DNA of 64,000 bases from a bacterium (lineage in GTDB: Bacteria > Oederibacteriota > CAKKQC01): positions 62,001 to 126,000 of the forward strand of contig CAKKQC010000042.1 in NCBI GenBank assembly GCA_919901855.1, read 5' to 3'. The notes beneath the pieces are model-generated. The model had not been told where the DNA came from and did no database searches. It saw only the letters and a list, made by a program, of their open reading frames with translations. Positions 1-64,000 of this stretch are shown piece by piece; position 1 is the first letter of the stretch, and every line of letters starts with the position of its first letter. A program made the translations under genes and the position numbers.

Positions 1-476
1 AGGCAGGTCGGCACGTCCACGAGGTCGTGCGAGTCCGCGCGGAAGAAACCGGCCCGGAGCCCGTTCCGCCCCGCACGGACGGGGAGGATGAGCCGGTTGC
101 GGTAGTGGTACCCGTTGCCCGTCCCACGCAGGGGGGCAACCGCGCCCGCGACACCCAGCGGCTCGAGGAGGTGGCGGAGGATGCGGACCTTGGCGTCCCG
201 CTGGGCCCCGAGCGAGACGTGCTGCCACTGGCACCCGCCGCAGACGCCGAAGACCTCGCACGGAGGGCGGACGCGATCCGGGCCGGGACGGACCAGCTCG
301 ACCGGATGCGCGCGCGCAAAAGTGGCCCGCACTTCCGTAATCCTCACTTTTGCGTGATCGCCGGGCGCCAGCAGCGGCGTGAAGACGACGCGGCCGTCGG
401 GGGCGTGCCCCGTTGTGTCGCCGCCGCCGTACGCGAGCGCCTCCGCGTCGAGCTCGATCTCGTCGCCGGGGGTCAC
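1..476 (-). CDS. rlmD: 23S rRNA (uracil-5-)-methyltransferase, RlmD/RumA family (3' end off the window)
   Basis: This is the first ~158 residues of a TrmA/RumA-type S-adenosylmethionine-dependent methyltransferase that makes 5-methyluridine in 23S rRNA. I translated it from the minus strand. It begins with a TRAM RNA-binding domain (AYGGG near residue 15, then DGRVVF and LAPGD). The iron-sulfur cysteine motif PPCEVFGVCGGCQWQH follows near residues 75-90, then the family-typical YRNRL and GFFRADSHDLVDV. The GTG start lies inside a GTGA overlap with the mltG stop, so it is translationally coupled as the last visible gene of the lpxB operon. The catalytic domain lies beyond position 1. RlmC, RlmD and RlmCD cannot be separated from this fragment. 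Confidence 0.9.
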   Translation of the reverse strand, partial: MTPGDEIELDAEALAYGGGDTTGHAPDGRVVFTPLLAPGDHAKVRITEVRATFARAHPVELVRPGPDRVRPPCEVFGVCGGCQWQHVSLGAQRDAKVRILRHLLEPLGVAGAVAPLRGTGNGYHYRNRLILPVRAGRNGLRAGFFRADSHDLVDVPTC

Positions 477-1501
477 GGCGACGCCGGGCGTCGGGGCGCC
501 GCCGCCGCGCGGAGCTTCGACGCCTTGATCGCGCGCTCGTGCTCCGCGAGCGTCCGCGAGAACTGGTGGCGCCCCGTCCCGTCCTTGCGCGTCACGAAGT
601 ACAGGAAGGGCACCTCGGCGGGCGAAGCCGCGGCCTCGAGGCACGCGAGCCCGGGCGAGCAGATCGGGCCGGGCGGCAGGCCCCGGCGCCGGTAGGTGTT
701 GTAGGGATGATCCACCTGCAGGTCCTTGAGCGTGAGCCGCGCGTCCCAGCGGTTGAGCCCGTAGAGCACGGTGGGGTCCGCCTGAAGCGGCATGCCGCGC
801 TTGAGCCGGTTCCGGAACACGCCGGCGATCACCGGCCGCTCCCCGGGGTCCCGCGCTTCCTTCTCCACGATCGACGCCAGCGTCACGAGCCGGAGCACGT
901 CCAGCCCCCGGGCCTTCGCCTCCTCGAGGAGGGCCTTGGGCACGCGATCGGAGAACCGGCGCGCCATCATGGCCACGATCTGCTCCCCCGTGAACGACTT
1001 CGGGATCAGGTACGTGTCCGGAAAGAGGAAGCCTTCGGCGGACGGACCCGGAATACCGAGCTTCCGGAGCAGCGGACGGCTCATAGCCGCCGTCCGCATG
1101 GAATCCGCCGCGAGGCCCTCCCGGGCGAGCGCATCCGCGATCTGGGGCAGCGCGTCGCCCTCCCGGACGAGGACGCGGTGCAGGTAGACCCGCCCGGCCT
1201 GGAGGGCGTGCAGGACCCGGAGCAGGCTCGCGCGCCGGAACCCGTACTCGCCCGCCAGGAGCGGCCGGCCCGTAACCCGCGCGAGGACGCGGAACCAGAA
1301 CGCGCTCCGGATGAGCCCCGCGGACTCGAGATTACCGGCGATCACGGCCGCGGACGTCCCGGGTGCGAACTCGACGAGCGTGACCCTGGGGCTTCCCGCC
1401 GGGATCAGGAGCACCCAGACGAGGTAGAGGCCGGTCAACGCCCCCGCGGCCGCGGCCACCCACACCCCAGTCCGCCGCTTCGGCTTAGCGTGCCGGCTCA
1501 T
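473..1501 (-). CDS. mltG: Endolytic transglycosylase MltG
   Basis: This 342-residue inner-membrane lytic transglycosylase cuts nascent peptidoglycan strands inside the chain and is thought to end glycan polymerisation. It has one N-terminal membrane anchor (about residues 12-34) and a YceG-type periplasmic domain. Family blocks visible are SAEGFLFPDTY, the catalytic segment LASIVEKEA (Glu near 213-215), LQADPTVLYG, PYNTYRRRGLPPGPI and YFVTRKDGTGRHQFS. I chose the ATG at 1501 because it forms an ATGA overlap with the ruvX stop; an upstream in-frame start would add nine residues. The C-terminal tail is Ala/Arg/Pro-rich. The mltG-ruvX adjacency is common in bacteria. Confidence 0.93.
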   Translation of the reverse strand: MSRHAKPKRRTGVWVAAAAGALTGLYLVWVLLIPAGSPRVTLVEFAPGTSAAVIAGNLESAGLIRSAFWFRVLARVTGRPLLAGEYGFRRASLLRVLHALQAGRVYLHRVLVREGDALPQIADALAREGLAADSMRTAAMSRPLLRKLGIPGPSAEGFLFPDTYLIPKSFTGEQIVAMMARRFSDRVPKALLEEAKARGLDVLRLVTLASIVEKEARDPGERPVIAGVFRNRLKRGMPLQADPTVLYGLNRWDARLTLKDLQVDHPYNTYRRRGLPPGPICSPGLACLEAAASPAEVPFLYFVTRKDGTGRHQFSRTLAEHERAIKASKLRAAAAPRRPASP

Positions 1502-1914
1502 CGGGCCGCCTTCCGGTCGTCGAGCCACGCCTGGAGCAGGACGGCGGCGGCCGCGGCGTCGAGCGAGGCCCGCCGCTTGCGCCGGCGCGCGCCCGCCTCC
1601 AGGAGTTTCTCCTGCGCCACCGCCGTCGTCATTGATTCGTCTCGGAGATGGACGGGCACCCCGCAGGCCTCCCTGAGTTCCCCCGCGAACGCCTCGGCGG
1701 CCGCCTCCAGCGTTCCCGGCCCCCGGCTCCCCCGCGGCCGGCCGACCACGACCTCGCCGGCCGCGTGTTCGGTCACCAGCCGGGCGAGTTCGCGCAGCAG
1801 CCGGTCGCGCGGCACCGCGGGCAGGACGGCGAGCGGACGGGCGAGCGTCGCCGTCTCGTCCGACACCGCGACGCCGATCCGGCGCGTCCCGAAGTCGATC
1901 GCGAGCACCCTCAT
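1498..1914 (-). CDS. ruvX: Putative pre-16S rRNA nuclease / Holliday junction resolvase-like protein RuvX (YqgF)
   Basis: This 138-residue YqgF-family RNase H-fold protein is probably the nuclease maturing the 5' end of 16S rRNA. The fold's acidic residues are in place: Asp7 in AIDFGTRRIGVAVSD, the DESMTT block near residue 92, and the Asp of ASLDAAAAAVLLQ near 119. VVVGRP is the usual second strand. The reading frame stays open for over 120 codons upstream, but the family start is the Met of MRVLAIDFG, whose ATG overlaps the stop of the preceding barrel gene (ATGA). The length is normal for the family. Confidence 0.93.
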   Translation of the reverse strand: MRVLAIDFGTRRIGVAVSDETATLARPLAVLPAVPRDRLLRELARLVTEHAAGEVVVGRPRGSRGPGTLEAAAEAFAGELREACGVPVHLRDESMTTAVAQEKLLEAGARRRKRRASLDAAAAAVLLQAWLDDRKAAR

Positions 1915-3053
1915 CCGATGTCCGCCACCGCGTAGAAGACCGGCCGGCGGGCTGGGTACCGCTCGCCCTGGGCCGCGTAGACCCGGAAGGAGGAACGCGT
2001 GCTCTTGAAGAGGGTGCCGCGCACCCGGGCGCCCAGTCCTCCGCTCCACCGGAACCGCATGCTCCCCCGGAACCAGTCGTCCTGGATGCGGCCGGCCTCG
2101 CCGAAGGCCAGGCAGTCGGCCTCCTCGATGCCGAGCCGCAGGAGCCGGAACGTCATCGTCCACGGAAGCCGGAACGCGTACTCGGTGCCGAGCATGGCCA
2201 GCCCGGGCCCCCGGAACTCCTCGAACCGGTACCCCCGGAGCGCGTCGAGGCCGCCGAGCCCGAAGCTCTCGCGCACGGGAAGGATCGGGGACACGTTCCA
2301 CGCCTGGCCGTACACGCCGCGGACCAGGATCTGGTCGCGTGGCCGGAGGCCGCGGACCCAGGCCCGCACGTCGGAGTCCACCCGGTCGAAGTGGTAGTCG
2401 CCCCCCAGACCCCGGAACGCGTGCCGGAACCGGACCCGGGTCTGGTCCCGCCGCGCGGGCTCGAGCCGCAGGGCTTCCACGAGGTCCGGAACGACGCCGC
2501 CGGCCGTGAACTCGGCGCCCACGGCGTCGATATGCCCCACCTCGGCCGCGGGCGGGTTGTCGAACGGCGCGAGCCGCCAGTACGTGCGCTGGACGTTGAC
2601 GAGCACGGACCCGAACGGCAGGGCCTGCCCGATCCCGACCGGGATCGTCTGCGCCCGTTCCAGGAACTTCTCGTTGAGGTACAGGCGGCCGAGCCCGATC
2701 ACGTCCGACGCGGCCACCTGCACCTGCGTCCCGTCGTGGACGGACAGGGCGTAAGTGATCCAGGTCTCGATGCGGCCGTTCACGAAGTTGTAGTACAGCC
2801 CCATGCGTACGAGCGAGCGCCCGATCGCGTTCTCGACCACGAGGCGGCTGGCCCCGTCGGGCACGACGAGGTCGACCTCCTGTGTGCCATGGAGCGCGAG
2901 CCCCCGGACCTGCATGCGCGAGATCGATTCACCGAACAGGCCGGTCGAGGACAGCCCGGGAAAGACCGAGAGCGTCGTCGACGGAGAGGCCGGAGCCTCC
3001 AGCACCGTGGCAGACAGCGAAACCGCGCCGAAGAGGAGCGCCGGCAGGATCAT
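1911..3053 (-). CDS. Omp85/BamA-type outer-membrane beta-barrel protein without POTRA domains
   Basis: This 380-residue exported protein has an N-terminal signal sequence (about residues 1-20) and a C-terminal surface-antigen (D15/Omp85) barrel. The best evidence is the barrel signature near residues 285-315: SFGLGGLDALRGYRFEEF followed by RGPGLAMLGTEYAFRLP, matching the GG..LRGY....RG....EYRF pattern of BamA, TamA and FhaC. There is no room for POTRA repeats, so this is a barrel-only member and not the main BamA. The last residues (AVADIG) lack the terminal aromatic of most substrates. It lies between lpxK/GT39 and ruvX with ATGA overlaps on both sides. A role in surface glycolipid or protein handling is inference. 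Confidence 0.72.
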   Translation of the reverse strand: MILPALLFGAVSLSATVLEAPASPSTTLSVFPGLSSTGLFGESISRMQVRGLALHGTQEVDLVVPDGASRLVVENAIGRSLVRMGLYYNFVNGRIETWITYALSVHDGTQVQVAASDVIGLGRLYLNEKFLERAQTIPVGIGQALPFGSVLVNVQRTYWRLAPFDNPPAAEVGHIDAVGAEFTAGGVVPDLVEALRLEPARRDQTRVRFRHAFRGLGGDYHFDRVDSDVRAWVRGLRPRDQILVRGVYGQAWNVSPILPVRESFGLGGLDALRGYRFEEFRGPGLAMLGTEYAFRLPWTMTFRLLRLGIEEADCLAFGEAGRIQDDWFRGSMRFRWSGGLGARVRGTLFKSTRSSFRVYAAQGERYPARRPVFYAVADIG

Positions 3054-5080
3054 GGCGTGTCTCCGGGCATGGGCAGAGGTCGGACCCGGACCCGCGGCGG
3101 CACAACCCGGTAGACGCCGAGGAGCATGCCGTCGGGGCGCGCCTCGCGGACGGGCTCGAGACGGCGCTCCCAGAAGCCCCTAAGCACGGCGCGGTCCCGG
3201 AGCGTCCAGGTGTACGGCCCGAACTTCTCCCGGAAATACGCCGCACCGCCCTGATGGAAGAACACGCACGAGATCCGGTGCTGCCGGAAGCTCACCGCCA
3301 GCCGGGCCGCGGAACCCGACGCGGTCACCCACGCCTCGAGCGGCGGCGTGTCGAACATCGACGGATACCAGGCGCGCGCGCGAACGAAGGGCGCCTTTAC
3401 GTCGCCGACGACGAGTAGGCTGCCCGTACCCGCCGCCACCCCCGCGACGCGCAGGGCCGGCACGTAGACCTGCGAGGGCGCGAGCAGGAATCCGGCGTAG
3501 GCGTCGCGGGGCACCGCGCCCCAGAGGACGGCCCCGGGGTTGAGCGCCCTACCGGTCTCGGACGCCACGAACGGGACCGTGGCGAGCGCGCCGGCCGCCA
3601 CCGCCCAGCGCACGGCCGTGCCGGACCGGCTCGCCAGTCCCGAGGCTGCGACGCCCGCGAGCGCGCAGACCGCGGGCCAGAGGGGCAGGGCGAACCGGGG
3701 ATCGCGAGCCGTCCAGAGCCAGCAGAGCCAGCCGGCGGCGGCGAACAGGCCGAGCCGCGCGGCCGCGCAAGGCGAGGGAGAGCGCACCCACAGGAACGCG
3801 GGGAGGAGCGCGAGCGCGAACGGCCCGAATGCGGCGGCGGACCCGCGGTCGTGCATGATCATGCGCCACGGCGCCGCGACGCGAGACAAGAGATCCGGAT
3901 ACTGGAGGTTGAAGCTGTTCGCCTCGCTCATGTCCTTGGCGTACGCGGCGGCGTTCGCCGCGGTCCAACCCAGCCCGCCAAACCACCCCCACGCGAACGG
4001 GTAAACGGGGTTCCCGGTCAGCACCCAGGCCTTCACCAGCCACGGCGCCAACGGGACCACCGCGGCGGCGAACAGGAGCGCGACCGACGCGATCCGGGAG
4101 GCTCTACGGGGCGGCCCGGACCGGTCCGCGAGGATGAGCACGACCGCCCCCCCGACCAGTGCGTACCCTCCCGTCAGTTTCGCGGCGGCCGCGCAGCCAA
4201 ACAACAGACCGGCCACGACGACGGCCCAGGACGCGCGCCGGCCCAGTATCCACCAGGCGCCCGCGGCCGCGGCGAGGGCGACGCCCAGATCGACGTTCGC
4301 CTTCGCCATCTGGGTCGCCACCATGGGACTGGCGGCGAAACAGACGGCCGCCCATCCTCCCGCGGCCCTCCCGCCGAGCCGGGCGCCCAGGTGCGCCGCC
4401 ACCCCGATCGTCCCCAGCCCGAACGTGAACGACAGGAGCTTGGCGGCTAGATCGCCGCCGCCGGATGCCAGCGCGAGGAGGTAGCTCATCTGCACCGCGA
4501 GCGGAAAGTCCGTGAACATCATGTGGTCGAGGCGGACGATCCGGTGCAGCCCGAGGTAAAGCCCGGGGGCCCCGAGGTGATACGCGAGCGCGTCGTAGGT
4601 CACTTCGGGCACGAGCGCGCCCGGCAGGGCCGCGAGCGCGACGAGGCCCGCCAACCAAGAAGCCCACCGCGGCATTCCGGGAGGAGCGAGCGCGAGGTCG
4701 CGCGGAATGCCGCCTCCGATGGCGAGGGCGACGACGACGGCGACCAGCAGGGACGGCTGGAGCAGACCCAGGAGGCCGAGGCCGAGAACGAGCGCGCCGA
4801 CGACGCCCAGCCCGAGCGGAATCGAAGCCAGCCAGGCGGGCCCCCCCGCCCGGACGATCCGGGCCACGACTCCCCCCGCCCCCCGGATCGCGAGCAGGAT
4901 CAGCCCGGCGGTTAGCGCGGCCCGGCCCGCGGTCATCCACGCGGCCGCGATGTCGACGGCGTGCAGGGTCAGGCCGCGGGCCCCGAAGGCCGCGACCACG
5001 GCAGCCGGATCCACCCGGAACGCCGGCCAGTAGCAGGCGAACACGACCGCCGTCCAGCCGAGGACGAACGCGCCGCCCAC
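3050..5080 (-). CDS. Multi-pass membrane glycosyltransferase, GT39/ArnT-like (GT-C fold)
   Basis: This 676-residue protein has about a dozen hydrophobic segments and a soluble C-terminal third. It resembles GT-C enzymes that move sugars from lipid-phosphate donors. The first large loop carries VPEVTYDALAYHLGAPGLY, the likely acidic catalytic loop, and VLTGNPVYPFAWGW occurs mid-protein. The GTG start at 5080 shares one base with the lpxK TAG stop; the frame is open upstream only as antisense noise. A paralogue with the same (Y/V)DxLxYHLGAP loop is at 60328-62631. Acceptor and donor are unknown; the lpx-gene context suggests lipid A or core modification. Confidence 0.75.
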   Translation of the reverse strand: MGGAFVLGWTAVVFACYWPAFRVDPAAVVAAFGARGLTLHAVDIAAAWMTAGRAALTAGLILLAIRGAGGVVARIVRAGGPAWLASIPLGLGVVGALVLGLGLLGLLQPSLLVAVVVALAIGGGIPRDLALAPPGMPRWASWLAGLVALAALPGALVPEVTYDALAYHLGAPGLYLGLHRIVRLDHMMFTDFPLAVQMSYLLALASGGGDLAAKLLSFTFGLGTIGVAAHLGARLGGRAAGGWAAVCFAASPMVATQMAKANVDLGVALAAAAGAWWILGRRASWAVVVAGLLFGCAAAAKLTGGYALVGGAVVLILADRSGPPRRASRIASVALLFAAAVVPLAPWLVKAWVLTGNPVYPFAWGWFGGLGWTAANAAAYAKDMSEANSFNLQYPDLLSRVAAPWRMIMHDRGSAAAFGPFALALLPAFLWVRSPSPCAAARLGLFAAAGWLCWLWTARDPRFALPLWPAVCALAGVAASGLASRSGTAVRWAVAAGALATVPFVASETGRALNPGAVLWGAVPRDAYAGFLLAPSQVYVPALRVAGVAAGTGSLLVVGDVKAPFVRARAWYPSMFDTPPLEAWVTASGSAARLAVSFRQHRISCVFFHQGGAAYFREKFGPYTWTLRDRAVLRGFWERRLEPVREARPDGMLLGVYRVVPPRVRVRPLPMPGDTP

Positions 5081-6291
5081 TACCGCCTCCGGCGGCGGCG
5101 GCGACGGGGACCGGGTCCGCCTTCTTCGAGCGGCCCGGGGTCGATCCCGGTTCCCGCCGGGGGCAGGGGGGCCGGGCGCGCCGCCCGTTCCGGGCGGACC
5201 CGGACGAGGCGCTCGAGAGCCTCCCCGAACTGCGCGCGCTCCCCGTCGGTCGCAAACCGGAGCTGGAGCTGGGCCACGAGCACGGGCACCGCGGAGCGAG
5301 CGGGAAGAGGCAGGCGCACGGCGTCCTTGGCGGTCGTCACGACCGCGTCGGCGCCGACCCGGACGGCCTCGTCCATGACCCGGGCCACTTCGGCCGGAGT
5401 CCAGCGGTGGTGGTCGGGCCGCACGCACGAGGCCGCGAGCCGACCGCCGCAGCTTTGAAGCTTGGCCTCGAACGGCCACGGGTCCGCGATCCCGGCCATC
5501 GCGAGCACCGTCCGCCCTTTCAGCCACCCGACCGGGCGGACGGCGGATGGCGCGGTCACATCCGTGAATCCCGTGAGCCAGTGATCGGCGCTGACGAGCA
5601 GGGCGCCGGGGGCGCGGGCGCGGAGGGACTCCTCGAGCCGGCGCCGCGCCTCGTCCCCGATCCGCGGATGCGTGAGCACGATGATGTCCGCCTCGCCGAA
5701 TCCTCGCAGCGGCTCGCGCAGGCTTCCCGCCGGGAGGAGCGCGCCACCCCCCCACGGGTCGGTCGCCTTCACGGCCAGGATCCGCAGCGCCCCGGGGAAC
5801 CGTGCCCGCTGCTGGAAGCCGTCGTCGAGGATGACCGACCGCGCGCCGAGCCGGTCCACGGCCAGCCGCGCCGCGGCGACGCGGTCGCGGCCGACGACGA
5901 CGGGGACGCCCGGCAGGTGGCGGGCCATCATCACCGGCTCGTCCCCCGCGGCCCCCGCGCCGAGGTGGATCCCCAGAGCATCCGCGACGACGGCGGGGTC
6001 CGCGGCCCGCCGGCCGCCGTAGCCGCGCGAGACGATGACCGGCTTCGCCCCGAGCTGGCGCAGCCGCTCGGCGACCGCGATCGTGATCGGGGTCTTGCCC
6101 GTGCCGCCGATGGTCAGATTGCCGACGAGCACGACGGGAACGTCGCGGCCGAACTTCGGCAGCCGGCGCCGCCAGGCGCGGTCAAGGGCCGCCGCCGCGC
6201 CGTAGGCCCACGAGGCCGGGAGCAGGACGGCATGCAGGACCCGCCCGCCCGCGCCCTCGCGCCGCCACGCCGCCCGGAGCAGCCGCTCCAT
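5080..6291 (-). CDS. lpxK: Tetraacyldisaccharide 4'-kinase LpxK
   Basis: LpxK phosphorylates the 4' position of the lipid A disaccharide at the inner membrane. This 403-residue copy has the P-loop VGNLTIGGTGKTP near residue 55, IVSRGYGGR, LDDGFQQR and the C-terminal TTAKDAVRLP. The N-terminus (MERLLRAAW then SWAYGAAAALDRAWRR) matches the family's membrane-binding helix. The ATG at 6291 shares one base with the waaA stop (TGATG). It is about 75 residues longer than the E. coli enzyme because of a low-complexity Pro/Gly/Arg tail ending in eight arginines; that tail is probably dispensable. Confidence 0.95.
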   Translation of the reverse strand: MERLLRAAWRREGAGGRVLHAVLLPASWAYGAAAALDRAWRRRLPKFGRDVPVVLVGNLTIGGTGKTPITIAVAERLRQLGAKPVIVSRGYGGRRAADPAVVADALGIHLGAGAAGDEPVMMARHLPGVPVVVGRDRVAAARLAVDRLGARSVILDDGFQQRARFPGALRILAVKATDPWGGGALLPAGSLREPLRGFGEADIIVLTHPRIGDEARRRLEESLRARAPGALLVSADHWLTGFTDVTAPSAVRPVGWLKGRTVLAMAGIADPWPFEAKLQSCGGRLAASCVRPDHHRWTPAEVARVMDEAVRVGADAVVTTAKDAVRLPLPARSAVPVLVAQLQLRFATDGERAQFGEALERLVRVRPERAARPAPLPPAGTGIDPGPLEEGGPGPRRRRRRRR

Positions 6292-7517
6292 CAGACCCAC
6301 CCCCCGCGCACGAGGAAGGCGACCGCCCGCCGCGCGGCCCCCTGCCGGGTGCGCACGTACCGCCGCGCGCGCGCGCCTGCCGCTCTGGCGGCCCCGGGCC
6401 GCCCGAGCAGGGCGAGGAGCCGCGCCGCCATCGCTCCGGCGCCGCCCACGCGCCACCCGCCGCCCGCGCGGACGAGCCCCTCCGCGTACTCGCGCACGTT
6501 CGCCGTGTGCGGGCCGAATAGCACGGGCACGCCCGCGATCGCGGGCTCGAGCACGTTGTGGCCCCCGACCGGCACCAGCGTCCCGCCCACGAACGCCACC
6601 GCCGCGAGCCGGTAAACGGCGGCGAGCTCGCCGATCGTGTCCAGGATGAGCACCGTATGGGGTCGGATGACCCCGGTGCTGCGCCGGGCCGGAACGAACC
6701 CCGCTGCGCGCACGAGCTTCTCCACCTCGGGCACCCGGGCCAGGTGCCGGGGGGCTAGGCAGAGCCGGACGTCCGGATGCCGCCGCCGGACCGCGCCGTA
6801 GGCCTCGAGCAGGATCGACTCCTCGCCCGGCCGGGTCGAGCCCGCCACGATCCACCGGCCGCGCGGAAAGCCCCGGGGCGGCGACGCCGGCGCCAGCGCG
6901 TCGACCTTGAGGTTGCCGGTCACGACGACCCGGTCCGGGCGCGCGCCCAACCGGATCACGCGGCGCGCATCCACGGACGAGATCACGGCCAGCCCCGCGA
7001 ACCGCGAGAGGAAGCTCCGCATCAGGGGCGCCGCCAGCCGGTACGCGCCCCAGGAGCGGTCCGAGATCCGGCCGTTGAGCCAAATGACCGGGCACCGGGC
7101 CGCGGCGCCCCCCAGCCAGACGGGCCACAGCTCGGTCTCGGCCACGATGAGGGCCTTCGGCGCGGCGCGGTCGAGCCAGCGCCGGGCCGGCCCGGGAGCG
7201 TCGAGCGGCGCCTGCACCACGGGCACGCGGAACAGGGCCTGCGCCCGCCGCCGGCCAGTCAGCGTCATCACCGAGATCGCGATCCTCTTCCGCCGGCGCG
7301 CGGCCAACTCGCGGATGAACGGCGCGAGCGCGGTCACCTCGCCCACCGAGGCCGCATGGATCCAGACCGCGCCCCGCGGGATCCCGGCCGGCAGGTACCC
7401 GAGCCGTTCCCGCATGCTCGCCCCCGCCTCGCCAGGCCGCAGAGCCAGGAGCCGTAGTGCCGGCCACGCGAGCGCGTAAGCGGCGCGGCCGAGCGCGGTG
7501 TAGCTACGGCGCATCAT
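6291..7517 (-). CDS. waaA: 3-deoxy-D-manno-octulosonic acid (Kdo) transferase WaaA
   Basis: This 408-residue GT30 enzyme transfers Kdo from CMP-Kdo to lipid IVA. Diagnostic blocks are WIHAASVGEVTAL (residues 52-64), IVAETELWPVWL with the catalytic-site Glu, ITGNLKVD-type VVTGNLKVDAL, IVAGSTRPGEE, and GGTLVPVGGHNVLEPA. The N-terminal helix is the usual membrane anchor. Whether it adds one, two or more Kdo residues cannot be read from sequence; a Kdo-kinase-like gene at 41485 suggests a mono-Kdo core. It starts 13 nt after the acyltransferase stop; two adjacent ATGs (7517, 7514) are possible starts. Confidence 0.95.
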   Translation of the reverse strand: MMRRSYTALGRAAYALAWPALRLLALRPGEAGASMRERLGYLPAGIPRGAVWIHAASVGEVTALAPFIRELAARRRKRIAISVMTLTGRRRAQALFRVPVVQAPLDAPGPARRWLDRAAPKALIVAETELWPVWLGGAAARCPVIWLNGRISDRSWGAYRLAAPLMRSFLSRFAGLAVISSVDARRVIRLGARPDRVVVTGNLKVDALAPASPPRGFPRGRWIVAGSTRPGEESILLEAYGAVRRRHPDVRLCLAPRHLARVPEVEKLVRAAGFVPARRSTGVIRPHTVLILDTIGELAAVYRLAAVAFVGGTLVPVGGHNVLEPAIAGVPVLFGPHTANVREYAEGLVRAGGGWRVGGAGAMAARLLALLGRPGAARAAGARARRYVRTRQGAARRAVAFLVRGGWV

Positions 7518-7530
7518 GCCGGGTCCGCCA

Positions 7531-8205
7531 TCATCGTCCGACCCGCCGTCCCGCCTCGGCCGTGAGCTCCCGCAGAACCATCTCGAGCTTCAGGCGGTCG
7601 CGCTCGTGCGCCCCCGCGTCCCGGCCCGCTTCGAGCCGGATCGGATCGCCCTCGACGATCTCGACCCGGCAGAAGGGCACGGGGAACTGGAGCCGGTCCC
7701 AGCTCCCGGCCCGGATTCGCCACGCCGCCGCGCCCCCGACCGGGATGATCGGGGCCCCGGCGCGCCGCGCGAGCACGAGCGCGCCGTCGCCCGCCCGGTG
7801 GCGGGGTCCTTTCGGCCCGTCGGGCGTCACGATCATGATCCGGCCGCTCCGGATCTCGGCCGCCATCTCCGCGAGCGCGCGAACGCCCCCGCTCGTCGAG
7901 GAGCCGCGGATGACGTGGAGCCCGAGCTTCGTGACCGCGCGCGCCATCGCCTCGGCGTCCGGATGCCGGCTCACGAGGACGCCATATGGAAAGCGGCGAC
8001 CGATCAGGGATACGCACATGATCAGGAGCTGGTCGTGCCAGAACGCGAGGACCGCCGACGCCGGGACGCCCCGGTTCTCGCGCCAGTGCCAGCGCCCCGC
8101 GACTCTTGGACGCAGGGTCAGCCCCCAGAGCCGGATGAACGCGGCACCCAGCGTGGGCGCCACCGCGTTCGCGACCGACCGGAGCGCGTGGAGAACGGGC
8201 TTCAT
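7531..8205 (-). CDS. DUF374/LPLAT-family acyltransferase, lipid A-associated
   Basis: This 224-residue protein belongs to the lysophospholipid-acyltransferase-like DUF374 family, often placed beside lpxB and waaA. The acyltransferase-like motif is AFWHDQLLIM (His/Asp near residue 55), followed by VIRGSSTSGGVRAL and the DGPKGPRHRAG loop. The likely role is acylation of a lipid A precursor in place of LpxL/LpxM, which are not seen here; this is inference. Its ATG overlaps the lpxB stop (ATGA). The frame is open far upstream through lpxB in another phase, so this internal start is well supported by family alignment. Confidence 0.85.
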   Translation of the reverse strand: MKPVLHALRSVANAVAPTLGAAFIRLWGLTLRPRVAGRWHWRENRGVPASAVLAFWHDQLLIMCVSLIGRRFPYGVLVSRHPDAEAMARAVTKLGLHVIRGSSTSGGVRALAEMAAEIRSGRIMIVTPDGPKGPRHRAGDGALVLARRAGAPIIPVGGAAAWRIRAGSWDRLQFPVPFCRVEIVEGDPIRLEAGRDAGAHERDRLKLEMVLRELTAEAGRRVGR

Positions 8206-9353
8206 CGGAAGTCCTTGAGGATCGTCGCGGCCACGGTCCTCGACGCTCCCGTCCCCGCCAGCATCCTCCGGAGCTCCGCCGCCCGCCGCCGCGCCGCGAC
8301 CCGAGCCCCCTCGCCCCGCACGAAGGGGGCCGAGGCGCGCACGAGGGCGTCCGGCGTGAGCGCGCCCTGGAGGAGCTCGGTGACGACGCCGCGGTCGAAG
8401 AGAAGATTCACCAGGCTCACCCACGGAATTCGGAGGACCCGGGACCCGATCGCCCAATTGAACGCCGAAGTCCGGTACATGACGACCTGCGGAACGCCGA
8501 GCAGGCCGAGCTCGAGCGACGAGGTGCCCGAGGCCGTCCACGCGAACCGCGCATGGGCGCGGATGCCGTAGCCCGCATCCAGAACCATATGCACGGGCAG
8601 GCCCGAAGCGGCGGCCCGGGTAAGGTGCGGCGCCAGATGCGGCCGAGCGCCCGGGGCCGCGATCACGGCCCATTGCAGGGCGGGCTGCCGGACGGCGATC
8701 CGTCGCGCGGCCGCGAGCTGGACGGGCAGGATCCGCTCGATCTCGCCCTCGCGCGAGCCCGGCAGGAGCGCGGCCACCGGCCGGCCGGGATTGAGCCCCG
8801 CGGCCCGCAGCGCGCGAACCCGGTCGGGCGCCCGCTGCGGAAGAACCTCGAGCAGGGGATGTCCCGGGAACATGGCCCTGATCCCGAACGCCTGGTGCAG
8901 GGGCTCCTCGAACGGGAGCACGGGGAACGACCGGCGCACGATCTCGCGCAAGGTCAAGAGGCGGTTCGGGGCCCAAGCCCAGACCTGCGGGCAGACGTAG
9001 TAGTAGACGGGGATGCCGAGCCGGTGCGCGATCTTTCCCACCCGGAAGTTGAACCCCGGGAAGTCGATGAGCACGACCGCCGACGGCGGCCTCGTTCGCC
9101 ACGTCCGCGCCGTATTCCTGATCAGGGACCAATAAAGGTGCAGGTGCCGGACCAGACCCGTCCCGCCCATGACGGCGCCGCGGAGGAGCGAGGTGTCCAC
9201 GCGCGCGCCCGCGGCCGCCAGCTTGGGCCCGCCGAACCCGTGGAGCCGGACCCCGGGCGACTGCCTCCGAAGTTCCCGGGCCAGGAGCGCGGCGATGATG
9301 TCGCCCGACGGCTCTCCCGCCGAGATGAATATGGAGAGGGGCTTCGGGCGCAT
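8202..9353 (-). CDS. lpxB: Lipid-A-disaccharide synthase LpxB
   Basis: This 383-residue GT19 enzyme joins UDP-2,3-diacylglucosamine and lipid X to make the lipid A disaccharide. Motifs are FISAGEPSGD at residues 8-17, LHGFGGP, VLIDFPGFNF, YYVCPQVWAW, LLPGSREGEIER and ASGTSSLELGLLGVP. It is the first gene of the nine-gene operon. The usual upstream lpxD, lpxC, fabZ and lpxA genes are absent from this side. A TAAGAT hexamer ends six nt before the ATG with no ribosome-binding site between, so the transcript may be leaderless. Confidence 0.96.
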   Translation of the reverse strand: MRPKPLSIFISAGEPSGDIIAALLARELRRQSPGVRLHGFGGPKLAAAGARVDTSLLRGAVMGGTGLVRHLHLYWSLIRNTARTWRTRPPSAVVLIDFPGFNFRVGKIAHRLGIPVYYYVCPQVWAWAPNRLLTLREIVRRSFPVLPFEEPLHQAFGIRAMFPGHPLLEVLPQRAPDRVRALRAAGLNPGRPVAALLPGSREGEIERILPVQLAAARRIAVRQPALQWAVIAAPGARPHLAPHLTRAAASGLPVHMVLDAGYGIRAHARFAWTASGTSSLELGLLGVPQVVMYRTSAFNWAIGSRVLRIPWVSLVNLLFDRGVVTELLQGALTPDALVRASAPFVRGEGARVAARRRAAELRRMLAGTGASRTVAATILKDFR

Positions 9354-9359
9354 TGATCT

Positions 9360-9365
9360 ATCTTA
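9360..9365 (-). promoter_or_regulatory. Candidate -10 element of the lpxB operon
   Basis: The hexamer TAAGAT lies six nt before the lpxB ATG. Transcription normally starts about seven nt after a -10, so the start site would fall at the start codon. I see no convincing -35. Confidence 0.4.
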
Positions 9366-9456
9366 CCGCCCGTTCACGCCCCCGGCTCTAGCGGCCTGAC
9401 AGAGGGCTACTTCTGCCTCAACCGACGCGCGGCTTCCGGGTTCTCAGGCGGAACGC

Positions 9457-9780
9457 TCAGGCCGGAGCCCCGTGGACGGCCGCCTCCGGATGCCGAACCG
9501 TGACCTTGACCACGACCCGAGACCCCAACCGGCTGATGACCGACATAAGCCGGTCGACCGTGAACCGATCGAGGACCGCATTCCGAATGCGCGAGTAGTC
9601 CGCGGCTGCGATCCCGGTCCGGCGCTGGGCCGCGCGCACGCTGAGGCCCTGCCGGTCCAGCTCCTTGATGATCTCGGCAGCCAGGATGGCCTTGACCTGA
9701 GCCAGGTCCGCATCTGCCTTGCCGAAATCACGGTACACGTTGCCACTGCCCCGCATGACCTCGAGCTTTCCCTTCTTCAT
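9457..9780 (-). CDS. Antitoxin of a HigBA/RelE-type pair, XRE-like helix-turn-helix protein
   Basis: This 107-residue protein has a HigA2-like helix-turn-helix in its middle: LDRQGLSVRAAQRRTG then AAADYSRIRNAVLDRFTVDRL at residues 41-78. This matches the antitoxin component usually found downstream of Gp49/HigB-type toxins. It should neutralise the toxin and, with it, repress the promoter at 10145-10170. Its ATG overlaps the toxin stop (ATGA). The C-terminal segment RVVVKVTVRHPEA is typical of this antitoxin group. The pair is an accessory insertion between core operons. Confidence 0.82.
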   Translation of the reverse strand: MKKGKLEVMRGSGNVYRDFGKADADLAQVKAILAAEIIKELDRQGLSVRAAQRRTGIAAADYSRIRNAVLDRFTVDRLMSVISRLGSRVVVKVTVRHPEAAVHGAPA

Positions 9781-10124
9781 CCGAACATCACCTCCAGTTG
9801 CCTTATCCTCGCCTCGATCAGCTCGATCACTCGCCGGGGCGTCTTGATGCCCTGCGTGGACTTCTTCTGGAACGCATGCACCACCCAGACATCCGTCCCA
9901 ATGCGAACCGCATACACGACCCGGAAGGCGTTCCCCCGGTGCGGCGATACGATCTCGAAGACGCCAGACCCGAGGCCCTTCATGGGCTTCGCCACATCGG
10001 CCTTGCCCCCTTCCGCCGCGATCGTCAGTGCGGTGAGACAGGCGGTCTGCACCCTCTCCGGGAACCCCTCGAATTCCCGGCGCGCCACCTTGACCCAAGA
10101 GATCGGTCGTGTGGTCTTAATCAT
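9777..10124 (-). CDS. RelE/ParE-superfamily toxin, phage Gp49-like (HigB type)
   Basis: This 115-residue toxin resembles the phage-derived Gp49 (PF05973) branch of the RelE/ParE superfamily, predicted to cut mRNA on the ribosome. The core is GSGVFEIVSPHRGNAFRVVY followed by VWVVHAFQKKSTQGIKTP, nearly the family consensus. The toxin precedes its antitoxin, as in higBA. A GAGG ribosome-binding site lies seven nt before the ATG, unlike most first genes here, which lack one; this fits horizontal acquisition. Confidence 0.85.
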   Translation of the reverse strand: MIKTTRPISWVKVARREFEGFPERVQTACLTALTIAAEGGKADVAKPMKGLGSGVFEIVSPHRGNAFRVVYAVRIGTDVWVVHAFQKKSTQGIKTPRRVIELIEARIRQLEVMFG

Positions 10125-10144
10125 CCGCTTACCTCAGCGATATG

Positions 10145-10170
10145 TTGTCACACATGACAACACCTTGTCA
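10145..10170. promoter_or_regulatory. Operator with three alternating half-sites at the toxin-antitoxin promoter
   Basis: On the plus strand TTGTCA (10145), TGACAA (10155) and TTGTCA (10165) occur at exact 10-bp steps, so two overlapping perfect inverted repeats share the middle half-site. The sites lie 20-46 bp upstream of the toxin ATG and overlap a perfect -35 TTGACA on the minus strand (10171-10166). Autorepression by the helix-turn-helix antitoxin is the natural reading. The -10 is unclear. Confidence 0.6.
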
Positions 10171-10171
10171 A

Positions 10172-10504
10172 TCTGAGCGAGTCCCATGGGGAACGGCCCC
10201 GGGGAGCCCCGAGCGAGTCTTCGAGGCGAGGGGTCAAAGGGCTGGCCCAGGCTTCCACTCTTCACAGCCCCGGGAATCTGAAGATCTTAACCACGTCCCC
10301 TCGTTCCGTTCTGGATCTCACCGCGTCGGAGGTGCTCGACCTGCTCACGGAACTCGGTTTGCCGTCCGCCCTCGGGTACGATGACTACCTCCAGGGATTC
10401 GCGAACCTGGATCGCGCGCGCCGGAAGCGACGCTGAGTTGATGCCCTAAGGTTGCCGGGACAGCCTCTGCCGAACCTTGCCGCCGAGACGGCGGTAACCC
10501 CGGC
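10172..10504. other. Gene-poor stretch between the toxin-antitoxin pair and the LeuA-family gene
   Basis: Apart from the operator just to its left, this stretch holds only one possible small coding remnant (10278-10436) and weak GC-rich hairpins, such as 10480-10495. I see no RNA gene. No clear rho-independent terminator is visible. Confidence 0.5.
10278..10436 (+). other. Possible small protein or gene remnant without a canonical start codon
   Basis: The plus frame ending at the TGA at 10434-10436 reads as a protein-like segment: VLDLTASEVLDLLTELG, then LPSALGYDDYLQGFANLD and a basic tail RARRKRR. It has helical periodicity and third-position GC bias, unlike random sequence. The frame contains no ATG, GTG or TTG; only CTG 10278 or ATC 10284 could begin it. 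It could be the 3' remnant of a gene truncated when the toxin-antitoxin pair inserted, or a small protein with an unusual start. I do not recognise the family. Confidence 0.25.
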
Positions 10505-11890
10505 TCAGGGCTTCTTCCCCAGCGCGAGATGGAGGAGCTCCTCCTCCGAGATTCCGAGCGCGTGGTAGTTGCGGTAGTACTCGTCGATGAACCGCTCGTG
10601 GGTGCCCGTGCGCATCCGCTCCTCACGCAGGTCCTTGACCTCGGCCGTGAGCCGCTTGACCAGTGCGTCGTCGATCGCGATGCCGGCGGCCTTGAGCGCC
10701 GCCTCGTTCTTGTGGAGGACGTGCTCGACCGACGCCGTGCCCGTGTGCTTGCCGAAGACGAACCGCTGGGTCCCGCCGACGGCCTCCTCGCGGATGAACT
10801 GGTAGATCGCGGGGTTGATGAGAATCCCGGAGGTGTGGATCCCGGACTCGTGGGAGTAGACGCCCTCGCCGATGATGGGCTCGTTGACCTGGACCGCGAT
10901 GCCGCTCATGCGCTCGACCGCCCGGCGCAGCTCGACGAGCCAGTCGTACTTGAACCCCGGGAGCTCGATGCCGTAGAGCTCCTTGAGGATCATGACGATC
11001 TGGTGGAGCGACGCGTTGCCAGCGCGCTCGCCGATCCCGTTGGCGCAGAGGCCCGCGTGAGTGGCCCCGTGCGACAGCGCCCGGACGGTGTTGTACGCCC
11101 CGATGCCGAAGTCGTTGTGGAAGTGGGCCGTGATCTGGGTCGCCGGGGTCAGGGCCTTCACCAACGGGGGGAAGTAATAGTCCACGGCCTCGGGGGTGAG
11201 CACCCCGCAGGTGTCCGAGAAGCACATGCGGGTGCCCCCGGCCGCGACGCACGCACGCGCCCATTCGAGATCGTAGTCGAGGTTCGATCTGGACGCGTCC
11301 TCGGCCGCGAACTCGACCCGCGAGAACCCGAGCTCGCGGGCGGTAGATACCGCGCGGGTGATCATCCGGATATTCGCCTTACGGAAGAACTCGACGGGCA
11401 GGTCGAGCCAGGCCTCCGGCTTCTCCCCCTCCTGCTTGAGCAGGACCTGGCCGATCTTGTACTTCATATGAAGATCCGAGAGCGTCGAGAGGACGAGCAC
11501 CGAAACCGCGTCCGGCGGCGCGCCAATCGCCTTCATCGTCTCCGCAACGCAGTCGAGGTCCCCCCGGTTGCTCCGGCACATGGCCAGGATCTCGACATCG
11601 GGCCGGATCTTCCCCTCCCGCTGGGCCTGGACGCATAGCTGGAGCGACCGGCGGTCGGATTCCCCCACGATCGGGAATGCCACGTCCATGACGTGGACCC
11701 CGATCCCGGAGAGCAGGATCGCGAGCTCGAGCTTCTGCTCGGGCGAAAAGGCCACCCCGGGCATCTGTTCGCCGTCCCGGAGGGTGTCGTCGTAGAGCCG
11801 GATGGCCCCGGGAGCGACGAAGGACTTGCCCGTCGTGAACGTCCTCGGCAGGCGGACCAGGTGGTCGAGCGGTTCGCGGAGGTCAACCAT
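10505..11890 (-). CDS. LeuA/NifV-family acyl-CoA carboxyl-transferring synthase (homocitrate or isopropylmalate synthase-like)
   Basis: This 461-residue enzyme condenses an acyl-CoA with a 2-oxo acid on a DRE-TIM barrel. The signatures are LYDDTLRDGEQMPGVAFS (residues 32-49), the metal ligands in HFHNDFGIGAYNTVRAL, and NGIGERAGNASLHQ. ESGIHTSGILINPAIYQF and FGKHTG follow. It lacks the C-terminal regulatory domain of classical LeuA, which favours homocitrate synthase-like, citramalate or Re-citrate synthase activity; sequence alone does not decide. The start overlaps the rpoN stop by eight bases, so it is co-translated with sigma-54. No nif or leu genes are nearby. Confidence 0.75.
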   Translation of the reverse strand: MVDLREPLDHLVRLPRTFTTGKSFVAPGAIRLYDDTLRDGEQMPGVAFSPEQKLELAILLSGIGVHVMDVAFPIVGESDRRSLQLCVQAQREGKIRPDVEILAMCRSNRGDLDCVAETMKAIGAPPDAVSVLVLSTLSDLHMKYKIGQVLLKQEGEKPEAWLDLPVEFFRKANIRMITRAVSTARELGFSRVEFAAEDASRSNLDYDLEWARACVAAGGTRMCFSDTCGVLTPEAVDYYFPPLVKALTPATQITAHFHNDFGIGAYNTVRALSHGATHAGLCANGIGERAGNASLHQIVMILKELYGIELPGFKYDWLVELRRAVERMSGIAVQVNEPIIGEGVYSHESGIHTSGILINPAIYQFIREEAVGGTQRFVFGKHTGTASVEHVLHKNEAALKAAGIAIDDALVKRLTAEVKDLREERMRTGTHERFIDEYYRNYHALGISEEELLHLALGKKP

Positions 11891-13337
11891 TGGGTTCGGA
11901 ACTCCTTTCGGACGAGCGGTTCTGCCGGCGTTGCCAGGCCGCCGGAATCTTCAGCGCCTCCCGGTACTTGGTCACCGTCCGGCGCGCGATCGCAATCCCC
12001 TCGGACCGCAGGAGATCGGCCAGTTGATCGTCCGACCGCGGCGCGGCCGCCGGCTCGGTCTCGACCAGCTCGCGGATGCGCTCGCGGACGGCGGTGCCCG
12101 ACGCGCCCGCGCTCGACGCCCCCGGGAGGCGGTTCGAGAAGAATGTCCGGAGCGGCAGGGTCCCCCGGGGCGTGGCCACGTACTTGTTGGCCACGATCCG
12201 GCTCACCGTGGACTCGTGCACGCCGATCGCGTCCGCGACCTCGCGCAGGGTGAGGGGCACGAGGTGGGCGGGGCCGCGGTCGAGGAAGTCGCGCTGGGTC
12301 TTCACGATGTGGTCGACCACCTTGTGTAGGTTGACGCGGCGCTGTTCGATCCCGCGCATGAGCATGAGGGCGGAGCGGAACCGCTCCTGGAGGAACTCGC
12401 GCTCGGCCTTCCCCAGCTTCGCCCGGTCGGCGAGCATCTCCCGGTACGCCTGGGACAAACGCAGGGGGGGCAGGCCGGCGTCGTTCAGCCCGACCACATA
12501 CTGGCCCTCGACCTTCTCGACGCGGACGTCCGGGAAGACCGTCTGGGGCGGCGGCGCGAACTGGCCGCCGGGTTTCGGATCGCACGCCCGAATCTGCTTG
12601 AGCGCGGCCTCCACGGCCTCCGGCGCGACCCCGAGCGCCTTCGCGATCTTCGCGTGGCCCGCGGGCCCCGGAACCTCGAGGGCGGCCAGGTGCTCCGAGA
12701 CGATCCGCACGGCCAGGGCGGTGTCGCCCTTCATCGGCTGAAGCTGGAGGAGCAGGCATTCCTTGAGGTCCCGCGCCCCCACGCCCGTGGGCTCCAGCGA
12801 CTGGACCAGCGTCAGGGCCCCCTCAAGCACCTGCACGGGCACGCCCGCCGGCCCCGCAAGTTCCTCGAGGGGGGTGGTCAGGTACCCGTTGTCGTCGAGG
12901 TTGCCGACCAGCATCTCGGCCAGCCGCACCTGGGCCCCGTCCCCCTCGGTCTCGTGCAACTGGTCCAGGAGGTGCACCTGGAGCGTCTCGACCCCGACGA
13001 GCCGGTTCTCGCGCCGCTGCTCCATTTCCTCCTCGCGCTGGCGGTCCCGGGTTTCGCGCGGCCCCTCGTCGGCGGCCAGCTTGAGCCAGGCATCCATGCC
13101 GTCGTCGGCTTCTGGCCCCTCGGCCGCGGCCGGCGTCTCGTGGACGCCCTCGGCGTCCGGTTCCAGCCCCGGTTCCGGCGGACCCTCCTCGAGCGCGGGA
13201 TTCGACTCGAGTTCCTGGCGCACCTGCTCGATGAGCTCCATCGTCGGCAACTGGAGGAGGCGGATGACCTGCTGGAGCTGCGGCGTCATCACGAGCTTCT
13301 GCTGTTGCCGCAGCCGCAGCGAGTGGGTGAGATCCAT
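11883..13337 (-). CDS. rpoN: RNA polymerase sigma-54 factor RpoN
   Basis: This 484-residue alternative sigma factor directs RNA polymerase to -24/-12 promoters under enhancer-binding ATPases. Region I is the Gln/Leu-rich N-terminus (LRLRQQQKLVMTPQLQQVIR). An acidic region II follows, then core binding (GNLDDNGYL, SLEPTGVGARDL), the helix-turn-helix (LREVADAIGVHESTVSRIV), and a C-terminal RpoN box reading ARRTVTKYRE near residues 451-460. The usual box has Ala where this one has Thr. Length is normal. It is divergent from a HEAT-repeat gene with only 32 bp between starts. Confidence 0.96.
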   Translation of the reverse strand: MDLTHSLRLRQQQKLVMTPQLQQVIRLLQLPTMELIEQVRQELESNPALEEGPPEPGLEPDAEGVHETPAAAEGPEADDGMDAWLKLAADEGPRETRDRQREEEMEQRRENRLVGVETLQVHLLDQLHETEGDGAQVRLAEMLVGNLDDNGYLTTPLEELAGPAGVPVQVLEGALTLVQSLEPTGVGARDLKECLLLQLQPMKGDTALAVRIVSEHLAALEVPGPAGHAKIAKALGVAPEAVEAALKQIRACDPKPGGQFAPPPQTVFPDVRVEKVEGQYVVGLNDAGLPPLRLSQAYREMLADRAKLGKAEREFLQERFRSALMLMRGIEQRRVNLHKVVDHIVKTQRDFLDRGPAHLVPLTLREVADAIGVHESTVSRIVANKYVATPRGTLPLRTFFSNRLPGASSAGASGTAVRERIRELVETEPAAAPRSDDQLADLLRSEGIAIARRTVTKYREALKIPAAWQRRQNRSSERSSEPNG

Positions 13338-13369
13338 GTCGAGCGCATGTTACCATACGCTTCGAACCC
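13338..13369. promoter_or_regulatory. Compact divergent promoter between rpoN and the HEAT-repeat gene
   Basis: Only 32 bp separate the two start codons. On the minus strand TAACAT (13352-13347) ends nine nt before the rpoN ATG; on the plus strand TACCAT (13351-13356) or TACGCT lies 9-13 nt before the HEAT-gene ATG. The -10 elements physically overlap, so both genes probably have almost no 5' leader and cannot be transcribed at once from this site. Confidence 0.4.
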
Positions 13370-14032
13370 ATGGACGACGAGCTGCCGCGTTCGATCGCCA
13401 TTCCGCTCGAGGCGCTCCGGTGCGCGGGCGCGACGCCCCCGCTCGACGCGATCGACGCGCTGATCGAGGCGGGCGAACCAGCGGCCGGCCCGCTGGTCCG
13501 CCTCCTCGACGAGACCGAGCCGGACGACGACGACTGGACGCCGCTCTGGGCCGCCATCACGCTCGGTGAGCTGCGGCACGCCCCCGCGGCGCCCGCGCTC
13601 CTCCGCCTGCTCGCGCTGCCCGAGGGGGACGTGCTCGCCGAAGCCGGCGTGGAAGCCATCGCCAAGATCGGGGTCCCCGCGCTTCCGGCGCTGCTCGGAT
13701 TCGCCCGGGAAGCCCGCGAGTGGGAGGCCCGGCACTATGCCTACGCCGCGATCGGCCTGATCCCGGGCGAGGCCTCGTTCCGCTTCCTCGTCGCCGCCCT
13801 GGACGCCGATCCCCTGCTCTGGAGCGCGATCGCGATGGCCCTCGCGGACTTCGGCGATCCGCGGGCGCTCACGCACCTGCGCCGGATCCAGGGCCGGGCC
13901 CGCAAGGACGCGGAGGGCGGAGAGGCGGCCCAGATCGCGGAGGCGATCGAGATTCTCGAGGGCCGGCGGCCTCCGTACCCGAAACTGCACCAGCAATCCT
14001 GGCGCGACCGGTACGCGGCCATCTTCGCGTGA
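13370..14032 (+). CDS. HEAT-repeat protein of unknown function
   Basis: This 220-residue cytoplasmic protein is built of about five alpha-helical HEAT-like repeats. Repeated units include AITLGELRHAPAAPALLRLL, VEAIAKIGVPALPALLGFA, AAIGLIPGEASFRFLVAAL and AMALADFGDPRALTHLRRI. There is no signal peptide or catalytic motif. HEAT scaffolds mediate protein contacts, and phycocyanobilin-lyase-like members occur widely without pigments. It is translationally coupled to maf (GTGA overlap) and divergent from rpoN. Function is unknown. Confidence 0.75.
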   Translation: MDDELPRSIAIPLEALRCAGATPPLDAIDALIEAGEPAAGPLVRLLDETEPDDDDWTPLWAAITLGELRHAPAAPALLRLLALPEGDVLAEAGVEAIAKIGVPALPALLGFAREAREWEARHYAYAAIGLIPGEASFRFLVAALDADPLLWSAIAMALADFGDPRALTHLRRIQGRARKDAEGGEAAQIAEAIEILEGRRPPYPKLHQQSWRDRYAAIFA

Positions 14033-14649
14033 CCCGCCCCCGGCCCCTCTACCTGGCTTCGGCGTCGCCCCGGCGCATCGACCTCCTCTCCAGGCTCGGC
14101 CTCCCCTTCCGGGTCCTGCACCTCCGTTTCCGCGAGATCATGCCCTCCCTCCCGGCCGAGGAAGCCGCCCGGCTCCTCGCCTGGCGGAAGGCGGAGTGGG
14201 CGCGCCGCCACCTCGACCACGGCATCATCGTCGCCGCCGACACCATCGTGGCGCTCGGCGACCACCTCTACGGGAAGCCGCGCTCAAGGGCGGACGCGGC
14301 GGCCATGCTGCGCGAGCTGTCGGGCCGGACGCACCTCGTGACGACGGCCGTCGCCGTTGTCGATGCCCGCACGCGATGCGGAATGCTCGGCAGCGAGCGG
14401 AGCCGGGTGACCTTCCGCCGGCTGTCCTCCAAGGACATCTCACGCTATGTCGCGTCGGGAGAATCACTGGACAAGGCCGGGGCCTACGCGGTCCAGGGCC
14501 TGGGGCGGGCGCTCCTCGCCCGCATCGAGGGGGACGTCTACAACGTTATCGGATTCCCCGTGCACCTGTTCGCGTCGCTGGCCGAGCGGCTCGGGGTCCG
14601 CGTGCCACCCGCCCGGGTTCGCGCCCTCTACCTCGCCCGCCCGCGCTGA
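14029..14649 (+). CDS. maf: Maf-family nucleoside triphosphate pyrophosphatase
   Basis: This 206-residue Maf/YhdE-type enzyme hydrolyses dTTP/UTP or modified nucleotides to the monophosphates. Motifs are the N-terminal LYLASASPRRIDLL, the catalytic AADTIVALGDHLYGKP (Asp near residue 73), and the C-terminal GAYAVQGLGRALLARIEGD and NVIGFPV. The GTG at 14029 overlaps the HEAT-gene stop and sits just before LYLASASPRR, as expected. A strong stem-loop lies 11 bp after the stop. Confidence 0.93.
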   Translation: MTRPRPLYLASASPRRIDLLSRLGLPFRVLHLRFREIMPSLPAEEAARLLAWRKAEWARRHLDHGIIVAADTIVALGDHLYGKPRSRADAAAMLRELSGRTHLVTTAVAVVDARTRCGMLGSERSRVTFRRLSSKDISRYVASGESLDKAGAYAVQGLGRALLARIEGDVYNVIGFPVHLFASLAERLGVRVPPARVRALYLARPR

Positions 14650-14659
14650 CCCCCCCTGA

Positions 14660-14703
14660 ACGCCGAACGGGCGTCCGGACCTGGCCCGGCCGCCCGTCGG
14701 CGT
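14660..14703. terminator. Large stem-loop between converging maf and Spy-like genes
   Basis: Thirteen base pairs with one bulged A join 14660-14673 to 14691-14703, and an inner CCGG/CCGG stem closes the loop. It lies centrally between two converging genes. There is no T-run on either side, so it may mark a bidirectional end without being a textbook intrinsic terminator. Confidence 0.5.
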
Positions 14704-14722
14704 GGCCTGGAGGAACCCTTCG

Positions 14723-15226
14723 TTACCGGACCGGAGGCCGGGCAGCGCCACGCGGCATCGGCCGTCCCCAGCCCTGCCGCAGGCGGTCCGCGAACATCAT
14801 CGTGAACTTCGCCCCCTGCGGAGGCGTCAGCATCGCGAGGACGTTCGCCTCATGCTTGTCCTGTTCCGTCCGGATCGCGCCCCGGGTGGCGTTGACCGCG
14901 TCCAGCTTCGCCTTCACGTCGGCGTCCGCAGCCTTGCGGTCCACGAGGGCCTTGAGTTCCGCCGTCTGGGCTCCAAGCGTCTCCCACAGCGGCCCCGACA
15001 CGGCCTGGGTCCGGTCCACTTCCGCCTTCCACTGCGTCTGCTGGGCCGGCGCCAATTCGAGCACCTTGGCTATCATGGCCTCCGGGCCCTGGATCGGCGC
15101 GGGACCGACCGGACGGGCCGCGCCCTGGCCCGCGGGCATCGGCCGGGCGGGACCCGCCAGCGCGGGCGTCACCGCGACGGACCCGATCAAAGCCACCACT
15201 GCGATTGCGCACGCGACCTGTCTCAT
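14723..15226 (-). CDS. Periplasmic Spy/CpxP-like small protein
   Basis: This 167-residue exported protein has a clear signal peptide (about residues 1-23, ending TPALA) and a helical body. The body has a heptad-like charged pattern including LAPAQQTQWKAEVDR and LTPPQGAKFTMMFADRL. The second resembles the LTxxQ motif of Spy/CpxP/ZraP proteins, which act as periplasmic chaperones or metal-stress sensors. The start is fixed by a perfect AGGAGG six nt before the ATG at 15226. It lies 55 bp after the PpiD-like gene on the same strand, a fitting partner. Confidence 0.6.
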   Translation of the reverse strand: MRQVACAIAVVALIGSVAVTPALAGPARPMPAGQGAARPVGPAPIQGPEAMIAKVLELAPAQQTQWKAEVDRTQAVSGPLWETLGAQTAELKALVDRKAADADVKAKLDAVNATRGAIRTEQDKHEANVLAMLTPPQGAKFTMMFADRLRQGWGRPMPRGAARPPVR

Positions 15227-15281
15227 GGTTTGCCTCCTTGTTGCACGCACGGACCCTGACCTGAACTCTTGCCTCAACGGC

Positions 15282-16751
15282 TCACGCGCCGCCCTCGAGA
15301 TATAGCGTGATCTTGGCCTTCGCCCGCAGCGCGTCGAGCCACGCCTCGTACGCCGATTTCTGCTTCCGCGCCAGGAGCACGGGCTCGATGACCGCGCGGT
15401 CGCGCAGGAACCCGGCCTCGGGCGCGCGCTGGTGCGCCTCGTCGACGAGCTGGGCCATTACCCAACCCTCCTCGGTCTCGACCGGTTCGGTGATTTCACC
15501 GACCTCGACCCCGGCCAGCGCCTTCACCAGCTCCTCGGTCACCTTTTGCGAAAGCCCGGCAGGCGTGGACTTGCCCCACTCGAACCAGCCCGACTCGGAG
15601 ACCCGCCGCCCGAGTGCGGCCGCGATCTTCCGGAGGTCCTTCTCCTTCTTCAAACCCCAGGTCGCGCGCATGACCTCCGCGTTCAACTGGTCCTTGGCGC
15701 GCGCGGTCAGGATGCGGTCCCGGATCCTGGCCTTGACCTCCTCGAAGGTCGGCTTCTCCGCGTACTCGTGCTTCTCGCACTTGATCACGTGGAACCCGAA
15801 CTTGGTCTGGAACACGGCGCTGACCTGGCCGGTCTTGAGCTTGAAGGCGACGGCATCGTACTCGGGGATCAGCTCGCCCTGGACGCGCCAGCCGAGGTCT
15901 CCCCCGCGGGCCGCCGTGCCGGAGTCGTCGGACTTCCGGCGCGCCTCGTCCGCGAAGTCGACGCCCTTCCGGAGGTCCTCGAGGACCTGCCCGATCTTCG
16001 CCTTGGCCTGCGCCGCCACTTCCGGTCCCGCCGCCGGGTTGGCGGCGACGACGATATGGCGGATCCGGACGCGCTCGACCTTCTCGAACTCGCGGCGGTT
16101 CTGGTCCCAGTAGGTCCGGATCTCCTCCGCCGTCACCGTCTGCCTCGCCTTGGCCTCGGCGAGCGGAAGACTGAGGACGACCGCCCGCATCCGCCGGTGC
16201 CAGCGGAGATACTCGAGCCACAGTTCGAGGTCGGTCACGCGAACCGCCTCGCGCATGAAGGACTCGACGCGGGCGGACGACATGCCGCGCGCCTGCTCCA
16301 GCTCGAAGAGCTGGGGCGACACGCCGAGTCGCGAGAGCGCCGCCTGGTACCGGTAGGGGTCGAACTGGCCCGTCTGGGGATTAAGGAAGGCCGGGATCGA
16401 GTGGACGCTCGCCTCGACCTCCTTGTCGGAGACCGCGATCTTGAGCTTGCGCGCCTGCTGCCAGATCAGGGTCTGGTTCACGAGCCGCGTCAGCACGTCC
16501 TTGCGGACCTGTCGCTCGTCCTCGGCGCTCATGGAGGCGACCAGCGACTGGAGCGGCCCCTCGAGCTCCTGCCGGTAGATCACCTGGAACTCGAGATCGA
16601 GGACCTTCTCGCCGTTCACGACGGCGGCCGCGCCCGCCGTGCCGCCCATGCGCCCCTGCATGCCCAGCTCGACCACGATCCAGGCCAGGAACGCGACGAG
16701 CAGGACGCCGAAGATCATCTTGGCCACGGAGCCCCGCATTGCCTTCATCAT
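15282..16751 (-). CDS. PpiD/SurA-like membrane-anchored peptidyl-prolyl isomerase
   Basis: This 489-residue protein has a short cytoplasmic start, one membrane anchor (IFGVLLVAFLAWIVVELGM) and a long periplasmic part. The SurA_N-type chaperone domain (VNGEKV then QVRKDVLTRLVNQTLIWQQA) is followed by a parvulin-type rotamase domain: RIRHIVVAA, GVDFADEARRKSDD, GGDLGWRVQGELIPEYDAVAF and FGFHVIKCEKH. This matches PpiD, which helps newly secreted proteins fold at the SecYEG exit. I chose ATG 16751; ATGs at 16748 and 16739 are alternatives. A promoter (TTGCCC-18 bp-TAATCT) ends ten nt before it. Confidence 0.85.
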   Translation of the reverse strand: MMKAMRGSVAKMIFGVLLVAFLAWIVVELGMQGRMGGTAGAAAVVNGEKVLDLEFQVIYRQELEGPLQSLVASMSAEDERQVRKDVLTRLVNQTLIWQQARKLKIAVSDKEVEASVHSIPAFLNPQTGQFDPYRYQAALSRLGVSPQLFELEQARGMSSARVESFMREAVRVTDLELWLEYLRWHRRMRAVVLSLPLAEAKARQTVTAEEIRTYWDQNRREFEKVERVRIRHIVVAANPAAGPEVAAQAKAKIGQVLEDLRKGVDFADEARRKSDDSGTAARGGDLGWRVQGELIPEYDAVAFKLKTGQVSAVFQTKFGFHVIKCEKHEYAEKPTFEEVKARIRDRILTARAKDQLNAEVMRATWGLKKEKDLRKIAAALGRRVSESGWFEWGKSTPAGLSQKVTEELVKALAGVEVGEITEPVETEEGWVMAQLVDEAHQRAPEAGFLRDRAVIEPVLLARKQKSAYEAWLDALRAKAKITLYLEGGA

Positions 16752-16761
16752 GATGGTGTCT

Positions 16762-16791
16762 AGATTACGCCATTGCCCCCGAAGGGGGCAA
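16762..16791 (-). promoter_or_regulatory. Promoter of the PpiD-like gene with a palindrome over the -35
   Basis: TTGCCC (16791-16786), an 18-bp spacer and TAATCT (16767-16762) precede the ATG by ten nt. The -35 forms one arm of a perfect 8-bp hairpin, TTGCCCCC-GAA-GGGGGCAA (16773-16791), which may be a repressor site or a dispersed palindrome. Confidence 0.5.
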
Positions 16792-16835
16792 CTGGACAAC
16801 ACTTTTCACCGCAAGGCGCAGGCGAGTCCGCGAGC

Positions 16836-17342
16836 CTACCATAGATGTAGGGGGGATTTTGAGCGCGGGGCGGCGTGCCGGGGCGCCTCGGGGGCGAACC
16901 CCTTGACGCGCCGCTCGAACAGCGCGGCGCTTTCAGGACCCGGCTGCGGACCCCGCGGGCTGAGCCGCTTCACGAGCTCGTCGGCGCGCGCGGTCGAGGC
17001 CCCGAGGCTGCGCGCCTGTCCCGCCAGGGACTTGTCCGATGTCACGAGGAGCACGGCCGCCACCCGGGGCGTCGCGTCGAGCAGGCGGAGGATGAGGGAG
17101 TCGGCGTCCGCCCCCCGGGCCGAGTACAGGACCTCCACCCCGCCCCGCCAGTCCGCACCGCCCATCTCGTCGCCGCCCCGCGCCCCGTCGAACACGACGG
17201 TCACCCGGTGCGGCCGGCCCGCGGCGTAGTCACCCAGCCGGTCGAGGAAGTGGTGCCGGCGGTCCTGAAAGGTGCGGCCCGGCCATTCGCGCCCTATGGG
17301 CAGGGCGTGCATGACGTTGTACCCGTCGACGACGAGATGCAC
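16836..17342 (-). CDS. NYN-domain (YacP/Rae1-like) predicted ribonuclease
   Basis: This 168-residue protein has the PIN-like NYN fold: VVDGYNVMHALP at residues 4-15 with the first Asp, VVFDGARGG near 50, YSARGADADSLIL with the second acidic pair near 75, and VTSDKSLAGQARSLGA near 103. It resembles YacP/Rae1, a ribosome-associated mRNA endonuclease in Firmicutes. The C-terminal 40 residues are basic and unmatched. It follows panD by 23 bp and probably shares its transcript. Confidence 0.82.
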   Translation of the reverse strand: MHLVVDGYNVMHALPIGREWPGRTFQDRRHHFLDRLGDYAAGRPHRVTVVFDGARGGDEMGGADWRGGVEVLYSARGADADSLILRLLDATPRVAAVLLVTSDKSLAGQARSLGASTARADELVKRLSPRGPQPGPESAALFERRVKGFAPEAPRHAAPRSKSPLHLW

Positions 17343-17365
17343 GGCCGATCAGCCGGCCCGCCGGG

Positions 17366-17716
17366 TCACCGGCGCTTCGGCAGTCGGTTGCCGGGCTTCA
17401 GTCGCACGACTTTCGGTGCGGCAACCATCCCCTCTGGCGCCCACCCGTAGGCGAGGATGACGACCGGATCCCCGACTTCGCCCAGCCGGGCCGCCGGCCC
17501 GTTCAACTCGATGGCGCGACTCCCCCGGCGGCCGACGATCGTGTAGGTCTCGAACCGCTCGCTGTTATTGAGGTTGAGTACGTGGACCTGCTCGAAGGGC
17601 ACGAGCCCGGCCGCGTCCATGATCTCCCGGTCGATCGTGATCGAGCCAGTGTAGTGCAGGCGCGCGGCCGTAATCACAGCGCCGTGGATCTTGCTCGAGA
17701 GCAGGAGCTTCTGCAT
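17366..17716 (-). CDS. panD: Aspartate 1-decarboxylase proenzyme PanD
   Basis: PanD makes beta-alanine for pantothenate synthesis. The 116-residue proenzyme carries its self-cleavage site in LHYTGSITID, between Gly24 and Ser25, exactly as in E. coli; Ser25 becomes the pyruvoyl group. Lys9, Tyr22 and the NLNNSERFETYTI and GDPVVILAYG strands are family-typical. It begins 15 bp after panC, so both make the two halves of pantothenate from one operon. Confidence 0.96.
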   Translation of the reverse strand: MQKLLLSSKIHGAVITAARLHYTGSITIDREIMDAAGLVPFEQVHVLNLNNSERFETYTIVGRRGSRAIELNGPAARLGEVGDPVVILAYGWAPEGMVAAPKVVRLKPGNRLPKRR

Positions 17717-17731
17717 GGGGGTCCTCTCCGG

Positions 17732-18586
17732 CTACCGGGAGACCCGGCACACGAGGTTGTCGATGAGCCGGGTGCGTCCGAGATGCGCCGCCACGGCCAG
17801 AAGCACCCGGCCGCGGAGCCTGGGAATGGGTTCGAGCGTGTCGGCGTCCACGATGTCCAGATATTGTACCCGTACCCGCGGCTCGGCGGCGAGGACGCGC
17901 CGCATCGCGGCCAGGACTCCCGCGCGCCGGCGTACGCCGCGCCCCACCGCCTCCCGCCCGGCCCGCAGGGCCCGGAAGAGGACCGGCGCGCGGCGCCGGT
18001 CCCCGGCCGAAAGCCCCGCGTTGCGGGAGCTCATCGCCAGCCCGCCGGGCTCGCGCACCGTCGGCGCGACGACGATCCGGATGCCGAACCCGAGGTCGCG
18101 CGTCAGGCGCCGGAGAACCGCGGCCTGCTGGGCGTCCTTCCGTCCGAACCACGCCACATGCGGACGGACCGCGTGGAACAGCATGGTCACCACCGTCGCG
18201 ACGCCACGGAAATGCCCGGGCCGCCGGGGGGCGCACAACCGCGCGACGAGCGGCCCGGTGACTTCGACGCCCGTCGCGTGGCCCGTCGGGTACATCGCCC
18301 CGACGGATGGACTGAACACGGCATCGACGCCCGCCCGCGCGAGCGCGCGCCGGTCCCGCCCCGGGGCCCTAGGGTACCGGCCGTAATCCTCCGCCGGCCC
18401 GAACTGGAGCGGATTGACGAATATGCTGACCACGACCCGGTCGCAGGCCCTGCGCGCCGCCCGCACGAGCGAGAGGTGGCCCGCGTGCAGGGCGCCCATG
18501 GTCGGCACCAGGCCGACGACCAGGCCCCGGCGTCGCCAGCGATCCGCCAGCGCCTGCATTGCCGGGATGGTCCGTACGATCTTCAT
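17732..18586 (-). CDS. panC: Pantothenate synthetase PanC
   Basis: PanC condenses pantoate and beta-alanine with ATP. The 284-residue protein has the nucleotidyl-transferase motifs VPTMGALHAGHLSLV, SIFVNPLQFGPAEDY, FGRKDAQQ and AMSSRN. The ATG at 18586 (MKIVRT) is preferred because the TATGAA -10 lies 11 nt before it; an ATG at 18595 would sit almost on the -10. The last part is Arg-rich (GRGVRRRAGVLAAMRR). panB is not in the window. Confidence 0.94.
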   Translation of the reverse strand: MKIVRTIPAMQALADRWRRRGLVVGLVPTMGALHAGHLSLVRAARRACDRVVVSIFVNPLQFGPAEDYGRYPRAPGRDRRALARAGVDAVFSPSVGAMYPTGHATGVEVTGPLVARLCAPRRPGHFRGVATVVTMLFHAVRPHVAWFGRKDAQQAAVLRRLTRDLGFGIRIVVAPTVREPGGLAMSSRNAGLSAGDRRRAPVLFRALRAGREAVGRGVRRRAGVLAAMRRVLAAEPRVRVQYLDIVDADTLEPIPRLRGRVLLAVAAHLGRTRLIDNLVCRVSR

Positions 18587-18597
18587 GGCTGCCATGC

Positions 18598-18612
18598 TTC
18601 ATACGATACAAT
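18598..18612. promoter_or_regulatory. Back-to-back -10 elements for panC and the IPT/TIG gene
   Basis: On the minus strand TATGAA (18603-18598) serves panC; on the plus strand TACAAT (18607-18612) ends nine nt before the ATG at 18622. Neither has a ribosome-binding site between -10 and start. Confidence 0.4.
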
Positions 18613-18621
18613 GAAATCCCC

Positions 18622-19782
18622 ATGGTTTCCCGGCATGTCCTGATCCTTCTGGCCGGTCTGTGCGCGGACGCGGTGGCGCGGGGCGCCACGATCGCGGTCA
18701 GCCCTCCGAGCGGCGCCGGGCGCCCCGGCGAAGCACTCCGGCTGGAGGGGTCCGGATTCGACCCCGCGGCCGCCGTGACCATCCAGGTGGGTGAGGCTCC
18801 CGTCGTGCCCGCGAGCCTCACCGCGAACGCCTCGGGGACCCTGGCCGCCACGATAGTCCTCCTGGCCGCCCCCCTGCCGGCGGGCAAGCACGACGTCCGG
18901 GCGTCCGGCGGGGCGCTCGCCGTGGCGCGGAACGCGTACCTCGTCCGCCCCGTCGTGACGCTCGACCCGCCGATCGGCGACGGGCGGGCCGGCGCCACGT
19001 GGCGGACGGACAAATCCCTGCCCCCCGGCGGATATTCCGGGATGGTATTCACGCTGAACGGCACCGGACTCCCGGCGGACACCTTCATCCCCGCGGACTC
19101 GGTCCGGATCGGGCGCACGCCGTGCGTGCACGACCCGATCCGGATCGGGCGTGACGGCGTCCTGCCCTCGACGACGATCATCGTGGCCGCCGGCATGGCT
19201 AGCGGCCGCTACGACCTCGTCCTCGCTCCCGCGACCGGAGCCGCCGTGACTTTCGCGGCGACGTACGGCGTCGCCCCGTGGGCGGCATCCGAAACCGTGC
19301 GTCAGCGGGCCGCGGCGCGGGCCCTCGAGGCGGCGCGGACGGAGATCCGGGCCCTCGTGGCCGTGGGGAGCGACGTCCTGCCCGCCGACGACGTCTCGGA
19401 CGTCACCAGCGACGTTTCGAGCGCCGACATCGAGCTCAAGGCCGGGAACTTCGACAACGTGGAGGAGCTCGTCCGCCAGATCCGGGAGAAGCTCGCCGCG
19501 CTCGGAAAGCAGGTCGCCACCACCCGCCGGGACAAGCTGCGCGCGCTCGCGGACGTCATCACGTCCGGCTTCGACACCATCCAGCCGCCGGACGCGCCGC
19601 CCGCCCGCCAGGGGGGCGCGTCCGTGTCGCAGGGGCGCCGGAAGCTCAAGGAAGCCGCGGAGGCGATCGCCGGCGGACGGTTCGAGGAGGCCAAGAACCT
19701 GCTCAAGGCGGCCAACGAACTCCTCAAGAAGGCCCGCGCCGCCGCCGGCGTGCAGGCTACCGAAGAACCGATCCGTTGGTGA
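18622..19782 (+). CDS. Exported protein with IPT/TIG-like beta domains and a helical C-terminus
   Basis: This 386-residue protein starts with a signal peptide (VLILLAGLCADAVARG). Next comes an IPT/TIG-like Ig domain: SPPSGAGRPGEALRLEGSGF then VTIQVGEAPV, the usual 'meaning of the fold' pattern of cell-surface and pilus-associated proteins. A second beta domain (about residues 110-215) contains GMVFTLNGTGLPADTF. From about residue 225 it is helical and charged, with a TPR-like end (LKEAAEAIAGGRFEEAKNLLKAANELL). There is no lipobox. It ends ten bp before the converging roadblock operon. Function unknown; surface or periplasmic. Confidence 0.6.
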   Translation: MVSRHVLILLAGLCADAVARGATIAVSPPSGAGRPGEALRLEGSGFDPAAAVTIQVGEAPVVPASLTANASGTLAATIVLLAAPLPAGKHDVRASGGALAVARNAYLVRPVVTLDPPIGDGRAGATWRTDKSLPPGGYSGMVFTLNGTGLPADTFIPADSVRIGRTPCVHDPIRIGRDGVLPSTTIIVAAGMASGRYDLVLAPATGAAVTFAATYGVAPWAASETVRQRAAARALEAARTEIRALVAVGSDVLPADDVSDVTSDVSSADIELKAGNFDNVEELVRQIREKLAALGKQVATTRRDKLRALADVITSGFDTIQPPDAPPARQGGASVSQGRRKLKEAAEAIAGGRFEEAKNLLKAANELLKKARAAAGVQATEEPIRW

Positions 19783-19791
19783 AGTCGCCCC

Positions 19792-21252
19792 CTACTTCGG
19801 GAGCGCGCCGCTCTTGACGAGCGGACGGAACAGGTCCAGCACCTCGGCCTCGAGCTCCAGGGTCTTCAGCCCGTCCGCGTAGTGCCGGTAGAGCCGCGCC
19901 CACTGGCGCGTCAGCTCCTCGCGTAGCTTCGTGTCTTCGATGATGAACGCCGAGAGGGCCGACAGCGCCGCGTTGAGCTGGCGCAGGACTTCGACCATCC
20001 CCTGATGGTATGTCCACCCGCGCGCGTGGCAGACCGTCACGAGCGACTTGCCGACGACGCTGAAGTCGAAGCTCCAGTTCCCGTCCCGCTTCGCAACCCC
20101 TCCCCCGACCATGTTGTGGTCGCTGCCGACGCCCGAGAAGGCGGCCTTCATCGCCCGGTCCACGATCTCGTCGTGCCACGCGCCGGACATCACGATCTGG
20201 AGCGCGACCACGAACTGCTGGTACAGGCTCTGGACGAGCCGGAACCGCGCCTCGAGCAGGCGCTTCTGCTCGGTCAGCCGCGCGCGCGTCCGCAGGAAGA
20301 TCGACCGCAGGGTCTCGGCCTCCTCGGCGCGGTTCCGGGCCAGCCCGCGCGACAGGAACTCGACCTCATCGGCGAAGACCAACTGCCAGCCCTTGAAGCT
20401 CTCGAACCACGCGAGCGCCTTGCGGATCTCGGCTACCAGTGGCTCGGGCAATCCCTGCCCGGCGGAAGGAGCGGACGGCGTCACCGTGGCCGAAACTCCT
20501 GCGGCTGGCGGTACTCCCACGGCCGGCTGTGACGCCGACTTGGCTGCGAGAAGAACGCTCGGGGCCGGGGCAACCGGCACTTCCGGCGGCGTGGACACGG
20601 TCTCCGCTGCCGGGGCCGCAGGGCCCGTCGACTCTTCCCGCAGCGGAGACGGCACCGTCGGCGCCACCATGGCTGGCTGAACGTCCACTGCCGCCTGTGG
20701 CGCCGTCTTGACTGTGGAGGGACCGATGGGGACCGCCATGAGGTCGTCCACTTCCTGCGAGTGCATCTCCTCAGCCGACGAAACCGCGGCCGTGGACGAG
20801 AGCGCCACGACCGTGCTCCGCTTGGCCTGGTGCAGGATGGACTGGAGCTGGGACATCGACCGCCGGATTCGCAGGCGCAGGGCCCCGAAGGTCGTGTCCA
20901 CGTCGAACACGACGATCAGGATCGCGTCGCTTTCGATCGCGGTCATGAAGAGGTTCTTCTGCTTCTCGTGCTGAAAGAGGAGGGCGAACTCGGGCTCCCC
21001 GAGCATCGCCGCGAGCTGGCGGCTCGTGGCGAGGTCGCCGGCCGAGAGCGCCGCGACGGCCTCCAGTTCGTATTCCTTCGTCTCCCCGCCCGTCGCGACG
21101 ACGCGGCCGGCGGCGTCGATGAGCATCGCGAAGATCGCGTGGGTGGACAGGCACAGGTCCACGAGCACCTCGCGGATCGCCCCTACCTGTTTGTCCTCGA
21201 GCAGGATGTTGACGTTGCCGTCGGCGGTCCGGATGTCGATCGTGGCTTCCAT
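19792..21252 (-). CDS. Roadblock/LC7-domain protein with Pro/Ala-rich linker and a unique helical C-terminal domain
   Basis: This 486-residue protein begins with a roadblock-like domain (residues 1-125): IREVLVDLCLSTHAIFAMLID, AAGRVVATGG, AALSAGDLATSRQLAAMLGE, FALLFQHEKQKNLFM and ILIVVFD. Roadblock domains bind MglA-type GTPases and may act as GAPs. A low-complexity linker rich in Pro, Ala, Val and Ser (about 165-290) leads to an alpha-helical domain (about 295-486) containing WFESFKGWQLVFADEVEF and RFRLVQSLYQQFVVALQ. I do not recognise that domain. It is the last gene of the GTPase operon, two bp after a simple roadblock gene, and could be the effector. Confidence 0.7.
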   Translation of the reverse strand: MEATIDIRTADGNVNILLEDKQVGAIREVLVDLCLSTHAIFAMLIDAAGRVVATGGETKEYELEAVAALSAGDLATSRQLAAMLGEPEFALLFQHEKQKNLFMTAIESDAILIVVFDVDTTFGALRLRIRRSMSQLQSILHQAKRSTVVALSSTAAVSSAEEMHSQEVDDLMAVPIGPSTVKTAPQAAVDVQPAMVAPTVPSPLREESTGPAAPAAETVSTPPEVPVAPAPSVLLAAKSASQPAVGVPPAAGVSATVTPSAPSAGQGLPEPLVAEIRKALAWFESFKGWQLVFADEVEFLSRGLARNRAEEAETLRSIFLRTRARLTEQKRLLEARFRLVQSLYQQFVVALQIVMSGAWHDEIVDRAMKAAFSGVGSDHNMVGGGVAKRDGNWSFDFSVVGKSLVTVCHARGWTYHQGMVEVLRQLNAALSALSAFIIEDTKLREELTRQWARLYRHYADGLKTLELEAEVLDLFRPLVKSGALPK

Positions 21253-21254
21253 TG

Positions 21255-21752
21255 CTACAGTTTCCCCGGCTGGATCGACGTCGCCATCTGGGCGAGGTAC
21301 GCCGCCGCCGCATGCGCCTGCGGCAGGATCGGCGCCTCCGCGGCCGGCCGCGTAGCCGCAGTCACCATCTTGGCCAGCTCCGCGATGGACTTCTCGGTGA
21401 AGAGCCGCACCCGTCCCAGCGCGTTCGAGTCCCGGAACAGGACCACGAGAATCGTGTCGTCCGCGACCTTGTCGAAGTAGAGGTTCTGCCGCTTGCCCTC
21501 GTGGTACATGATCCGGAAGCCAGTGACCCCGAGCCGCCGCGACAGCTCCTCGGTGGCGGCGAAGTTGCTCGAGAGGAGGGCCGCGAATAGCAGGTGGTCG
21601 ATCTTGTCCGACACCCGGTGCGACGCCAGAATGACCCCGGAGAGATCCACGAGCACGACCGCCTCCGCTCCCGCCCGTGCGCATAGCGTCCGGAGCTCCG
21701 CCTCCATCAGTTCGACATCCGCGGTCTTGAGCTCGACGTACTTGGCCGGCAT
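21255..21752 (-). CDS. Roadblock/LC7-domain protein, MglB-like
   Basis: This 165-residue single-domain roadblock protein reads RTLCARAGAEAVVLVDLSGVI, then LFAALLSSNFAATEELSRRLG, FRIMYHEGKRQNLYF and TILVVLFRD, the alternating helices and strands of MglB. MglB dimers bind the GTPase MglA and stimulate hydrolysis. Its ATG overlaps the stop of the MglA-like gene by one base (TGATG), as expected for partners made in fixed ratio. The tail after residue 125 is Ala-rich. Confidence 0.82.
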   Translation of the reverse strand: MPAKYVELKTADVELMEAELRTLCARAGAEAVVLVDLSGVILASHRVSDKIDHLLFAALLSSNFAATEELSRRLGVTGFRIMYHEGKRQNLYFDKVADDTILVVLFRDSNALGRVRLFTEKSIAELAKMVTAATRPAAEAPILPQAHAAAAYLAQMATSIQPGKL

Positions 21753-22327
21753 CAGTTCCGCCCCGTTACCAGATCCGCGATCGCCGAGAGCGTCTCGAAG
21801 ACGCCCACGCCGTCGCGGGCCACGGCCCCGAACGAGCGCACCCCGCGTTCGTTCAGCTTCTCCGTCAGCAGGTCCGCCGGGATGACGTTAGCGAGGTCGC
21901 GCTTGTTGTACTGCATGATCAGGGGTACGGTGGCGTAGTCCAGCCCCACGTCGGTCAGGTCGCGCTTGAGCATCGCCAGGCTCTCCTCGTTCTCCGCCAT
22001 CCGGTCCCCGCGCGAATCCGCGACGAAGACGACGCCGTCGACGCCCCGGAGCACGAGCTTGCGGCTCGCGTCGTAGTAGGCCTGACCCGGGACCGTATAC
22101 AGATGAAAGCGCACCTTGTAGTCGTCGTCGAGGGGAATCACGACGGGCAGGAAATCGTAGTAGAGGGTGCGCTCCACCGCCGTGTCGAGCACGAGGAAGT
22201 TGCCGACCTGGCGGCCCGGCAGGGTGTTGTAGATGAACCGCAGGTTCGTCGTCTTTCCGCACATGCCCGGCCCGTGGTATGCCACCTTGTAGACGATTTC
22301 ACGCGTGGCCGCGTTGTGCACCGCCAT
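21752..22327 (-). CDS. mglA: MglA-type small Ras-like GTPase
   Basis: This 191-residue GTPase belongs to the bacterial MglA family, a nucleotide-dependent polarity switch for type IV pili and gliding in Myxococcus. The P-loop is YHGPGMCGKTTNL (G19-T26). The intrinsic arginine finger region is AVERTLYYDFLP, the switch II is YTVPGQAYYDASRK with the catalytic-type Gln, and the base-recognition motif is MQYNKRDL. All elements needed for GTP hydrolysis are present. It is followed without a gap by two roadblock proteins and preceded by two three-TM proteins, so the switch probably acts at the inner membrane. Confidence 0.93.
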   Translation of the reverse strand: MAVHNAATREIVYKVAYHGPGMCGKTTNLRFIYNTLPGRQVGNFLVLDTAVERTLYYDFLPVVIPLDDDYKVRFHLYTVPGQAYYDASRKLVLRGVDGVVFVADSRGDRMAENEESLAMLKRDLTDVGLDYATVPLIMQYNKRDLANVIPADLLTEKLNERGVRSFGAVARDGVGVFETLSAIADLVTGRN

Positions 22328-22330
22328 CGG

Positions 22331-22699
22331 CTAACCCTTCCCCCTGATCCGGAATCCGGTGAAGAGCATCCAGAGCAGGATCGCGCTCCCCAGCGTCGCC
22401 ACGCTCGAGGCCAGCATCGCGAGGAGGGCGACGAAACGGAACCGGTAGATCGCATGCATGAGGTCCTTGTCCCCGGCGTGCTCCAGCGGAAAATACACGT
22501 TCGCGTAGAAATGGATGGCCACGACGGCAACCATGCACAACGCCCCCGCCATCGGCAGGAACCAGAGCCCCCCGTATCCCGTGAGGTACAGGAGACGCCG
22601 GGTCGTATGGGCGAATCCCAGAAGCGCGATGAAAAAGACGAGGCCCCCCGCCTCGTAGACGAGGGGATCCAGCGGGATCTCACGCAGGATTTCACCCAT
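22331..22699 (-). CDS. Small three- or four-TM membrane protein of the MglA operon (downstream copy)
   Basis: This 122-residue integral membrane protein has hydrophobic segments near residues 18-32, 45-65 and 85-112, with a basic end (FRIRGKG). Four histidines lie near membrane edges (FAHTTRR, VAIHFYAN, LEHAGD, LMHAIYR). I do not recognise a family. It overlaps the stop of the next membrane protein by eight bases and ends three bp before mglA, so it is surely co-expressed. A membrane anchor or sensor for the GTPase is the simplest guess. Confidence 0.6.
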   Translation of the reverse strand: MGEILREIPLDPLVYEAGGLVFFIALLGFAHTTRRLLYLTGYGGLWFLPMAGALCMVAVVAIHFYANVYFPLEHAGDKDLMHAIYRFRFVALLAMLASSVATLGSAILLWMLFTGFRIRGKG

Positions 22700-23069
22700 A
22701 CTTCTTCTTCACCTCGCGCCCTTCCTTCATGAGCACGCCGAGTGCCCGGTGGAACATGAATACGCCCCACCAACAGAGGAGGCCGCAGGCGAGGAAGGCG
22801 CCGTAGGCGATCCACCGCTCGAGCGCGTAGGCCTCCTTCGACCCCGTGGGACCGCCGCCGTGCACGATCGTGTAGACCGAATACACGATCGCGCCCACGG
22901 GCCCGACGAACAGGAATGGCCATTGGGTGTTCACCCCGAAGACGCGCGAGAGCCGCAGGGCGATGAGCCCCATGAGAATGAAGGCGAGGAGGAAGAGCAC
23001 CCCGCTGAAGATGGTGAGGTAGTTCGTCACCACGACGTATATCAGGTACTCCCGGTCCGTGAACTGCAT
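22692..23069 (-). CDS. Small three- or four-TM membrane protein of the MglA operon (upstream copy)
   Basis: This 125-residue protein has hydrophobic segments near residues 9-40, 50-70 and 87-108, then a basic tail (LMKEGREVKKKYG). That tail would face the cytoplasm and could contact the GTPase. It has no recognised domain. The arrangement resembles the downstream membrane protein, and the two may form a complex, but sequence similarity between them is low by eye. A GGGAG lies ten nt before the ATG. Confidence 0.6.
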   Translation of the reverse strand: MQFTDREYLIYVVVTNYLTIFSGVLFLLAFILMGLIALRLSRVFGVNTQWPFLFVGPVGAIVYSVYTIVHGGGPTGSKEAYALERWIAYGAFLACGLLCWWGVFMFHRALGVLMKEGREVKKKYG

Positions 23070-23122
23070 CTAGTCTAGTCTCCCTCAAACGGCGGAGAGT
23101 TGCATCACGGGGCCCCGCCGCA

Positions 23123-24025
23123 TCAGAATCCCACGTCCAGCATGCCGTCCAGCACCCGGCGCAGGTCGGCCCCCAGCCGCCGGGCCGCGGCAGGACCGCG
23201 CAGAATCGTGAGCGAACGTTCCACGTCCTCGGCCAGCGCGAGGAACTGCCCCTTGCTCGCCCGGGCCTCGTCGTCGACCTCCTGCTTCGCCATCCCCCGG
23301 GCGTACAGGACGAGCCCGAGCTCCTTGAGCTCGCCCTCGAGGACCCCGCGGATCCGGGCCGCCACCTGCACCTTATCGAGCGCGAGGTTGATGGCCGCGA
23401 AGGTGTCGGCGTTCTCGAGGGCGAATGCCCGCACCGTCAGCGACTTGACCGGCGGCGCCGTCGACCCCGTCTCGAGCTCGACCCCCTGGGCGTCGTACCA
23501 GCCCATGGGTACGCCGGCGTAGATGAGGCCGACGGTCTCGGGAACCTGTTCCCCGACGACGATGGCGCCGACGAACTCCGCCTTCTTGAAGCCCGCGAGG
23601 CGCTCGTCGAGGCTCCGGGCCGCGGCCTCGACCGGCACCTGAACGCCGTGCAGAAGCGGCAACAGGGCCACGAGGATCTCGTGCTCGAGCTTGAAGACGT
23701 CCACGTAGGCCCGGCTGTCCTTCGCGAGTACGAGCGCGTGCGAGAGGGCCGGGAGGCCCGTCTTCTTCCCGTCGTCGCCGAACGCGTAGGCCGTGATGAT
23801 CGTGCCTTCGCGGAACACGATGAGGGCCTCCGTGCCTTCCTCGAAAACCATGACCACGGAACCGCCGAAGCCCTCGCGCGCGAGCGAGCTGAAGAGGGCC
23901 TCGAGGTTCACATAGTGGGTGTCGAGGTTCTTCTGGATCGGCTTGCCCTTGGGGAACGACGTGGGCGGAAACTTCAGCGCGTCCACGGCGGCGGCGAAGA
24001 CGGACGAATTCGCGATCAGATCCAC
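23123..24025 (-). CDS. DUF4388/PATAN-like protein heading the MglA operon
   Basis: This 300-residue soluble protein has near residues 40-85 a segment typical of DUF4388/PATAN-like domains: LFSSLAREGFGGSVVMVFEE then ALIVFREGTIITAYAFG. Such domains occur in two-component and gliding-motility proteins. The middle (residues 130-200) has a second alpha/beta unit (FVGAIVVGEQVPETVGLIYAG), and the C-terminus is helical. The start is GTG 24025; TAGAAT ends nine nt before it in an extended -10 context (TGATAGAAT). It leads the operon of two membrane proteins, MglA and two roadblock proteins, 53 bp upstream of the first. Confidence 0.55.
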   Translation of the reverse strand: MDLIANSSVFAAAVDALKFPPTSFPKGKPIQKNLDTHYVNLEALFSSLAREGFGGSVVMVFEEGTEALIVFREGTIITAYAFGDDGKKTGLPALSHALVLAKDSRAYVDVFKLEHEILVALLPLLHGVQVPVEAAARSLDERLAGFKKAEFVGAIVVGEQVPETVGLIYAGVPMGWYDAQGVELETGSTAPPVKSLTVRAFALENADTFAAINLALDKVQVAARIRGVLEGELKELGLVLYARGMAKQEVDDEARASKGQFLALAEDVERSLTILRGPAAARRLGADLRRVLDGMLDVGF

Positions 24026-24034
24026 AGCGGCGCT

Positions 24035-24040
24035 ATTCTA
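24035..24040 (-). promoter_or_regulatory. Extended -10 of the MglA/roadblock operon
   Basis: TGATAGAAT provides an extended -10 (TGn plus TAGAAT) ending nine nt before the GTG of the first gene. No ribosome-binding site lies between them. Confidence 0.45.
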
Positions 24041-24082
24041 TCACTCTCCAGCCGACGGGACCCCGTCCGCCCGCCGGCGGCT

Positions 24083-25177
24083 TCAGCGGCCGGGCGGGGG
24101 GCTCACCGAGAGAGCCAGGCACGGCCAGCCCTCGTCCGTCGTCCCGTCATCGAGCGCGCACCCGAGCTTCTCCGACAGCGCCCGGACCTGGCCGAGCAGG
24201 GGGCGCGCATCGGCACCCGCGCGGATCCGGGGAGCGTAGTCGGTGTCCTCGTTGCTCGTCTGCAGGGCCAGGAACTCGACCCGCTCGAGCCCCCCCGCTC
24301 CGATCGTCGCCCGCAAGACGAGGCTGTCCTCGGACCGCCGCCTCGCCCCGCCGAACACGGCATCCCCGATCGAGTGGGCGATCACGGCCTGGCCGATCCG
24401 CTCGACGCCCTGGGCCACGTGGGGATGCGTCCCGATGACGAGGGTGGCGCCGGCCGCAACGGCGCCGCGGCTGAACTCCCGCTGGTAGTCGCGAAGCTCG
24501 TGGCTCTTCTCCTGGCCCCAATGGTAGAGCACGATCACGGTAGCGCCGGAGGCGCGAGCACGGCGCACGTCCTCGGCAACCCAGGCGGGATGGGCGGCCG
24601 CGGTGCCGGGACGCTTGGCCGTCGCTTGGTAGCCCGCCGGCCAGGTCCAGTTGTAGGCGAGCACGGCGACCCGGAGGCCGTTCACCTCGAGAATCGCGGG
24701 ACGCCGCGCGTCGGTCTCGTTATCCCCCGCGCCGCACCACGCCACGCCCGCCCCGCGCAACGCCGCCGTCGTGTCCGCGAGCCCGATGGGACCGAAGTCC
24801 ATGATGTGGTTGTTCGCCAGCCCGACGACCCGGAGGCCCGCCTGCGCCAGCCAGCGGGCTCGCTCGACCGGCACCCGGAAGGTGAACCGCTTGCCCTTGA
24901 CCGCCCGCCCCCGGCCCGTCAGCGGCGCCTCGAGATTCGCGATCGCGAGATCCGCGGCCCGGAGGACGGGTGCCAGGTTCCTGAAGGGATCCGCGCCTGC
25001 CCGGTACTGCGGATCGTAGTGCCAGCCGAGCATGACGTCGCCGATCACGACGACGGTCGCGTGGGTCGCTTCGACCCGGGGGGTCGCAACGACCCCGGGG
25101 GCAATTGCGGCGGGGCCCGCGCGAGCCACGGCCGCCACGAGCACGAGGAGAATGGGGAAGGAGGATCGCCGTCTCAC
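24083..25177 (-). CDS. CapA-family (poly-gamma-glutamate synthesis type) metallophosphatase-fold protein
   Basis: This 364-residue exported protein belongs to the CapA/PgsA family, named for poly-gamma-glutamate capsule synthesis but found in many bacteria without it. The signal peptide spans about residues 1-20. Metal-site motifs of the calcineurin-like fold are VVIGDVMLGW, IANLEAPLTG, GLANNHIMDFG, LYHWGQEKSHE and IGTHPHVAQGVE. No capBC partner is nearby, so capsule formation cannot be claimed. The start is GTG 25177 with TATCCT seven nt before it. It is divergent from the M23-parAB operon. Confidence 0.82.
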   Translation of the reverse strand: MRRRSSFPILLVLVAAVARAGPAAIAPGVVATPRVEATHATVVVIGDVMLGWHYDPQYRAGADPFRNLAPVLRAADLAIANLEAPLTGRGRAVKGKRFTFRVPVERARWLAQAGLRVVGLANNHIMDFGPIGLADTTAALRGAGVAWCGAGDNETDARRPAILEVNGLRVAVLAYNWTWPAGYQATAKRPGTAAAHPAWVAEDVRRARASGATVIVLYHWGQEKSHELRDYQREFSRGAVAAGATLVIGTHPHVAQGVERIGQAVIAHSIGDAVFGGARRRSEDSLVLRATIGAGGLERVEFLALQTSNEDTDYAPRIRAGADARPLLGQVRALSEKLGCALDDGTTDEGWPCLALSVSPPPGR

Positions 25178-25179
25178 GC

Positions 25180-25209
25180 TTCACAGGATAGCAGGCCCAA
25201 TGCTACAAT
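25180..25209. promoter_or_regulatory. Overlapping divergent promoters for capA and the M23-parAB operon
   Basis: Plus strand: TTCACA (25180-25185), an 18-bp spacer and TACAAT (25204-25209), eight nt before ATG 25218. Minus strand: extended -10 TGCTATCCT (hexamer 25190-25185), seven nt before GTG 25177. The minus -10 shares bases with the plus -35, so use of the two is probably exclusive. Confidence 0.55.
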
Positions 25210-25217
25210 CTTCACGC

Positions 25218-26075
25218 ATGCCCCGCTTCGTGCAGATGCTGCGCGCCGTGACCATCCGTCCGGTCACGCTCCTGGTGCTCCCTTCCGACAGTGCGCGGAC
25301 GTTCCGTCTTCGCCTGCCGGCGGCGGTCCTCGTGCTGTTCGCCGTCGTCTGGCTCGCGTCCGTCACGGTGGCCGCCCTCCTCGCCGGACGGCACGTGCAT
25401 TACGAGGCGATGCGCCTCCTGAACGCCCACCTCGCGGAGCAGACCGAGCGTTACGCGACCGAAGTCGCCAAGGCCGAGGCGCTCACCGGACGCCTGAAGC
25501 CGCTGGAGGAGGAGCTCCGGCGCCGGTTGGCCCGGACCAGGCGGGAAGCCGTGCAGGGCGCCGGCGAGGGCGGCCCCGGAGCCAGCTTCCTTCCTGAAGA
25601 GATCCCGGGCCGGGTGGCGCACCTCGAACGCGTGGGCGAGGAGCTCTTCCGGAACTACCAGGGGCTTTCTTCCCTGATCGCGTCGACTCCCTCGGGCTGG
25701 CCGGTTCGCGGGTGGATCACGTCCGAATACGGGGAGCGCATCTCGCCGTACACGGGCGAGGTCGGCAGCGTGCATCAGGGCGTGGACATCGCCAACAAGC
25801 TGGGCTCCCCCATTGTCGCCGCCGCCGACGGCATGGTCCTCTGCGCGGCCTGGACGCCCGGCGGCTACGGCAAGATGATCGAGATCGCGCATGGCTACGG
25901 CTATACGACCCGATACGGTCACTGCTCGCGCCTTCGGGTCGCGTCGGGCCAGCGCGTGCACCGGGGCGACGTCATCGGCTACCTCGGCGCCACCGGCAAC
26001 GCTACGGGGCCGCACGTGCATTACGAAATCCGGCTATACGGGGTGCCCGTGTCCCCGCGGCCGTTCATGAAATGA
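25218..26075 (+). CDS. Membrane-anchored M23 (LytM-type) peptidase
   Basis: This 285-residue protein has a cytoplasmic start, one membrane segment (VLVLFAVVWLASVTVAALLAG), a coiled-coil region (about 70-125) and a C-terminal M23 domain. Zinc ligands are visible as HQGVDIAN near residue 190 and HVHYEIRL near 266, with HCSRL between. The architecture fits a septal or sidewall endopeptidase, or an EnvC-like activator; intact ligands favour activity. The ATG follows a TACAAT by eight nt. Its stop overlaps parA (ATGA), tying wall remodelling to chromosome segregation. Confidence 0.88.
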   Translation: MPRFVQMLRAVTIRPVTLLVLPSDSARTFRLRLPAAVLVLFAVVWLASVTVAALLAGRHVHYEAMRLLNAHLAEQTERYATEVAKAEALTGRLKPLEEELRRRLARTRREAVQGAGEGGPGASFLPEEIPGRVAHLERVGEELFRNYQGLSSLIASTPSGWPVRGWITSEYGERISPYTGEVGSVHQGVDIANKLGSPIVAAADGMVLCAAWTPGGYGKMIEIAHGYGYTTRYGHCSRLRVASGQRVHRGDVIGYLGATGNATGPHVHYEIRLYGVPVSPRPFMK

Positions 26076-26902
26076 GGCCCCCCTCCGGGTCCCGCGTGAT
26101 CGCGATCGCCAACCAGAAGGGCGGGGTCGGCAAGACCACGAGCGCGGTCAACCTTGCCGCCTGCCTCGCCGTCCTCGAACACTCGGTCCTGCTCGTCGAC
26201 TGCGACCCGCAGGGCAACGCCACCAGCGGGCTCGGCGTGGATCGGGACGCCGTGCCCCGCACGCTGGACGAGGTCCTGCTCCGGGAAGCCCCGCTCCTGG
26301 ACGCCGTCCGCCCCACGGCCCTCCCGGCCCTCAAGGTAGTGCCGTCGAGCCCGAACCTCAACGGAATCGAGGTCGAACTCCTGCCCGCCGAAGACAGGGC
26401 CTTCCGGCTCCGCGAGGCCCTGGCCCCCTTGCGCGGCGGGTACGAGTACATCTTCCTGGACTGCCCGCCGTCCCTCGGCATCCTGACCGTCAACGCCCTG
26501 ACCGCCGCGGATTCCGTCCTGGTGCCGGTTCAGTGCGAGTATTTCGCCCTCGAAGGGCTGGGCCAGCTCCTGCGCACAATCGAGCTCGTCCGCCTCGAAC
26601 TCAACCCGGCGCTCGAACTCGAGGGCGCTATCCTCACCATGTACGACGGCCGCACGCGGCTCGCCCAGGAGGTCATCCGGCAGGTACGCGGCCACTTCCG
26701 CGAGCGCGTCTTCCGCACGGTAGTGCCGCGCAACGTGCGCCTCTCCGAGGCGCCCTCGTTCGGCAAGCCCGTCATCCTGCACGACATCAAGTCGCCGGGA
26801 GCCGCGGCCTATCTCGCGCTCGCGCGCGAATTCCTGCGCCGAAGCCCCAGGGCCCCCGAAGCGATCCGACCGCCAGCCGCCGTCGCCGGCGGAGCCGCCT
26901 GA
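26072..26902 (+). CDS. parA: Chromosome-partitioning ATPase ParA/Soj
   Basis: This 276-residue deviant-Walker ATPase drives segregation of ParB-parS complexes. The ParA-type Walker A KGGVGKTT with its signature lysine is at residues 16-23, the A' motif is LLVDCDPQGNATSGLG, and Walker B is YIFLDCPPSLG. The length and lack of an N-terminal helix-turn-helix match chromosomal Soj. Start ATG overlaps the M23 stop; its own stop overlaps parB (TGATG). Confidence 0.96.
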   Translation: MRPPSGSRVIAIANQKGGVGKTTSAVNLAACLAVLEHSVLLVDCDPQGNATSGLGVDRDAVPRTLDEVLLREAPLLDAVRPTALPALKVVPSSPNLNGIEVELLPAEDRAFRLREALAPLRGGYEYIFLDCPPSLGILTVNALTAADSVLVPVQCEYFALEGLGQLLRTIELVRLELNPALELEGAILTMYDGRTRLAQEVIRQVRGHFRERVFRTVVPRNVRLSEAPSFGKPVILHDIKSPGAAAYLALAREFLRRSPRAPEAIRPPAAVAGGAA

Positions 26903-27726
26903 TGCCTCCCCGCCCCGCTCTCGGCCGCGGTCTCTCGACGCTCCTGTCCGCCGGCAAGGGCTCGACGCACGTGCACGAGATCCCGGTGGACCAGATCACG
27001 CCCAACCGCTCCCAGCCCCGCAAGCGGTTCAACCCCGCCACGCTCTCGGACCTGGCGGCCACGATCAAGGCCAAGGGGCTCGCCCAGCCCGTCCTCGTCC
27101 GGCGCGCGGGCGATCGCTACGAGCTGATCGCGGGCGAGCGGCGCTGGCGGGCAGCCCGGCTGGCGGGCTTGCGGACGATCCCTGCGATTCTGCGCGAGGC
27201 GACCGACCGGGAATCGCTCGAGCTCGCCCTCATCGAGAACCTCCAGCGGGAGGATCTCAACCCGCTGGACGAAGCGTTCAGCTTCCAGGTCCTGCTCAAG
27301 GAGATGACCCAGGAGGAGCTCGCGCGGCGCGTGGGGCGCGACCGGACCACGGTCGCAAATACCCTGCGCCTGCTCAAGCTCCCGCGCGAGGTCCAGGACG
27401 CGGTCGCGGACGGCCGCCTGACTGCGGGACACGCCCGCGCGATCCTCCAGCTCGACGCACCCGCCGCCCAGATAGCGCTCTTCCGGCGGATTCTCCGCGC
27501 CGGCCTCTCGGTGCGCGCGGCGGAATCCGCCGCCCAGCGCGAATCGCAGCCCGGCGCCGGCCGGGCCCGGCCCGGAGCGCTGGCGAACGACGAGGAATTG
27601 TCCCGCGCGCTCGGGACGAAGGTGCGGATCCGGCGTGCCGGCAAGCGGGGCACGATCGTCATCGAGTTTTATTCGGCCGAGGAGCTCGAGCGCCTGATTG
27701 CGCTCCTCGGCCGACTGGGCCGTTAA
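26902..27726 (+). CDS. parB: Chromosome-partitioning protein ParB/Spo0J
   Basis: This 274-residue parS-binding CTPase clamp has the N-terminal ParA-contact peptide (LGRGLSTLLS), the CTP-binding box IAGERRWRAARLAGL, LIENLQREDLNPLDEA, a helix-turn-helix (QEELARRVGRDRTTVANTLRLL) and a C-terminal dimerisation segment (GTIVIEFYSAEELERLIALL). Every ParB domain is present. No parS-like 16-mer was found by eye in the window. Confidence 0.96.
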   Translation: MPPRPALGRGLSTLLSAGKGSTHVHEIPVDQITPNRSQPRKRFNPATLSDLAATIKAKGLAQPVLVRRAGDRYELIAGERRWRAARLAGLRTIPAILREATDRESLELALIENLQREDLNPLDEAFSFQVLLKEMTQEELARRVGRDRTTVANTLRLLKLPREVQDAVADGRLTAGHARAILQLDAPAAQIALFRRILRAGLSVRAAESAAQRESQPGAGRARPGALANDEELSRALGTKVRIRRAGKRGTIVIEFYSAEELERLIALLGRLGR

Positions 27727-27751
27727 TGACGGAGGGGGGCCGTGATATGAT
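27723..27751 (+). promoter_or_regulatory. Promoter inside the parB 3' end for the HTH-receiver gene
   Basis: TTAATG (27723-27728), 17 bp and TATGAT (27746-27751) in an extended context (TGATATGAT) would start transcription near 27758, upstream of a perfect AGGAGG at 27782 and the ATG at 27795. The regulator could thus be expressed apart from parAB. Confidence 0.4.
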
Positions 27752-27794
27752 GATGGACGCTCGAGCCAAGCATGCCGGATCAGGAGGCAGTCGG

Positions 27795-28421
27795 ATGCCG
27801 AAGGATCGCTCGGTCAAGAAACGCGCCGTCACAGACGGCGGCACCTCTTCGGAACGGACGCCCCAGCACGTGTCCACGCTGGAGGCGGCCCGCATTCTCG
27901 GCGTGTCAACGTTCTCCGTGCAGCGATGGTTCGACGAGGGTCTGCTCAGCGGCGCCCGCCTGCCGGGGGGGAAACGCCGCATCGCCGCCGAAAGCCTGCG
28001 CCGGTTCATGCAGGAGCACGGGATCCTGCCGGCCCATGCGGAGGCCCCCGACCGCCTGCGCGTTCTCATTGTCGAGGATGATGCGCGGCTGCTGGAAGTC
28101 ATGAAGGACGTGCTCACCGAAACCGGGGAATTCCTCGTGCAGACCGCGACGGGTGGTCTGGACGCCGGACTCGCCATCGCGGAGTTCAACCCGGATGCCG
28201 TCGTACTCGACGTCATGCTGGAGGACGTTCCCGGGTCGGCGGTCGTGCGGCGCCTCCGGCAGTCCTCGCTGGGACGCTCCGTCCGCATCATCGCCATCTC
28301 GGGACGCGCCTCACCCGAGGACGTCGCGGAAATCAAGGCGGCCGGCGCCGACATATTCCTCGCCAAGCCGTTCGAGCCGCGCGACCTGCTCAAGGCGCTC
28401 CGCCCCACCACCCGCGCCTAG
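27795..28421 (+). CDS. Regulator with N-terminal MerR/excisionase-type HTH and C-terminal receiver domain
   Basis: This 208-residue protein joins a winged helix-turn-helix of the excisionase/BldC type (STLEAARILGVSTFSVQRWF and LPGGKRRIAAESLRRFM) to a CheY-like receiver. The receiver has the acidic pocket VLIVEDDARLL, the phospho-acceptor Asp in AVVLDVMLED, the conserved Ser of IAISG and the Lys of AKPF, so it should be phosphorylatable. DNA-binding-first order is the reverse of most response regulators. The ATG at 27795 is favoured by AGGAGG seven nt upstream; an in-frame ATG at 27726 overlapping parB is the alternative. No histidine kinase is nearby. Confidence 0.8.
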   Translation: MPKDRSVKKRAVTDGGTSSERTPQHVSTLEAARILGVSTFSVQRWFDEGLLSGARLPGGKRRIAAESLRRFMQEHGILPAHAEAPDRLRVLIVEDDARLLEVMKDVLTETGEFLVQTATGGLDAGLAIAEFNPDAVVLDVMLEDVPGSAVVRRLRQSSLGRSVRIIAISGRASPEDVAEIKAAGADIFLAKPFEPRDLLKALRPTTRA

Positions 28422-28422
28422 C

Positions 28423-28483
28423 GGGTCAGCGACCCGGAGGGGCGGGACGGGACGGTTCGTCCCGAAGGGGCCGTTGCGGCCCC
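28423..28483. repeat. Cluster of three GC-rich palindromes at a convergent gene junction
   Basis: Three hairpins follow each other: GGGTC-AGC-GACCC (28423-28435), CGGGACG-GTT-CGTCCCG (28448-28464) and GGGGCCG-TTG-CGGCCCC (28467-28483). They lie between converging genes but mostly inside the 3' end of the lipoprotein gene, encoding its last ~19 residues. They may act as a terminator, or be dispersed palindromic repeats that extended the gene. Confidence 0.6.
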
Positions 28484-29202
28484 ACCTCCTCATCGGGTGG
28501 TTTCCAGGGATAGGAACCGCACAATGTCCGGATCGTGTCCTCGAGCACGCTGGCCTGCGATACCTCCCGCAGGACCCCCGGCTTCTGACGCCGGCGCACC
28601 CCCGCGTCCCAGACGACGGCGCCGTCCTTGACCCGAACCAGGGCGCAGCGGATATGGGCGTTGTACCAGAGCATGACGCGGGTCGCGGCGGAGCTGATGC
28701 CGACATCCGTCGTCCCGACCTTCGTGTTCACGCTCGCGGCCTGGGTCGAGACCTCGGTCTCGGCCTCGGGTCCGTACCGGATCACGGCCGTCAGGAGCAC
28801 GGCGTCGGCGCCGCCGTCCTCGGCCAGCGTGGGCCCGACGGACGGGTCGACCGATCGGGTCTCGAGATACTGGCGGCACGCCCGGTCGGCGGCCGCCGCG
28901 GTGCCCGAACGAGTGAAGACCCCGGTCACCTGGATCGTCGTCGCCGAGGCGGAGAGCGCCGCCCTGAGGGCCTCGTACACGGCGGCCCCCGCCTCCTCCG
29001 GCGTCGGCCGCGTAATCCCCGCCGGCAGGCTGCCGGACGGCGGGATGGCATCCCCGGGGACCGCCGGGGCCACCATGACGATCCGGGCGGGCGTCCACTC
29101 CGCCGGACTGATCGCCGCCCTGACCTCCGCCCCTCCGGCCCCGCACCCGGCCAGTGCAAGCAGGACGGTCAGGCTCCAGGGGCTCCGCCACGCGTCTCTC
29201 AT
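28426..29202 (-). CDS. Predicted lipoprotein of unknown function
   Basis: This 258-residue protein starts with a lipoprotein signal (LTVLLALAGCGAG, lipobox Cys near residue 20). The body has alternating secondary structure with ALRAALSASATTIQVTGVF, ADAVLLTAVIRYG and DGAVVWDAGVRRR. The last is reminiscent of the 'lipid-anchored, assembles with GNA1162/CsgG-like' proteins that test a parameter 'in every column', but I cannot name a family. The C-terminal ~20 residues are Pro/Arg-rich and encoded by palindromes. TACAAT ends six nt before the ATG. Confidence 0.6.
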   Translation of the reverse strand: MRDAWRSPWSLTVLLALAGCGAGGAEVRAAISPAEWTPARIVMVAPAVPGDAIPPSGSLPAGITRPTPEEAGAAVYEALRAALSASATTIQVTGVFTRSGTAAAADRACRQYLETRSVDPSVGPTLAEDGGADAVLLTAVIRYGPEAETEVSTQAASVNTKVGTTDVGISSAATRVMLWYNAHIRCALVRVKDGAVVWDAGVRRRQKPGVLREVSQASVLEDTIRTLCGSYPWKPPDEEVGPQRPLRDEPSRPAPPGR

Positions 29203-29208
29203 TCCCGT

Positions 29209-29268
29209 ATTGTAGTGGGCCGGACGCGGCTCCGCTGCATTGACAGATCCCCCGGCCTTCCGTAACGT
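29209..29268. promoter_or_regulatory. Divergent promoters for the lipoprotein and GT2 genes
   Basis: Plus strand: perfect TTGACA (29240-29245), exactly 17 bp, then TAACGT (29263-29268) and ATG seven nt later, the clearest leaderless promoter in the window. Minus strand: TACAAT (29214-29209), six nt before the lipoprotein ATG. Confidence 0.65.
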
Positions 29269-29275
29269 CCTTACC

Positions 29276-30082
29276 ATGTCCCAGCGCCCCGCCGTTTCGA
29301 TCCTCATCCCCGTCTTCAACGAGGCGCCCCGCTTGCCCGCGCTCTTCCGGGCCCTCGGCCGCCTGCGCCTGCCCGCGGAAGTGGTCGCCGTCGACGACGG
29401 CTCGGCGGACGGCTCGGGCGCGCTCCTACGGCGGTGGGCGGCGCGCGACCGCCGCCACCGCGTGCTCGCGCATCCGCGGAACCGGGGCAAGGGCGCCGCG
29501 ATCCGAACGGCCCTTAGGTCCGCCCGGGGGCGAACGGTCGTCCTGCTGGACGCCGACCTCGAGTGCGACCCCGGCGATATCCCGAAGCTCCTGGCCGTCC
29601 TCGCCCGCCACCCGAACGCCGCCGTCTTCGGCACCCGTTTCCCCCATGGCTTTGGAGTTCCGCTGTCCGCCCGGGTCGCAACGACCCGCGGCGGTTCGCC
29701 GAAGCGCGAATCGCCGCAACCTCCGCCGGTGTCCTCACCGGCAGGGACCCGGCTGGCCAACCGCCTACTCACGGGAACGGTGAACATGCTCTACGGGACG
29801 CGCCTGACGGACATGGCGTGCGGCTACAAGGCATTGCCCGCCGCGCGGCTGCGCGCCCTGCGCCTGACAGCCACCAGGTTCGAACTCGAGGCCGAGCTGA
29901 CTGCCGGGCTCCTGCACCAGGGAATCCACATCATCGAAGCGCCGATCCGGTACCGGCCGCGATCCTACCTTGAAGGGAAGAAGATCCACCCTCTCGACGG
30001 CCTCCGGATCCTCTGGCGGCTCCTCCTCCTCCGCATCCGCATCCGTCACCCAATTTCCCGGACCCGGCCCGTTGTAAGATAG
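29276..30082 (+). CDS. GT2 family glycosyltransferase, dolichyl/undecaprenyl-phosphate sugar synthase-like, with an insertion
   Basis: This 268-residue enzyme probably loads a sugar onto polyprenyl phosphate, supplying the GT39-type enzymes here. GT-A motifs are SILIPVFNEAPRL at the start, VAVDDGSADGSGALL, NRGKGAAIRTAL, VVLLDADLECDP with the DxD-like site, and TDMACGYKALPA. Between FGTRF and NRLLTG there are about 39 residues, some 20 more than usual; the extra GGSPKRESPQPPPVSS-type segment is encoded by three tandem palindromes. No membrane tail is present. ATG follows the -10 by seven nt. Confidence 0.85.
   Translation: MSQRPAVSILIPVFNEAPRLPALFRALGRLRLPAEVVAVDDGSADGSGALLRRWAARDRRHRVLAHPRNRGKGAAIRTALRSARGRTVVLLDADLECDPGDIPKLLAVLARHPNAAVFGTRFPHGFGVPLSARVATTRGGSPKRESPQPPPVSSPAGTRLANRLLTGTVNMLYGTRLTDMACGYKALPAARLRALRLTATRFELEAELTAGLLHQGIHIIEAPIRYRPRSYLEGKKIHPLDGLRILWRLLLLRIRIRHPISRTRPVVR
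29672..29742. repeat. Three tandem palindromes inserted in the GT2 coding sequence
   Basis: CGGGTCG-CAA-CGACCCG (29672-29688), a 12-bp stem with one G-T pair (29688-29699 with 29706-29717, loop CGAAGC), and GCCGGTG-TCCT-CACCGGC (29725-29742). Together they span about 71 bp without breaking the frame. The location matches a loop in the GT2 fold, so the protein may tolerate the insertion. Confidence 0.65.
30075..30080 (+). promoter_or_regulatory. Candidate -10 of the twin ATPase operon
   Basis: TAAGAT in the context TTGTAAGAT ends 15 nt before the ATG at 30096, giving a leader of about nine nt. It lies within the GT2 3' end; read-through from GT2 is also possible. Confidence 0.35.
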
Positions 30083-30095
30083 GAACGACTCACCA

Positions 30096-31937
30096 ATGGA
30101 CCCGCGCCGACTTGGCCAGATTCTTGTGGCGGAGGGACTGATCGGGGACGACGAACTCGACCAGGCCCTGAAGGACAGCCGTGCGGGCGGGACCACCCTG
30201 CTCGAGAGCGTCGTCAAGCTGAAGTTGCTCGACGAGGAGACCATCGCCAACTTCCTCGGACACCAGTTCGGGCTCGAGGTCACGACAATCCCCGCGGACT
30301 TCAAGCCGAATCCGCAGGCCCGCGCCCTCATCCCGCCCGAACTGGCTCGCCGGTACCGGCTGGTCCCCTTAGCTGTCGACCGCACGACCCTCACAATCGC
30401 GGTCGAGAACCCGGGTGATGTCGAGGCGGCGGAGCAGCGGGACATTCGCCAGAAGTCCCGTATCCCGCCCGAGGCCGTCCTCAAACTCGTGGTAGCGCCT
30501 CTCTCGCAGGTCACCGCCGCGCTCGCCGCCATGTACCCCGCCGGCGCCGCCGGCAGCCGCGGCCACAACGGCCCGGGGAGCGGCGGCGAGATCACGACCA
30601 TGGACGCGGAGCAGTACGCCCTGCGTCACGCGCCGGCCAGGCAGGAAGTGACGCACGAGGACGTCACCGAGACTCTCGACCCCGAGGCCCTCCTGGCCCA
30701 GGCGAGCGAGAGCGTCGAGGTCACGTCCGCTGAGGGCGCGGGCGAGGAATACTCGATCGACGTCGCCAACGAGGAACCGGTCATGCGTATGTGCAACTAC
30801 CTCATCGCCGAAGCCTGCCGGCGCCGGGCCTCGGACATTCACATCAACCCGACGGCCCGGGGCATCACCGTCCGGTACCGCATCGACGGCGTGCTTCAGA
30901 TCATGCCGTCGCCCCCGCCCTCCATGAAGAAGGGCGTCATCGCCCGGTTCAAGGTCATGGCGAACATGAACATCACCGAGCGCCGCAAGCCGCAGGACGG
31001 CCGCATCAAAATCAAGGTCTATGACCGGACCATCGACCTGCGCGTCTCCGTCATCCCGCAGATGGACGGTGAGAACATCGTCATGCGGATCCTGGACCAG
31101 TCATCCCTCCAGCTCGACCTCAAGAAGCTGGGGTTCGAACCGCAGGAAATGGAGGTCTATGACACCGCGATCCGTTCGCCGTACGGCATGATCCTGCACA
31201 CGGGGCCCACCGGAAGCGGGAAGACGACCACGCTGTACTCGGCGTTGTCCTACATCTACGACCCCAAGCGGTCCTTCTGCACGCTCGAGGACCCCGTCGA
31301 GTACGAGATGCCCGGGGTCGTGCAGATCCAGATGGACCACGAAGTCGGACTCGACTTCGCCATCGCCCTGCGGAGCGCCCTCCGTCAGGACCCGAACGTC
31401 ATGATGGTCGGCGAGATACGCGACGGCGAGACGGCGGGTATCGCCGTGTCCGCGGCCCTCACGGGGCATCTGCTCTTCTCTACCCTGCACACGAACGACG
31501 CGCCCTCCACCATCGGACGTCTCGTGGACATGGGGGTGGAGCCGGCCTACGTCGGCACCGCCGTCCGCCTCATCGTGGCCCAGCGGCTGATGCGGCGGAC
31601 CTGTGCCGAGTGCAAGCAGGCCACGACGCCCACCGAAGAAGAGCTCAAGGTCACCGGCGTGAGCGAGGCGGAGGCCGCCGGTGGCACGTTCTTCAAGTCC
31701 ATCGGGTGCCCCAAATGCAGCATGACCGGGTACAAGGGACGGATCGGTATCTACGAGATGATGCGGAACACCCCCGAGCTTTCGGAGGCGATCTTCGCGG
31801 GCGCCGACTCGCTTGGGATCCGCGCCATCGCCGAGAGTCAGGGCATGCGTTCCCTCCGCGGTCTGGCCATCCAGAAGTGGAAGGACGGCATCACCACCAC
31901 CGAGGAAGTCCAGCGCGTGACGATGGGAGGCGACTAG
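30096..31937 (+). CDS. GspE/PilB-type secretion or pilus-assembly ATPase (first copy)
   Basis: This 613-residue AAA-like ATPase should power type IV pilus extension or type II secretion from the inner-membrane base. The N-terminal MshEN/GspE_N domain (residues 1-150) begins RRLGQILVAEGLIGDDELDQ; MshEN domains can bind cyclic di-GMP. An acidic linker follows. The motor has Walker A GPTGSGKTTT near residues 369-378, Asp box TLEDPVEYE, Walker B VGEIRDGETA, His box TLHTNDAPST and a zinc site CAEC...CPKC, all intact. A paralogue follows six bp later. The TAAGAT promoter is 15 nt upstream. The rest of the machine is probably at 46.5-56.4 kb. Confidence 0.92.
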   Translation: MDPRRLGQILVAEGLIGDDELDQALKDSRAGGTTLLESVVKLKLLDEETIANFLGHQFGLEVTTIPADFKPNPQARALIPPELARRYRLVPLAVDRTTLTIAVENPGDVEAAEQRDIRQKSRIPPEAVLKLVVAPLSQVTAALAAMYPAGAAGSRGHNGPGSGGEITTMDAEQYALRHAPARQEVTHEDVTETLDPEALLAQASESVEVTSAEGAGEEYSIDVANEEPVMRMCNYLIAEACRRRASDIHINPTARGITVRYRIDGVLQIMPSPPPSMKKGVIARFKVMANMNITERRKPQDGRIKIKVYDRTIDLRVSVIPQMDGENIVMRILDQSSLQLDLKKLGFEPQEMEVYDTAIRSPYGMILHTGPTGSGKTTTLYSALSYIYDPKRSFCTLEDPVEYEMPGVVQIQMDHEVGLDFAIALRSALRQDPNVMMVGEIRDGETAGIAVSAALTGHLLFSTLHTNDAPSTIGRLVDMGVEPAYVGTAVRLIVAQRLMRRTCAECKQATTPTEEELKVTGVSEAEAAGGTFFKSIGCPKCSMTGYKGRIGIYEMMRNTPELSEAIFAGADSLGIRAIAESQGMRSLRGLAIQKWKDGITTTEEVQRVTMGGD

Positions 31938-31943
31938 ACTCCC

Positions 31944-33752
31944 GTGGCCCTCAAGCGGCTCGGATCGCTCCTCGTCGAGGAAGCCCTCATCACGGAGGAA
32001 CAGCTCGCGGAGGCCCTCACTACCCAGAAGACGACCGGCGACCAGCTCGGCGAGGCACTCGTCAAGCTCGGGCACATCTCGGAAGAGTCCCTCTACCGTT
32101 TCCTGGCGATCCAACACGGTCTCGAGTTTATCGAACTCAATGGTACCGAGCTCTCGGCGGCCCTCATAAAGGTCATGCCGGCCGCCGTCGCCTGGAAATA
32201 CCGGGCCGTCCCGGTGTCGCAGGACGACCGCTCGATCACGCTCGCCACCTGCCAGCCGGACGAGCTCTCGCTGTTCTACCTCCCCAAGGAACTCAAGCTG
32301 CCTCCCGAGATCAAGCCCCGGATCGTGGTCGCTCCCGCCTCGGAGGTGCTGGCCCTCCTGAACGCGCATTTCCCCAAGGTGGCAGCCAGGCAGGAGGGCT
32401 CGATCCAGTCCGCGGAGGGGGCGGCGAAGATCGCTGCGGCGGCAGCCGCCGCCACGACCGCGGGGCCGGACCAGACCCAGGTCGACCTCCTCGCCGGCGT
32501 CGAGCAGGAACTCCTGAACCCGGATGATATCGACCTCGAGATCCTGCAGGAACAGAAGGAGGAAGCGGACGAGGGCGAGCAGTTCGACGAAGGCCCCATC
32601 ATCAAGCTCTGCGACTACATCATCGCCGACGCTGTCCGGCAACGGGCGTCGGACGTTCACATCACCCCATACGAGAAGGACATCGTGCTCCGGTACCGCA
32701 TCGACGGTTCGCTCATCAAGTTCCCGTCCCCGCCGGCAAGGATCCGGCGGCACCTGGCCACACGGTTCAAGATCCTTTCCAAGACCATGAACATCATCGA
32801 ACGGCGGCTCCCGCAGGACGGCCGCATTCACGTCAACGTGGGCGCCAAGACCGTGGACCTCCGGATTTCGACCATGCCCACGCGCTGGGGGGAGAACATC
32901 GTGATGCGGGTCATGGACCAGAGCGCGGGTATCCCCAAGCTAGAGGATCTGGGGCTGGAGGGTGACCAGCTCGAACACTTCATCAAGGCGATCAGCCAGC
33001 CCTACGGCATGGTGTTCGTGACCGGCCCCACGGCTTCCGGCAAGACCACGACGCTGTTCTCGGCCCTCCAGCACGTTAACACGCCTTCAAAGAACATCCT
33101 GACGGTCGAGGACCCGGTCGAGTTCCGCCTCCCGCATATCATCCAGATCATGGTCGACCAGAACGCGGGACGCACGTTCGGCTCGGTCCTGCGCGCCTTC
33201 CTGCGGCACGACCCGAACGTCATGCTCGTCGGCGAGACCCGTGATGCGGAGACCGCGTCCATCGCGAACAAGGCCGCGCTCACGGGCCACCTGGTCCTGA
33301 CATCCGTGCACACCAACGATGCCTGCTCCACGATCATGCGCCTCGTGGACCTCGGCATCGAACACGTGTACGTCGGATCTTCCGTGCTCGCGGTCACTTC
33401 CCAGCGCCTGCTCCGCAAGATATGTGACAAGTGCAAGGAGAAGATCGCGGTCCCGGCCGAGGAACTCGCCCGCATCGGCCTCAAGCCCGAGGACGTCGAG
33501 GGCAACGAGTTCTTCAAGGGCCGGGGCTGCGACAACTGCCACAAGACGGGATACCGCGGACGGCTCGGAGTTTTCGAGGTCATGCCCATCACGACGTCCA
33601 TCCGCGAGGTGATCTTCGCCAAGGGAAACTTGGCCCAGCTCAAGACCGCATCGCGCGAGGCCGGGTTCAAGACGATTCGGGACGCCGCCATCATCAAGTG
33701 GCGGAAGGGACTCACGACGCTGGAAGAAGTCCTCGGCGAAACCTACGAGTAG
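31944..33752 (+). CDS. GspE/PilB-type secretion or pilus-assembly ATPase (second copy)
   Basis: This 602-residue paralogue has the same order: MshEN-like N-terminus (KRLGSLLVEEALITEEQLAEAL), Ala-rich then acidic linker (AAKIAAAAAAATTAG), and motor with Walker A GPTASGKTTT, Asp box TVEDPVEFR, Walker B VGETRDAETA, His box SVHTNDACST and zinc site CDKC...CDNC. The P-loop has Ala where the first copy has Gly, a tolerated change. Start is GTG six bp after the first copy. Two tandem extension-type ATPases suggest hetero-oligomers or two related machines; neither looks like PilT, which lacks the MshEN domain. Confidence 0.92.
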   Translation: MALKRLGSLLVEEALITEEQLAEALTTQKTTGDQLGEALVKLGHISEESLYRFLAIQHGLEFIELNGTELSAALIKVMPAAVAWKYRAVPVSQDDRSITLATCQPDELSLFYLPKELKLPPEIKPRIVVAPASEVLALLNAHFPKVAARQEGSIQSAEGAAKIAAAAAAATTAGPDQTQVDLLAGVEQELLNPDDIDLEILQEQKEEADEGEQFDEGPIIKLCDYIIADAVRQRASDVHITPYEKDIVLRYRIDGSLIKFPSPPARIRRHLATRFKILSKTMNIIERRLPQDGRIHVNVGAKTVDLRISTMPTRWGENIVMRVMDQSAGIPKLEDLGLEGDQLEHFIKAISQPYGMVFVTGPTASGKTTTLFSALQHVNTPSKNILTVEDPVEFRLPHIIQIMVDQNAGRTFGSVLRAFLRHDPNVMLVGETRDAETASIANKAALTGHLVLTSVHTNDACSTIMRLVDLGIEHVYVGSSVLAVTSQRLLRKICDKCKEKIAVPAEELARIGLKPEDVEGNEFFKGRGCDNCHKTGYRGRLGVFEVMPITTSIREVIFAKGNLAQLKTASREAGFKTIRDAAIIKWRKGLTTLEEVLGETYE

Positions 33753-33754
33753 GT

Positions 33755-33772
33755 AGGGGACGTACGTCCCCT
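33755..33772. repeat. Perfect 18-bp palindrome between converging genes
   Basis: AGGGGACGT-ACGTCCCCT lies between the ATPase stop and the stop of the converging propeller gene, touching the latter. The GGGACG...CGTCCC core recurs at 28448-28464 and 57674-57688. It may terminate transcription both ways. Confidence 0.55.
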
Positions 33773-34857
33773 CAATCGAACCAGCCGTCCGGAATTAACG
33801 CGCGGTAGATCTGGGGTACCCCGGAAACATCCGACGTGTAGAACACGCTCAGGCCGTCCCGGTGAAACGAGGGATGCGGATGCGTCCATGCTGGCCCGTA
33901 TCGCGACTCGGTGAAATCCGGCGGGCGGTCGGGGAATGCGAAACCGGATGCCTCCTCGTCATCGCCCGGCGCGGGCAGGGGCTCGAACCACCGGGTCCCC
34001 CGGTTCGAGCTGCGGGGATGACATAGCACCTTCCAGGAGCCGGAGTCCGGGGAGACCAGCACGAGGCCGATATCCGGCGCGTGCGTGTCGCAGGCGAGAA
34101 GCCGGCCGTCCCCGCGGGCCGCGACGTGCCAGATCGGCCCCTTGAATATGCACCGTTCCGACTCCACGTCCCCGTTCGCCCCGCGCACATAGAGGCCGTC
34201 GTGGAACTTCACGAAGGCAACGGAATCAGCGCCCAGCCACGTGCCCGCCCTCACCCACTCCCCCTCGCGCTGGCCGGCGACAACTTGGGGGCCACCGCCC
34301 TGCCGGTCAATCACCTGCAGGCTGCCGGGCGCCTCCCCGGCGAAGAGAATGCGCCGGCCCCCCGGATCGTACTGAAGCCGCCCGATCGCCTGGGGGCACT
34401 CGAGCAGCGTGCGCACCAGTCCGTCGTAGACGTCGACCTCCACGAGCCGGTTCCACGGCCCCTCGGCGACCGTCGCCGCTACCGCGCGACCGTCCGGGGC
34501 GGTCGCCAGGTGCCGGACCCGGGCGCCCGAGAACGGCGCAAGCTCGGTCTCCGTCCCGTCCTCGAGGGTCACGGCCCAGATCGCGTCGCGGGCGCTGAAT
34601 AGGACGGCCAGCCCGTCAACCGTGATCACCGGCGAGGCGGCGTTGAGATCCTTCCGCAGGGTCAGGATCCGGACGTCGCCGGAAGAGAGGTCCATGGCCG
34701 CCAGGTTCGGAGCACCGGTCTCGTGCGTCAGGAAGACGAGCCAGCGGCCGTCCGGGGTCACGGTCGGCGTGGACTCCGGAAGATGATGCTGGGCGGACCG
34801 CTCGGCGGTGAGCCGGACGATCTCCGTCCCGGTGACAGGGTCGCGCAAGAGGTCCAT
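33772..34857 (-). CDS. Beta-propeller protein resembling oligogalacturonate lyase / TolB repeats
   Basis: This 361-residue protein is a seven-bladed-type propeller with TolB/WD40-like blades: STPTVTPDGRWLVFLTHETG, LNAASPVITVDGLAVLFSA, GRLQYDPGGRRILFAGEA and HPHPSFHRDGLSVFYTSDVSGVPQIYR. The last and the His-rich turns match the oligogalacturonate lyase (Pectate_lyase22) family, which uses a His-coordinated metal. There is no signal peptide, so it would act in the cytoplasm on imported oligosaccharides. The ATG at 34857 is chosen; an in-frame GTG at 34878 lies inside a hairpin. It ends a sugar-related operon with an epimerase and a glycoside hydrolase. Confidence 0.65.
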   Translation of the reverse strand: MDLLRDPVTGTEIVRLTAERSAQHHLPESTPTVTPDGRWLVFLTHETGAPNLAAMDLSSGDVRILTLRKDLNAASPVITVDGLAVLFSARDAIWAVTLEDGTETELAPFSGARVRHLATAPDGRAVAATVAEGPWNRLVEVDVYDGLVRTLLECPQAIGRLQYDPGGRRILFAGEAPGSLQVIDRQGGGPQVVAGQREGEWVRAGTWLGADSVAFVKFHDGLYVRGANGDVESERCIFKGPIWHVAARGDGRLLACDTHAPDIGLVLVSPDSGSWKVLCHPRSSNRGTRWFEPLPAPGDDEEASGFAFPDRPPDFTESRYGPAWTHPHPSFHRDGLSVFYTSDVSGVPQIYRALIPDGWFD

Positions 34858-34858
34858 T

Positions 34859-34881
34859 GGTGTGGGTCCGCTTCCCACACC
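34859..34881 (-). promoter_or_regulatory. Hairpin immediately before the propeller-gene start codon
   Basis: A perfect 8-bp stem, GGTGTGGG with CCCACACC and a 7-nt loop, ends one nt before the ATG at 34857. In RNA it would cover the initiation region, so it could limit translation of the last operon gene or mark a processing site. Confidence 0.4.
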
Positions 34882-34901
34882 CTATCGCGCGAACGCCGTT
34901 T

Positions 34902-35741
34902 TCACCCCTTGCGCCACGAGTGTTCGGGACGCCAGCCGAAGCCCCGGAACGCCGCGTCCCCGCTCAGCACGGAGGCGTGGCCCGGCAGGTCCCGAACGAT
35001 CGGCGTCCCGGGCCAGCAGGCCCGGACAGCGTCCAGCGTGGGCATGTCCAGAATCGTGTCGGCCGCGCTCAGGAGGTAGGTGCCGAATCCGGGCAGGTCC
35101 GGCGATTCGATAGCCAGCCGGAACGCCCGGGCGACATCCCGCACGTCCACGTACGACCACCACCACTGGGCCCCGTCGGCGGGCGCGGGTTTCGACTTCG
35201 CCGCGTAGCCCCCGGTCTGCTCGGGCATCCACACGCCCGTGATCCGCATGACCGCGCACGAGATGCCGTACTCCCGGCCGAACATCTCGCACGTGACCTC
35301 GTTCACGATCTTCGAGAGCCCGTAATGGTCGCACGGCCGGCGCGGGTGCGCCTCATCCACGGGCACGTAGTCCGGCGGGACCACCCGAGTGTCGGACTTC
35401 GCCAGCCCCCAGTCGCTCCCCGCCATCACGAACCGTTTCACGCCGAACTCGCGGCACGCCTCCAGCAGGTAGTACGTGCTGACCGTGTTGAGCTGGAAAG
35501 TCTCCTCCGAGAACCACGGATTCGCCCCGATGTGCGCCACGGCGTCCATGCCCTCGACCGCCTTCCGGATCGCGGCCCGGTCGAGAAGGTCCGCTGCGAC
35601 GTGCGGATGCGGTGTGTTGAACCGGTGGTCGCCCTCCCGCGGATGCCGCCTGGAGAAGAGCCGGAGCTCATGCGCCCGCTCGAGATCGAGAATCGCGTAG
35701 TGCCCCACGCGCCCGCTGGCGCCCGTAACGAGGATCTTCAT
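34902..35741 (-). CDS. NAD(P)-dependent epimerase/dehydratase-family oxidoreductase, uronate dehydrogenase-like
   Basis: This 279-residue extended short-chain dehydrogenase has the Rossmann motif ILVTGASGRVGHYA, the acidic ADLLDRAA, AVAHIGANP, the catalytic Tyr-Lys in DHYGLSKIVNE and the C-terminal YVDVRDVARAF. The early part (NTVSTYYLLEACREFGVKRFV) resembles uronate dehydrogenase and sugar-nucleotide epimerases. Given the lyase-like neighbour, oxidation of a uronic acid is plausible but unproven. ATG overlaps the hydrolase stop (ATGA). Confidence 0.8.
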   Translation of the reverse strand: MKILVTGASGRVGHYAILDLERAHELRLFSRRHPREGDHRFNTPHPHVAADLLDRAAIRKAVEGMDAVAHIGANPWFSEETFQLNTVSTYYLLEACREFGVKRFVMAGSDWGLAKSDTRVVPPDYVPVDEAHPRRPCDHYGLSKIVNEVTCEMFGREYGISCAVMRITGVWMPEQTGGYAAKSKPAPADGAQWWWSYVDVRDVARAFRLAIESPDLPGFGTYLLSAADTILDMPTLDAVRACWPGTPIVRDLPGHASVLSGDAAFRGFGWRPEHSWRKG

Positions 35742-37519
35742 CGGGATGCCTCCTTCTGGAAGGCCACGCGGCCGTCCCACCATGTCGTGTAGAGGCCGCC
35801 GGTATCCTGGTAGCTGAGTCCGATCGTCCAGTCGCCGGCCGGCGCTCCGCGCCCGCCGAGCGCCTTGAGCGGGAGCGCCACCTCAAGCGTGTACCCCCCG
35901 GTCGTCGTGCGGCTCGCTGCGAACGATCCCGGGACGGGACGGTCCCCCCAGAATCCCGCATACGGCCGGCGGTGGTCCTTCCCGCCCCGCGTGGGGAACA
36001 CGTAGATCGACGTCCCCCCCCGCTTCGCCGCAGCCGCGGGACTCGTGTAGACGGCGAGGTAGTCGCCTTCCCAGCACCAGTCCTCGCCCGGGTCGTCGAT
36101 GCGCGTGTCCTTGATGTCGGCCCCAACGTACAGGTACTTCCCATCCGAGGCCAGCCAGTACCGGTGGCCGGATTCGACCCCCTCGACCAGCGACTCCGAA
36201 GTGTACGGCGTCGCCGCGCCTGCCACCGGCCACTCGGCCAGGTCGCCGTCCACCTTCGGGATCAGCCTGGGCAGCGAATACGGGACCGGCGGCCGCTCCG
36301 GCGGCGGAGCCCAGGCGGCCGCGCGGTGCAGACCGTCCACCGCCGCGTTCGTACGCGCGCATTCGTCGACGAGCGTGTCGTATACGCGCGTCTCGTCCGC
36401 CGAGACCAGTCCCATGTTCTCGTCCGGCAGGTATCCGTCGCGCGATTCATCCTGCTTCTCGTAGTCGCCCCACAGGAACCAGTGCATGCCCACCATGAAC
36501 GGGGCGCGCGCGGCCTGCGATACGAATTTGCGGTACCCGTGCGCCCGCCTCTCCTGTGACCCGACGTCGCAGAACTGGAGCGACCGGTGACCCGGCTCCG
36601 CGAACCCCGAAAAGGAATACTCCGTGATCATGATCGGCTTTCCCGTCGCCTCGTAGTACCGGCCGTAGGCGGCCTTGAGCGCCCCGTACCGGGTGTAGTC
36701 GTTGACCGAGTTCACGTCGAAGAGCGGCGAGAGCGCCCGGTATAAATCGAGATCCGGCAGCCCGGCCCACCGCACGCCCAGAATCAGGTGGTCCGGATCC
36801 GCCGCGCGGACCAGCGCCACGTAGCGGGTGTAGTAGTTCTTCACGACCTCGGTCCTCCAGGCCGCCAGGAATGACTCCATGGCCGCGGGGAGCTTCTTCG
36901 GCATGCGCGCCCGCGGAATCGCCTCGAAAGCGGACAGCCTGGTCCCCCACTCGCGGTTCATCGACGCCGGGCCGCCGTACCGGGTCCGGGCGAACGCGAC
37001 GAGCGCGCGGCTTCCCGGCGCGGAAGACGGGAGAGCGGCGTACGCGCGGAATAGCTTCTCCGGATCCCAGTGCGGCTCGTTGTCCACGAACAGGCCGATC
37101 ACGTTGCGGCGGCCGCGGAAGGCCGCGACTTCGTCCCGCACCATGCCGGGGAACCAGCCGGCGGTCCAGAACGCCTCGTCCCAGACGTCGGTCTCGCGGG
37201 GGTCCGCGCGCGCGTACAGCTGGTCCGCGACATAGAAGTCGGGCCAGACGGACGGGGAACTCCAGCAGGCGGCGGTGTTGAATCCCCAGGCCTTGAGCTG
37301 GCCGACGATCCTCGCCTTCCGGGCCGGCTCCACCGGATGATTCTCCGCATGCCCGTAGCATCCGGCCACGCAGTCCACGCCGAGAGAGAAGAATGGCCGG
37401 CCCTCACCATCCCGCAGCCACCACACACCGTGCTCCTGAACCGCCGTCACGAACCCGTCCGCCGCACCCGCTCCGCCTGCCAGCAGGCACAGGACAGCGG
37501 TGAAGCGCAGTAATCTCAC
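35738..37519 (-). CDS. Exported TIM-barrel glycoside hydrolase, agarase/GH50-like, with C-terminal CBM9-like domain
   Basis: This 593-residue protein has a signal peptide ending AGGAGAADG and a clan-A-like barrel. It opens with VWWLRDGEGRPFFSLGVDCV, an arrangement typical of proteins annotated as agarases. Likely catalytic acids are the Glu of IGLFVDNEPHW and the Glu of PIMITEYSFSGF. After about residue 420 a CBM9/DOMON-like domain begins (IPKVDGDLAEWPVAG, YLYVGADIKDTRID, YTLEVALPLKAL). It probably cleaves an external polysaccharide before uptake. GTG start overlaps the acetyltransferase stop (GTGA). Substrate is unknown. Confidence 0.75.
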   Translation of the reverse strand: MRLLRFTAVLCLLAGGAGAADGFVTAVQEHGVWWLRDGEGRPFFSLGVDCVAGCYGHAENHPVEPARKARIVGQLKAWGFNTAACWSSPSVWPDFYVADQLYARADPRETDVWDEAFWTAGWFPGMVRDEVAAFRGRRNVIGLFVDNEPHWDPEKLFRAYAALPSSAPGSRALVAFARTRYGGPASMNREWGTRLSAFEAIPRARMPKKLPAAMESFLAAWRTEVVKNYYTRYVALVRAADPDHLILGVRWAGLPDLDLYRALSPLFDVNSVNDYTRYGALKAAYGRYYEATGKPIMITEYSFSGFAEPGHRSLQFCDVGSQERRAHGYRKFVSQAARAPFMVGMHWFLWGDYEKQDESRDGYLPDENMGLVSADETRVYDTLVDECARTNAAVDGLHRAAAWAPPPERPPVPYSLPRLIPKVDGDLAEWPVAGAATPYTSESLVEGVESGHRYWLASDGKYLYVGADIKDTRIDDPGEDWCWEGDYLAVYTSPAAAAKRGGTSIYVFPTRGGKDHRRPYAGFWGDRPVPGSFAASRTTTGGYTLEVALPLKALGGRGAPAGDWTIGLSYQDTGGLYTTWWDGRVAFQKEASR

Positions 37520-38613
37520 ACGTGGTCCGAGGGAAAGAGATAGAAGGGCAGCGGCAACCGGCGGTCAAGGGCGCGCAGAGCGCTTCCCTGAGGCAGGATC
37601 GCGCGGGGCGGAAGCGGCCCGAACAGCAGCCGGGCCTGCTCGAGACCGCTCCACCGGAGGGCTCCAACCGCCCGATCGAGCCGGCCCAGCTGAAAGGATC
37701 CGAGCAGACCGGGGCGGTCCACGATCTTGATCTGCCCGAGACACCCGATCGACGACCTCCAGAAGTCGGTCGCCCCGAAGAGCGTCTGAAGATACGGAAG
37801 GGCCGCGAACGGCACCTCGCCATGGACCTGGTCTACGCCCGGGCGCGACGCGAACCAGCGGTACAGGGCGAGCACGCCCTCGGACGCGCCCGCGATCTCC
37901 TGAACCGACCAGCCCGACCGCTTGCCTTCGCCCCAATACCTGGCCAGAGCGTACGCCGTGATCCGCCTCCCCCGCACGGCACAGAAGACCCGGCGGCCGA
38001 CCTTGAGCATCATCAGCGGGAAGTCGGCCGCCGACCGCTCAACACGGACCGGGACCGTCCGGTGCAGGGCGTGCAGTTCCTCCGCACGACGCGAGGGGTC
38101 CCGGAGTTCAACCACGCGATCATCGAACCGCCGGAGCGTCCCAACGGAGCGCGCGTTGATGCGGAACTCGAACTTCTCTCCCGCGGGCTCCCAGCCGAAC
38201 CGCGCGTATCGCGTGCGGTCGCCCCAGAGGATCGACACCGGCATCCCGTGGCCGCGCATGTAGTCCGTGCAGTAGTCCAGCAGGGCGGCCATCATCCCCC
38301 GGCCCCGGAAGGCGTCCAGTGTGGCCACCGCCCCGATCCCGCCGCAGCGGACCCGCGCCCTTCCGGCGACGAAATCGAGCGGGTAGACCCCACAGTGCGA
38401 GACGATTCGGCCCTCGTGCCTGATCACGAAGCAGGTATCGAGCCGCGCCTCCATGTCGCCGTAGAGGTGCGGGTACTCGGCGAGCATCGACCAGCCCCGC
38501 CCCATGTCCCGCGTGCCGGGGAAAATGCCGCTGATCATCCGCAGAACCTCGGCGCCTTCTCCCGGCCGCGCCATCCGCGGCCCCTCGTACTTCCTCGCCA
38601 GAATCACGGCCAC
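37516..38613 (-). CDS. Eis-like GNAT N-acetyltransferase
   Basis: This 365-residue protein has an N-terminal GNAT domain with the acetyl-CoA loop VATLDAFRGRGMMAALLDYC and the preceding strand HCGVYPLDFVAGRARVRCGGIGAV, followed by GHGMPVSILWGDRTRYARFGW. A second GNAT-like half and an SCP2-like end give the Eis/COG4552 layout. Substrate unknown; Eis proteins acetylate amines such as aminoglycosides or lysines. The start is probably GTG 38613, two bp after the argH stop, with GTG 38607 as alternative. Confidence 0.75.
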   Translation of the reverse strand: MAVILARKYEGPRMARPGEGAEVLRMISGIFPGTRDMGRGWSMLAEYPHLYGDMEARLDTCFVIRHEGRIVSHCGVYPLDFVAGRARVRCGGIGAVATLDAFRGRGMMAALLDYCTDYMRGHGMPVSILWGDRTRYARFGWEPAGEKFEFRINARSVGTLRRFDDRVVELRDPSRRAEELHALHRTVPVRVERSAADFPLMMLKVGRRVFCAVRGRRITAYALARYWGEGKRSGWSVQEIAGASEGVLALYRWFASRPGVDQVHGEVPFAALPYLQTLFGATDFWRSSIGCLGQIKIVDRPGLLGSFQLGRLDRAVGALRWSGLEQARLLFGPLPPRAILPQGSALRALDRRLPLPFYLFPSDHV

Positions 38614-38615
38614 GC

Positions 38616-40148
38616 TCAGCGGCTGCCCGTCAGGCGCCTCAGCGCGGTCGAAAGATCGTGGCGCCCCCGGGCGTCGAGCGTCCGCAGACGGCGCGCCACG
38701 GCGTCCAGCCGGTCCAGCTCCCACTCGCTCTGCTTGAGCAGCGGCCAGAAGTCCCCCGGCCCGCCGCCCTTCCGCCGCGCGACCCCGCACGCCGGGTCCG
38801 AGGCGCTCCTCCAATCCGCCGGTGTCAGCGGTACCGGACGGCCGACCGCACCGGAGATGATCCGGGCGGCTTCCGCGGCGCCAACGGATCCGAAAGTCCG
38901 GCCGCTCTCCGCGAGGTGGCGGACCAGCGCCCCGACGGCGAAGTGCGCCCGCCGGAACGGCACGCCGCGCCGGAGGCTCAGCCATTCCGCGAGGTCGAGC
39001 GCGGACGCGAATCCGCTCTCGATCACGGCGCCCGCCCCGCGGGCGCGCGGGCCTGCGCCGCGGCGAACGCCAAGCCGGACGACGACCTCGGCCGCCAGCC
39101 GGGCCGACGTCTCCCCGACGTCGAGGGCGTGCCAGAGCGCAGGCTTGAGTTCCTGGAGGTCGCGGCTGTAGCCGGCGGGCAGGCCGTGCACGACCGCCAG
39201 CGCTCCGGCCAACTCGCCCGCCGCCGCGCCCGCCCGGGCGCGCAGGAGCTCGAGCGGATCCGGGTTCTTCTTCTGCGGCATCGCGCTCGACGTGTCCGCG
39301 AACTCGTCGGGATAGGTGAAGACGCCGACCTCGTCCGACGAGCCGTGGATGACGTCGGCGGCGAGCCGCGAGAGCGTGGACATCATGATCGCGAGACCCG
39401 CGAGCAGTTCCAGCACATGGTCCCGCGCCCCGGTCGCATCGAGCGAGTTCGGCCAGACCCCGTCGAACCCGAGGAGGCGCGCGGCCACCCGGCGATCCAC
39501 GGGGACGGACGTCCCGCCGACCGCCGCCGCGCCGAGAGGACACCGGTTCATCCGGCCCACGGCGTCGAGCAGACGCCCCCGGTCACGGCCGAGCGCGTCC
39601 ACGACCGCCAGCGCCCAGTGGCCCATCGTGGACGGCTGGGCCGGGCGCGTATGCGTGAACGCCGGGATCAGGACGGCCCGGTCCCGCGTCGCCAGCGTCA
39701 ACAGCCCGAGCTGCGCCTGCAGGACGCGATCCTGGATCTCGAGCGCCCTACGCCGGGCGAAGATGCAGATGTCGGTGGCCACCTGGTCGTTCCGGCTCTT
39801 GCCCAGGTGCACGCGGCCCCCGACCGCCTCGCCGCACGCCTCCGCGACGAGCTTTTCGATCAGCGGGTGGATGTCGTGGAAGGTCGTGCCGGACACCCGA
39901 GAGAGCGCGCGCTCGACTTTGCGCCGCGCCTGCGCCCGGGCGCGCCCGTAGGCGCGCAGGACCTTCGCCGCCTCCGCCCTGGAGAAGAAGCCAGCCCGGT
40001 GAAGCGCGATCGCATGCGCCTCGGCCACGTCGATATCGACGTCCACCAGCGCGGCGTCCTCGGCGAAGGAGGACAGGTAGTCCCGGGCGAGCGGGTTCAT
40101 GGAGGAGGCGAGGCGACCGCGCCAGAGCGCGGCGGATATCCTTGGCAC
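38616..40148 (-). CDS. argH: Argininosuccinate lyase ArgH
   Basis: ArgH splits argininosuccinate into arginine and fumarate. The 510-residue protein has HLGKSRNDQVATD, AFTHTRPAQPSTMGHW with the catalytic His, and the superfamily signature TSSAMPQKKNPDPLE. The GTG start (40148) is supported because ISAALWRGRL matches the usual LWGGRF beginning; a later ATG (40100) would lose it. It is about 45 residues longer than usual, with an Arg/Gly/Ala-rich insertion near 390. It sits in a sugar-related operon, 22 bp after GT9; no other arg gene is seen. Confidence 0.92.
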   Translation of the reverse strand: MPRISAALWRGRLASSMNPLARDYLSSFAEDAALVDVDIDVAEAHAIALHRAGFFSRAEAAKVLRAYGRARAQARRKVERALSRVSGTTFHDIHPLIEKLVAEACGEAVGGRVHLGKSRNDQVATDICIFARRRALEIQDRVLQAQLGLLTLATRDRAVLIPAFTHTRPAQPSTMGHWALAVVDALGRDRGRLLDAVGRMNRCPLGAAAVGGTSVPVDRRVAARLLGFDGVWPNSLDATGARDHVLELLAGLAIMMSTLSRLAADVIHGSSDEVGVFTYPDEFADTSSAMPQKKNPDPLELLRARAGAAAGELAGALAVVHGLPAGYSRDLQELKPALWHALDVGETSARLAAEVVVRLGVRRGAGPRARGAGAVIESGFASALDLAEWLSLRRGVPFRRAHFAVGALVRHLAESGRTFGSVGAAEAARIISGAVGRPVPLTPADWRSASDPACGVARRKGGGPGDFWPLLKQSEWELDRLDAVARRLRTLDARGRHDLSTALRRLTGSR

Positions 40149-40170
40149 GCCTCCGATTGTGCCTGAGTGC

Positions 40171-41403
40171 CTACCGGCCGGTCAACCGGAAGAGCCGCGC
40201 CACCCCTTCCATCACCTGATCCACCGTGATGGCCTCCATCCGGGGCACCGGATGGTTACAGTGGGGAGAGCCGCATCGCGGACACGTAAGGCCCTGCACA
40301 ACGACGACGGCCGGCGGATAGAACGGCGCGAACAGCACCGGGTCGGTGGGACCATACAGCCCGACGACCGGAGTCCGCAGGGCGGAAGCCACGTGCAGGG
40401 GCGCCGAGTCGCTCCCGATGAGGCAGGCGGACCGTCTCAGGATTCCCGCGAGATGAGCGAGCGACGCAGGTTCGAGCACGCGGACCGGCGCGCGGCGCAC
40501 GCCCGCGACCAGGTCCTCGCGCCAGGGCCGCTCGACCGGCCCGAGGGCAAAGACCGGGACGAGGCCGTGCTCGGCGTGAACGCGGTCGGCCACCGCGCCG
40601 AATCGCTCCACCGGCCATCGCTTGCGCGCCCCGAAGGCCGACGTGCCCGGATGCAGGACCGCGAACTTGCCGGGGACCAGCCCCGCCGCCTCGAGTTCCC
40701 GGTCCACGGCGTCCTGAACGATCGCCGGCACTTCGAACATCGTCCCGGCGCCCGACGCGTCGATCCCGATCGCGCGCAGGAGGGCTAGGGACTTGCGGAC
40801 GCGGTGCATGCGCTGCGTGGGGAGGGCCACCAGCACGTGCGTCGAGAGGTGATTGCCCTCCCGGCAGAATCCGCGAGCGAACCCGACCCGGACCGGAGCG
40901 CCGCTGAGGAGGTTCACGAGCGCGCTCTTGAAGGTGCCCTGGGGATCTATCAGCAGGTCGCAACGACCTTGATCGATGCGACCCCGGTCGCCGCGGCCTT
41001 CGCCGTCCTTCCCGCTTCGCAGCGCCCGGGCGAATGCTAGAATCTCCCTCAAGGTGGCGACCCATCTGGCGGGGAGAAGCAGTCCACGACCCCAGCGGTG
41101 CCGCTCGAAGACGTGCACGGCCTCGAGGTCCGACCGCCCTTCGACGACGGCCCGCGCCTTGTCCTGCACGACCCACTCCACCCGTGCCCCCGGGAACGCC
41201 CGCCGCAGGACCCCGACGACGGGCAGGAAGTGGATCACGTCGCCCGCGGCCGTGAGCCCGACCACGAGGATGCGGCCGGGCGCTCCGGGGACCGGCCGCC
41301 CCGCCCGGACCACGCGCCCGGGCCCGGGATCGAACTGCCGGTATGCGGCGGCGTCGAAGACGCCGATCGGCGGGTCGGGAAACGAGGGTGAGGCCTCCAG
41401 CAT
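40171..41403 (-). CDS. GT9 glycosyltransferase, heptosyltransferase (WaaF/RfaF)-like
   Basis: This 410-residue GT-B enzyme probably adds heptose to the lipopolysaccharide core. Motifs are ILVVGLTAAGDVIHFLPVV, VEWVVQDKARAVVE, LLIDPQGTFKSAL, FAVLHPGTSAFGARKRWP, and LIGSDSAPLHVASALRTPVV followed by GLYGPTDP. An insertion near residue 130 (SGKDGEGRGDRGRIDQGR) is unusual. The C-terminus has CPRCGSPHCNHPVPRM, a Cys/His set seen in some family members. TATGAT ends nine nt before the ATG. GmhA at the window end makes the heptose precursor. Confidence 0.88.
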   Translation of the reverse strand: MLEASPSFPDPPIGVFDAAAYRQFDPGPGRVVRAGRPVPGAPGRILVVGLTAAGDVIHFLPVVGVLRRAFPGARVEWVVQDKARAVVEGRSDLEAVHVFERHRWGRGLLLPARWVATLREILAFARALRSGKDGEGRGDRGRIDQGRCDLLIDPQGTFKSALVNLLSGAPVRVGFARGFCREGNHLSTHVLVALPTQRMHRVRKSLALLRAIGIDASGAGTMFEVPAIVQDAVDRELEAAGLVPGKFAVLHPGTSAFGARKRWPVERFGAVADRVHAEHGLVPVFALGPVERPWREDLVAGVRRAPVRVLEPASLAHLAGILRRSACLIGSDSAPLHVASALRTPVVGLYGPTDPVLFAPFYPPAVVVVQGLTCPRCGSPHCNHPVPRMEAITVDQVMEGVARLFRLTGR

Positions 41404-41412
41404 CGTGCTTTC

Positions 41413-41418
41413 ATCATA
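41413..41418 (-). promoter_or_regulatory. Candidate -10 of the GT9-argH operon
   Basis: TATGAT ends nine nt before the ATG at 41403 without an intervening ribosome-binding site. Confidence 0.4.
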
Positions 41419-41431
41419 CGGTGGCGGACGC

Positions 41432-41472
41432 CGCGAAGCCGCAGGCTTCGCGCGGCGGGTCCGTCTTCGGAC
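41432..41472. repeat. Two palindromes in the GT9 / Kdo-kinase divergent gap
   Basis: CGCGAAGCC-GCA-GGCTTCGCG (41432-41452) and GTCCG-TCTT-CGGAC (41459-41472). The gap is divergent, so these are not terminators. The second hairpin recurs, longer, at 43996-44015. Confidence 0.55.
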
Positions 41473-41484
41473 ACGGATTCTGAC

Positions 41485-42360
41485 ATGACCGCCCCCCGGC
41501 CCGTCGCCCCGCCCGGGTTCACCCTCACCACGCCGGGCGACCGGTACGTCATCGTTCGCGACGCAGACGCCCACTTGCTCTCGCGACTCATGGACATGCC
41601 CATCCAGGCTCTCCGGGAGCTGCCGGACGCGCGAAGCGTCAGTTCGGGGCGGGCCGGGCCCGTGCACCTGCCCGTGCCGGGCGCCACCCGGCGGATCTTC
41701 GTGCGGCCGTACGGGCACGGCGGCCTGCTGGGCCCGGGCCGCCCGCCGGGCTTCGCGGACCCGGAACGAGCGTGGACCGAGCTGGCCGTCAACGCGCGGG
41801 CGTGCGAACTGGACCTGCCGGTCTTCCCGCTCGCGGGGGTTACCGCGACCCGGCGCATGGACGGAAGGTGGGACATGGAGGCGTGGAGCTGGTGGCACGG
41901 GGATTCGCTCACGCTCTCGCACTGCCTCCCGTCCCTCGCCACCGAGACCGCCGCGCGACAGGCCCTGCTGGGCGCCGTCGGCCACGCGATCCGGCGGTGC
42001 CATGACGCGGGGCTCGTACACGGCGACCTCAACGCCCGCAACATCCTCGTGACGCGCGCCCCCGACGCCTGGCGGATCGCGCTCATCGACCTCGACCGCG
42101 CGGAGTTCCGCCCGCACCTGGCGTTGTCCGATCGCCTCGGGCAGGTGCGACGGCTCTACCGGTCGCTCGCGAAGGAGGGTATCCTGCCCGGCGTGGTGCC
42201 GGCGGAGGACCTCCCCGCGTTCGTGCGCGCGTGCGCCGGATCGAACCTCTCCGACAGCGACGTGCGCCGGTTCCTGGCGGGATGCCGGCTCGCGGTCTTC
42301 TGGCACGCGCTCCTGTGGCGGCTCTTCGGACGGCGTCCCGCGGAACACGCCGCCGCATGA
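41485..42360 (+). CDS. Kdo kinase / WaaP-family lipopolysaccharide kinase-like protein
   Basis: This 291-residue protein-kinase-fold enzyme resembles KdkA, which phosphorylates Kdo in cores with a single Kdo. The catalytic loop is LVHGDLNARNILV, with the base Asp and Asn, and the metal-binding segment is IALIDLDRAEF. TRRIFVRPYGHGG carries the ATP-Lys equivalent region and WTELAVNARACELDLPVF the early helix. It is probably the partner of waaA. Start ATG 41485; the -10 is unclear. Confidence 0.82.
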   Translation: MTAPRPVAPPGFTLTTPGDRYVIVRDADAHLLSRLMDMPIQALRELPDARSVSSGRAGPVHLPVPGATRRIFVRPYGHGGLLGPGRPPGFADPERAWTELAVNARACELDLPVFPLAGVTATRRMDGRWDMEAWSWWHGDSLTLSHCLPSLATETAARQALLGAVGHAIRRCHDAGLVHGDLNARNILVTRAPDAWRIALIDLDRAEFRPHLALSDRLGQVRRLYRSLAKEGILPGVVPAEDLPAFVRACAGSNLSDSDVRRFLAGCRLAVFWHALLWRLFGRRPAEHAAA

Positions 42361-42373
42361 ACGGGAGCCCATC

Positions 42374-43969
42374 GTGAGCGGATTCCGCCTCTCGACACAC
42401 CTGGCGCCCCTCCTGGCGATCCTCGCGATCGGAGGGGCGTTGCGGTTCGCGCAGCTGGACCGGCAGGGCCTCCTCCTCTTCGACGAGGGCCAACTCATCC
42501 TCGAGGCCCGCGGAGTCCGCGCCCTTGCCGGCGCGTGGACCGGCACGGTCGCCGCACGCCCCGGGGCCCGGGATGCCCTGAACGCCGCGATCGCGAACGG
42601 CCGGATCGTGTTCGGCAAGCCCGCGCACAACGTCCTGCTCGCGGCGCTCCTTCCCGTCTTCCCCCGCGCGGACCGCGCCACGCTCGTCCTCTCCGCGGCA
42701 GCCGGCACGATGACGATCCTGGCCGTTTGGGCGCTTGGGCGCGCACTCTACGGAAACGCGGCCGGCCTGCTGGCCGCGCTCCTCCTCGCCCTCTCCCCGT
42801 ACCATCTTCTATACAGCCGCGAAGGACTCTCGGACGCGCTGACCGTCCTGTGCTGGACGGGCGCGCTGGCCGCATTCACGCGCCCCGGCGGGCGCGCGGC
42901 TCTCGTCTCCGGCGCCCTGGCCGGGCTCGCGGTCGCGACGAACTATCGGACCCTCTTCCTGCCCGCCCTCTTTGCGTGGCTGGCGTGGATCGGGATTCCG
43001 GCGGCGCCGGCTCGTGGCGCGGCCTGGACGCGGCGGTTCGGCCCCTGGATCGCCGGGTTCGCGGCGCCGCTCCTCGCCTTCGAAGCCGCCTACCGGCTCG
43101 TGCTCGCCTCGGGGGCCGGCGCGACCTTCCCCGGCGGCACCTACGCCGGCCAGCTGGCCGAGCTCCTCTCCTTCCACGGCGCGCAGGGATTCCGGTTTGG
43201 CGGCTGGCTCGCGTTCGGCGACTTCCTCCGGCGTTGGGAGGGAACAGCGTCGCTGGCCGTCCTCCTCGCCGTCCTCCCCTGGCAGATCGCGCGCTGGCGC
43301 GGCGCGGACGGGTTCGTGAACGCCGTGTGGCTCGCGCCGTGGATCCTCTTCTCGGCGTACTGGGACAACGCGTCCAGGTTCTTCACGCTCCTGCTCCCCC
43401 TCGTCGCGATCGTGAAGGCCCGGTGGCTGGTGTCAACCGGCGCCTGGACCGCCGCCCGGATTACACGGCTCCCGCCGGCGGCCTTCGGGCTCGCGATCGC
43501 CGCGACCCTCGTGCCGCCCGCGCTCCGCCTCGTGCCGCGTCCCACGCCGTACCTCGAGGCCGCCGACCTGCTGGCGCGGTCGGGAGACCCCCGCCACCTG
43601 TCGACGAATTCGCGTCTGGGGCTCGCCTACGCGGGCGAAGGCGCGTGCATCCAGATGCCGCCGGACGATGCCGGCGTCCGGACCCAGATACTCTCGGGTT
43701 GGCGCTGGGCGGTCACGGATCTCCAGGTGTTCTTCGGCGGGTTCGACCGCCCCGAGGAGCGGCTCGCCACGACCGTGCGGATCGCGGAGGCCCGTCCTTC
43801 CGTGCTCGAGGCGCCGTACGGGGAACTCGCCCTCACGCAGTTCGTGCTCGAGCAGGACCTGACCTACGGAGACGCGAGGGCCCTGCTCGCCGAACTCCGG
43901 CGGCAGGGCCCTCGACTGCATGTCTTCGACCTGTGGGCGCGCGCACGTCCCGGGCTACCCAGGCCCTAG
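42374..43969 (+). CDS. GT39/PMT-like multi-pass membrane glycosyltransferase
   Basis: This 531-residue protein has about ten transmembrane segments and a soluble C-terminus, fitting GT-C enzymes using polyprenyl-phosphate sugars. The first periplasmic loop starts GLLLFDEGQLILEAR, with the acidic pair expected in the active site. ALSPYHLLYSREGLSDAL and LAVATNYRTLFLP are family-like. Start GTG 42374 follows GGGAG by seven nt and lies 13 bp after the kinase stop, so the two are co-transcribed. Likely role: core or O-antigen decoration. Confidence 0.78.
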   Translation: MSGFRLSTHLAPLLAILAIGGALRFAQLDRQGLLLFDEGQLILEARGVRALAGAWTGTVAARPGARDALNAAIANGRIVFGKPAHNVLLAALLPVFPRADRATLVLSAAAGTMTILAVWALGRALYGNAAGLLAALLLALSPYHLLYSREGLSDALTVLCWTGALAAFTRPGGRAALVSGALAGLAVATNYRTLFLPALFAWLAWIGIPAAPARGAAWTRRFGPWIAGFAAPLLAFEAAYRLVLASGAGATFPGGTYAGQLAELLSFHGAQGFRFGGWLAFGDFLRRWEGTASLAVLLAVLPWQIARWRGADGFVNAVWLAPWILFSAYWDNASRFFTLLLPLVAIVKARWLVSTGAWTAARITRLPPAAFGLAIAATLVPPALRLVPRPTPYLEAADLLARSGDPRHLSTNSRLGLAYAGEGACIQMPPDDAGVRTQILSGWRWAVTDLQVFFGGFDRPEERLATTVRIAEARPSVLEAPYGELALTQFVLEQDLTYGDARALLAELRRQGPRLHVFDLWARARPGLPRP

Positions 43970-44015
43970 CCTTTCGGCGTCCGCCGAAAGGCGAACACGT
44001 CCGTCTTCGGACGTG
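43969..44015. repeat. Two strong palindromes at a convergent junction
   Basis: GCCTTTCGGCG-TC-CGCCGAAAGGC (11-bp arms, 43969-43992) and CACGTCCG-TCTT-CGGACGTG (8-bp arms, 43996-44015) fill the whole gap between converging stops. This fits a bidirectional terminator, but the second unit shares its core with one in a divergent gap at 41459, so a dispersed element is equally possible. Confidence 0.6.
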
Positions 44016-44381
44016 CTAGCGCTTCCGGCCCTTGCCGGCCTTCCAGTGGCTGATGGCCTCCGAGATATTGAACACCAGCTGGCGGGTCCTCGCGTCCATC
44101 CCCCGCAGCCGGGCGGCCACCCGCCGGATGTCGTCCTGGGGTGACTTGCCCGACGACTGGGCCCCCGCCACGAACAGCGAGGCCACCGGCACCTCCAGGA
44201 GACCCGCGACCTTCTCCAGGGTCTGGAGGGAGGCGCCGCGGCTGCCGCGCTCGAGATGCGCGATGTAGTTAGTCGACAGTCCCACGCGCTCGGCCAGCTC
44301 TTCCTGGGTGAGTTCGAGGCGACGGCGCTCCTCGCGCACCCGGCCTCCGATGATCTTGCTGAGGTCCATGCGATTAGGCAT
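44016..44381 (-). CDS. XRE-family transcriptional regulator
   Basis: This 121-residue protein has a Cro/CI-type helix-turn-helix, LTQEELAERVGLSTNYIAHLERG (residues 21-43), with SLQTLEKVAGLLEVPVASLF completing the five-helix domain. The C-terminal part (DDIRRVAARLRGMDARTRQLVFNI) is helical. The ATG at 44381 has GGGAGG 11 nt upstream; upstream in-frame starts up to 44489 exist but are less convincing. It stands alone between surface-polysaccharide genes and might control them. Confidence 0.8.
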   Translation of the reverse strand: MPNRMDLSKIIGGRVREERRRLELTQEELAERVGLSTNYIAHLERGSRGASLQTLEKVAGLLEVPVASLFVAGAQSSGKSPQDDIRRVAARLRGMDARTRQLVFNISEAISHWKAGKGRKR

Positions 44382-44604
44382 CAGATCGTTGCCCTCCCAT
44401 CGAGTGATAACGGAGCGCCGCGGCAAACACCCCGCGACTTCCTTGCCGCGGCCCGCCAGCCTCCCTGTTGAACGCACGATACCGTTCACTATGCCCGGGA
44501 GGCCATGGAGCGGCCGTCACAATTTCATCACCCGCACTTTCAGCAGGAGCATCAGTCAGGGTTGCGCCTCGGCGCGGGAGGCCCAGCGGATCGCGAACGA
44601 ACCG

Positions 44605-46479
44605 CTACCGGGCGGGCCGGACTGGACCGAACACGCCGCGCGGATCCCGGCGCGCCTGCTCGCCCCTAGCCTGCGCCGCCTCGCGCGTGCGTCCCTCGAG
44701 CACGAGGATCTCCGCCAGGTCACCCCACAGCGACGCGACGGCCGGCGCCAGCGCGATCGCCTCCCGCAGCTCCGCCTCGGCCAGGCGCATCGCCTCGCGA
44801 TCAGCCAGGATCTTCCCCCGTACCCGGTCGAGGTCCGCAGCAGCGGTGAGGTAGAAAATATTGCGCGGATTGGCGCGGCGGGCGCCGCCCAGGAGCTCCG
44901 TCGCACGGGCAAGAGCTTCCGCGTCACCCGGAGACGCTTCCCAGCGCGCCCTCCAGAGCGCCGCGTCCGCGAGCGCCTGCGCCGGATGCGCGCGCGCCGA
45001 CCATGCGTCCCAGCGCCGGAGGTGGGCGGCCAACCCCGGCCCGTCTCCCACGAACGCGAGCCGCCCCGCCTCCCGCCGGTGCGCCTGCGCCACCGTGGTC
45101 TGCAACGCGGACCCGAGCGCGGCGGTGGCCGCGACGAGCCCCAGCACCAGGGTCCAGACCACGAGCCGCCCGCGGTCCCGTCCACATTCCTTTGCAGACG
45201 ACGGAACCGGGGCCAGCGCGAACAGGATCCATCCGATCGATCCCGTCACGGCCGAGGACGGGTTGACCAGGGACACGCTCCAGAGCGAGACGGCCGCGGG
45301 CAGGAGCCGCGACCGGCCGCACGCCCGCACGCCCGCGACCAGCACCCAGGCGTACATCCCCAGTAGTACCGCGCCACCGGCCACGGCCATGCCGAGCGGC
45401 TCGTTGTGGGCCGAGGCCGGGAGCCGCAGGGCCACGTTCCCGCCCGCGAGCGTTGGCGGGTCCGCGACAAAGAAGGCGTAGCCCGCGACGGAGGGGAACC
45501 AGGCATGGAAGAGATCCGGCCCGACGCCGAGGAACGGGTGCGCGCGCCACAGCCGGGCGGCCGCCGCCCAGATCTCGAACCGCGAGCCTGGGCGGAACAG
45601 GTCGAAGAGCCGCCAGCCCGGCGCGGACGCCGCAACGGTCGCCACCACTGCCGCGGCGATCGCCGTCGCCACGATCATCCCGGCGTGGATCGAAGTCGCG
45701 GCGATCGGAGGGGGGGCCCCTCGCCTCTCCCGCCGCTCCTCGCGCGTCATCCACCACCACGCCGCCAGACCGCCCGCCAGCCCGAGCCACACCGACCGCT
45801 GGCGGGTCACGAGGGCTCCCGCGAGCAGGAGCCCGCGCAGGACCCAGACCGGGCCGTTCGCGGTGTCCCACAGCGCGAAGGTCGCCCAGAAGGCGCAGAC
45901 GAGGAAACCGGCGAGGTAGACGGGATTGCCGAGCGTCGCCATCAGCCAGTAGGAGGATTTCCGGCCGGGATCCCACGGGACCGGATCCCACCCGACCGCC
46001 TGTGCCGCCGCGTACCCAAGCGCGAGCATGGCCGCGAGGACGATCGCAGCCGCGACCCGGCGCGTGACCCGGGCCCGTCCCCACGCCGCGGCCCCGAGCG
46101 CGCCCGCCCAGACCGCCGTGAGCGAGGCTCCGCCCGCCCACGACCCCTCCTCGCCCGTCCAGCCGAGCCCGCACCCCGACACCACCACCACCGCCAGCAG
46201 GAGCCCTGCCAGCGGGGCCAGAAGCGGATGCCCGGCGAGCCGCCGGCACGCGGCGGGATCGGCCAGGGCGGCGGCGAGGAGGGCCCACGCGAGTCCGGCC
46301 AGGAGCAGGCGCTTGGGGGTTTCGACCGTATCCGCGCAGCCCAGCCACATCGCCAGCGGCAGGAGCCCCCCCCACGCCGCCAGCGCCACGCCCGCCAACA
46401 GGGCCAGCCTCGCCGAGAGGGCCGTCGAAAACCGGGGTGAATTCACGGGTCCGGGTTCATCGTAACACTCGGACGCCAT
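44605..46479 (-). CDS. O-antigen ligase/polymerase (Wzy/WaaL-like) membrane protein with TPR-like C-terminus
   Basis: This 624-residue protein has about eleven transmembrane segments. The large periplasmic loop contains GSRFEIWAAAARLWRAHPFL then GVGPDLFHAWFP and SAHNEPLGM, which match the R....(P)LLG.G and HN motifs of Wzy_C ligases. TRQRSVWLGL precedes it. The last ~130 residues are soluble helical repeats (LAEAELREAIALAPAVASLW), TPR-like. It probably attaches or polymerises O-antigen, or glycosylates pilins. TATTAA ends nine nt before the ATG. Confidence 0.82.
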   Translation of the reverse strand: MASECYDEPGPVNSPRFSTALSARLALLAGVALAAWGGLLPLAMWLGCADTVETPKRLLLAGLAWALLAAALADPAACRRLAGHPLLAPLAGLLLAVVVVSGCGLGWTGEEGSWAGGASLTAVWAGALGAAAWGRARVTRRVAAAIVLAAMLALGYAAAQAVGWDPVPWDPGRKSSYWLMATLGNPVYLAGFLVCAFWATFALWDTANGPVWVLRGLLLAGALVTRQRSVWLGLAGGLAAWWWMTREERRERRGAPPPIAATSIHAGMIVATAIAAAVVATVAASAPGWRLFDLFRPGSRFEIWAAAARLWRAHPFLGVGPDLFHAWFPSVAGYAFFVADPPTLAGGNVALRLPASAHNEPLGMAVAGGAVLLGMYAWVLVAGVRACGRSRLLPAAVSLWSVSLVNPSSAVTGSIGWILFALAPVPSSAKECGRDRGRLVVWTLVLGLVAATAALGSALQTTVAQAHRREAGRLAFVGDGPGLAAHLRRWDAWSARAHPAQALADAALWRARWEASPGDAEALARATELLGGARRANPRNIFYLTAAADLDRVRGKILADREAMRLAEAELREAIALAPAVASLWGDLAEILVLEGRTREAAQARGEQARRDPRGVFGPVRPAR

Positions 46480-46488
46480 ACGGGTTTG

Positions 46489-46495
46489 TTAATAT
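46489..46495. promoter_or_regulatory. Shared AT-rich -10 site for the O-antigen ligase and the secretion operon
   Basis: In very GC-rich DNA, TTAATAT stands out. Read on the minus strand TATTAA (46494-46489) is nine nt before the ligase ATG. Read on the plus strand TAATAT (46490-46495) is 23 nt before the GTG of the GspL-like gene. Confidence 0.45.
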
Positions 46496-46518
46496 GGACG
46501 CATGAGCGGGACCCAAAC

Positions 46519-48192
46519 GTGATCGGGGTCGGGATCGACCAGGGCCAGGCCTTCGTCAAGGGTGTCGCGGTCCAGTTGTTCGAGGACGGGAGCCTGTCGC
46601 TCCTCTCGGCCGTGATCGCCCCCACCGCGGACGTCAAGGCCAAACCCGATCTCGTCGGCGGCCCCATGGGCCGGCACCGGCCCGCGCCCTTCACGAAGCC
46701 GCCGGCCGTCGTAGCCACCTCGCACCCGGACGGCTACCTTGACCGCGTCCGGCTCCCGCTCGCCCCCGAGACCGGACCGATGTCGGACTACGACATCATC
46801 GCCTGGCTTCTCGAGGGCAAGATTCCGCCGCCCGCGGGCACGCAGGTCAAGGAAGACCTCTGGGATTTCCTGGGCCTCCACTACTTCCGGCGGTCCTCGG
46901 ATATCGAGACGCACGGCCGGAAGACGGCCGAGGGGCTGTTCACCCGGATCCCGCGGCCCGTGGCCGAGGCGGCCGCCTTCAAGTACGGCAAGCTCACGGA
47001 ACTCGGCCTTGAGCCGACGATCCTCGCGCTCCTGAACGTGTACCTGCGCCTGCTCCCTCCGGGCAAGGAGCAGGGCGGCCCGACCCTCCTGCTCGATATC
47101 GGCAGCTACCAGATCCAGGCCCTCCTCTTCGCCGACACCGGCCTGGTCCGGTCGATGTCGGCCTCGATGGGCGACCTACCGGGGCTCGTGGAACGGTCGG
47201 CACGGATCGAGCGGGCGCAGGTGCACCATCGCCTGCAGAACACGGACGTAGCCTCCTCGGATACGGTCAGCATCGCCATCAAGGACGCGATCGTGAAAAC
47301 CCTCCAGAAGGTGCAATCGTCGTTTTGGCCCGAGGGGACGACGAATCCCCGCCCGCACCGGGTACTCCTGTGCGGGGGCCTCTCCCAGTGCCGCGGCATG
47401 TCGCGCATCGTGAACACCGCGCTCGACGTGCCGACCGACATGCTGCACCAGCCGGAGTCCCTGCGGATCGTCGGCAACCTTCCGGCCCCGTATCCCGTGT
47501 TCGCCGGCGCCCTGGGGGCGGCGGTGCGGGCCGTGGGGTCGGCGCCGCTGCCGCTCCGCCCCCGCAAGCAGGTCCTGCAGACCCTGCCCAAGGGCTGGTC
47601 GTCACGCATCTCCTCGATGGCGCATCTGCCCCACGGGATCCACCTGCCGCCCGGCTTCGCCCTGCCCCAGATGCCGGGGCTAGCCCTCCCGGCCATGGCC
47701 GTTCCCGAGGAGGTCTCCCGGTTCGTCCGGACCTGGGACCACGCCCTGGCCTGGGTCAAGTCGCTCCGCCAGCTCCCGGCGAAGCTGGGCTGGGGCTGGA
47801 TCGGCGTGGGGGTGGCGGCCGTAATCGCCACGATCCCGACCTCGATCCTCCTGATCCGCCAGGGCTCGGCCTTCGCGAGCGCCCAAGCCGAAGTCGAGTT
47901 GCTCGAGCCGGACACCTCGGAGCTCGCCCGCGAAGCTGAGCTCATCCGGCAGTACGCGACGCTCACGGGCAGCGGGGCGCTGACCATCCTGCCGCTGGGC
48001 GAGGTGGTCGCCGAGATCGGGGCAAGAATGCCGGCCGGCACCTACCTCGCCAAGCTCACGGGCAGCCCGAACCAACTCGTCCTCCTCGGACGCGTGAAGG
48101 GGAACGCCGGCCTCAAGGTCAAGCAGATTTCCGAGTCCCTCGCAGCCGCGCCCGCCCTCCGCCGCGCGGGATACCGGCTGGAGGCGCCCTGA
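46519..48192 (+). CDS. GspL-like protein: PilM actin-like domain fused to TM and PilN-like domain
   Basis: This 557-residue protein combines the cytoplasmic actin-like platform of PilM with the membrane/periplasmic PilN unit, the layout of type II secretion GspL. The PilM part (about 1-350) shows IGVGIDQGQAFVKGVAV, GPTLLLDIGSYQIQALLF and VLLCGGLSQCRGMSRI. A Pro-rich linker leads to a transmembrane segment (about 423-447, WIGVGVAAVIATIPTSILLI) and a periplasmic ferredoxin-like end (MPAGTYLAKLTGSPNQLVLL). It would couple the ATPase to the envelope. GTG 46519 is chosen since MIGVGIDQG is the natural start. Next gene overlaps (TGATG). Confidence 0.82.
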   Translation: MIGVGIDQGQAFVKGVAVQLFEDGSLSLLSAVIAPTADVKAKPDLVGGPMGRHRPAPFTKPPAVVATSHPDGYLDRVRLPLAPETGPMSDYDIIAWLLEGKIPPPAGTQVKEDLWDFLGLHYFRRSSDIETHGRKTAEGLFTRIPRPVAEAAAFKYGKLTELGLEPTILALLNVYLRLLPPGKEQGGPTLLLDIGSYQIQALLFADTGLVRSMSASMGDLPGLVERSARIERAQVHHRLQNTDVASSDTVSIAIKDAIVKTLQKVQSSFWPEGTTNPRPHRVLLCGGLSQCRGMSRIVNTALDVPTDMLHQPESLRIVGNLPAPYPVFAGALGAAVRAVGSAPLPLRPRKQVLQTLPKGWSSRISSMAHLPHGIHLPPGFALPQMPGLALPAMAVPEEVSRFVRTWDHALAWVKSLRQLPAKLGWGWIGVGVAAVIATIPTSILLIRQGSAFASAQAEVELLEPDTSELAREAELIRQYATLTGSGALTILPLGEVVAEIGARMPAGTYLAKLTGSPNQLVLLGRVKGNAGLKVKQISESLAAAPALRRAGYRLEAP

Positions 48193-49259
48193 TGCCCCCG
48201 CCGGTCGCTCCCGGCGCCCCCGCCCCGGGGGCGACCCCGCGTCCGGCCGGGCCTCCCGGCGAACTGCGGCCCCGCGTCCAGCCGAAGAAGGCCGCCGTTG
48301 CGACGCCCCCGCCGGCCTGGCTCGTGCTCGCCGCGACGATCGCCCTCGCGGCCGAACTCCTGCTCGTCCTGGCCGTGATCGTGCGGGCGGGCCAGACGGT
48401 CAGCGCGCGGCGCGAGGCCCGCGCCCTCATGCAGGCCCAGGTGCAGGCCGACCAGATCCGCCGGGCCTGGGAGGAGCTGGCCGAACAGGGCGCCCTCCTC
48501 TACGCGCGGCTTTCCCGGCTCGACAAGGCGGCGGGCTCCCTCAAGGACCTCGAACGCGGGCTCCGGGACGCCGCCAAGTCCGCGGGGCTCACGGTCGAGA
48601 TCGCCGAAGCCCGGGGAACGAAGGTTGGCAAGAGCGTCAAGCGGGGCACGAAACTGGTCATCACGGGCTCCGGACCGGAGGGACGCGTGTTCGACTTCCT
48701 CCTTGGGGTGGACCGGCTCAACGCCATCATCCATATGGAGGAACTCCAGATGACGGGCACCACCGACAAGGGCGTCGTGTACCTCAAGCTCGGGATCGTC
48801 CACGACGAGCTCAAGGCACGCTACCGCGACCGGCTGAAGGCGCTGGTCGAGCAGCTGCCCCGGGTCGCCGGCGCCGCCCCCGGGGTGGGAGCTGTCCGGC
48901 GGGTGGAGAAGCTGTTCGTGCCCATGATCCTGCCCGACGAGGAGGCCCTGCGCGGATGGCCCCGGATCACGCTAAACGGGTTCACGTCGGACAAGGCGCT
49001 GTTCACGGTCAACGGCGAAGAGCACATGCTCTCGCTCGGGCAAACGATCACGGGCGACATCATCTACAGCGACAAGCCCGCGGTTAACCAGGCGATCCTG
49101 ACGCGCGGCCACGACCGGTCCGCCGTCATCCTCACCGTCGGGAGCCGCGACTACTCCATCGCGCCCGATGCCAACAACATCCGCAGCATGGTCCCGGTCA
49201 TGCTCACGATCCAGCGCTCGGGCATCAACGACCTGCTCAAGGCGGTGCTGCAGCCGTGA
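48192..49259 (+). CDS. PilO/GspM-like protein fused to a PilP/GspC-like periplasmic domain
   Basis: This 355-residue protein has a Pro-rich cytoplasmic start, one transmembrane segment (residues 42-65), a helical stretch and a PilO-like ferredoxin domain (about 110-215: VITGSGPEGRVFDFLLGVDR). A C-terminal domain (about 240-355) includes PRITLNGFTSDKALFTVNG and HMLSLGQTITGD. It resembles the PilP/GspC HR domain that touches the secretin N0 domain. One chain would thus link the inner-membrane platform to the outer-membrane pore. It is coupled on both sides (TGATG, GTGA). Domain calls are by pattern and not by alignment. Confidence 0.7.
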   Translation: MPPPVAPGAPAPGATPRPAGPPGELRPRVQPKKAAVATPPPAWLVLAATIALAAELLLVLAVIVRAGQTVSARREARALMQAQVQADQIRRAWEELAEQGALLYARLSRLDKAAGSLKDLERGLRDAAKSAGLTVEIAEARGTKVGKSVKRGTKLVITGSGPEGRVFDFLLGVDRLNAIIHMEELQMTGTTDKGVVYLKLGIVHDELKARYRDRLKALVEQLPRVAGAAPGVGAVRRVEKLFVPMILPDEEALRGWPRITLNGFTSDKALFTVNGEEHMLSLGQTITGDIIYSDKPAVNQAILTRGHDRSAVILTVGSRDYSIAPDANNIRSMVPVMLTIQRSGINDLLKAVLQP

Positions 49260-52030
49260 CGTCCGCCCTCGTCCTCGCCGGGGCGCTGCTCCTCGCCCGG
49301 CCGGGCGACGCCGCCGCTCCCCGGCTCCTCCCCGTCCAGAACGGGGACTTCGAGGAGGCGGAGGCGGGGGCAAACTTCCCCGCCGGTTGCTGGACCAACA
49401 AGAACAAGGGCGACATCTCGCTCATCACGAACGCCATGCACGGCCTCAAGGCCGTGCAGGTCAAGGCCGGGTGGGAATGGGCCTGCACCGACCTCAACAT
49501 TCCCTTCGGGTCCGCCAACGGCAACATGTTACTGCCCGAGGGCGAGGAGATCTCGATCGGCTGGTGGGTCAAGCTCGACGACGTCAAGAAGGGCTGGAAC
49601 GACTCCGATATCTGCCGGCTTTACGTCAAGTTCAAGACCAACGCGTGGGTGGAATCGACGGTCGAGCTGGCGAGGTTCGAAGGCACGGCGGGATGGAAGT
49701 GGATGACGAAGAAGAAGATCCTCGTGCCCGCGAACCTGAAGGAGGCCACGATCGTTCTGACATTCGACGGCGCCTCGCGCGGCGCGCTGTCCCTCGACCG
49801 GATCGTGGTCGCGAAGGGCACGGACCTGCCGCCCGAGACGATCACGACCGCGGACGAGATCGCCCTGGCGACGGACCAGGCCCGCGCCGCGATCGGACGC
49901 GCCCGCGCCGCCGCGCAGCGGGACACGGTCGAGGGCTCGGCCGGGGAGGCGCTCTCCGACGTCCGGGGCCGGGTGGACGCCGTCACCCTGCTCGCCAACG
50001 AACTCGAGGCGGAAGCCAAGGCCCTCGCCGCCAAGGCCGAACCCCGGAGCAACCTCCTCGAGCGCGCGGCGGACGCCGAGCGCTCGGTCGCCGTGGTCCG
50101 GACGAAGATCGCGGCCGCGATCGCGCTGATCGCCGAGGGCGAGGCCGCGCAGAAGCGGGAACCGACCCGGGCCAAGGCCGAGGAGGTATCCTCCGCCAAG
50201 GCCGCCGAGGCGCTCGCGATCCTGCGGGAAGCCGTCGCGGCGGCCGACCTGGCGGCGAACGCCATGACCGCGTCCATGATCCTGGCCGGCACGTGGGGCG
50301 GCGGCGTCTGGCGCATCACGGACGAGAACAAGTGGGTCGCGGCCAACGTGGACGCCCCCCGGCCCTACACGGCGTTCCTGACGGCCGCGCCGGACGGACG
50401 GCTCTACTGCGCCGGAGTCGAGGCCACCCTCCTCGACAGCGACGACAACGGCAAGACCTGGAGCGCGACGCCGACGCGGCTCCCGGCGCCCGCCACCGGG
50501 TTCGCGCTGAACCCCGGGGACCCCACGCACTGGCTCATCACGACCTGGGGGCGCGGCGTCTGGACCTCCGCGGACGAGGGCCGCAACTGGACCGAGGCGC
50601 CGGCGCCGTCGAAGTTCATGCGGAGCGGCCGGATCCTTAGGGCGACCCCGACCTCGCCCGCCCGGGTCTACGCCGTGGCGGACGGCACGACGATCGTGCG
50701 GGCCGAGACGTTCGGCGGCGAGTGGAAGGAGATCGCGCGGATGCCGCGCGGGATCGCGGCCTGGGACGTCGCGATGAAGCCGACGAAGCAGCCGGTGCTG
50801 CTCGCGGCGACCGACGCGGGGGTGGCCGAGATAGGCGACGACGGGAAGGTGGCTTTCCCCCGGCTCGAGGCGTCCTCGGCGTGGGCGCGCGCGATCGTCA
50901 CCGACCTCGACCGGGTCCTCATCGGCACCTACGGCGGCGGCATCGTCGAGTGGCGGCCGGTGACGACCGAGACCCCGAAGAGCCGCCGGATCAACGGGGA
51001 CCTCGGCAACCAGGTCGTGACCGCCATGGCGGGATCCCTGCACCCCAAGCCCGAGGTCACGGGGGAAGCCGACATCGTCGTCGGCCCCCGCATCTGGAGC
51101 GACCGCAGCACGGGACTGGCCGGCGCCAAGATCAACGGCATCACGTTCAACCCCCGGGACGAGAAGGTCATGTACTGCAGCACCAAGAGCGGGCTGTACC
51201 GGTCCAACGACGCGGGCGCCAACTGGTTCCTGTCGTCGACCGGTCTCAAGGCGCTCAACCTCGGCCGTATCATCGTGGACCCCAACACGCCGGAGAACAT
51301 CTACGTGGCCGCCGCCTTCCTCAACAACCCGGCCGGGATCCAGAAGAGCACGGACGCGGCCAAGAATTGGCTGCAGAAGAACAAGGGGCTGACCGCGCTC
51401 GCCGCCCTGTGGCTCGCGCTCAATCAGAGCAGCCCCGCCAACCTGATCGCGGTCACGTGGGGCAGCGGCTCGTTCATCACCTGGGACGGTGCCGAGACCT
51501 GGTACTCCATCGCGGGACCGACCCAGCAGAACGGCTACTGCGCCGCCTTCGGCGCCGCCAACTCCAGCGACGTCCTACTGGGCATGGCCGGACAGGTGTA
51601 CAAGCTCGCGGACTCGAAAGGATCGAAGGTCTGGGTGGCCTCGGGCAAGGGCATCCCGGGCCTCGACATCTGGAGCCTGGCCCAGGATCCCCGCGACGCC
51701 AAGGTCTGGCTGGCGGGCACGGCGGGCGGCGGGCTCTACAAGAGCACGGACGGGGCGGCCTCCTGGCGCCGGGTCAACAAGGGGCTGACCAGCATGGACA
51801 TCTACCGGATCGTCTACCACCCCGCCAAGCCGGGCGTCGTCTTCATCGGAACCAAGAACTCGAACACGGGACGCGGGGGCGACGGCGTCTTCCGGTCCGT
51901 GGACGGGGGCGAGAGCTGGGCCACGGATAACGAAGGCCTGTCCTCCTACGGCATCGAGGATCTGGCCGTGACCTCCAAGGGCCTCGTCTACCTGGCCACG
52001 CAGACCGGGGTCTTCTACAAGCAGGAATAG
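49256..52030 (+). CDS. Large secreted BNR/sortilin-like beta-propeller protein embedded in the secretion operon
   Basis: This 924-residue protein has a signal peptide (LVLAGALLLARPGDAAA). A CBM4/9-like jelly roll follows (about 25-180; VQNGDFEEAEAGANFPAGCW, then WMTKKKILVPANLKEATIVL), and then an Ala/Glu-rich helical segment (about 195-330). The long propeller (335-924) has repeated BNR/Asp-box units such as LDSDDNGKTWSA, TSADEGRNWTE, YRSNDAGANWFL, QKSTDAAKNWLQ, YKSTDGAASWRR and FRSVDGGESW. Such propellers bind proteins or glycans. Standing between PilO/P-like and secretin genes with a GTGA overlap, it is probably a structural or substrate part of the machine. No such subunit is known to me in standard systems. 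Confidence 0.75.
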   Translation: MTSALVLAGALLLARPGDAAAPRLLPVQNGDFEEAEAGANFPAGCWTNKNKGDISLITNAMHGLKAVQVKAGWEWACTDLNIPFGSANGNMLLPEGEEISIGWWVKLDDVKKGWNDSDICRLYVKFKTNAWVESTVELARFEGTAGWKWMTKKKILVPANLKEATIVLTFDGASRGALSLDRIVVAKGTDLPPETITTADEIALATDQARAAIGRARAAAQRDTVEGSAGEALSDVRGRVDAVTLLANELEAEAKALAAKAEPRSNLLERAADAERSVAVVRTKIAAAIALIAEGEAAQKREPTRAKAEEVSSAKAAEALAILREAVAAADLAANAMTASMILAGTWGGGVWRITDENKWVAANVDAPRPYTAFLTAAPDGRLYCAGVEATLLDSDDNGKTWSATPTRLPAPATGFALNPGDPTHWLITTWGRGVWTSADEGRNWTEAPAPSKFMRSGRILRATPTSPARVYAVADGTTIVRAETFGGEWKEIARMPRGIAAWDVAMKPTKQPVLLAATDAGVAEIGDDGKVAFPRLEASSAWARAIVTDLDRVLIGTYGGGIVEWRPVTTETPKSRRINGDLGNQVVTAMAGSLHPKPEVTGEADIVVGPRIWSDRSTGLAGAKINGITFNPRDEKVMYCSTKSGLYRSNDAGANWFLSSTGLKALNLGRIIVDPNTPENIYVAAAFLNNPAGIQKSTDAAKNWLQKNKGLTALAALWLALNQSSPANLIAVTWGSGSFITWDGAETWYSIAGPTQQNGYCAAFGAANSSDVLLGMAGQVYKLADSKGSKVWVASGKGIPGLDIWSLAQDPRDAKVWLAGTAGGGLYKSTDGAASWRRVNKGLTSMDIYRIVYHPAKPGVVFIGTKNSNTGRGGDGVFRSVDGGESWATDNEGLSSYGIEDLAVTSKGLVYLATQTGVFYKQE

Positions 52031-52049
52031 CCGGCGGGACTGTGGTAGG

Positions 52050-53675
52050 ATGAAGCCAACCTTGAGGGCGCCAGCGCTCCTGATCGCCGCCACGCTCGCT
52101 CTGGGCGCGAACGTGGCCCTCCTCCCGGCCGCACCCGTGCGGGCCGAAGGTCCCGAGGTCCAGGACTTCAACTTCTACAACACCGACCTGCACCTCGTCC
52201 TCAAGGCCCTCGCCGAGGTCACGGGGGTCACGTTCGTCGAGGACGTGCCGGTCTCCGGCAAGGTCACGGTCCACATCGGCAAGCGCACGGGGCTCGACGA
52301 GGTCCTCGAGACCGTCCTCAAGCCCCTGGGGCTCCAGTGGAAACCGGTCGGCAACGTCTACCACGTGGGATGGAAGGCGGGCGAGCGGCCTTCGGCGCTG
52401 AAACCCGGCTACGTCCAGCGCGTATTCCCGCTCAGGTACGTCTCGGCGGGCGAGGCCGCGCGCCAGCTCCGGAAGCTCCTGCGGGCGCAGGGGGTCGTGA
52501 GCGTGGACCGGGGCATGAACCAGGTCACGGTCACGCTCCCGCCCAACCTCGTGTCCAAGGTCGAGGACCTGATCAAGGGACTGGATATAGAGTCGAGCCG
52601 GCGGCTCGTGTCCATCCAGATCAAGATGCTCGAGATCGACCGGGACGTGGAACGGGAGACGCGCGCGTACCTCTCCTACAACAAGTACAACGCCTCGATG
52701 GGGCTAGCGAGCACGTACGCGGACACGCTCAACTACCACCGCTACGCGGACCGGGACTTCAGCGGCTGGAGCCCCACGAACGGCACGGGGAACATCGACG
52801 AGGCCCGGGCATACTACCCGTCCGCGTTCACCTACCGGGTGGGGGCGTGGGGCATCACCCAGGTCGTCGCGCGGCTCAAGCTCGAACTCACGGAAGACGC
52901 CATCAGGACCGTCACCGAGCCCGACGTCGTCGTCCTCGAGGGCCAGAAGGCCATCATCAAGATCGGCCAGAAGCTCTTCCTCCCCACCAACCAGTACCAG
53001 GACATCGGCGTCAACCTCACCATCACGCCCCAGATCGGCAAGGAAGGCCTCATCACGCTCGACGTGGCCGCCATCCTCACCCAGGCAGCCCTGACGCAGA
53101 GCAACAACGTCACCTCGAACAGCGACCTCGACAGCCGCGAGGTCACGACCAAGATCACGCTGCTGAACGGGGACACGGGCCGGCTGGGCGGGCTCCTCCG
53201 GCAGGAGGAGACGGACTCGATCTTCAAGATCCCGGTGCTCGGCGACCTGCCACTCATCGGGTTCCTGTTCCGCCGGACGAACCCGCAGACGATCCGCCGC
53301 GAACTGGTGATCCTGATCTCGCCGTCCGTGGTCGAGGACGTCCCGCCGCACGGGCGCCGGAGTCCCGGGATCAGCGGCCTCGTGGCGTGGCTCATTCCGG
53401 GCACCACAAGCGTCGTGCTCGACTGGTCCGAGGACGTGCCCGTGGACAACACCGGCATCTTCCAGTACCGGGTCTACCGCGACATCCGCCCTATCGTCTC
53501 GATCGCGCGGCTGACCCCCGTCGCGGACGCGGTGCCGCGGGCAGCGTCGTCGTGGGTGGACGAGACCCCCAAGCGGCGCGGAGTCACCTACTACTACGCC
53601 GTCATCGCCACGGACGGCGCGGGCAACGAACAGGCGGTGTCCAACAGCCCCGCCATCACGATCCCCAAGCGATGA
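52050..53675 (+). CDS. Secretin with C-terminal fibronectin-III-like domain (first copy)
   Basis: This 541-residue outer-membrane channel has a signal peptide (to about residue 32). An N0/STN domain follows (FNFYNTDLHLVLKALAEVTG, KVTVHIGKRTGLDEVLETVL), then one N1-like domain (RVFPLRYVSAGEAARQLRKLL). The secretin barrel has TVTEPDVVVLEGQKAIIKIG, IGVNLTITPQIG and the signature VPVLGDLPLIGFLFRR-type block (IPVLGDLPLIGFLFRRTN). After LVILISPSVVEDV, about 95 residues form an FN3-like unit ending in YYYAVIATDGAGNEQAVSNS. FN3 on a secretin is unusual. It is short, with few N domains. Confidence 0.86.
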   Translation: MKPTLRAPALLIAATLALGANVALLPAAPVRAEGPEVQDFNFYNTDLHLVLKALAEVTGVTFVEDVPVSGKVTVHIGKRTGLDEVLETVLKPLGLQWKPVGNVYHVGWKAGERPSALKPGYVQRVFPLRYVSAGEAARQLRKLLRAQGVVSVDRGMNQVTVTLPPNLVSKVEDLIKGLDIESSRRLVSIQIKMLEIDRDVERETRAYLSYNKYNASMGLASTYADTLNYHRYADRDFSGWSPTNGTGNIDEARAYYPSAFTYRVGAWGITQVVARLKLELTEDAIRTVTEPDVVVLEGQKAIIKIGQKLFLPTNQYQDIGVNLTITPQIGKEGLITLDVAAILTQAALTQSNNVTSNSDLDSREVTTKITLLNGDTGRLGGLLRQEETDSIFKIPVLGDLPLIGFLFRRTNPQTIRRELVILISPSVVEDVPPHGRRSPGISGLVAWLIPGTTSVVLDWSEDVPVDNTGIFQYRVYRDIRPIVSIARLTPVADAVPRAASSWVDETPKRRGVTYYYAVIATDGAGNEQAVSNSPAITIPKR

Positions 53676-55300
53676 ACGCACGACGGCTCGCTCCCGGCTT
53701 CATCCTCGCGTTCCTCGCGGCCGGACTCACGCCGGTGTTGACGGTTCCCGAGCCCGCCCGGGCGGAGGAGCCGAAGCTCGCCGACTACGTCGAGGAGCTC
53801 AACTTCTACAACACCGACCTGCACCTCGTGCTCAAGGCGCTCTCCGAACGGACGGGCTATCCCTTCGTCGAAGACATCCCCGTCGACGGGAAAGTGACTG
53901 TCCACATCTCCAAGAAGACGTCGATCGCGGAGGTGCTCGACCAGATTCTGCGCGGGCTCAACCTCTCGTGGACGCTCGACCGCGGCGTCTACCACGTCCA
54001 GCCCCGGAAGCCCGTCAAGGGCACGCCGCTGGGCCGCGGGCTCGTCGCCCGGACCTTCTCGCTCGAGACCATCGCGGCCGACGACGCCGCCGAGGCCGTG
54101 CGGCCCCTGCTCTCCGAGTTCGGGAAAGTGGCCGTGGACGGCGGGATGAACGCGCTGACGGTGACCGACGTGCCCGAGGTGCTCGATTCCGTCAAGAACA
54201 TCCTCGACGGGCTCGACGTCGAGGGCCGGCGCCCGGCCCAGATCAGCATCCAGACGAAGGTGCTCCAGATTCTGCGGCAGAACACCCTCAGATGGGGCGC
54301 CGTGGTCGAATGGGACAAGTACAACGCGATGGAGGGCATCGGCTCCCGCTTCCTCGCCGGCAACCTGAACAACGCGCCGGGCTGGGGGGAATCGGGCGGC
54401 ATGGGGTCCGCCAACGGCGCGTACCAGAACCAGGACGAGTACTACGCCTACTACCCCGACGCTTTCACGTTCAAGGTCGGCTCGTGGGGCATCGATCAGC
54501 TCGTGAGCCGGTTCTTCCTCGACAGCCGGGTATACAAGACGAACGTGCTCTCGGAACCCGACGTCACCGTGCTCAGCGACACCGAGGCGCGGATCATGGT
54601 CGGCGTCAAGGTTCCGCACGTCCTGAGCAGCGGCTTCCAATACGAGGACACGGGTGTCATCCTCAAGGTCAAGCCCTCCCTCGGCGATCAGGGCCGCATC
54701 TACATGGAACTCAACCCCGCCGTGACGGAAGCCCTCAATGGCCCGGACCTCCTGGCCAACCGCGAGGTCTCGATCAAGGTCGAGGTCGTCAGCGGGTCGA
54801 CCATCCGCATCGGCGGCCTCGTGGACTCCTGGAAGCACACGATCGAGCAGAAGGTGCCGGTGCTCGGCGACCTGCCCCTGCTCGGCTACCTCTTCAAGTG
54901 GTCTTACAACGCCGATTACAGGAACGAGATCGTCATCCTGGTCTCGCCGCACATCGTCGAGCACATCCCGCCCCGGTGCGCGGCGACGGCCGGAATCTCG
55001 GCCCTTTCCGCCAACCTCGTGGTCGGGACGACGGACGTCCTCCTCGATTGGTCCGAGGACGTGCCGTTCGATAACGTCGGCGTGGTGCGCTACCATGTGT
55101 ACCGGGATGTCCGGCCGATCATGAGCACGGCGAACCTGGTGCCGCTGACCCGCGAAGTCCGTGGCGACGTGACCTCGTGGGTGGACCTCACCCTCAAGCG
55201 CCGCGGCGTCACCTACTACTACGCGGTGACCGCCCTCGACGGCGCGGGCAACGAGGAGTCGGTCTCGAACAGCCCGTCGATCACGGTGCCGAAGCGATGA
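53672..55300 (+). CDS. Secretin with C-terminal fibronectin-III-like domain (second copy)
   Basis: This 542-residue paralogue of the preceding secretin has the same order: signal peptide, N0 (LNFYNTDLHLVLKALSERTG), N1-like (VARTFSLETIAADDAAEAVR), a secretin core (NVLSEPDVTVLSDTEARIMVG, VPVLGDLPLLGYLFKW), VILVSPHIVEHI and an FN3-like end (YYYAVTALDGAGNEESVSNS). Between the N and barrel regions both have a Tyr/Asn-rich stretch (EYYAYYPDAFTFKVGSWGI here). ATGA overlap with the first copy suggests equal production, so mixed rings or two separate pores are possible. Confidence 0.86.
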   Translation: MNARRLAPGFILAFLAAGLTPVLTVPEPARAEEPKLADYVEELNFYNTDLHLVLKALSERTGYPFVEDIPVDGKVTVHISKKTSIAEVLDQILRGLNLSWTLDRGVYHVQPRKPVKGTPLGRGLVARTFSLETIAADDAAEAVRPLLSEFGKVAVDGGMNALTVTDVPEVLDSVKNILDGLDVEGRRPAQISIQTKVLQILRQNTLRWGAVVEWDKYNAMEGIGSRFLAGNLNNAPGWGESGGMGSANGAYQNQDEYYAYYPDAFTFKVGSWGIDQLVSRFFLDSRVYKTNVLSEPDVTVLSDTEARIMVGVKVPHVLSSGFQYEDTGVILKVKPSLGDQGRIYMELNPAVTEALNGPDLLANREVSIKVEVVSGSTIRIGGLVDSWKHTIEQKVPVLGDLPLLGYLFKWSYNADYRNEIVILVSPHIVEHIPPRCAATAGISALSANLVVGTTDVLLDWSEDVPFDNVGVVRYHVYRDVRPIMSTANLVPLTREVRGDVTSWVDLTLKRRGVTYYYAVTALDGAGNEESVSNSPSITVPKR

Positions 55301-55872
55301 ACGCGCGCCGGCTGCTCCCCGCCGCGGCCCTCGGCCTGCTCGCCGTGTTGGTCACGGGTTGCCTGAACCCGTTCAACCCCACGGGAGACATCCGCCTGAT
55401 CCGGTGGTCCGCCAACGCGGGCGTCACCGCCCAGGTCACCCAGTCCCAAGCCGCCGGCACCCTGTTGGGGAAGGGCGAAGCCTGGGGCGTCCAGCGCACG
55501 TCCATGGTCATCGGCAACTTCAGCACCGTGGGCGTCCTGCTTACGAGCTACGTCGTCGTCTACCGCCAGATCGGCGCCCAGGACCCGCCCTTGTCCCTGC
55601 CGCCCGGCTCCCCGATCCCGGCCCTCGGCGGGGCGGGCGGACGCCGCTACCCGATCAACTTCCACGTGGCGCCCCTCGAGAACAACACGTACAACTATGC
55701 GGGTGACTTCGACTTGGTGCTCCGGCTGATCACGGGCGAGTTCCTTAACTACGTCGCGAACAGTCCGGGCACGCTGAACGGCGGGATCGACTGCGAGGTC
55801 GAGGTCTTCGGCGTGGATCACAACGGCCACGACGTCAAGGTCGTGGGCAGTCTGCACGTGGAGGTGTTCTGA
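55297..55872 (+). CDS. Lipoprotein after the secretins, possible pilotin (A)
   Basis: This 191-residue protein has a lipoprotein signal (LLAVLVTGCLNPFNPTGDIRL; lipobox LVTGC). The rest is beta-rich with GVLLTSYVVVYRQIG, NTYNYAGDFDLVLRLITG and CEVEVFGVDHNGHDVKVVGS. It overlaps secretin 2 (ATGA) and lipoprotein B (TGATG). The position suggests a pilotin that brings secretins to the outer membrane, or a partner of their FN3 domain; this is inference. Family unrecognised. Confidence 0.65.
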   Translation: MNARRLLPAAALGLLAVLVTGCLNPFNPTGDIRLIRWSANAGVTAQVTQSQAAGTLLGKGEAWGVQRTSMVIGNFSTVGVLLTSYVVVYRQIGAQDPPLSLPPGSPIPALGGAGGRRYPINFHVAPLENNTYNYAGDFDLVLRLITGEFLNYVANSPGTLNGGIDCEVEVFGVDHNGHDVKVVGSLHVEVF

Positions 55873-56426
55873 TGAACCGCACCTTCGCGCGCGTCGCGAT
55901 CGCGGCCGCCGTCCTCCTCGCCGCGGGCGGATGCCGGAACCCCTTCGACCCGTCCGCGGACATCGAACTGACGCGCCTGGAGGTGACTGGTAACGGTAGT
56001 TACGGCGGCACGTCGATCGTCATCTACCAGACGGAGCTGGCGGGTCCGACCTATGCATTCGGCGACTGGGTCGTGACCTGCCGCTTCACCTACAAGAACA
56101 AGGTCTCCGCCTACCTCAACAGCGTCACGATCACGTACACGGATATCGACGGCAACCCGGTGACGGCGTACAAGGCGGTCGGGGGCCGGACCTTCAAGAT
56201 TACGTTCCGCATTCCGGGCGTCCGGGACGACAACTTCTACTACGAGGGCGAGGGGATCGACAGCTCCCTCTCGCTTCGCGTCGTGGACCTCAAGGTCATC
56301 GAGGAGTTGAAGGCGCCGCCCCCGGGAAGCAAGGTCATCTTCGCGGACATCGTGCTGCGGGGCCAGGACGACAACGGCTACGATCTCCGACTGGAGGGCC
56401 GCATCGCCATCTTCGTATACCAGTAG
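55872..56426 (+). CDS. Lipoprotein after the secretins, possible pilotin (B)
   Basis: This 184-residue lipoprotein (lipobox LLAAGGC) begins its mature part CRNPFDPSADIELTRL, matching the other lipoprotein's CLNPFNPTGDIRLIR. The end, IVLRGQDDNGYDLRLEGRI, parallels FGVDHNGHDVKVVGSLHV. The two are thus diverged paralogues with an immunoglobulin- or jelly-roll-like beta body (FTYKNKVSAYLNSVTITYTD). It is the last gene of the operon; yajQ follows after 15 bp. Confidence 0.65.
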   Translation: MNRTFARVAIAAAVLLAAGGCRNPFDPSADIELTRLEVTGNGSYGGTSIVIYQTELAGPTYAFGDWVVTCRFTYKNKVSAYLNSVTITYTDIDGNPVTAYKAVGGRTFKITFRIPGVRDDNFYYEGEGIDSSLSLRVVDLKVIEELKAPPPGSKVIFADIVLRGQDDNGYDLRLEGRIAIFVYQ

Positions 56427-56441
56427 CGGCGACGCCCAGCC

Positions 56442-56939
56442 ATGCCCCAGGATTCCTCCTTCGATATCCGCTATACCCCGAACACGGCCGAAGTGGACAA
56501 CGCCTGGCAGCAGGCGCTGAAAGAACTAGCCCAGCGGTACGACTTCCGCGGCACCAAGACGACCCTCGAGCTGGACAAGAAGACCCTCACCTTCACCCTC
56601 CAGACCGAGGATGAGATGAAGCTCAAGAACCTGCGCGAGATCCTCGAGCGCCGCCTGTCCGGACGCGGCATCGCGCCACCGGCCCAGGTGCTGGGCACGA
56701 CGGAGCCCGCAGGCGGGGGCACGCTCCGGCAGACGCTCAAGGTCCAGCAGGGCCTGCCCGAGGACCGCATCCCCAAGATCACGGCCGCCGTCCGGGCGAC
56801 GGGTCTCAAGGTCCGGGCGCAGGTCCAGGGCGCCGAGATCCGCGTATTCGCCCGGGCGAGAGACGACCTGCAGGCCGTGATCGCCGCGCTCAAGCAGCAG
56901 AATTTCGGGTGCGCGCTCGACTTCGGCAACTACCGCTAG
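56442..56939 (+). CDS. YajQ-family nucleotide-binding protein
   Basis: This 165-residue YajQ-family protein has SSFDIRYTPNTAEVDNAWQQ (close to the SFDIVSE.D..EV.NA family start), LAQRYDFRGTKTTLELDKK, LKVQQGLPEDRIPKI and FARARDDLQAVIAALKQQNF. Members bind nucleotides; in Xanthomonas one binds cyclic di-GMP and steers transcription. Given MshEN-bearing ATPases here, a c-di-GMP link is possible but unproven. ATG start. Confidence 0.93.
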   Translation: MPQDSSFDIRYTPNTAEVDNAWQQALKELAQRYDFRGTKTTLELDKKTLTFTLQTEDEMKLKNLREILERRLSGRGIAPPAQVLGTTEPAGGGTLRQTLKVQQGLPEDRIPKITAAVRATGLKVRAQVQGAEIRVFARARDDLQAVIAALKQQNFGCALDFGNYR

Positions 56940-57634
56940 GGCCGAAGGGCCGGGCGGGCCATCCGGCCCGTCCGGCCCCCGGGACCCCGGCCGCCTGGGG
57001 CCTCTTCCGGTTCGAGAACCTTCCCAACCTGCTAACGGTGTCGCGTCTCATCCTGACCGGCGTGTTCATCTGGGCCATGTCCTACGAGGGCCTCGTCAGC
57101 TCCTGGGTCGCCCTCGTCGTCTTCAGCGTCGCGGCCACCACGGACTGGCTCGACGGCCACCTCGCCCGGCGGTACGGCCTGTCGACTCCCTTCGGAACCT
57201 TCATGGACCCGGTCGCCGACAAGGTGCTCATCCTCTCGGCCCTTTTCATCTTCCTCTGGCAGAACCTGGTCCCGGTCTGGATGGTGCTCGTGATCGTGGC
57301 CCGGGAACTCACGGTCACGTCCATCCGCGTCACGGTCCTGACGGGCGCGCGCGGACGTGCGCTCCCCGCCATGCCGGAGGGCAAGCTCAAGATGGGCGTC
57401 CAGATCACGGCGGTCATCGGCACCCTCGTCGTGGTCTGCGCCCGCCACACGATCGAGGCCGCGACCGGCCGGCCTTACGACACCTGGCTGCTCCGCCACG
57501 CCCCCTGGGGCGGCCCGACGGCGCGGACGATGGACCTCCTGCCCGACGCCCTCCTCCTCATGGCCACCCTCCTGTCGGTCTATTCCGGCATCGTCTTCTT
57601 CATGAAGCACCGGAAACTGCTCTGGTCGTTGTAA
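56909..57634 (+). CDS. pgsA: CDP-diacylglycerol-glycerol-3-phosphate 3-phosphatidyltransferase PgsA
   Basis: PgsA makes phosphatidylglycerol phosphate at the inner membrane. The CDP-alcohol phosphotransferase motif is intact: DWLDGHLARRYGLSTPFG followed by TFMDPVADK (D-x2-DG-x2-AR-x8-G-x3-D-x3-D). ENLPNLLTVSRLIL matches the usual N-terminus. The only canonical in-frame start before it is GTG 56909, which overlaps yajQ by 31 bp and adds a palindrome-encoded ~35-residue leader (LGPKGRAGHPARPAPG). The start is therefore uncertain. A ~25-residue loop near residue 185 is longer than in E. coli. Confidence 0.88.
   Translation: MRARLRQLPLGPKGRAGHPARPAPGTPAAWGLFRFENLPNLLTVSRLILTGVFIWAMSYEGLVSSWVALVVFSVAATTDWLDGHLARRYGLSTPFGTFMDPVADKVLILSALFIFLWQNLVPVWMVLVIVARELTVTSIRVTVLTGARGRALPAMPEGKLKMGVQITAVIGTLVVVCARHTIEAATGRPYDTWLLRHAPWGGPTARTMDLLPDALLLMATLLSVYSGIVFFMKHRKLLWSL
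56947..56978. repeat. 14-bp-stem palindrome between yajQ and pgsA
   Basis: GGGCCGGGCGGGCC (56947-56960), loop ATCC, GGCCCGTCCGGCCC (56965-56978), one mismatch. It lies after the yajQ stop and within the likely pgsA N-terminal coding region, encoding a Gly/Pro/Arg/His-rich leader. Confidence 0.6.
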
Positions 57635-57654
57635 GACGGCGGCCCCGGACATCC

Positions 57655-57688
57655 CCGGCGAGCCGGCCGCCCGGGGACGCAGCGTCCC
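57655..57688. repeat. Two palindromes between pgsA and pgpA
   Basis: CCGGC-GA-GCCGG (57655-57666) and GGGACGC-A-GCGTCCC (57674-57688). The second has the same GGGACG...CGTCCC core as 28448-28464 and 33755-33772. Confidence 0.55.
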
Positions 57689-57690
57689 TC

Positions 57691-58113
57691 ATCGCCACCG
57701 CGTTCGGCCTCGGCCGGCTGCCGCTCGCTCCGGGCACCTGGGGGTCGCTGGGCGCGCTCGCGGTGCTGACGCCACTCCGGTTTTCATCCCCGGCCGGCTT
57801 CGCCCTGGTCCTGGCCGTTCTCCTCCCCCTGGGGTGGTGGGCGGCGGACCGGACGGCCCGGCTGCTGCATAGGTCCGATCCGGGCGAGATCGTGATCGAC
57901 GAGGTCCTCGGCATGGGCCTGACACTGGCGGCCGTGGCACGGCCCACCCCGGTGTCCCTGCTGGCCGCCTTCCTCCTGTTCCGTCTCTTCGATGTCCTCA
58001 AGCCGCCGCCCCTCCGTAGCCTCGAGCACCTGCCCGGAGGACTGGGCATCGTCGCCGACGATATCGGCGCTGCCGCGTGGGCGGCCGCCGTCCTGTGGCT
58101 CCTGCCCCGCTGA
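57691..58113 (+). CDS. pgpA: Phosphatidylglycerophosphatase A (PgpA), start codon unclear
   Basis: PgpA removes the phosphate from phosphatidylglycerol phosphate, completing the step after pgsA. Family blocks are ATAFGLGRLPLAPGTWGSLG, then IVIDEVLGMGLTL, FRLFDVLKPPPLRSLE and GLGIVADDIGAA. The conserved region begins at about 57691, but the frame has no ATG, GTG or TTG before GTG 57763, which would cut off the APGTWGS motif. The frame remains open back into pgsA. Translation may start at a rare codon (ATC 57691), by frameshift from pgsA, or a sequence error may be present. Confidence 0.78.
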   Translation: MATAFGLGRLPLAPGTWGSLGALAVLTPLRFSSPAGFALVLAVLLPLGWWAADRTARLLHRSDPGEIVIDEVLGMGLTLAAVARPTPVSLLAAFLLFRLFDVLKPPPLRSLEHLPGGLGIVADDIGAAAWAAAVLWLLPR

Positions 58114-60293
58114 TCCGCCGGCTCACCGGCCGGCATCCGTGGGGACTGGCGGCCCTCGCGCTTGCGGCCGGGATCGCGGTCCTCCAGGGCGCGGGCGGCA
58201 TGCCGTTCTTCCGCGACCGGCTCTACTATTTCCTCCCGCAGTACGACGCCTGCCGGCAGGCCCTCCGCGCGGGCGAGATCCCGCTCTGGAACCCGTTCGC
58301 GAACTGCGGCCAGCCGCTCCTCGCCACGTGGCAGGTCGGCCTGGGGTCCCCGTTCTCGCTTCCCTTCCTCCTTCTCCCCTGGGAGCGCGCCGTGGCCGCC
58401 TTCTGGTGCCTCGTCCTCCCCTTCGCGGCAGCGGGCATGTACGCGCTCGGACTGCGCGCCGGATTGACCGCCTTCGGGGCCGCCGTCGCCGCGGTCGTGT
58501 ACGCGGGCGCGGCGCCCCTGCGCACGCTCGGCGAGTGGCCGAATATCGTGGCGGGTCTCGCCATGCTCCCGGCACTGCTCGCGGCGGGCACGGACCTGGC
58601 GCGCGGGCGCCGGGGCGCCGCCGCCGCCGTTGGCCTCCTCGCCACCCTCCAGATCCTGGCCGGACAGCCGCGGCAGGCGCTCATGGCGGCACTCACGTTT
58701 GGGGTCTGGCTGCTCGCGCTCACGGCCGGCGACGGTCGCCGGCGCCGCGGGCTGACGGTGCCGCTCGCGGCGGCCGGTCTCGTCGCGTTGTCCGCTTCCG
58801 CCATGCAGATGCTCCCGACGATCGAGCTCTGGCTCCATTCCGACCGTCGCGCCTGGGGCATCCCTCCTTCCACCGTGCACGAGAGCTACCTGCACGCCTC
58901 GGACGCCTGGACCCTCGTGCTCGCGCGCGTCTGGGGCACCGAGTCCCCGATCCACGACCCCTCGCGCCTCCTGATGCCGCGGCTCTACTTCGGGTGGCTC
59001 GGGCTCGGGCTGGCGGGACTCGCCGCGTTCGCCGCGCGCGGGCCCGCGTGGGGATTCGCCCTGCTCGCCCTGCCCGCCGGCCTGCTGGTCTCGACGGGCG
59101 GGCCGCTCGTGGAGGCCGCCCTGCGGTTCGCGGGCCACGAGGAACCGGCCCTCCGGTACCTCGGCCACCTCATCCTGATCGCCTGGCCGGCCGTCTGCCT
59201 CCTCGTCGGGCTGGGCGCCGAACGACTCCTCGGAACGGAGCGCGGGAGACCGGGCGGTTGGATGGCCGCCGTCGCGGCGGCGCTCGCCGCCGTCTTCTGG
59301 ACGCCCGCCGGTCGATGGCTGGCTGCCGCGGTGGCGGGCACGGGTACCGCTGCCGCCGGATGGCTCGGAGCGGCCAGGACGGACGCGGCGGTGGCGGCGG
59401 CCGCCGTGGTCGTGGCGTGGCTCGCCGCGCGCTCCCGCGGCCCGGACTGGCTCCGGCGCGGCGCGCTCGTCGCGGCTATTGCCGCCGACCTCGGCTGGGC
59501 CGCTCATGCCCACGAGGCCAAGGCGCCGGCCGACGCGTTCCCGAGACCCTCGGTGCTGGACCGGTTCCCCCTGGACCGCGGGCGGGTCTTCTGCCCGACC
59601 TGGTCCCACGGCGTCCAAGTCTACGACGACTCGCCCGAGCGGAGGGCGCTGGACGGATACCAGGCGCGCTGGGCCCTGCTGTCCCCGAATCTCCCCCAGC
59701 TCTTCCGCCTCCACAACGCCCACGGCTACGAGCCGCTCCGGCCCGAGGCGATCCACGAGCTGTTCGGCGCGTTCGACAACGACTTCGAGCCGATCCTTCC
59801 CGCGCTCAAGATCACGGGTGTCCGGTGGATTCTCGGCCCCCTGCCGTTGATGCCCCCCGGGTGGCGAGTTCGCGCCCGGATCGCGGAGGTCTGGGGCCTG
59901 ATGGAGGCGCCTGCCTCGGAATCGCCTGTCCGCGTCGTCGCGCCCCAGGCAATGGGCGTCCCGTGGCGGGTACTGGCCTCGATGCCGGCGGCGGGTACCG
60001 CCGGAATCACGGGGGAGACGTGGAACACACTCACTCTCACCGTGCACGCCCGTAAGGCGGGGCTCGTGACGCCGACCACGCCGTGGTACCCGGGCTGGCG
60101 GGCCGACGTCGACGGGGTCCGCCGGGCCGTGGGCCGGGCAGGATCCCTCTTCCTCGCGGTGCCGGTGCCCCCCGGCGCCTCGCGCGTGCGGCTGGCCTAC
60201 GTGCCGTTGTCGTTCGCATTGGGATTGTTCTTCAGCGCCGTGGCCCTCGGCGCCGTCCTCGGCGCCGGGGTCGGCCTCCCTTCCCATCACTAA
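58077..60293 (+). CDS. YfhO-family membrane protein (GT-C-like glycosyltransferase)
   Basis: This 738-residue protein has about twelve transmembrane segments and a soluble C-terminal domain. The first loop, FFRDRLYYFLPQYDACRQAL followed by GEIPLWNPFANCGQPLLA, is characteristic of YfhO-like GT-C enzymes, which glycosylate teichoic acids or other lipid-linked glycans in Firmicutes. The end, TPWYPGWRADVDGVRRAVGR, is also typical. GTG 58077 overlaps pgpA by 37 bp; GTG 58095 is an alternative. Substrate unknown. Confidence 0.83.
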   Translation: MGGRRPVAPAPLIRRLTGRHPWGLAALALAAGIAVLQGAGGMPFFRDRLYYFLPQYDACRQALRAGEIPLWNPFANCGQPLLATWQVGLGSPFSLPFLLLPWERAVAAFWCLVLPFAAAGMYALGLRAGLTAFGAAVAAVVYAGAAPLRTLGEWPNIVAGLAMLPALLAAGTDLARGRRGAAAAVGLLATLQILAGQPRQALMAALTFGVWLLALTAGDGRRRRGLTVPLAAAGLVALSASAMQMLPTIELWLHSDRRAWGIPPSTVHESYLHASDAWTLVLARVWGTESPIHDPSRLLMPRLYFGWLGLGLAGLAAFAARGPAWGFALLALPAGLLVSTGGPLVEAALRFAGHEEPALRYLGHLILIAWPAVCLLVGLGAERLLGTERGRPGGWMAAVAAALAAVFWTPAGRWLAAAVAGTGTAAAGWLGAARTDAAVAAAAVVVAWLAARSRGPDWLRRGALVAAIAADLGWAAHAHEAKAPADAFPRPSVLDRFPLDRGRVFCPTWSHGVQVYDDSPERRALDGYQARWALLSPNLPQLFRLHNAHGYEPLRPEAIHELFGAFDNDFEPILPALKITGVRWILGPLPLMPPGWRVRARIAEVWGLMEAPASESPVRVVAPQAMGVPWRVLASMPAAGTAGITGETWNTLTLTVHARKAGLVTPTTPWYPGWRADVDGVRRAVGRAGSLFLAVPVPPGASRVRLAYVPLSFALGLFFSAVALGAVLGAGVGLPSHH

Positions 60294-60327
60294 TCTGCCG
60301 CTGCTCCTCGCCGCCGGCTGGGGAGCG

Positions 60328-62631
60328 GTGGCCTGCATCACGCTGGCCGCCGCCACGCTCCCCTCGTGGCCCGGCCTCGTGGACGCCGCCGAGTCCCTCC
60401 CGCGCCTGGTCCGGCCGGTTACGCCGGCGGCCTTCGCCGCGCACTGGGGCCATGTGCTGCTCGTCGCCTCGGCGACCGGGCTCGCCGTGGTCGCGGCCGC
60501 CGGCCTCGGGAGCGCCCTCGCCCGCCTCGGCGCCCACCGGCCTCCGGGACGGACCGCCGCCGGATTCGCCGGTAGCGCGCTCGCCGGCCTGGCCGTGGCC
60601 GCCACCGTAGGCCTGGCGCTCGGGCTGACGGGCCTGATCTTCCCCGCGGTCACGGTGTCCGCCGCCCTCGGACTTGCCCTGGCCGGCCTCGTCGCGGGGC
60701 CCCGGCCGCCCCGGCCCGCCCTCCCGCGTGGCGCCGCGCTGGGCCTGCTCGCGACGGCGGCCGCGCTGGTCGCCGTCTGGGGACTCCTCGCCGTCCCGCC
60801 TCAGACCTGGGTGGACACGCTCGGGTACCACCTAGGCGCCCCCGCCCTCTGGGCGCGACTCCACCGGGTCGCCCGCGTTCCCGACTACCACTTCCAGCTC
60901 CCCCTGCTCTTCGAGCATCTGCTCTCGCTCACCCGGGGCCTCCTCGACCCCGCCGCCCTCAACCTCGGCGTCCTCGCGCTCCTCACGCTCCTGCTCGCGG
61001 GCTGGACGGGGAGCCGTTTCGGACCGGCCGCCGGCTGGCTGGCGGCCGCCGGCTGGCTGGCCTCCTCGCAGACCGGATTTCTGGCGAGCCACGTGAAGCA
61101 CGACCTGCTGGCCGCCGCCTACCTCCTCCTCGCGGTCGCGGCCTGGGACTCCGGAGCCGGCAGGGTCGCCTGTGGTGCGGCCCTGGGATGGACGTTCGCC
61201 GCCAAGTACACGAGCGCGGCGCCGGGGCTGGCCATTCTCGTCCTTGAGGCGCTGCGCCCCGGTCGCCGCCCCGCCCGGCTCGCGGCGCTTGGGGGCTGCG
61301 CGCTCGCCGCCACCGCGCCGTTTCTCGTCACGGCCTGGCTACAGACCGGCAATCCCGTCTTCCCGCTCCTGTTCCCCGGCCTCGGCTGGGAGGACGCCCA
61401 GCGGGTCGCGCTTGGCCTCGTCGGCTGCCCCGGCCGCGACCTGGACCTCGCCGACCCCGCCAGCCTGCCCAGATCGATCGTGCGGCTCGGCACCGAGATG
61501 TTGCCGCTCGCCTGGGCCGGGATTCCCCTTCTGCTCATGTCCGCCGCGCCGGCGGCCCGGCGCCCCCTGGCCGTCGCGTCGACCGGCCTGGTCGTCTGGG
61601 CGTGGTTCATCCCCTGCCTGCGGTTCATGGTCCCCGCTTATCCACTCCTCTCAGCCCTCGGGGCCGCCGGACTCGTGGCGTTCGCGAGAGGCGGCCCCGC
61701 GCGCCGCGCCCTCGCGGTCACGCTGACCGCCGGCGCCCTCCTGGCCGGGACGATCCAGGGCCTCGCCAGTGCGGACTTCGGACGGCGCTCGTTCGCGGCC
61801 GCCCTGGGCCTGGAGCCCCCCGAAGCGTACCTCGCGCGGACGCTGACCACGCTCCGGGCAGCCGCTCTCGCCAACGGTGCTGTGCCGTCTCCGGACCGCG
61901 CCCTCCTCCTCGGCGACTCCCGGAGCGAGCCGTTCAACAGGGACCAGACGACGATCCCGCAGGACATCCTCGACGATCCCCTTCCGCTCGTGTTCGCGCG
62001 GGAGTCCCCGGACGCGGGCGCAATCGCGAAGCGGTTCCGCCAGCTCGGGATCACGGCCGTCGTGCTCAACCACGTGACGAGCGAGTACCGGGGTGAGATC
62101 ACGCAGATCGCCTTCCCCTGGCCGCCGGCGGCCCTCGCGCGCTGGCGCGAGTTCTGGGGACGGTGGGCCGAGATCCTACCGGCACCCTCTTCGCCCGACG
62201 CCGAGAACGGCGGGTTCGCCTTCTACCGCCTGCGCCGCACGCCGGGCGCCCCGGCGAAGGCCCTGGCTTTCCTGCCCGGCACCGAGGGGCTGGGAGTCGA
62301 CGCCCGGGGCGAAGGCCCGGCCGCCACGGCCCGACGCCTGGCCGCCGTTCTCCAGTTCGCGCCCGGCGTCGCCCAGCTCCAATCGAGGCTCTGGACCGCC
62401 CTGCTGGGCGCGCACGCGTACCGGGAAGCAGAGACCTGGATCCGGAACGGGCTGTCCCTCGGGTTCCGCAGCGCCGACGTCTGGGCCAGCCTGGGCACCG
62501 CGCTCCGGGGCCAGGGGCGATTCCGGGAGGCGGCCGATGCCTTTCGCCGGGCGCAGGCCCTCGACCCGGCCCGGCCCCTCTATGCGCGGTTGGCCGCCGA
62601 ATGCGAGGCGCAGCCGGCCCAAGACAGGTAG
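60328..62631 (+). CDS. GT39-like multi-pass membrane protein with C-terminal TPR-like repeats
   Basis: This protein of at least 767 residues has about fourteen hydrophobic segments. It contains QTWVDTLGYHLGAPALW, paralogous to the loop in the enzyme at 3050-5080, plus AAKYTSAAPGLAILVLEAL and LQTGNPVFPLLFPGLGW. The C-terminal ~100 residues contain TPR-like helices (FREAADAFRRAQALDPARPL). GTG 60328 is the first canonical start, but the frame upstream encodes a fitting hydrophobic extension (ITNLPLLLAAGWGAVAC) from ATC 60286 or CTG 60295, overlapping or next to the YfhO stop. Likely a lipid-linked sugar transferase. Confidence 0.75.
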   Translation: MACITLAAATLPSWPGLVDAAESLPRLVRPVTPAAFAAHWGHVLLVASATGLAVVAAAGLGSALARLGAHRPPGRTAAGFAGSALAGLAVAATVGLALGLTGLIFPAVTVSAALGLALAGLVAGPRPPRPALPRGAALGLLATAAALVAVWGLLAVPPQTWVDTLGYHLGAPALWARLHRVARVPDYHFQLPLLFEHLLSLTRGLLDPAALNLGVLALLTLLLAGWTGSRFGPAAGWLAAAGWLASSQTGFLASHVKHDLLAAAYLLLAVAAWDSGAGRVACGAALGWTFAAKYTSAAPGLAILVLEALRPGRRPARLAALGGCALAATAPFLVTAWLQTGNPVFPLLFPGLGWEDAQRVALGLVGCPGRDLDLADPASLPRSIVRLGTEMLPLAWAGIPLLLMSAAPAARRPLAVASTGLVVWAWFIPCLRFMVPAYPLLSALGAAGLVAFARGGPARRALAVTLTAGALLAGTIQGLASADFGRRSFAAALGLEPPEAYLARTLTTLRAAALANGAVPSPDRALLLGDSRSEPFNRDQTTIPQDILDDPLPLVFARESPDAGAIAKRFRQLGITAVVLNHVTSEYRGEITQIAFPWPPAALARWREFWGRWAEILPAPSSPDAENGGFAFYRLRRTPGAPAKALAFLPGTEGLGVDARGEGPAATARRLAAVLQFAPGVAQLQSRLWTALLGAHAYREAETWIRNGLSLGFRSADVWASLGTALRGQGRFREAADAFRRAQALDPARPLYARLAAECEAQPAQDR

Positions 62632-62661
62632 TTGCAGGTTCCTCTTCCGGGGCGGGACAAT
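62632..62661 (+). promoter_or_regulatory. Promoter of kdsA-gmhA
   Basis: TTGCAG (62632-62637), an 18-bp spacer and GACAAT (62656-62661) precede the kdsA ATG by six nt, leaving no room for a leader or ribosome-binding site. Confidence 0.5.
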
Positions 62662-62667
62662 GGACGC

Positions 62668-63519
62668 ATGCTGACCCGTTCCATCCGTCTCGGCTCGCGC
62701 CTGCGCATCGGCGGGGGCGCTCCGCTCGCCCTTATCGCGGGGCCGTGCGTCATCGAGGGCGAGACGTTCACCCTCCGGCTCGCGGAGCGGCTCGCGGCGC
62801 TCGCCAGCCGGCGCCGCATCCCGCTTGTCTTCAAAGCATCCTTCGACAAGGCGAACCGGACGTCCGGCGCCTCGTTCCGCGGGCCGGGCCTCGGCGAGGG
62901 ACTCCGGATCCTGGCGCGGATTCGTCGTGCAACCGGCCTGCCCGTCACGACCGATGTCCACGAGACCCGCCAGGTCCCGGCGGCGGCCGAAGCCGTGGAC
63001 CTGCTCCAGATTCCCGCGTTCCTCGCCCGGCAGACGGACCTCCTGGCGGCGGCCGGCCGGGCCGGCCGGCCCGTGAACCTCAAGAAGGCCCAGTTCATGG
63101 CGCCCGAGGACATGGCACACGCGGTGGCCAAGGTTCGCGCCGCCGGGGCGCGCGACGTCCTCGTGACCGAGCGGGGCACGAGCTTCGGGTACCACAACCT
63201 CGTCGTGGACATGCGCTCCCTCGAGGCCCTGCGCCGCCTGCCGGCGGCCGTCGTCTTCGACGCCACGCACTCAGTCCAGCGGCCCGCAGGACTGGGCGCG
63301 TCCTCGGGCGGTGACCGCGAATACGTACCGGCCCTCGTCCGGGCCGCGTGCGCGGTCGGCGTGGACGCCCTCTTCCTCGAGGTGCACCCCGACCCCGCGC
63401 GGGCGAAGTCGGACGGCACCAATGCGTGGCCGCTCCGCGACCTCGAGGCACTCTGGGACCAGGCGCTGGCGGCGGACGCGGTGGCCCGTTCCGTGCGGCG
63501 ACCCGGGAGTCGGCCATGA
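62668..63519 (+). CDS. kdsA: 3-deoxy-8-phosphooctulonate synthase KdsA
   Basis: KdsA condenses arabinose-5-phosphate and phosphoenolpyruvate into Kdo-8-phosphate. The 283-residue protein, one shorter than in E. coli, has LIAGPCVIEGETF, FKASFDKANRTS, RGPGLGEGLRIL, VTTDVHETRQV, DLLQIPAFLARQTDLL, NLKKAQFMAPEDM, ERGTSFGYHNLVVDMRSL and FLEVHPDPARAKSDGTN. In FGYHNL the usual second Asn (YNNL) is His. The NLKK form suggests the metal-independent class. The ATG at 62668 gives a standard N-terminus. Confidence 0.96.
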   Translation: MLTRSIRLGSRLRIGGGAPLALIAGPCVIEGETFTLRLAERLAALASRRRIPLVFKASFDKANRTSGASFRGPGLGEGLRILARIRRATGLPVTTDVHETRQVPAAAEAVDLLQIPAFLARQTDLLAAAGRAGRPVNLKKAQFMAPEDMAHAVAKVRAAGARDVLVTERGTSFGYHNLVVDMRSLEALRRLPAAVVFDATHSVQRPAGLGASSGGDREYVPALVRAACAVGVDALFLEVHPDPARAKSDGTNAWPLRDLEALWDQALAADAVARSVRRPGSRP

Positions 63520-64000
63520 CCCCCGCCAGGCTCGCCGCCGCCCGGTTGCGCGAGAGCGCCCGGGTCAAGCTCGCGGTGGCCCGGACCCACGGGGCCGTCT
63601 TCGACCGGGCGTCGGCTCTCATCGTGGACGCCCTCCGCGGCGGCCGAACCGTGCTCTTCTGCGGGAACGGCGGCAGTGCCGCCGATGCCCAGCACCTCGC
63701 GACCGAGTTCAGCGGCCGCTTCCTCCGGGAACGGCGGGCGCTCGCCGCAGTCGCGCTCACGACCGACTCGTCCGCGCTGACCGCCATCTCGAACGACTAC
63801 GGGTTCGACCGGGTGTTCGCAAGGCAGATCGAGGCGATCGGCCGTCCGGGGGATGTCCTGGTCGCGCTGTCCACCTCCGGCCGGTCCCCGAACATGCTGA
63901 AGGCGATCCGCGCGGCGCGCCGCCGTGGCATCGCCGTCGTCGGGCTCACGGGCGCGAAGGGCCGGGCGTTCGCCCGGCTCTGCGACGCGGCCTTCGTCGT
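63516..64000 (+). CDS. gmhA: Sedoheptulose-7-phosphate isomerase GmhA (3' end off the window)
   Basis: GmhA converts sedoheptulose-7-phosphate to heptose-7-phosphate, the first step to ADP-heptose for the core. The SIS-domain blocks are VLFCGNGGSAADAQHLATEF then SGRF, LTAISNDYGFDRVFARQIEA, and GDVLVALSTSGRSPNMLKAI. The ATG overlaps the kdsA stop (ATGA), placing Kdo and heptose synthesis under one promoter. About 161 residues are visible of an expected ~190. Confidence 0.93.
   Translation, partial: MTPARLAAARLRESARVKLAVARTHGAVFDRASALIVDALRGGRTVLFCGNGGSAADAQHLATEFSGRFLRERRALAAVALTTDSSALTAISNDYGFDRVFARQIEAIGRPGDVLVALSTSGRSPNMLKAIRAARRRGIAVVGLTGAKGRAFARLCDAAFV

Follow-up and report, generated by a model that had tools for sequence, protein, structure and literature searches.

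Judged from their sequence, the seven genes at positions 46519-56426 of the window, the 64,000-nucleotide stretch of DNA analyzed here, encode, with a probability of about one half, a machine of the type II secretion/type IV pilus superfamily that is specific to this lineage. This machine would combine an inner-membrane platform, one or more secretin pores, pilotin-like lipoproteins, and a propeller cargo with the push of an endopilus built from genes elsewhere. In such an assembly, the two lipoproteins would act in a pilotin-like manner, one per secretin and probably via the secretin tail, while the propeller would be a folded periplasmic protein exported via the pore. The push would come from an endopilus whose motor, platform, and pilin genes lie at other sites in the genome (the ATPases E1 and E2, a PilC paralogue on contig C28, and orphan pilins), its parts being either copies of type IV pilus components or common to both machines. 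The features on which this reading is built are listed in Table 1.

Table 1. Genes and domains of the seven-gene locus and of the candidate motor (window positions).
Feature	Position	Strand	Basis or description
Gene 1, GspL-like PilM/N fusion	46519..48192 (alternative start 46486)	+	PilM-like actin-fold domain, one TM, ~110-aa periplasmic part
Gene 2, PilO/GspM-like inner-membrane protein with extra C-terminal part (PilP-like by pattern only)	48192..49259	+	Foldseek
Gene 3, exported BNR/Sortilin-type beta-propeller, 924 aa, signal peptide	49256..52030	+	Pfam Sortilin-Vps10
Gene 4, secretin S1: N0, N1, secretin domain, tail (tentatively Ig/FN3-like)	52050..53675	+	Pfam, alignment, tree
C-terminal tail of S1 (tentatively Ig/FN3-like)	53358..53675	+	Identity to tails of distant relatives
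Gene 5, secretin S2, tandem paralogue of S1	53672..55300	+	46% identical to S1
C-terminal tail of S2 (tentatively Ig/FN3-like)	54983..55300	+	
Gene 6, lipoprotein 1, lipobox VTGC, candidate pilotin-like secretin partner	55297..55872	+	
Gene 7, lipoprotein 2, lipobox AGGC, paralogue of lipoprotein 1	55872..56426	+	
ATPase E1, PilB/GspE-type, candidate motor	30096..31937	+	Pfam T2SSE 415 bits
ATPase E2, PilB/GspE-type with MshEN c-di-GMP domain, candidate motor	31944..33752	+	

All seven open reading frames lie on the same strand, display codon-position GC of the coding type, and are packed as tightly as originally described, with overlaps of 1-4 bp and a sole gap of 19 bp. The junctions can be read directly: TGATG at 48190-48194 between genes 1 and 2, GTGA at 49256 between gene 2 and the propeller, the 19-bp gap at 52031-52049 in front of S1, ATGA at 53672 between S1 and S2, ATGA at 55297 between S2 and lipoprotein 1, and TGATG at 55870-55874 between the lipoproteins. 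Gene 1 starts with GTG at 46519 or else with TTG at 46486. The inventory of two secretins, a propeller, and twin lipoproteins in the original prediction is confirmed by Pfam and by the paralogy of the two lipoproteins, which align over their whole length with E 6e-15. As that prediction also held, no prepilin, prepilin peptidase, PilC/GspF, or PilT is encoded among the open frames of the seven genes.

In Pfam, S1 and S2 show N0, N1, and secretin domains, and the secretin domain, with 116.7 and 108.1 bits, lies well above its cut-off of 27.5. As to a GspD-type secretin, their scores for TIGR02517, 168 and 152 bits, stay below its cut-off of 351. Both proteins end in a tail of ~105 aa, which is 38-43% identical to that of distant relatives compared with 33-35% for the whole protein. 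Ig/FN3-type models match this tail weakly, and we use the fold name Ig/FN3-like tentatively. The tree unites the tailed secretins in a single clade (100/99), separate from the PilQ and GspD of the phylum, and the duplication into S1 and S2 predates the split from the nearest genome. Membership of S1 and S2 in the genome's own pil system is ruled out by this separate clade and by a pil operon on another contig (C6), which has its own PilQ together with pilM-P. The two paralogues would form one or more outer-membrane pores, and the tailed secretins represent a little-described family of such pore proteins. A scan of a sequence collection with a narrow secretin alignment returned one named contig, from Candidatus Coatesbacteria isolate nzgw597, which is the contig of the nearest genome. 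It contains the end of the propeller gene, S1, and S2 in the order of the window, and then ends. Two families encode, as tandem pairs, proteins that combine secretin N-domains with an Ig tail of this kind but lack the secretin pore domain (L092:5206-7760, L093:641-3675, and L094).

A search with S1 across 45 genomes of the phylum revealed full-length relatives, tail included, in two other families. Gene order, which is kept in the nearest genome from the propeller end through S1 to S2, differs in these families, where a single secretin is the last of the machine genes in an operon of gspE (with an MshEN domain), gspF, gspG, two minor pseudopilins, the PilM/N fusion, the PilO-like fusion, and the secretin, usually followed by enolase. 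This operon is complete in genomes G003 and G018 and spread over two contigs each in G009 and G014. Since the examined genomes of both families also encode a pil operon and/or a classical type II secretion system (T2SS), the tailed-secretin operon constitutes a further machine. Moreover, because it contains gspE, gspF, gspG, and minor pseudopilins, the ancestral system was a machine of the type II secretion/type IV pilus family and not a pilin-free one. By this comparison, the lack of ATPase, GspF, and pilins at the window locus is derived. The lineage of the window has retained the two fusions and duplicated the secretin, and has neither a detectable GspG nor an orthologue of the operon GspF. 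The original view of a distinct secretin system stands as far as the separate clade and the separate pil operon are concerned; the missing parts as a mark of it are not supported.

The original prediction placed the alignment complex in two fusions, and two of its elements can be recognized. Neither gene 1 nor gene 2 matches a named family in Pfam or NCBIfam, and sequence searches of solved structures with both gave no match. However, profile comparison by hhalign aligns gene 1 end to end with the PilM part of the relatives' PilM/N fusions at E 1.6e-4, a value not reached in any of 60 shuffles. Its transmembrane segment lies at aa 428-446. The counterparts in the relatives match PilM_2 clearly and are PilN-like in their second half; this PilN part is undetected in the window's own gene 1. 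Gene 2 combines a single transmembrane segment with a PilO-like region, the latter being the middle part and the only confident one of a model made with four relatives. In Foldseek, this model is closest to the PilO of Myxococcus and Pseudomonas (3jc8_Oa, E 1.7e-5; 2rjz, 2.8e-5), followed by Amuc_1100. The relatives of gene 2 were equated by position, size, topology, and fold, as sequence alone does not show the relation. The predicted PilP-like element was not recovered, no search having detected any relation to PilP in the C-terminal part of gene 2 that might represent a PilP/GspC domain. As judged from profile and fold comparison, genes 1 and 2 are shown to resemble an inner-membrane assembly platform, the PilM-like fusion and the PilO/GspM fold taking the places of GspL and GspM. 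PilM- and PilO-like parts serve in filament assembly.

Candidate motor parts lie outside the locus. E1 and E2, 13 kb upstream of the seven genes, are also an adjacent pair in the nearest genome, and their top NCBIfam model is the PilB-like TIGR02538. On the tree, they fall with the PilB-like ATPase of C68 into a clade limited to the window's lineage (100/99), the base of which is unresolved; orthology with the operon GspE of the relatives is unsupported by this placement. E2 does not contain the usual GxxGxGK[ST] string, and its orthologue (L143:4273-6060) has GPTASGKT at Walker A. Beyond its own pil operon, the window genome encodes surplus PilB-type ATPases and PilC-type proteins, and the C28 protein, a paralogue that has diverged from the PilC of the pil operon, probably occurs in the nearest genome too. 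E1 and E2 may power the S1/S2 machine as candidate motors, and motor and platform could be borrowed.

Pilins and PilC paralogues are present elsewhere in the genome, but GspG and an operon-type GspF are not found. The model PF08334 (T2SSG), which finds the GspG of G003 and G018, gives nothing above cut-off in the window genome (G000) or the nearest genome (G001), and the tree places no orthologue of the operon GspF in either, while PilC-type proteins are plentiful. Since both assemblies are incomplete drafts (93% and 83%, respectively), missed genes are possible in each. These two absences and the position of E1/E2 apart from GspE speak against the endopilus step, which, lacking GspG and the operon GspF, rests on putative shared parts. 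Together with the missing pilin at the locus, the same absences would fit a reduced, pilin-free remnant, in which motor and pseudopilins have been lost and the platform and the doubled secretins persist as a static channel or anchor across the envelope. We consider this unlikely, as the PilM- and PilO-like filament-assembly parts are kept and pilins, PilC, and several PilB-type ATPases are encoded elsewhere in the genome. Rather unlikely, too, is a secretin machine whose own pseudopilus has been lost. In it, the two tailed paralogues would each have a lipoprotein dedicated to them, make up pores of their own or mixed ones, and use type IV pilus motors on demand or no filament.

A second type IV pilus, with the filament passing through S1/S2 and the propeller as a PilY1-like tip adhesin, would agree with the PilB-like ATPases, with the resemblance of the genome's pilins to major pilins, and with an orphan minor-pilin cluster on contig C21. 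We assign it a low probability, given that the relatives couple the secretin to a GspG-type pseudopilin, the propeller is not conserved, and the locus has no PilT. The first gene of the C21 cluster (L035:7608-11933) encodes 810 aa with a pilin-like start followed by carboxypeptidase-regulatory-like domains. In both genomes, the pil operon encodes only A24_N, the N-terminal half of prepilin peptidase (L105:6176-6502 and L025, about 9,950-10,240), and the peptidase half is not seen there. On contig C181 of the nearest genome (L174:325-2229), a PilC-like gene precedes a half-length GspE-type protein with the odd P-loop GIGGSGKANT. Contig C7 of the window genome contains an open frame of 1,679 aa (L036:6905-11944) that joins pilus platform and motor modules to a kinase: a kinase domain (E 6e-40), a WD40 propeller, T2SSF (E 4e-18), and the C-terminal half of T2SSE (E 5e-26). 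The open frame next to it carries a guanylate-cyclase domain. Three adjacent open frames on contig C40 of the window genome (L207-L211) span 10,753, 9,699, and at least 5,741 codons. Inspected by eye, the largest of them shows a signal-like start and, at its C-terminus, a FlgD-like end of the sorting type.

Searching first with the lipoprotein pair and then with a five-member alignment, we identified a family of five lipoproteins in the genomes of the phylum, comprising the window pair and one member in each of three genomes of another family. The latter lie directly 3' of a short untailed secretin, which itself follows a TIG-domain protein, and this three-gene cluster is conserved (L110:217-3664, L182:1157-4538, and L183:3177-6780). 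The window pair matches the other-family members with an hhalign E of 2.5e-7 (0/60 shuffles). A lipoprotein encoded beside a secretin, the arrangement sought as the mark of a pilotin, is therefore found for all five members, which are 3' neighbors of secretins (the window's second one following its twin) and come from two unrelated secretin loci; the window pair also has lipoboxes. The three other-family members are orthologues, so that the independent cases number two, and the majority of the phylum's other short secretins, which are Tad-like or of other types, have no such lipoprotein. The constant position 3' of secretins, the strongest indication in this analysis, suggests that the lipoproteins are pilotin-like secretin partners. 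Like the pilotins PulS/AspS, PilF/PilW, and MxiM, they are small lipoproteins encoded next to a secretin; unlike these, they show no detectable sequence relation, and searches of Pfam and NCBIfam matched no family, known pilotins included. Their structure model is unusable (pLDDT 35.5). Had the lipoproteins been unrelated variable genes, the idea of a single machine would have been undermined; instead, they recur behind secretins.

The propeller fares differently. Originally taken as a machine part, it proves to be a variable neighbor. It is of the Sortilin-Vps10/BNR type, matching Pfam Sortilin-Vps10 at 2e-18 and staying below the cut-off of NCBIfam NF045728. No propeller is encoded at the related secretin loci of G003, G018, G014, and G009, and its absence from most relatives counts against our preferred reading. 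In three relatives, unrelated propellers replace the window type: a PD40 propeller overlaps the secretin start in G026, and a weakly BNR_4-like protein is encoded 52 bp downstream in G034, with G036 arranged alike. Propellers of three types thus adjoin secretins of the tailed clade, and the classical T2SS of G018, too, has a Sortilin-type propeller upstream of its gspE. Such changing exported propellers beside a pore suggest that the propeller is likely cargo. Its absence in four relatives would suit a mixed operon, in which the propeller and perhaps the lipoproteins are co-transcribed with the secretins but unconnected with them in function, and tight packing alone proves little, as a YajQ-like (DUF520) gene (window 56442-56939) follows only 15 bp 3' of the seventh gene. 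We give this explanation little credence, because another family shows the same linkage of lipoprotein and secretin at a different secretin locus, and different propellers are again found adjacent to secretins. With the MshEN domains on E1/E2, the YajQ-like gene makes a c-di-GMP link conceivable.

Taken as a whole, the analysis delimits two families, secretins with a conserved tail and previously unrecognized lipoproteins encoded behind secretin genes, which together provide a candidate pilotin-client pair. The passage from a complete operon to a dispersed locus with a doubled secretin offers a natural series in which to ask what parts may be exchangeable between a type II-like machine and type IV pili.

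Among known systems, the type IVa pilus (PilMNOPQ, PilB, PilC) shares homologous alignment parts with the locus, and PilB-like ATPases are present in the window. In contrast to a type IVa system, where PilQ would be accompanied by PilMNOP and PilT, S1 and S2 fall outside the PilQ clade and the genome's pil operon is separate. A 'generic' type IV filament system is marked by ATPase, platform, and major pilin in one cluster (Denise et al., PMC6668835); such a cluster is present in G003, G018, and G009 and absent from the window locus. The pilus-like locus Amuc_1098-1101 of Akkermansia, compared for the PilM-like fusion and gene 2, resembles the system in that the relatives' fusion matches the Amuc_1101 family (E 3.9e-29), although for NF045709 a relative scores 101.9 bits against a cut-off of 650 and the window copy gives no match; gene 2 is like Amuc_1100 in fold. 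The T2SS (GspC-GspO) corresponds in its GspL-like PilM/N fusion, its GspM/PilO-like protein, and a GspD-like secretin with N0-N1, and, in the relatives only, in GspE, GspF, and GspG encoded in one operon. Unlike the T2SS, the window locus has a secretin tail, two secretins, and two lipoproteins, and it has no detected GspC and no motor, GspF platform, or pseudopilin. As neither GspC nor, across the genome, GspG was found, we do not claim T2SS membership, and infer from the anatomy that the window system is an exporter of the type II secretion/type IV pilus family.
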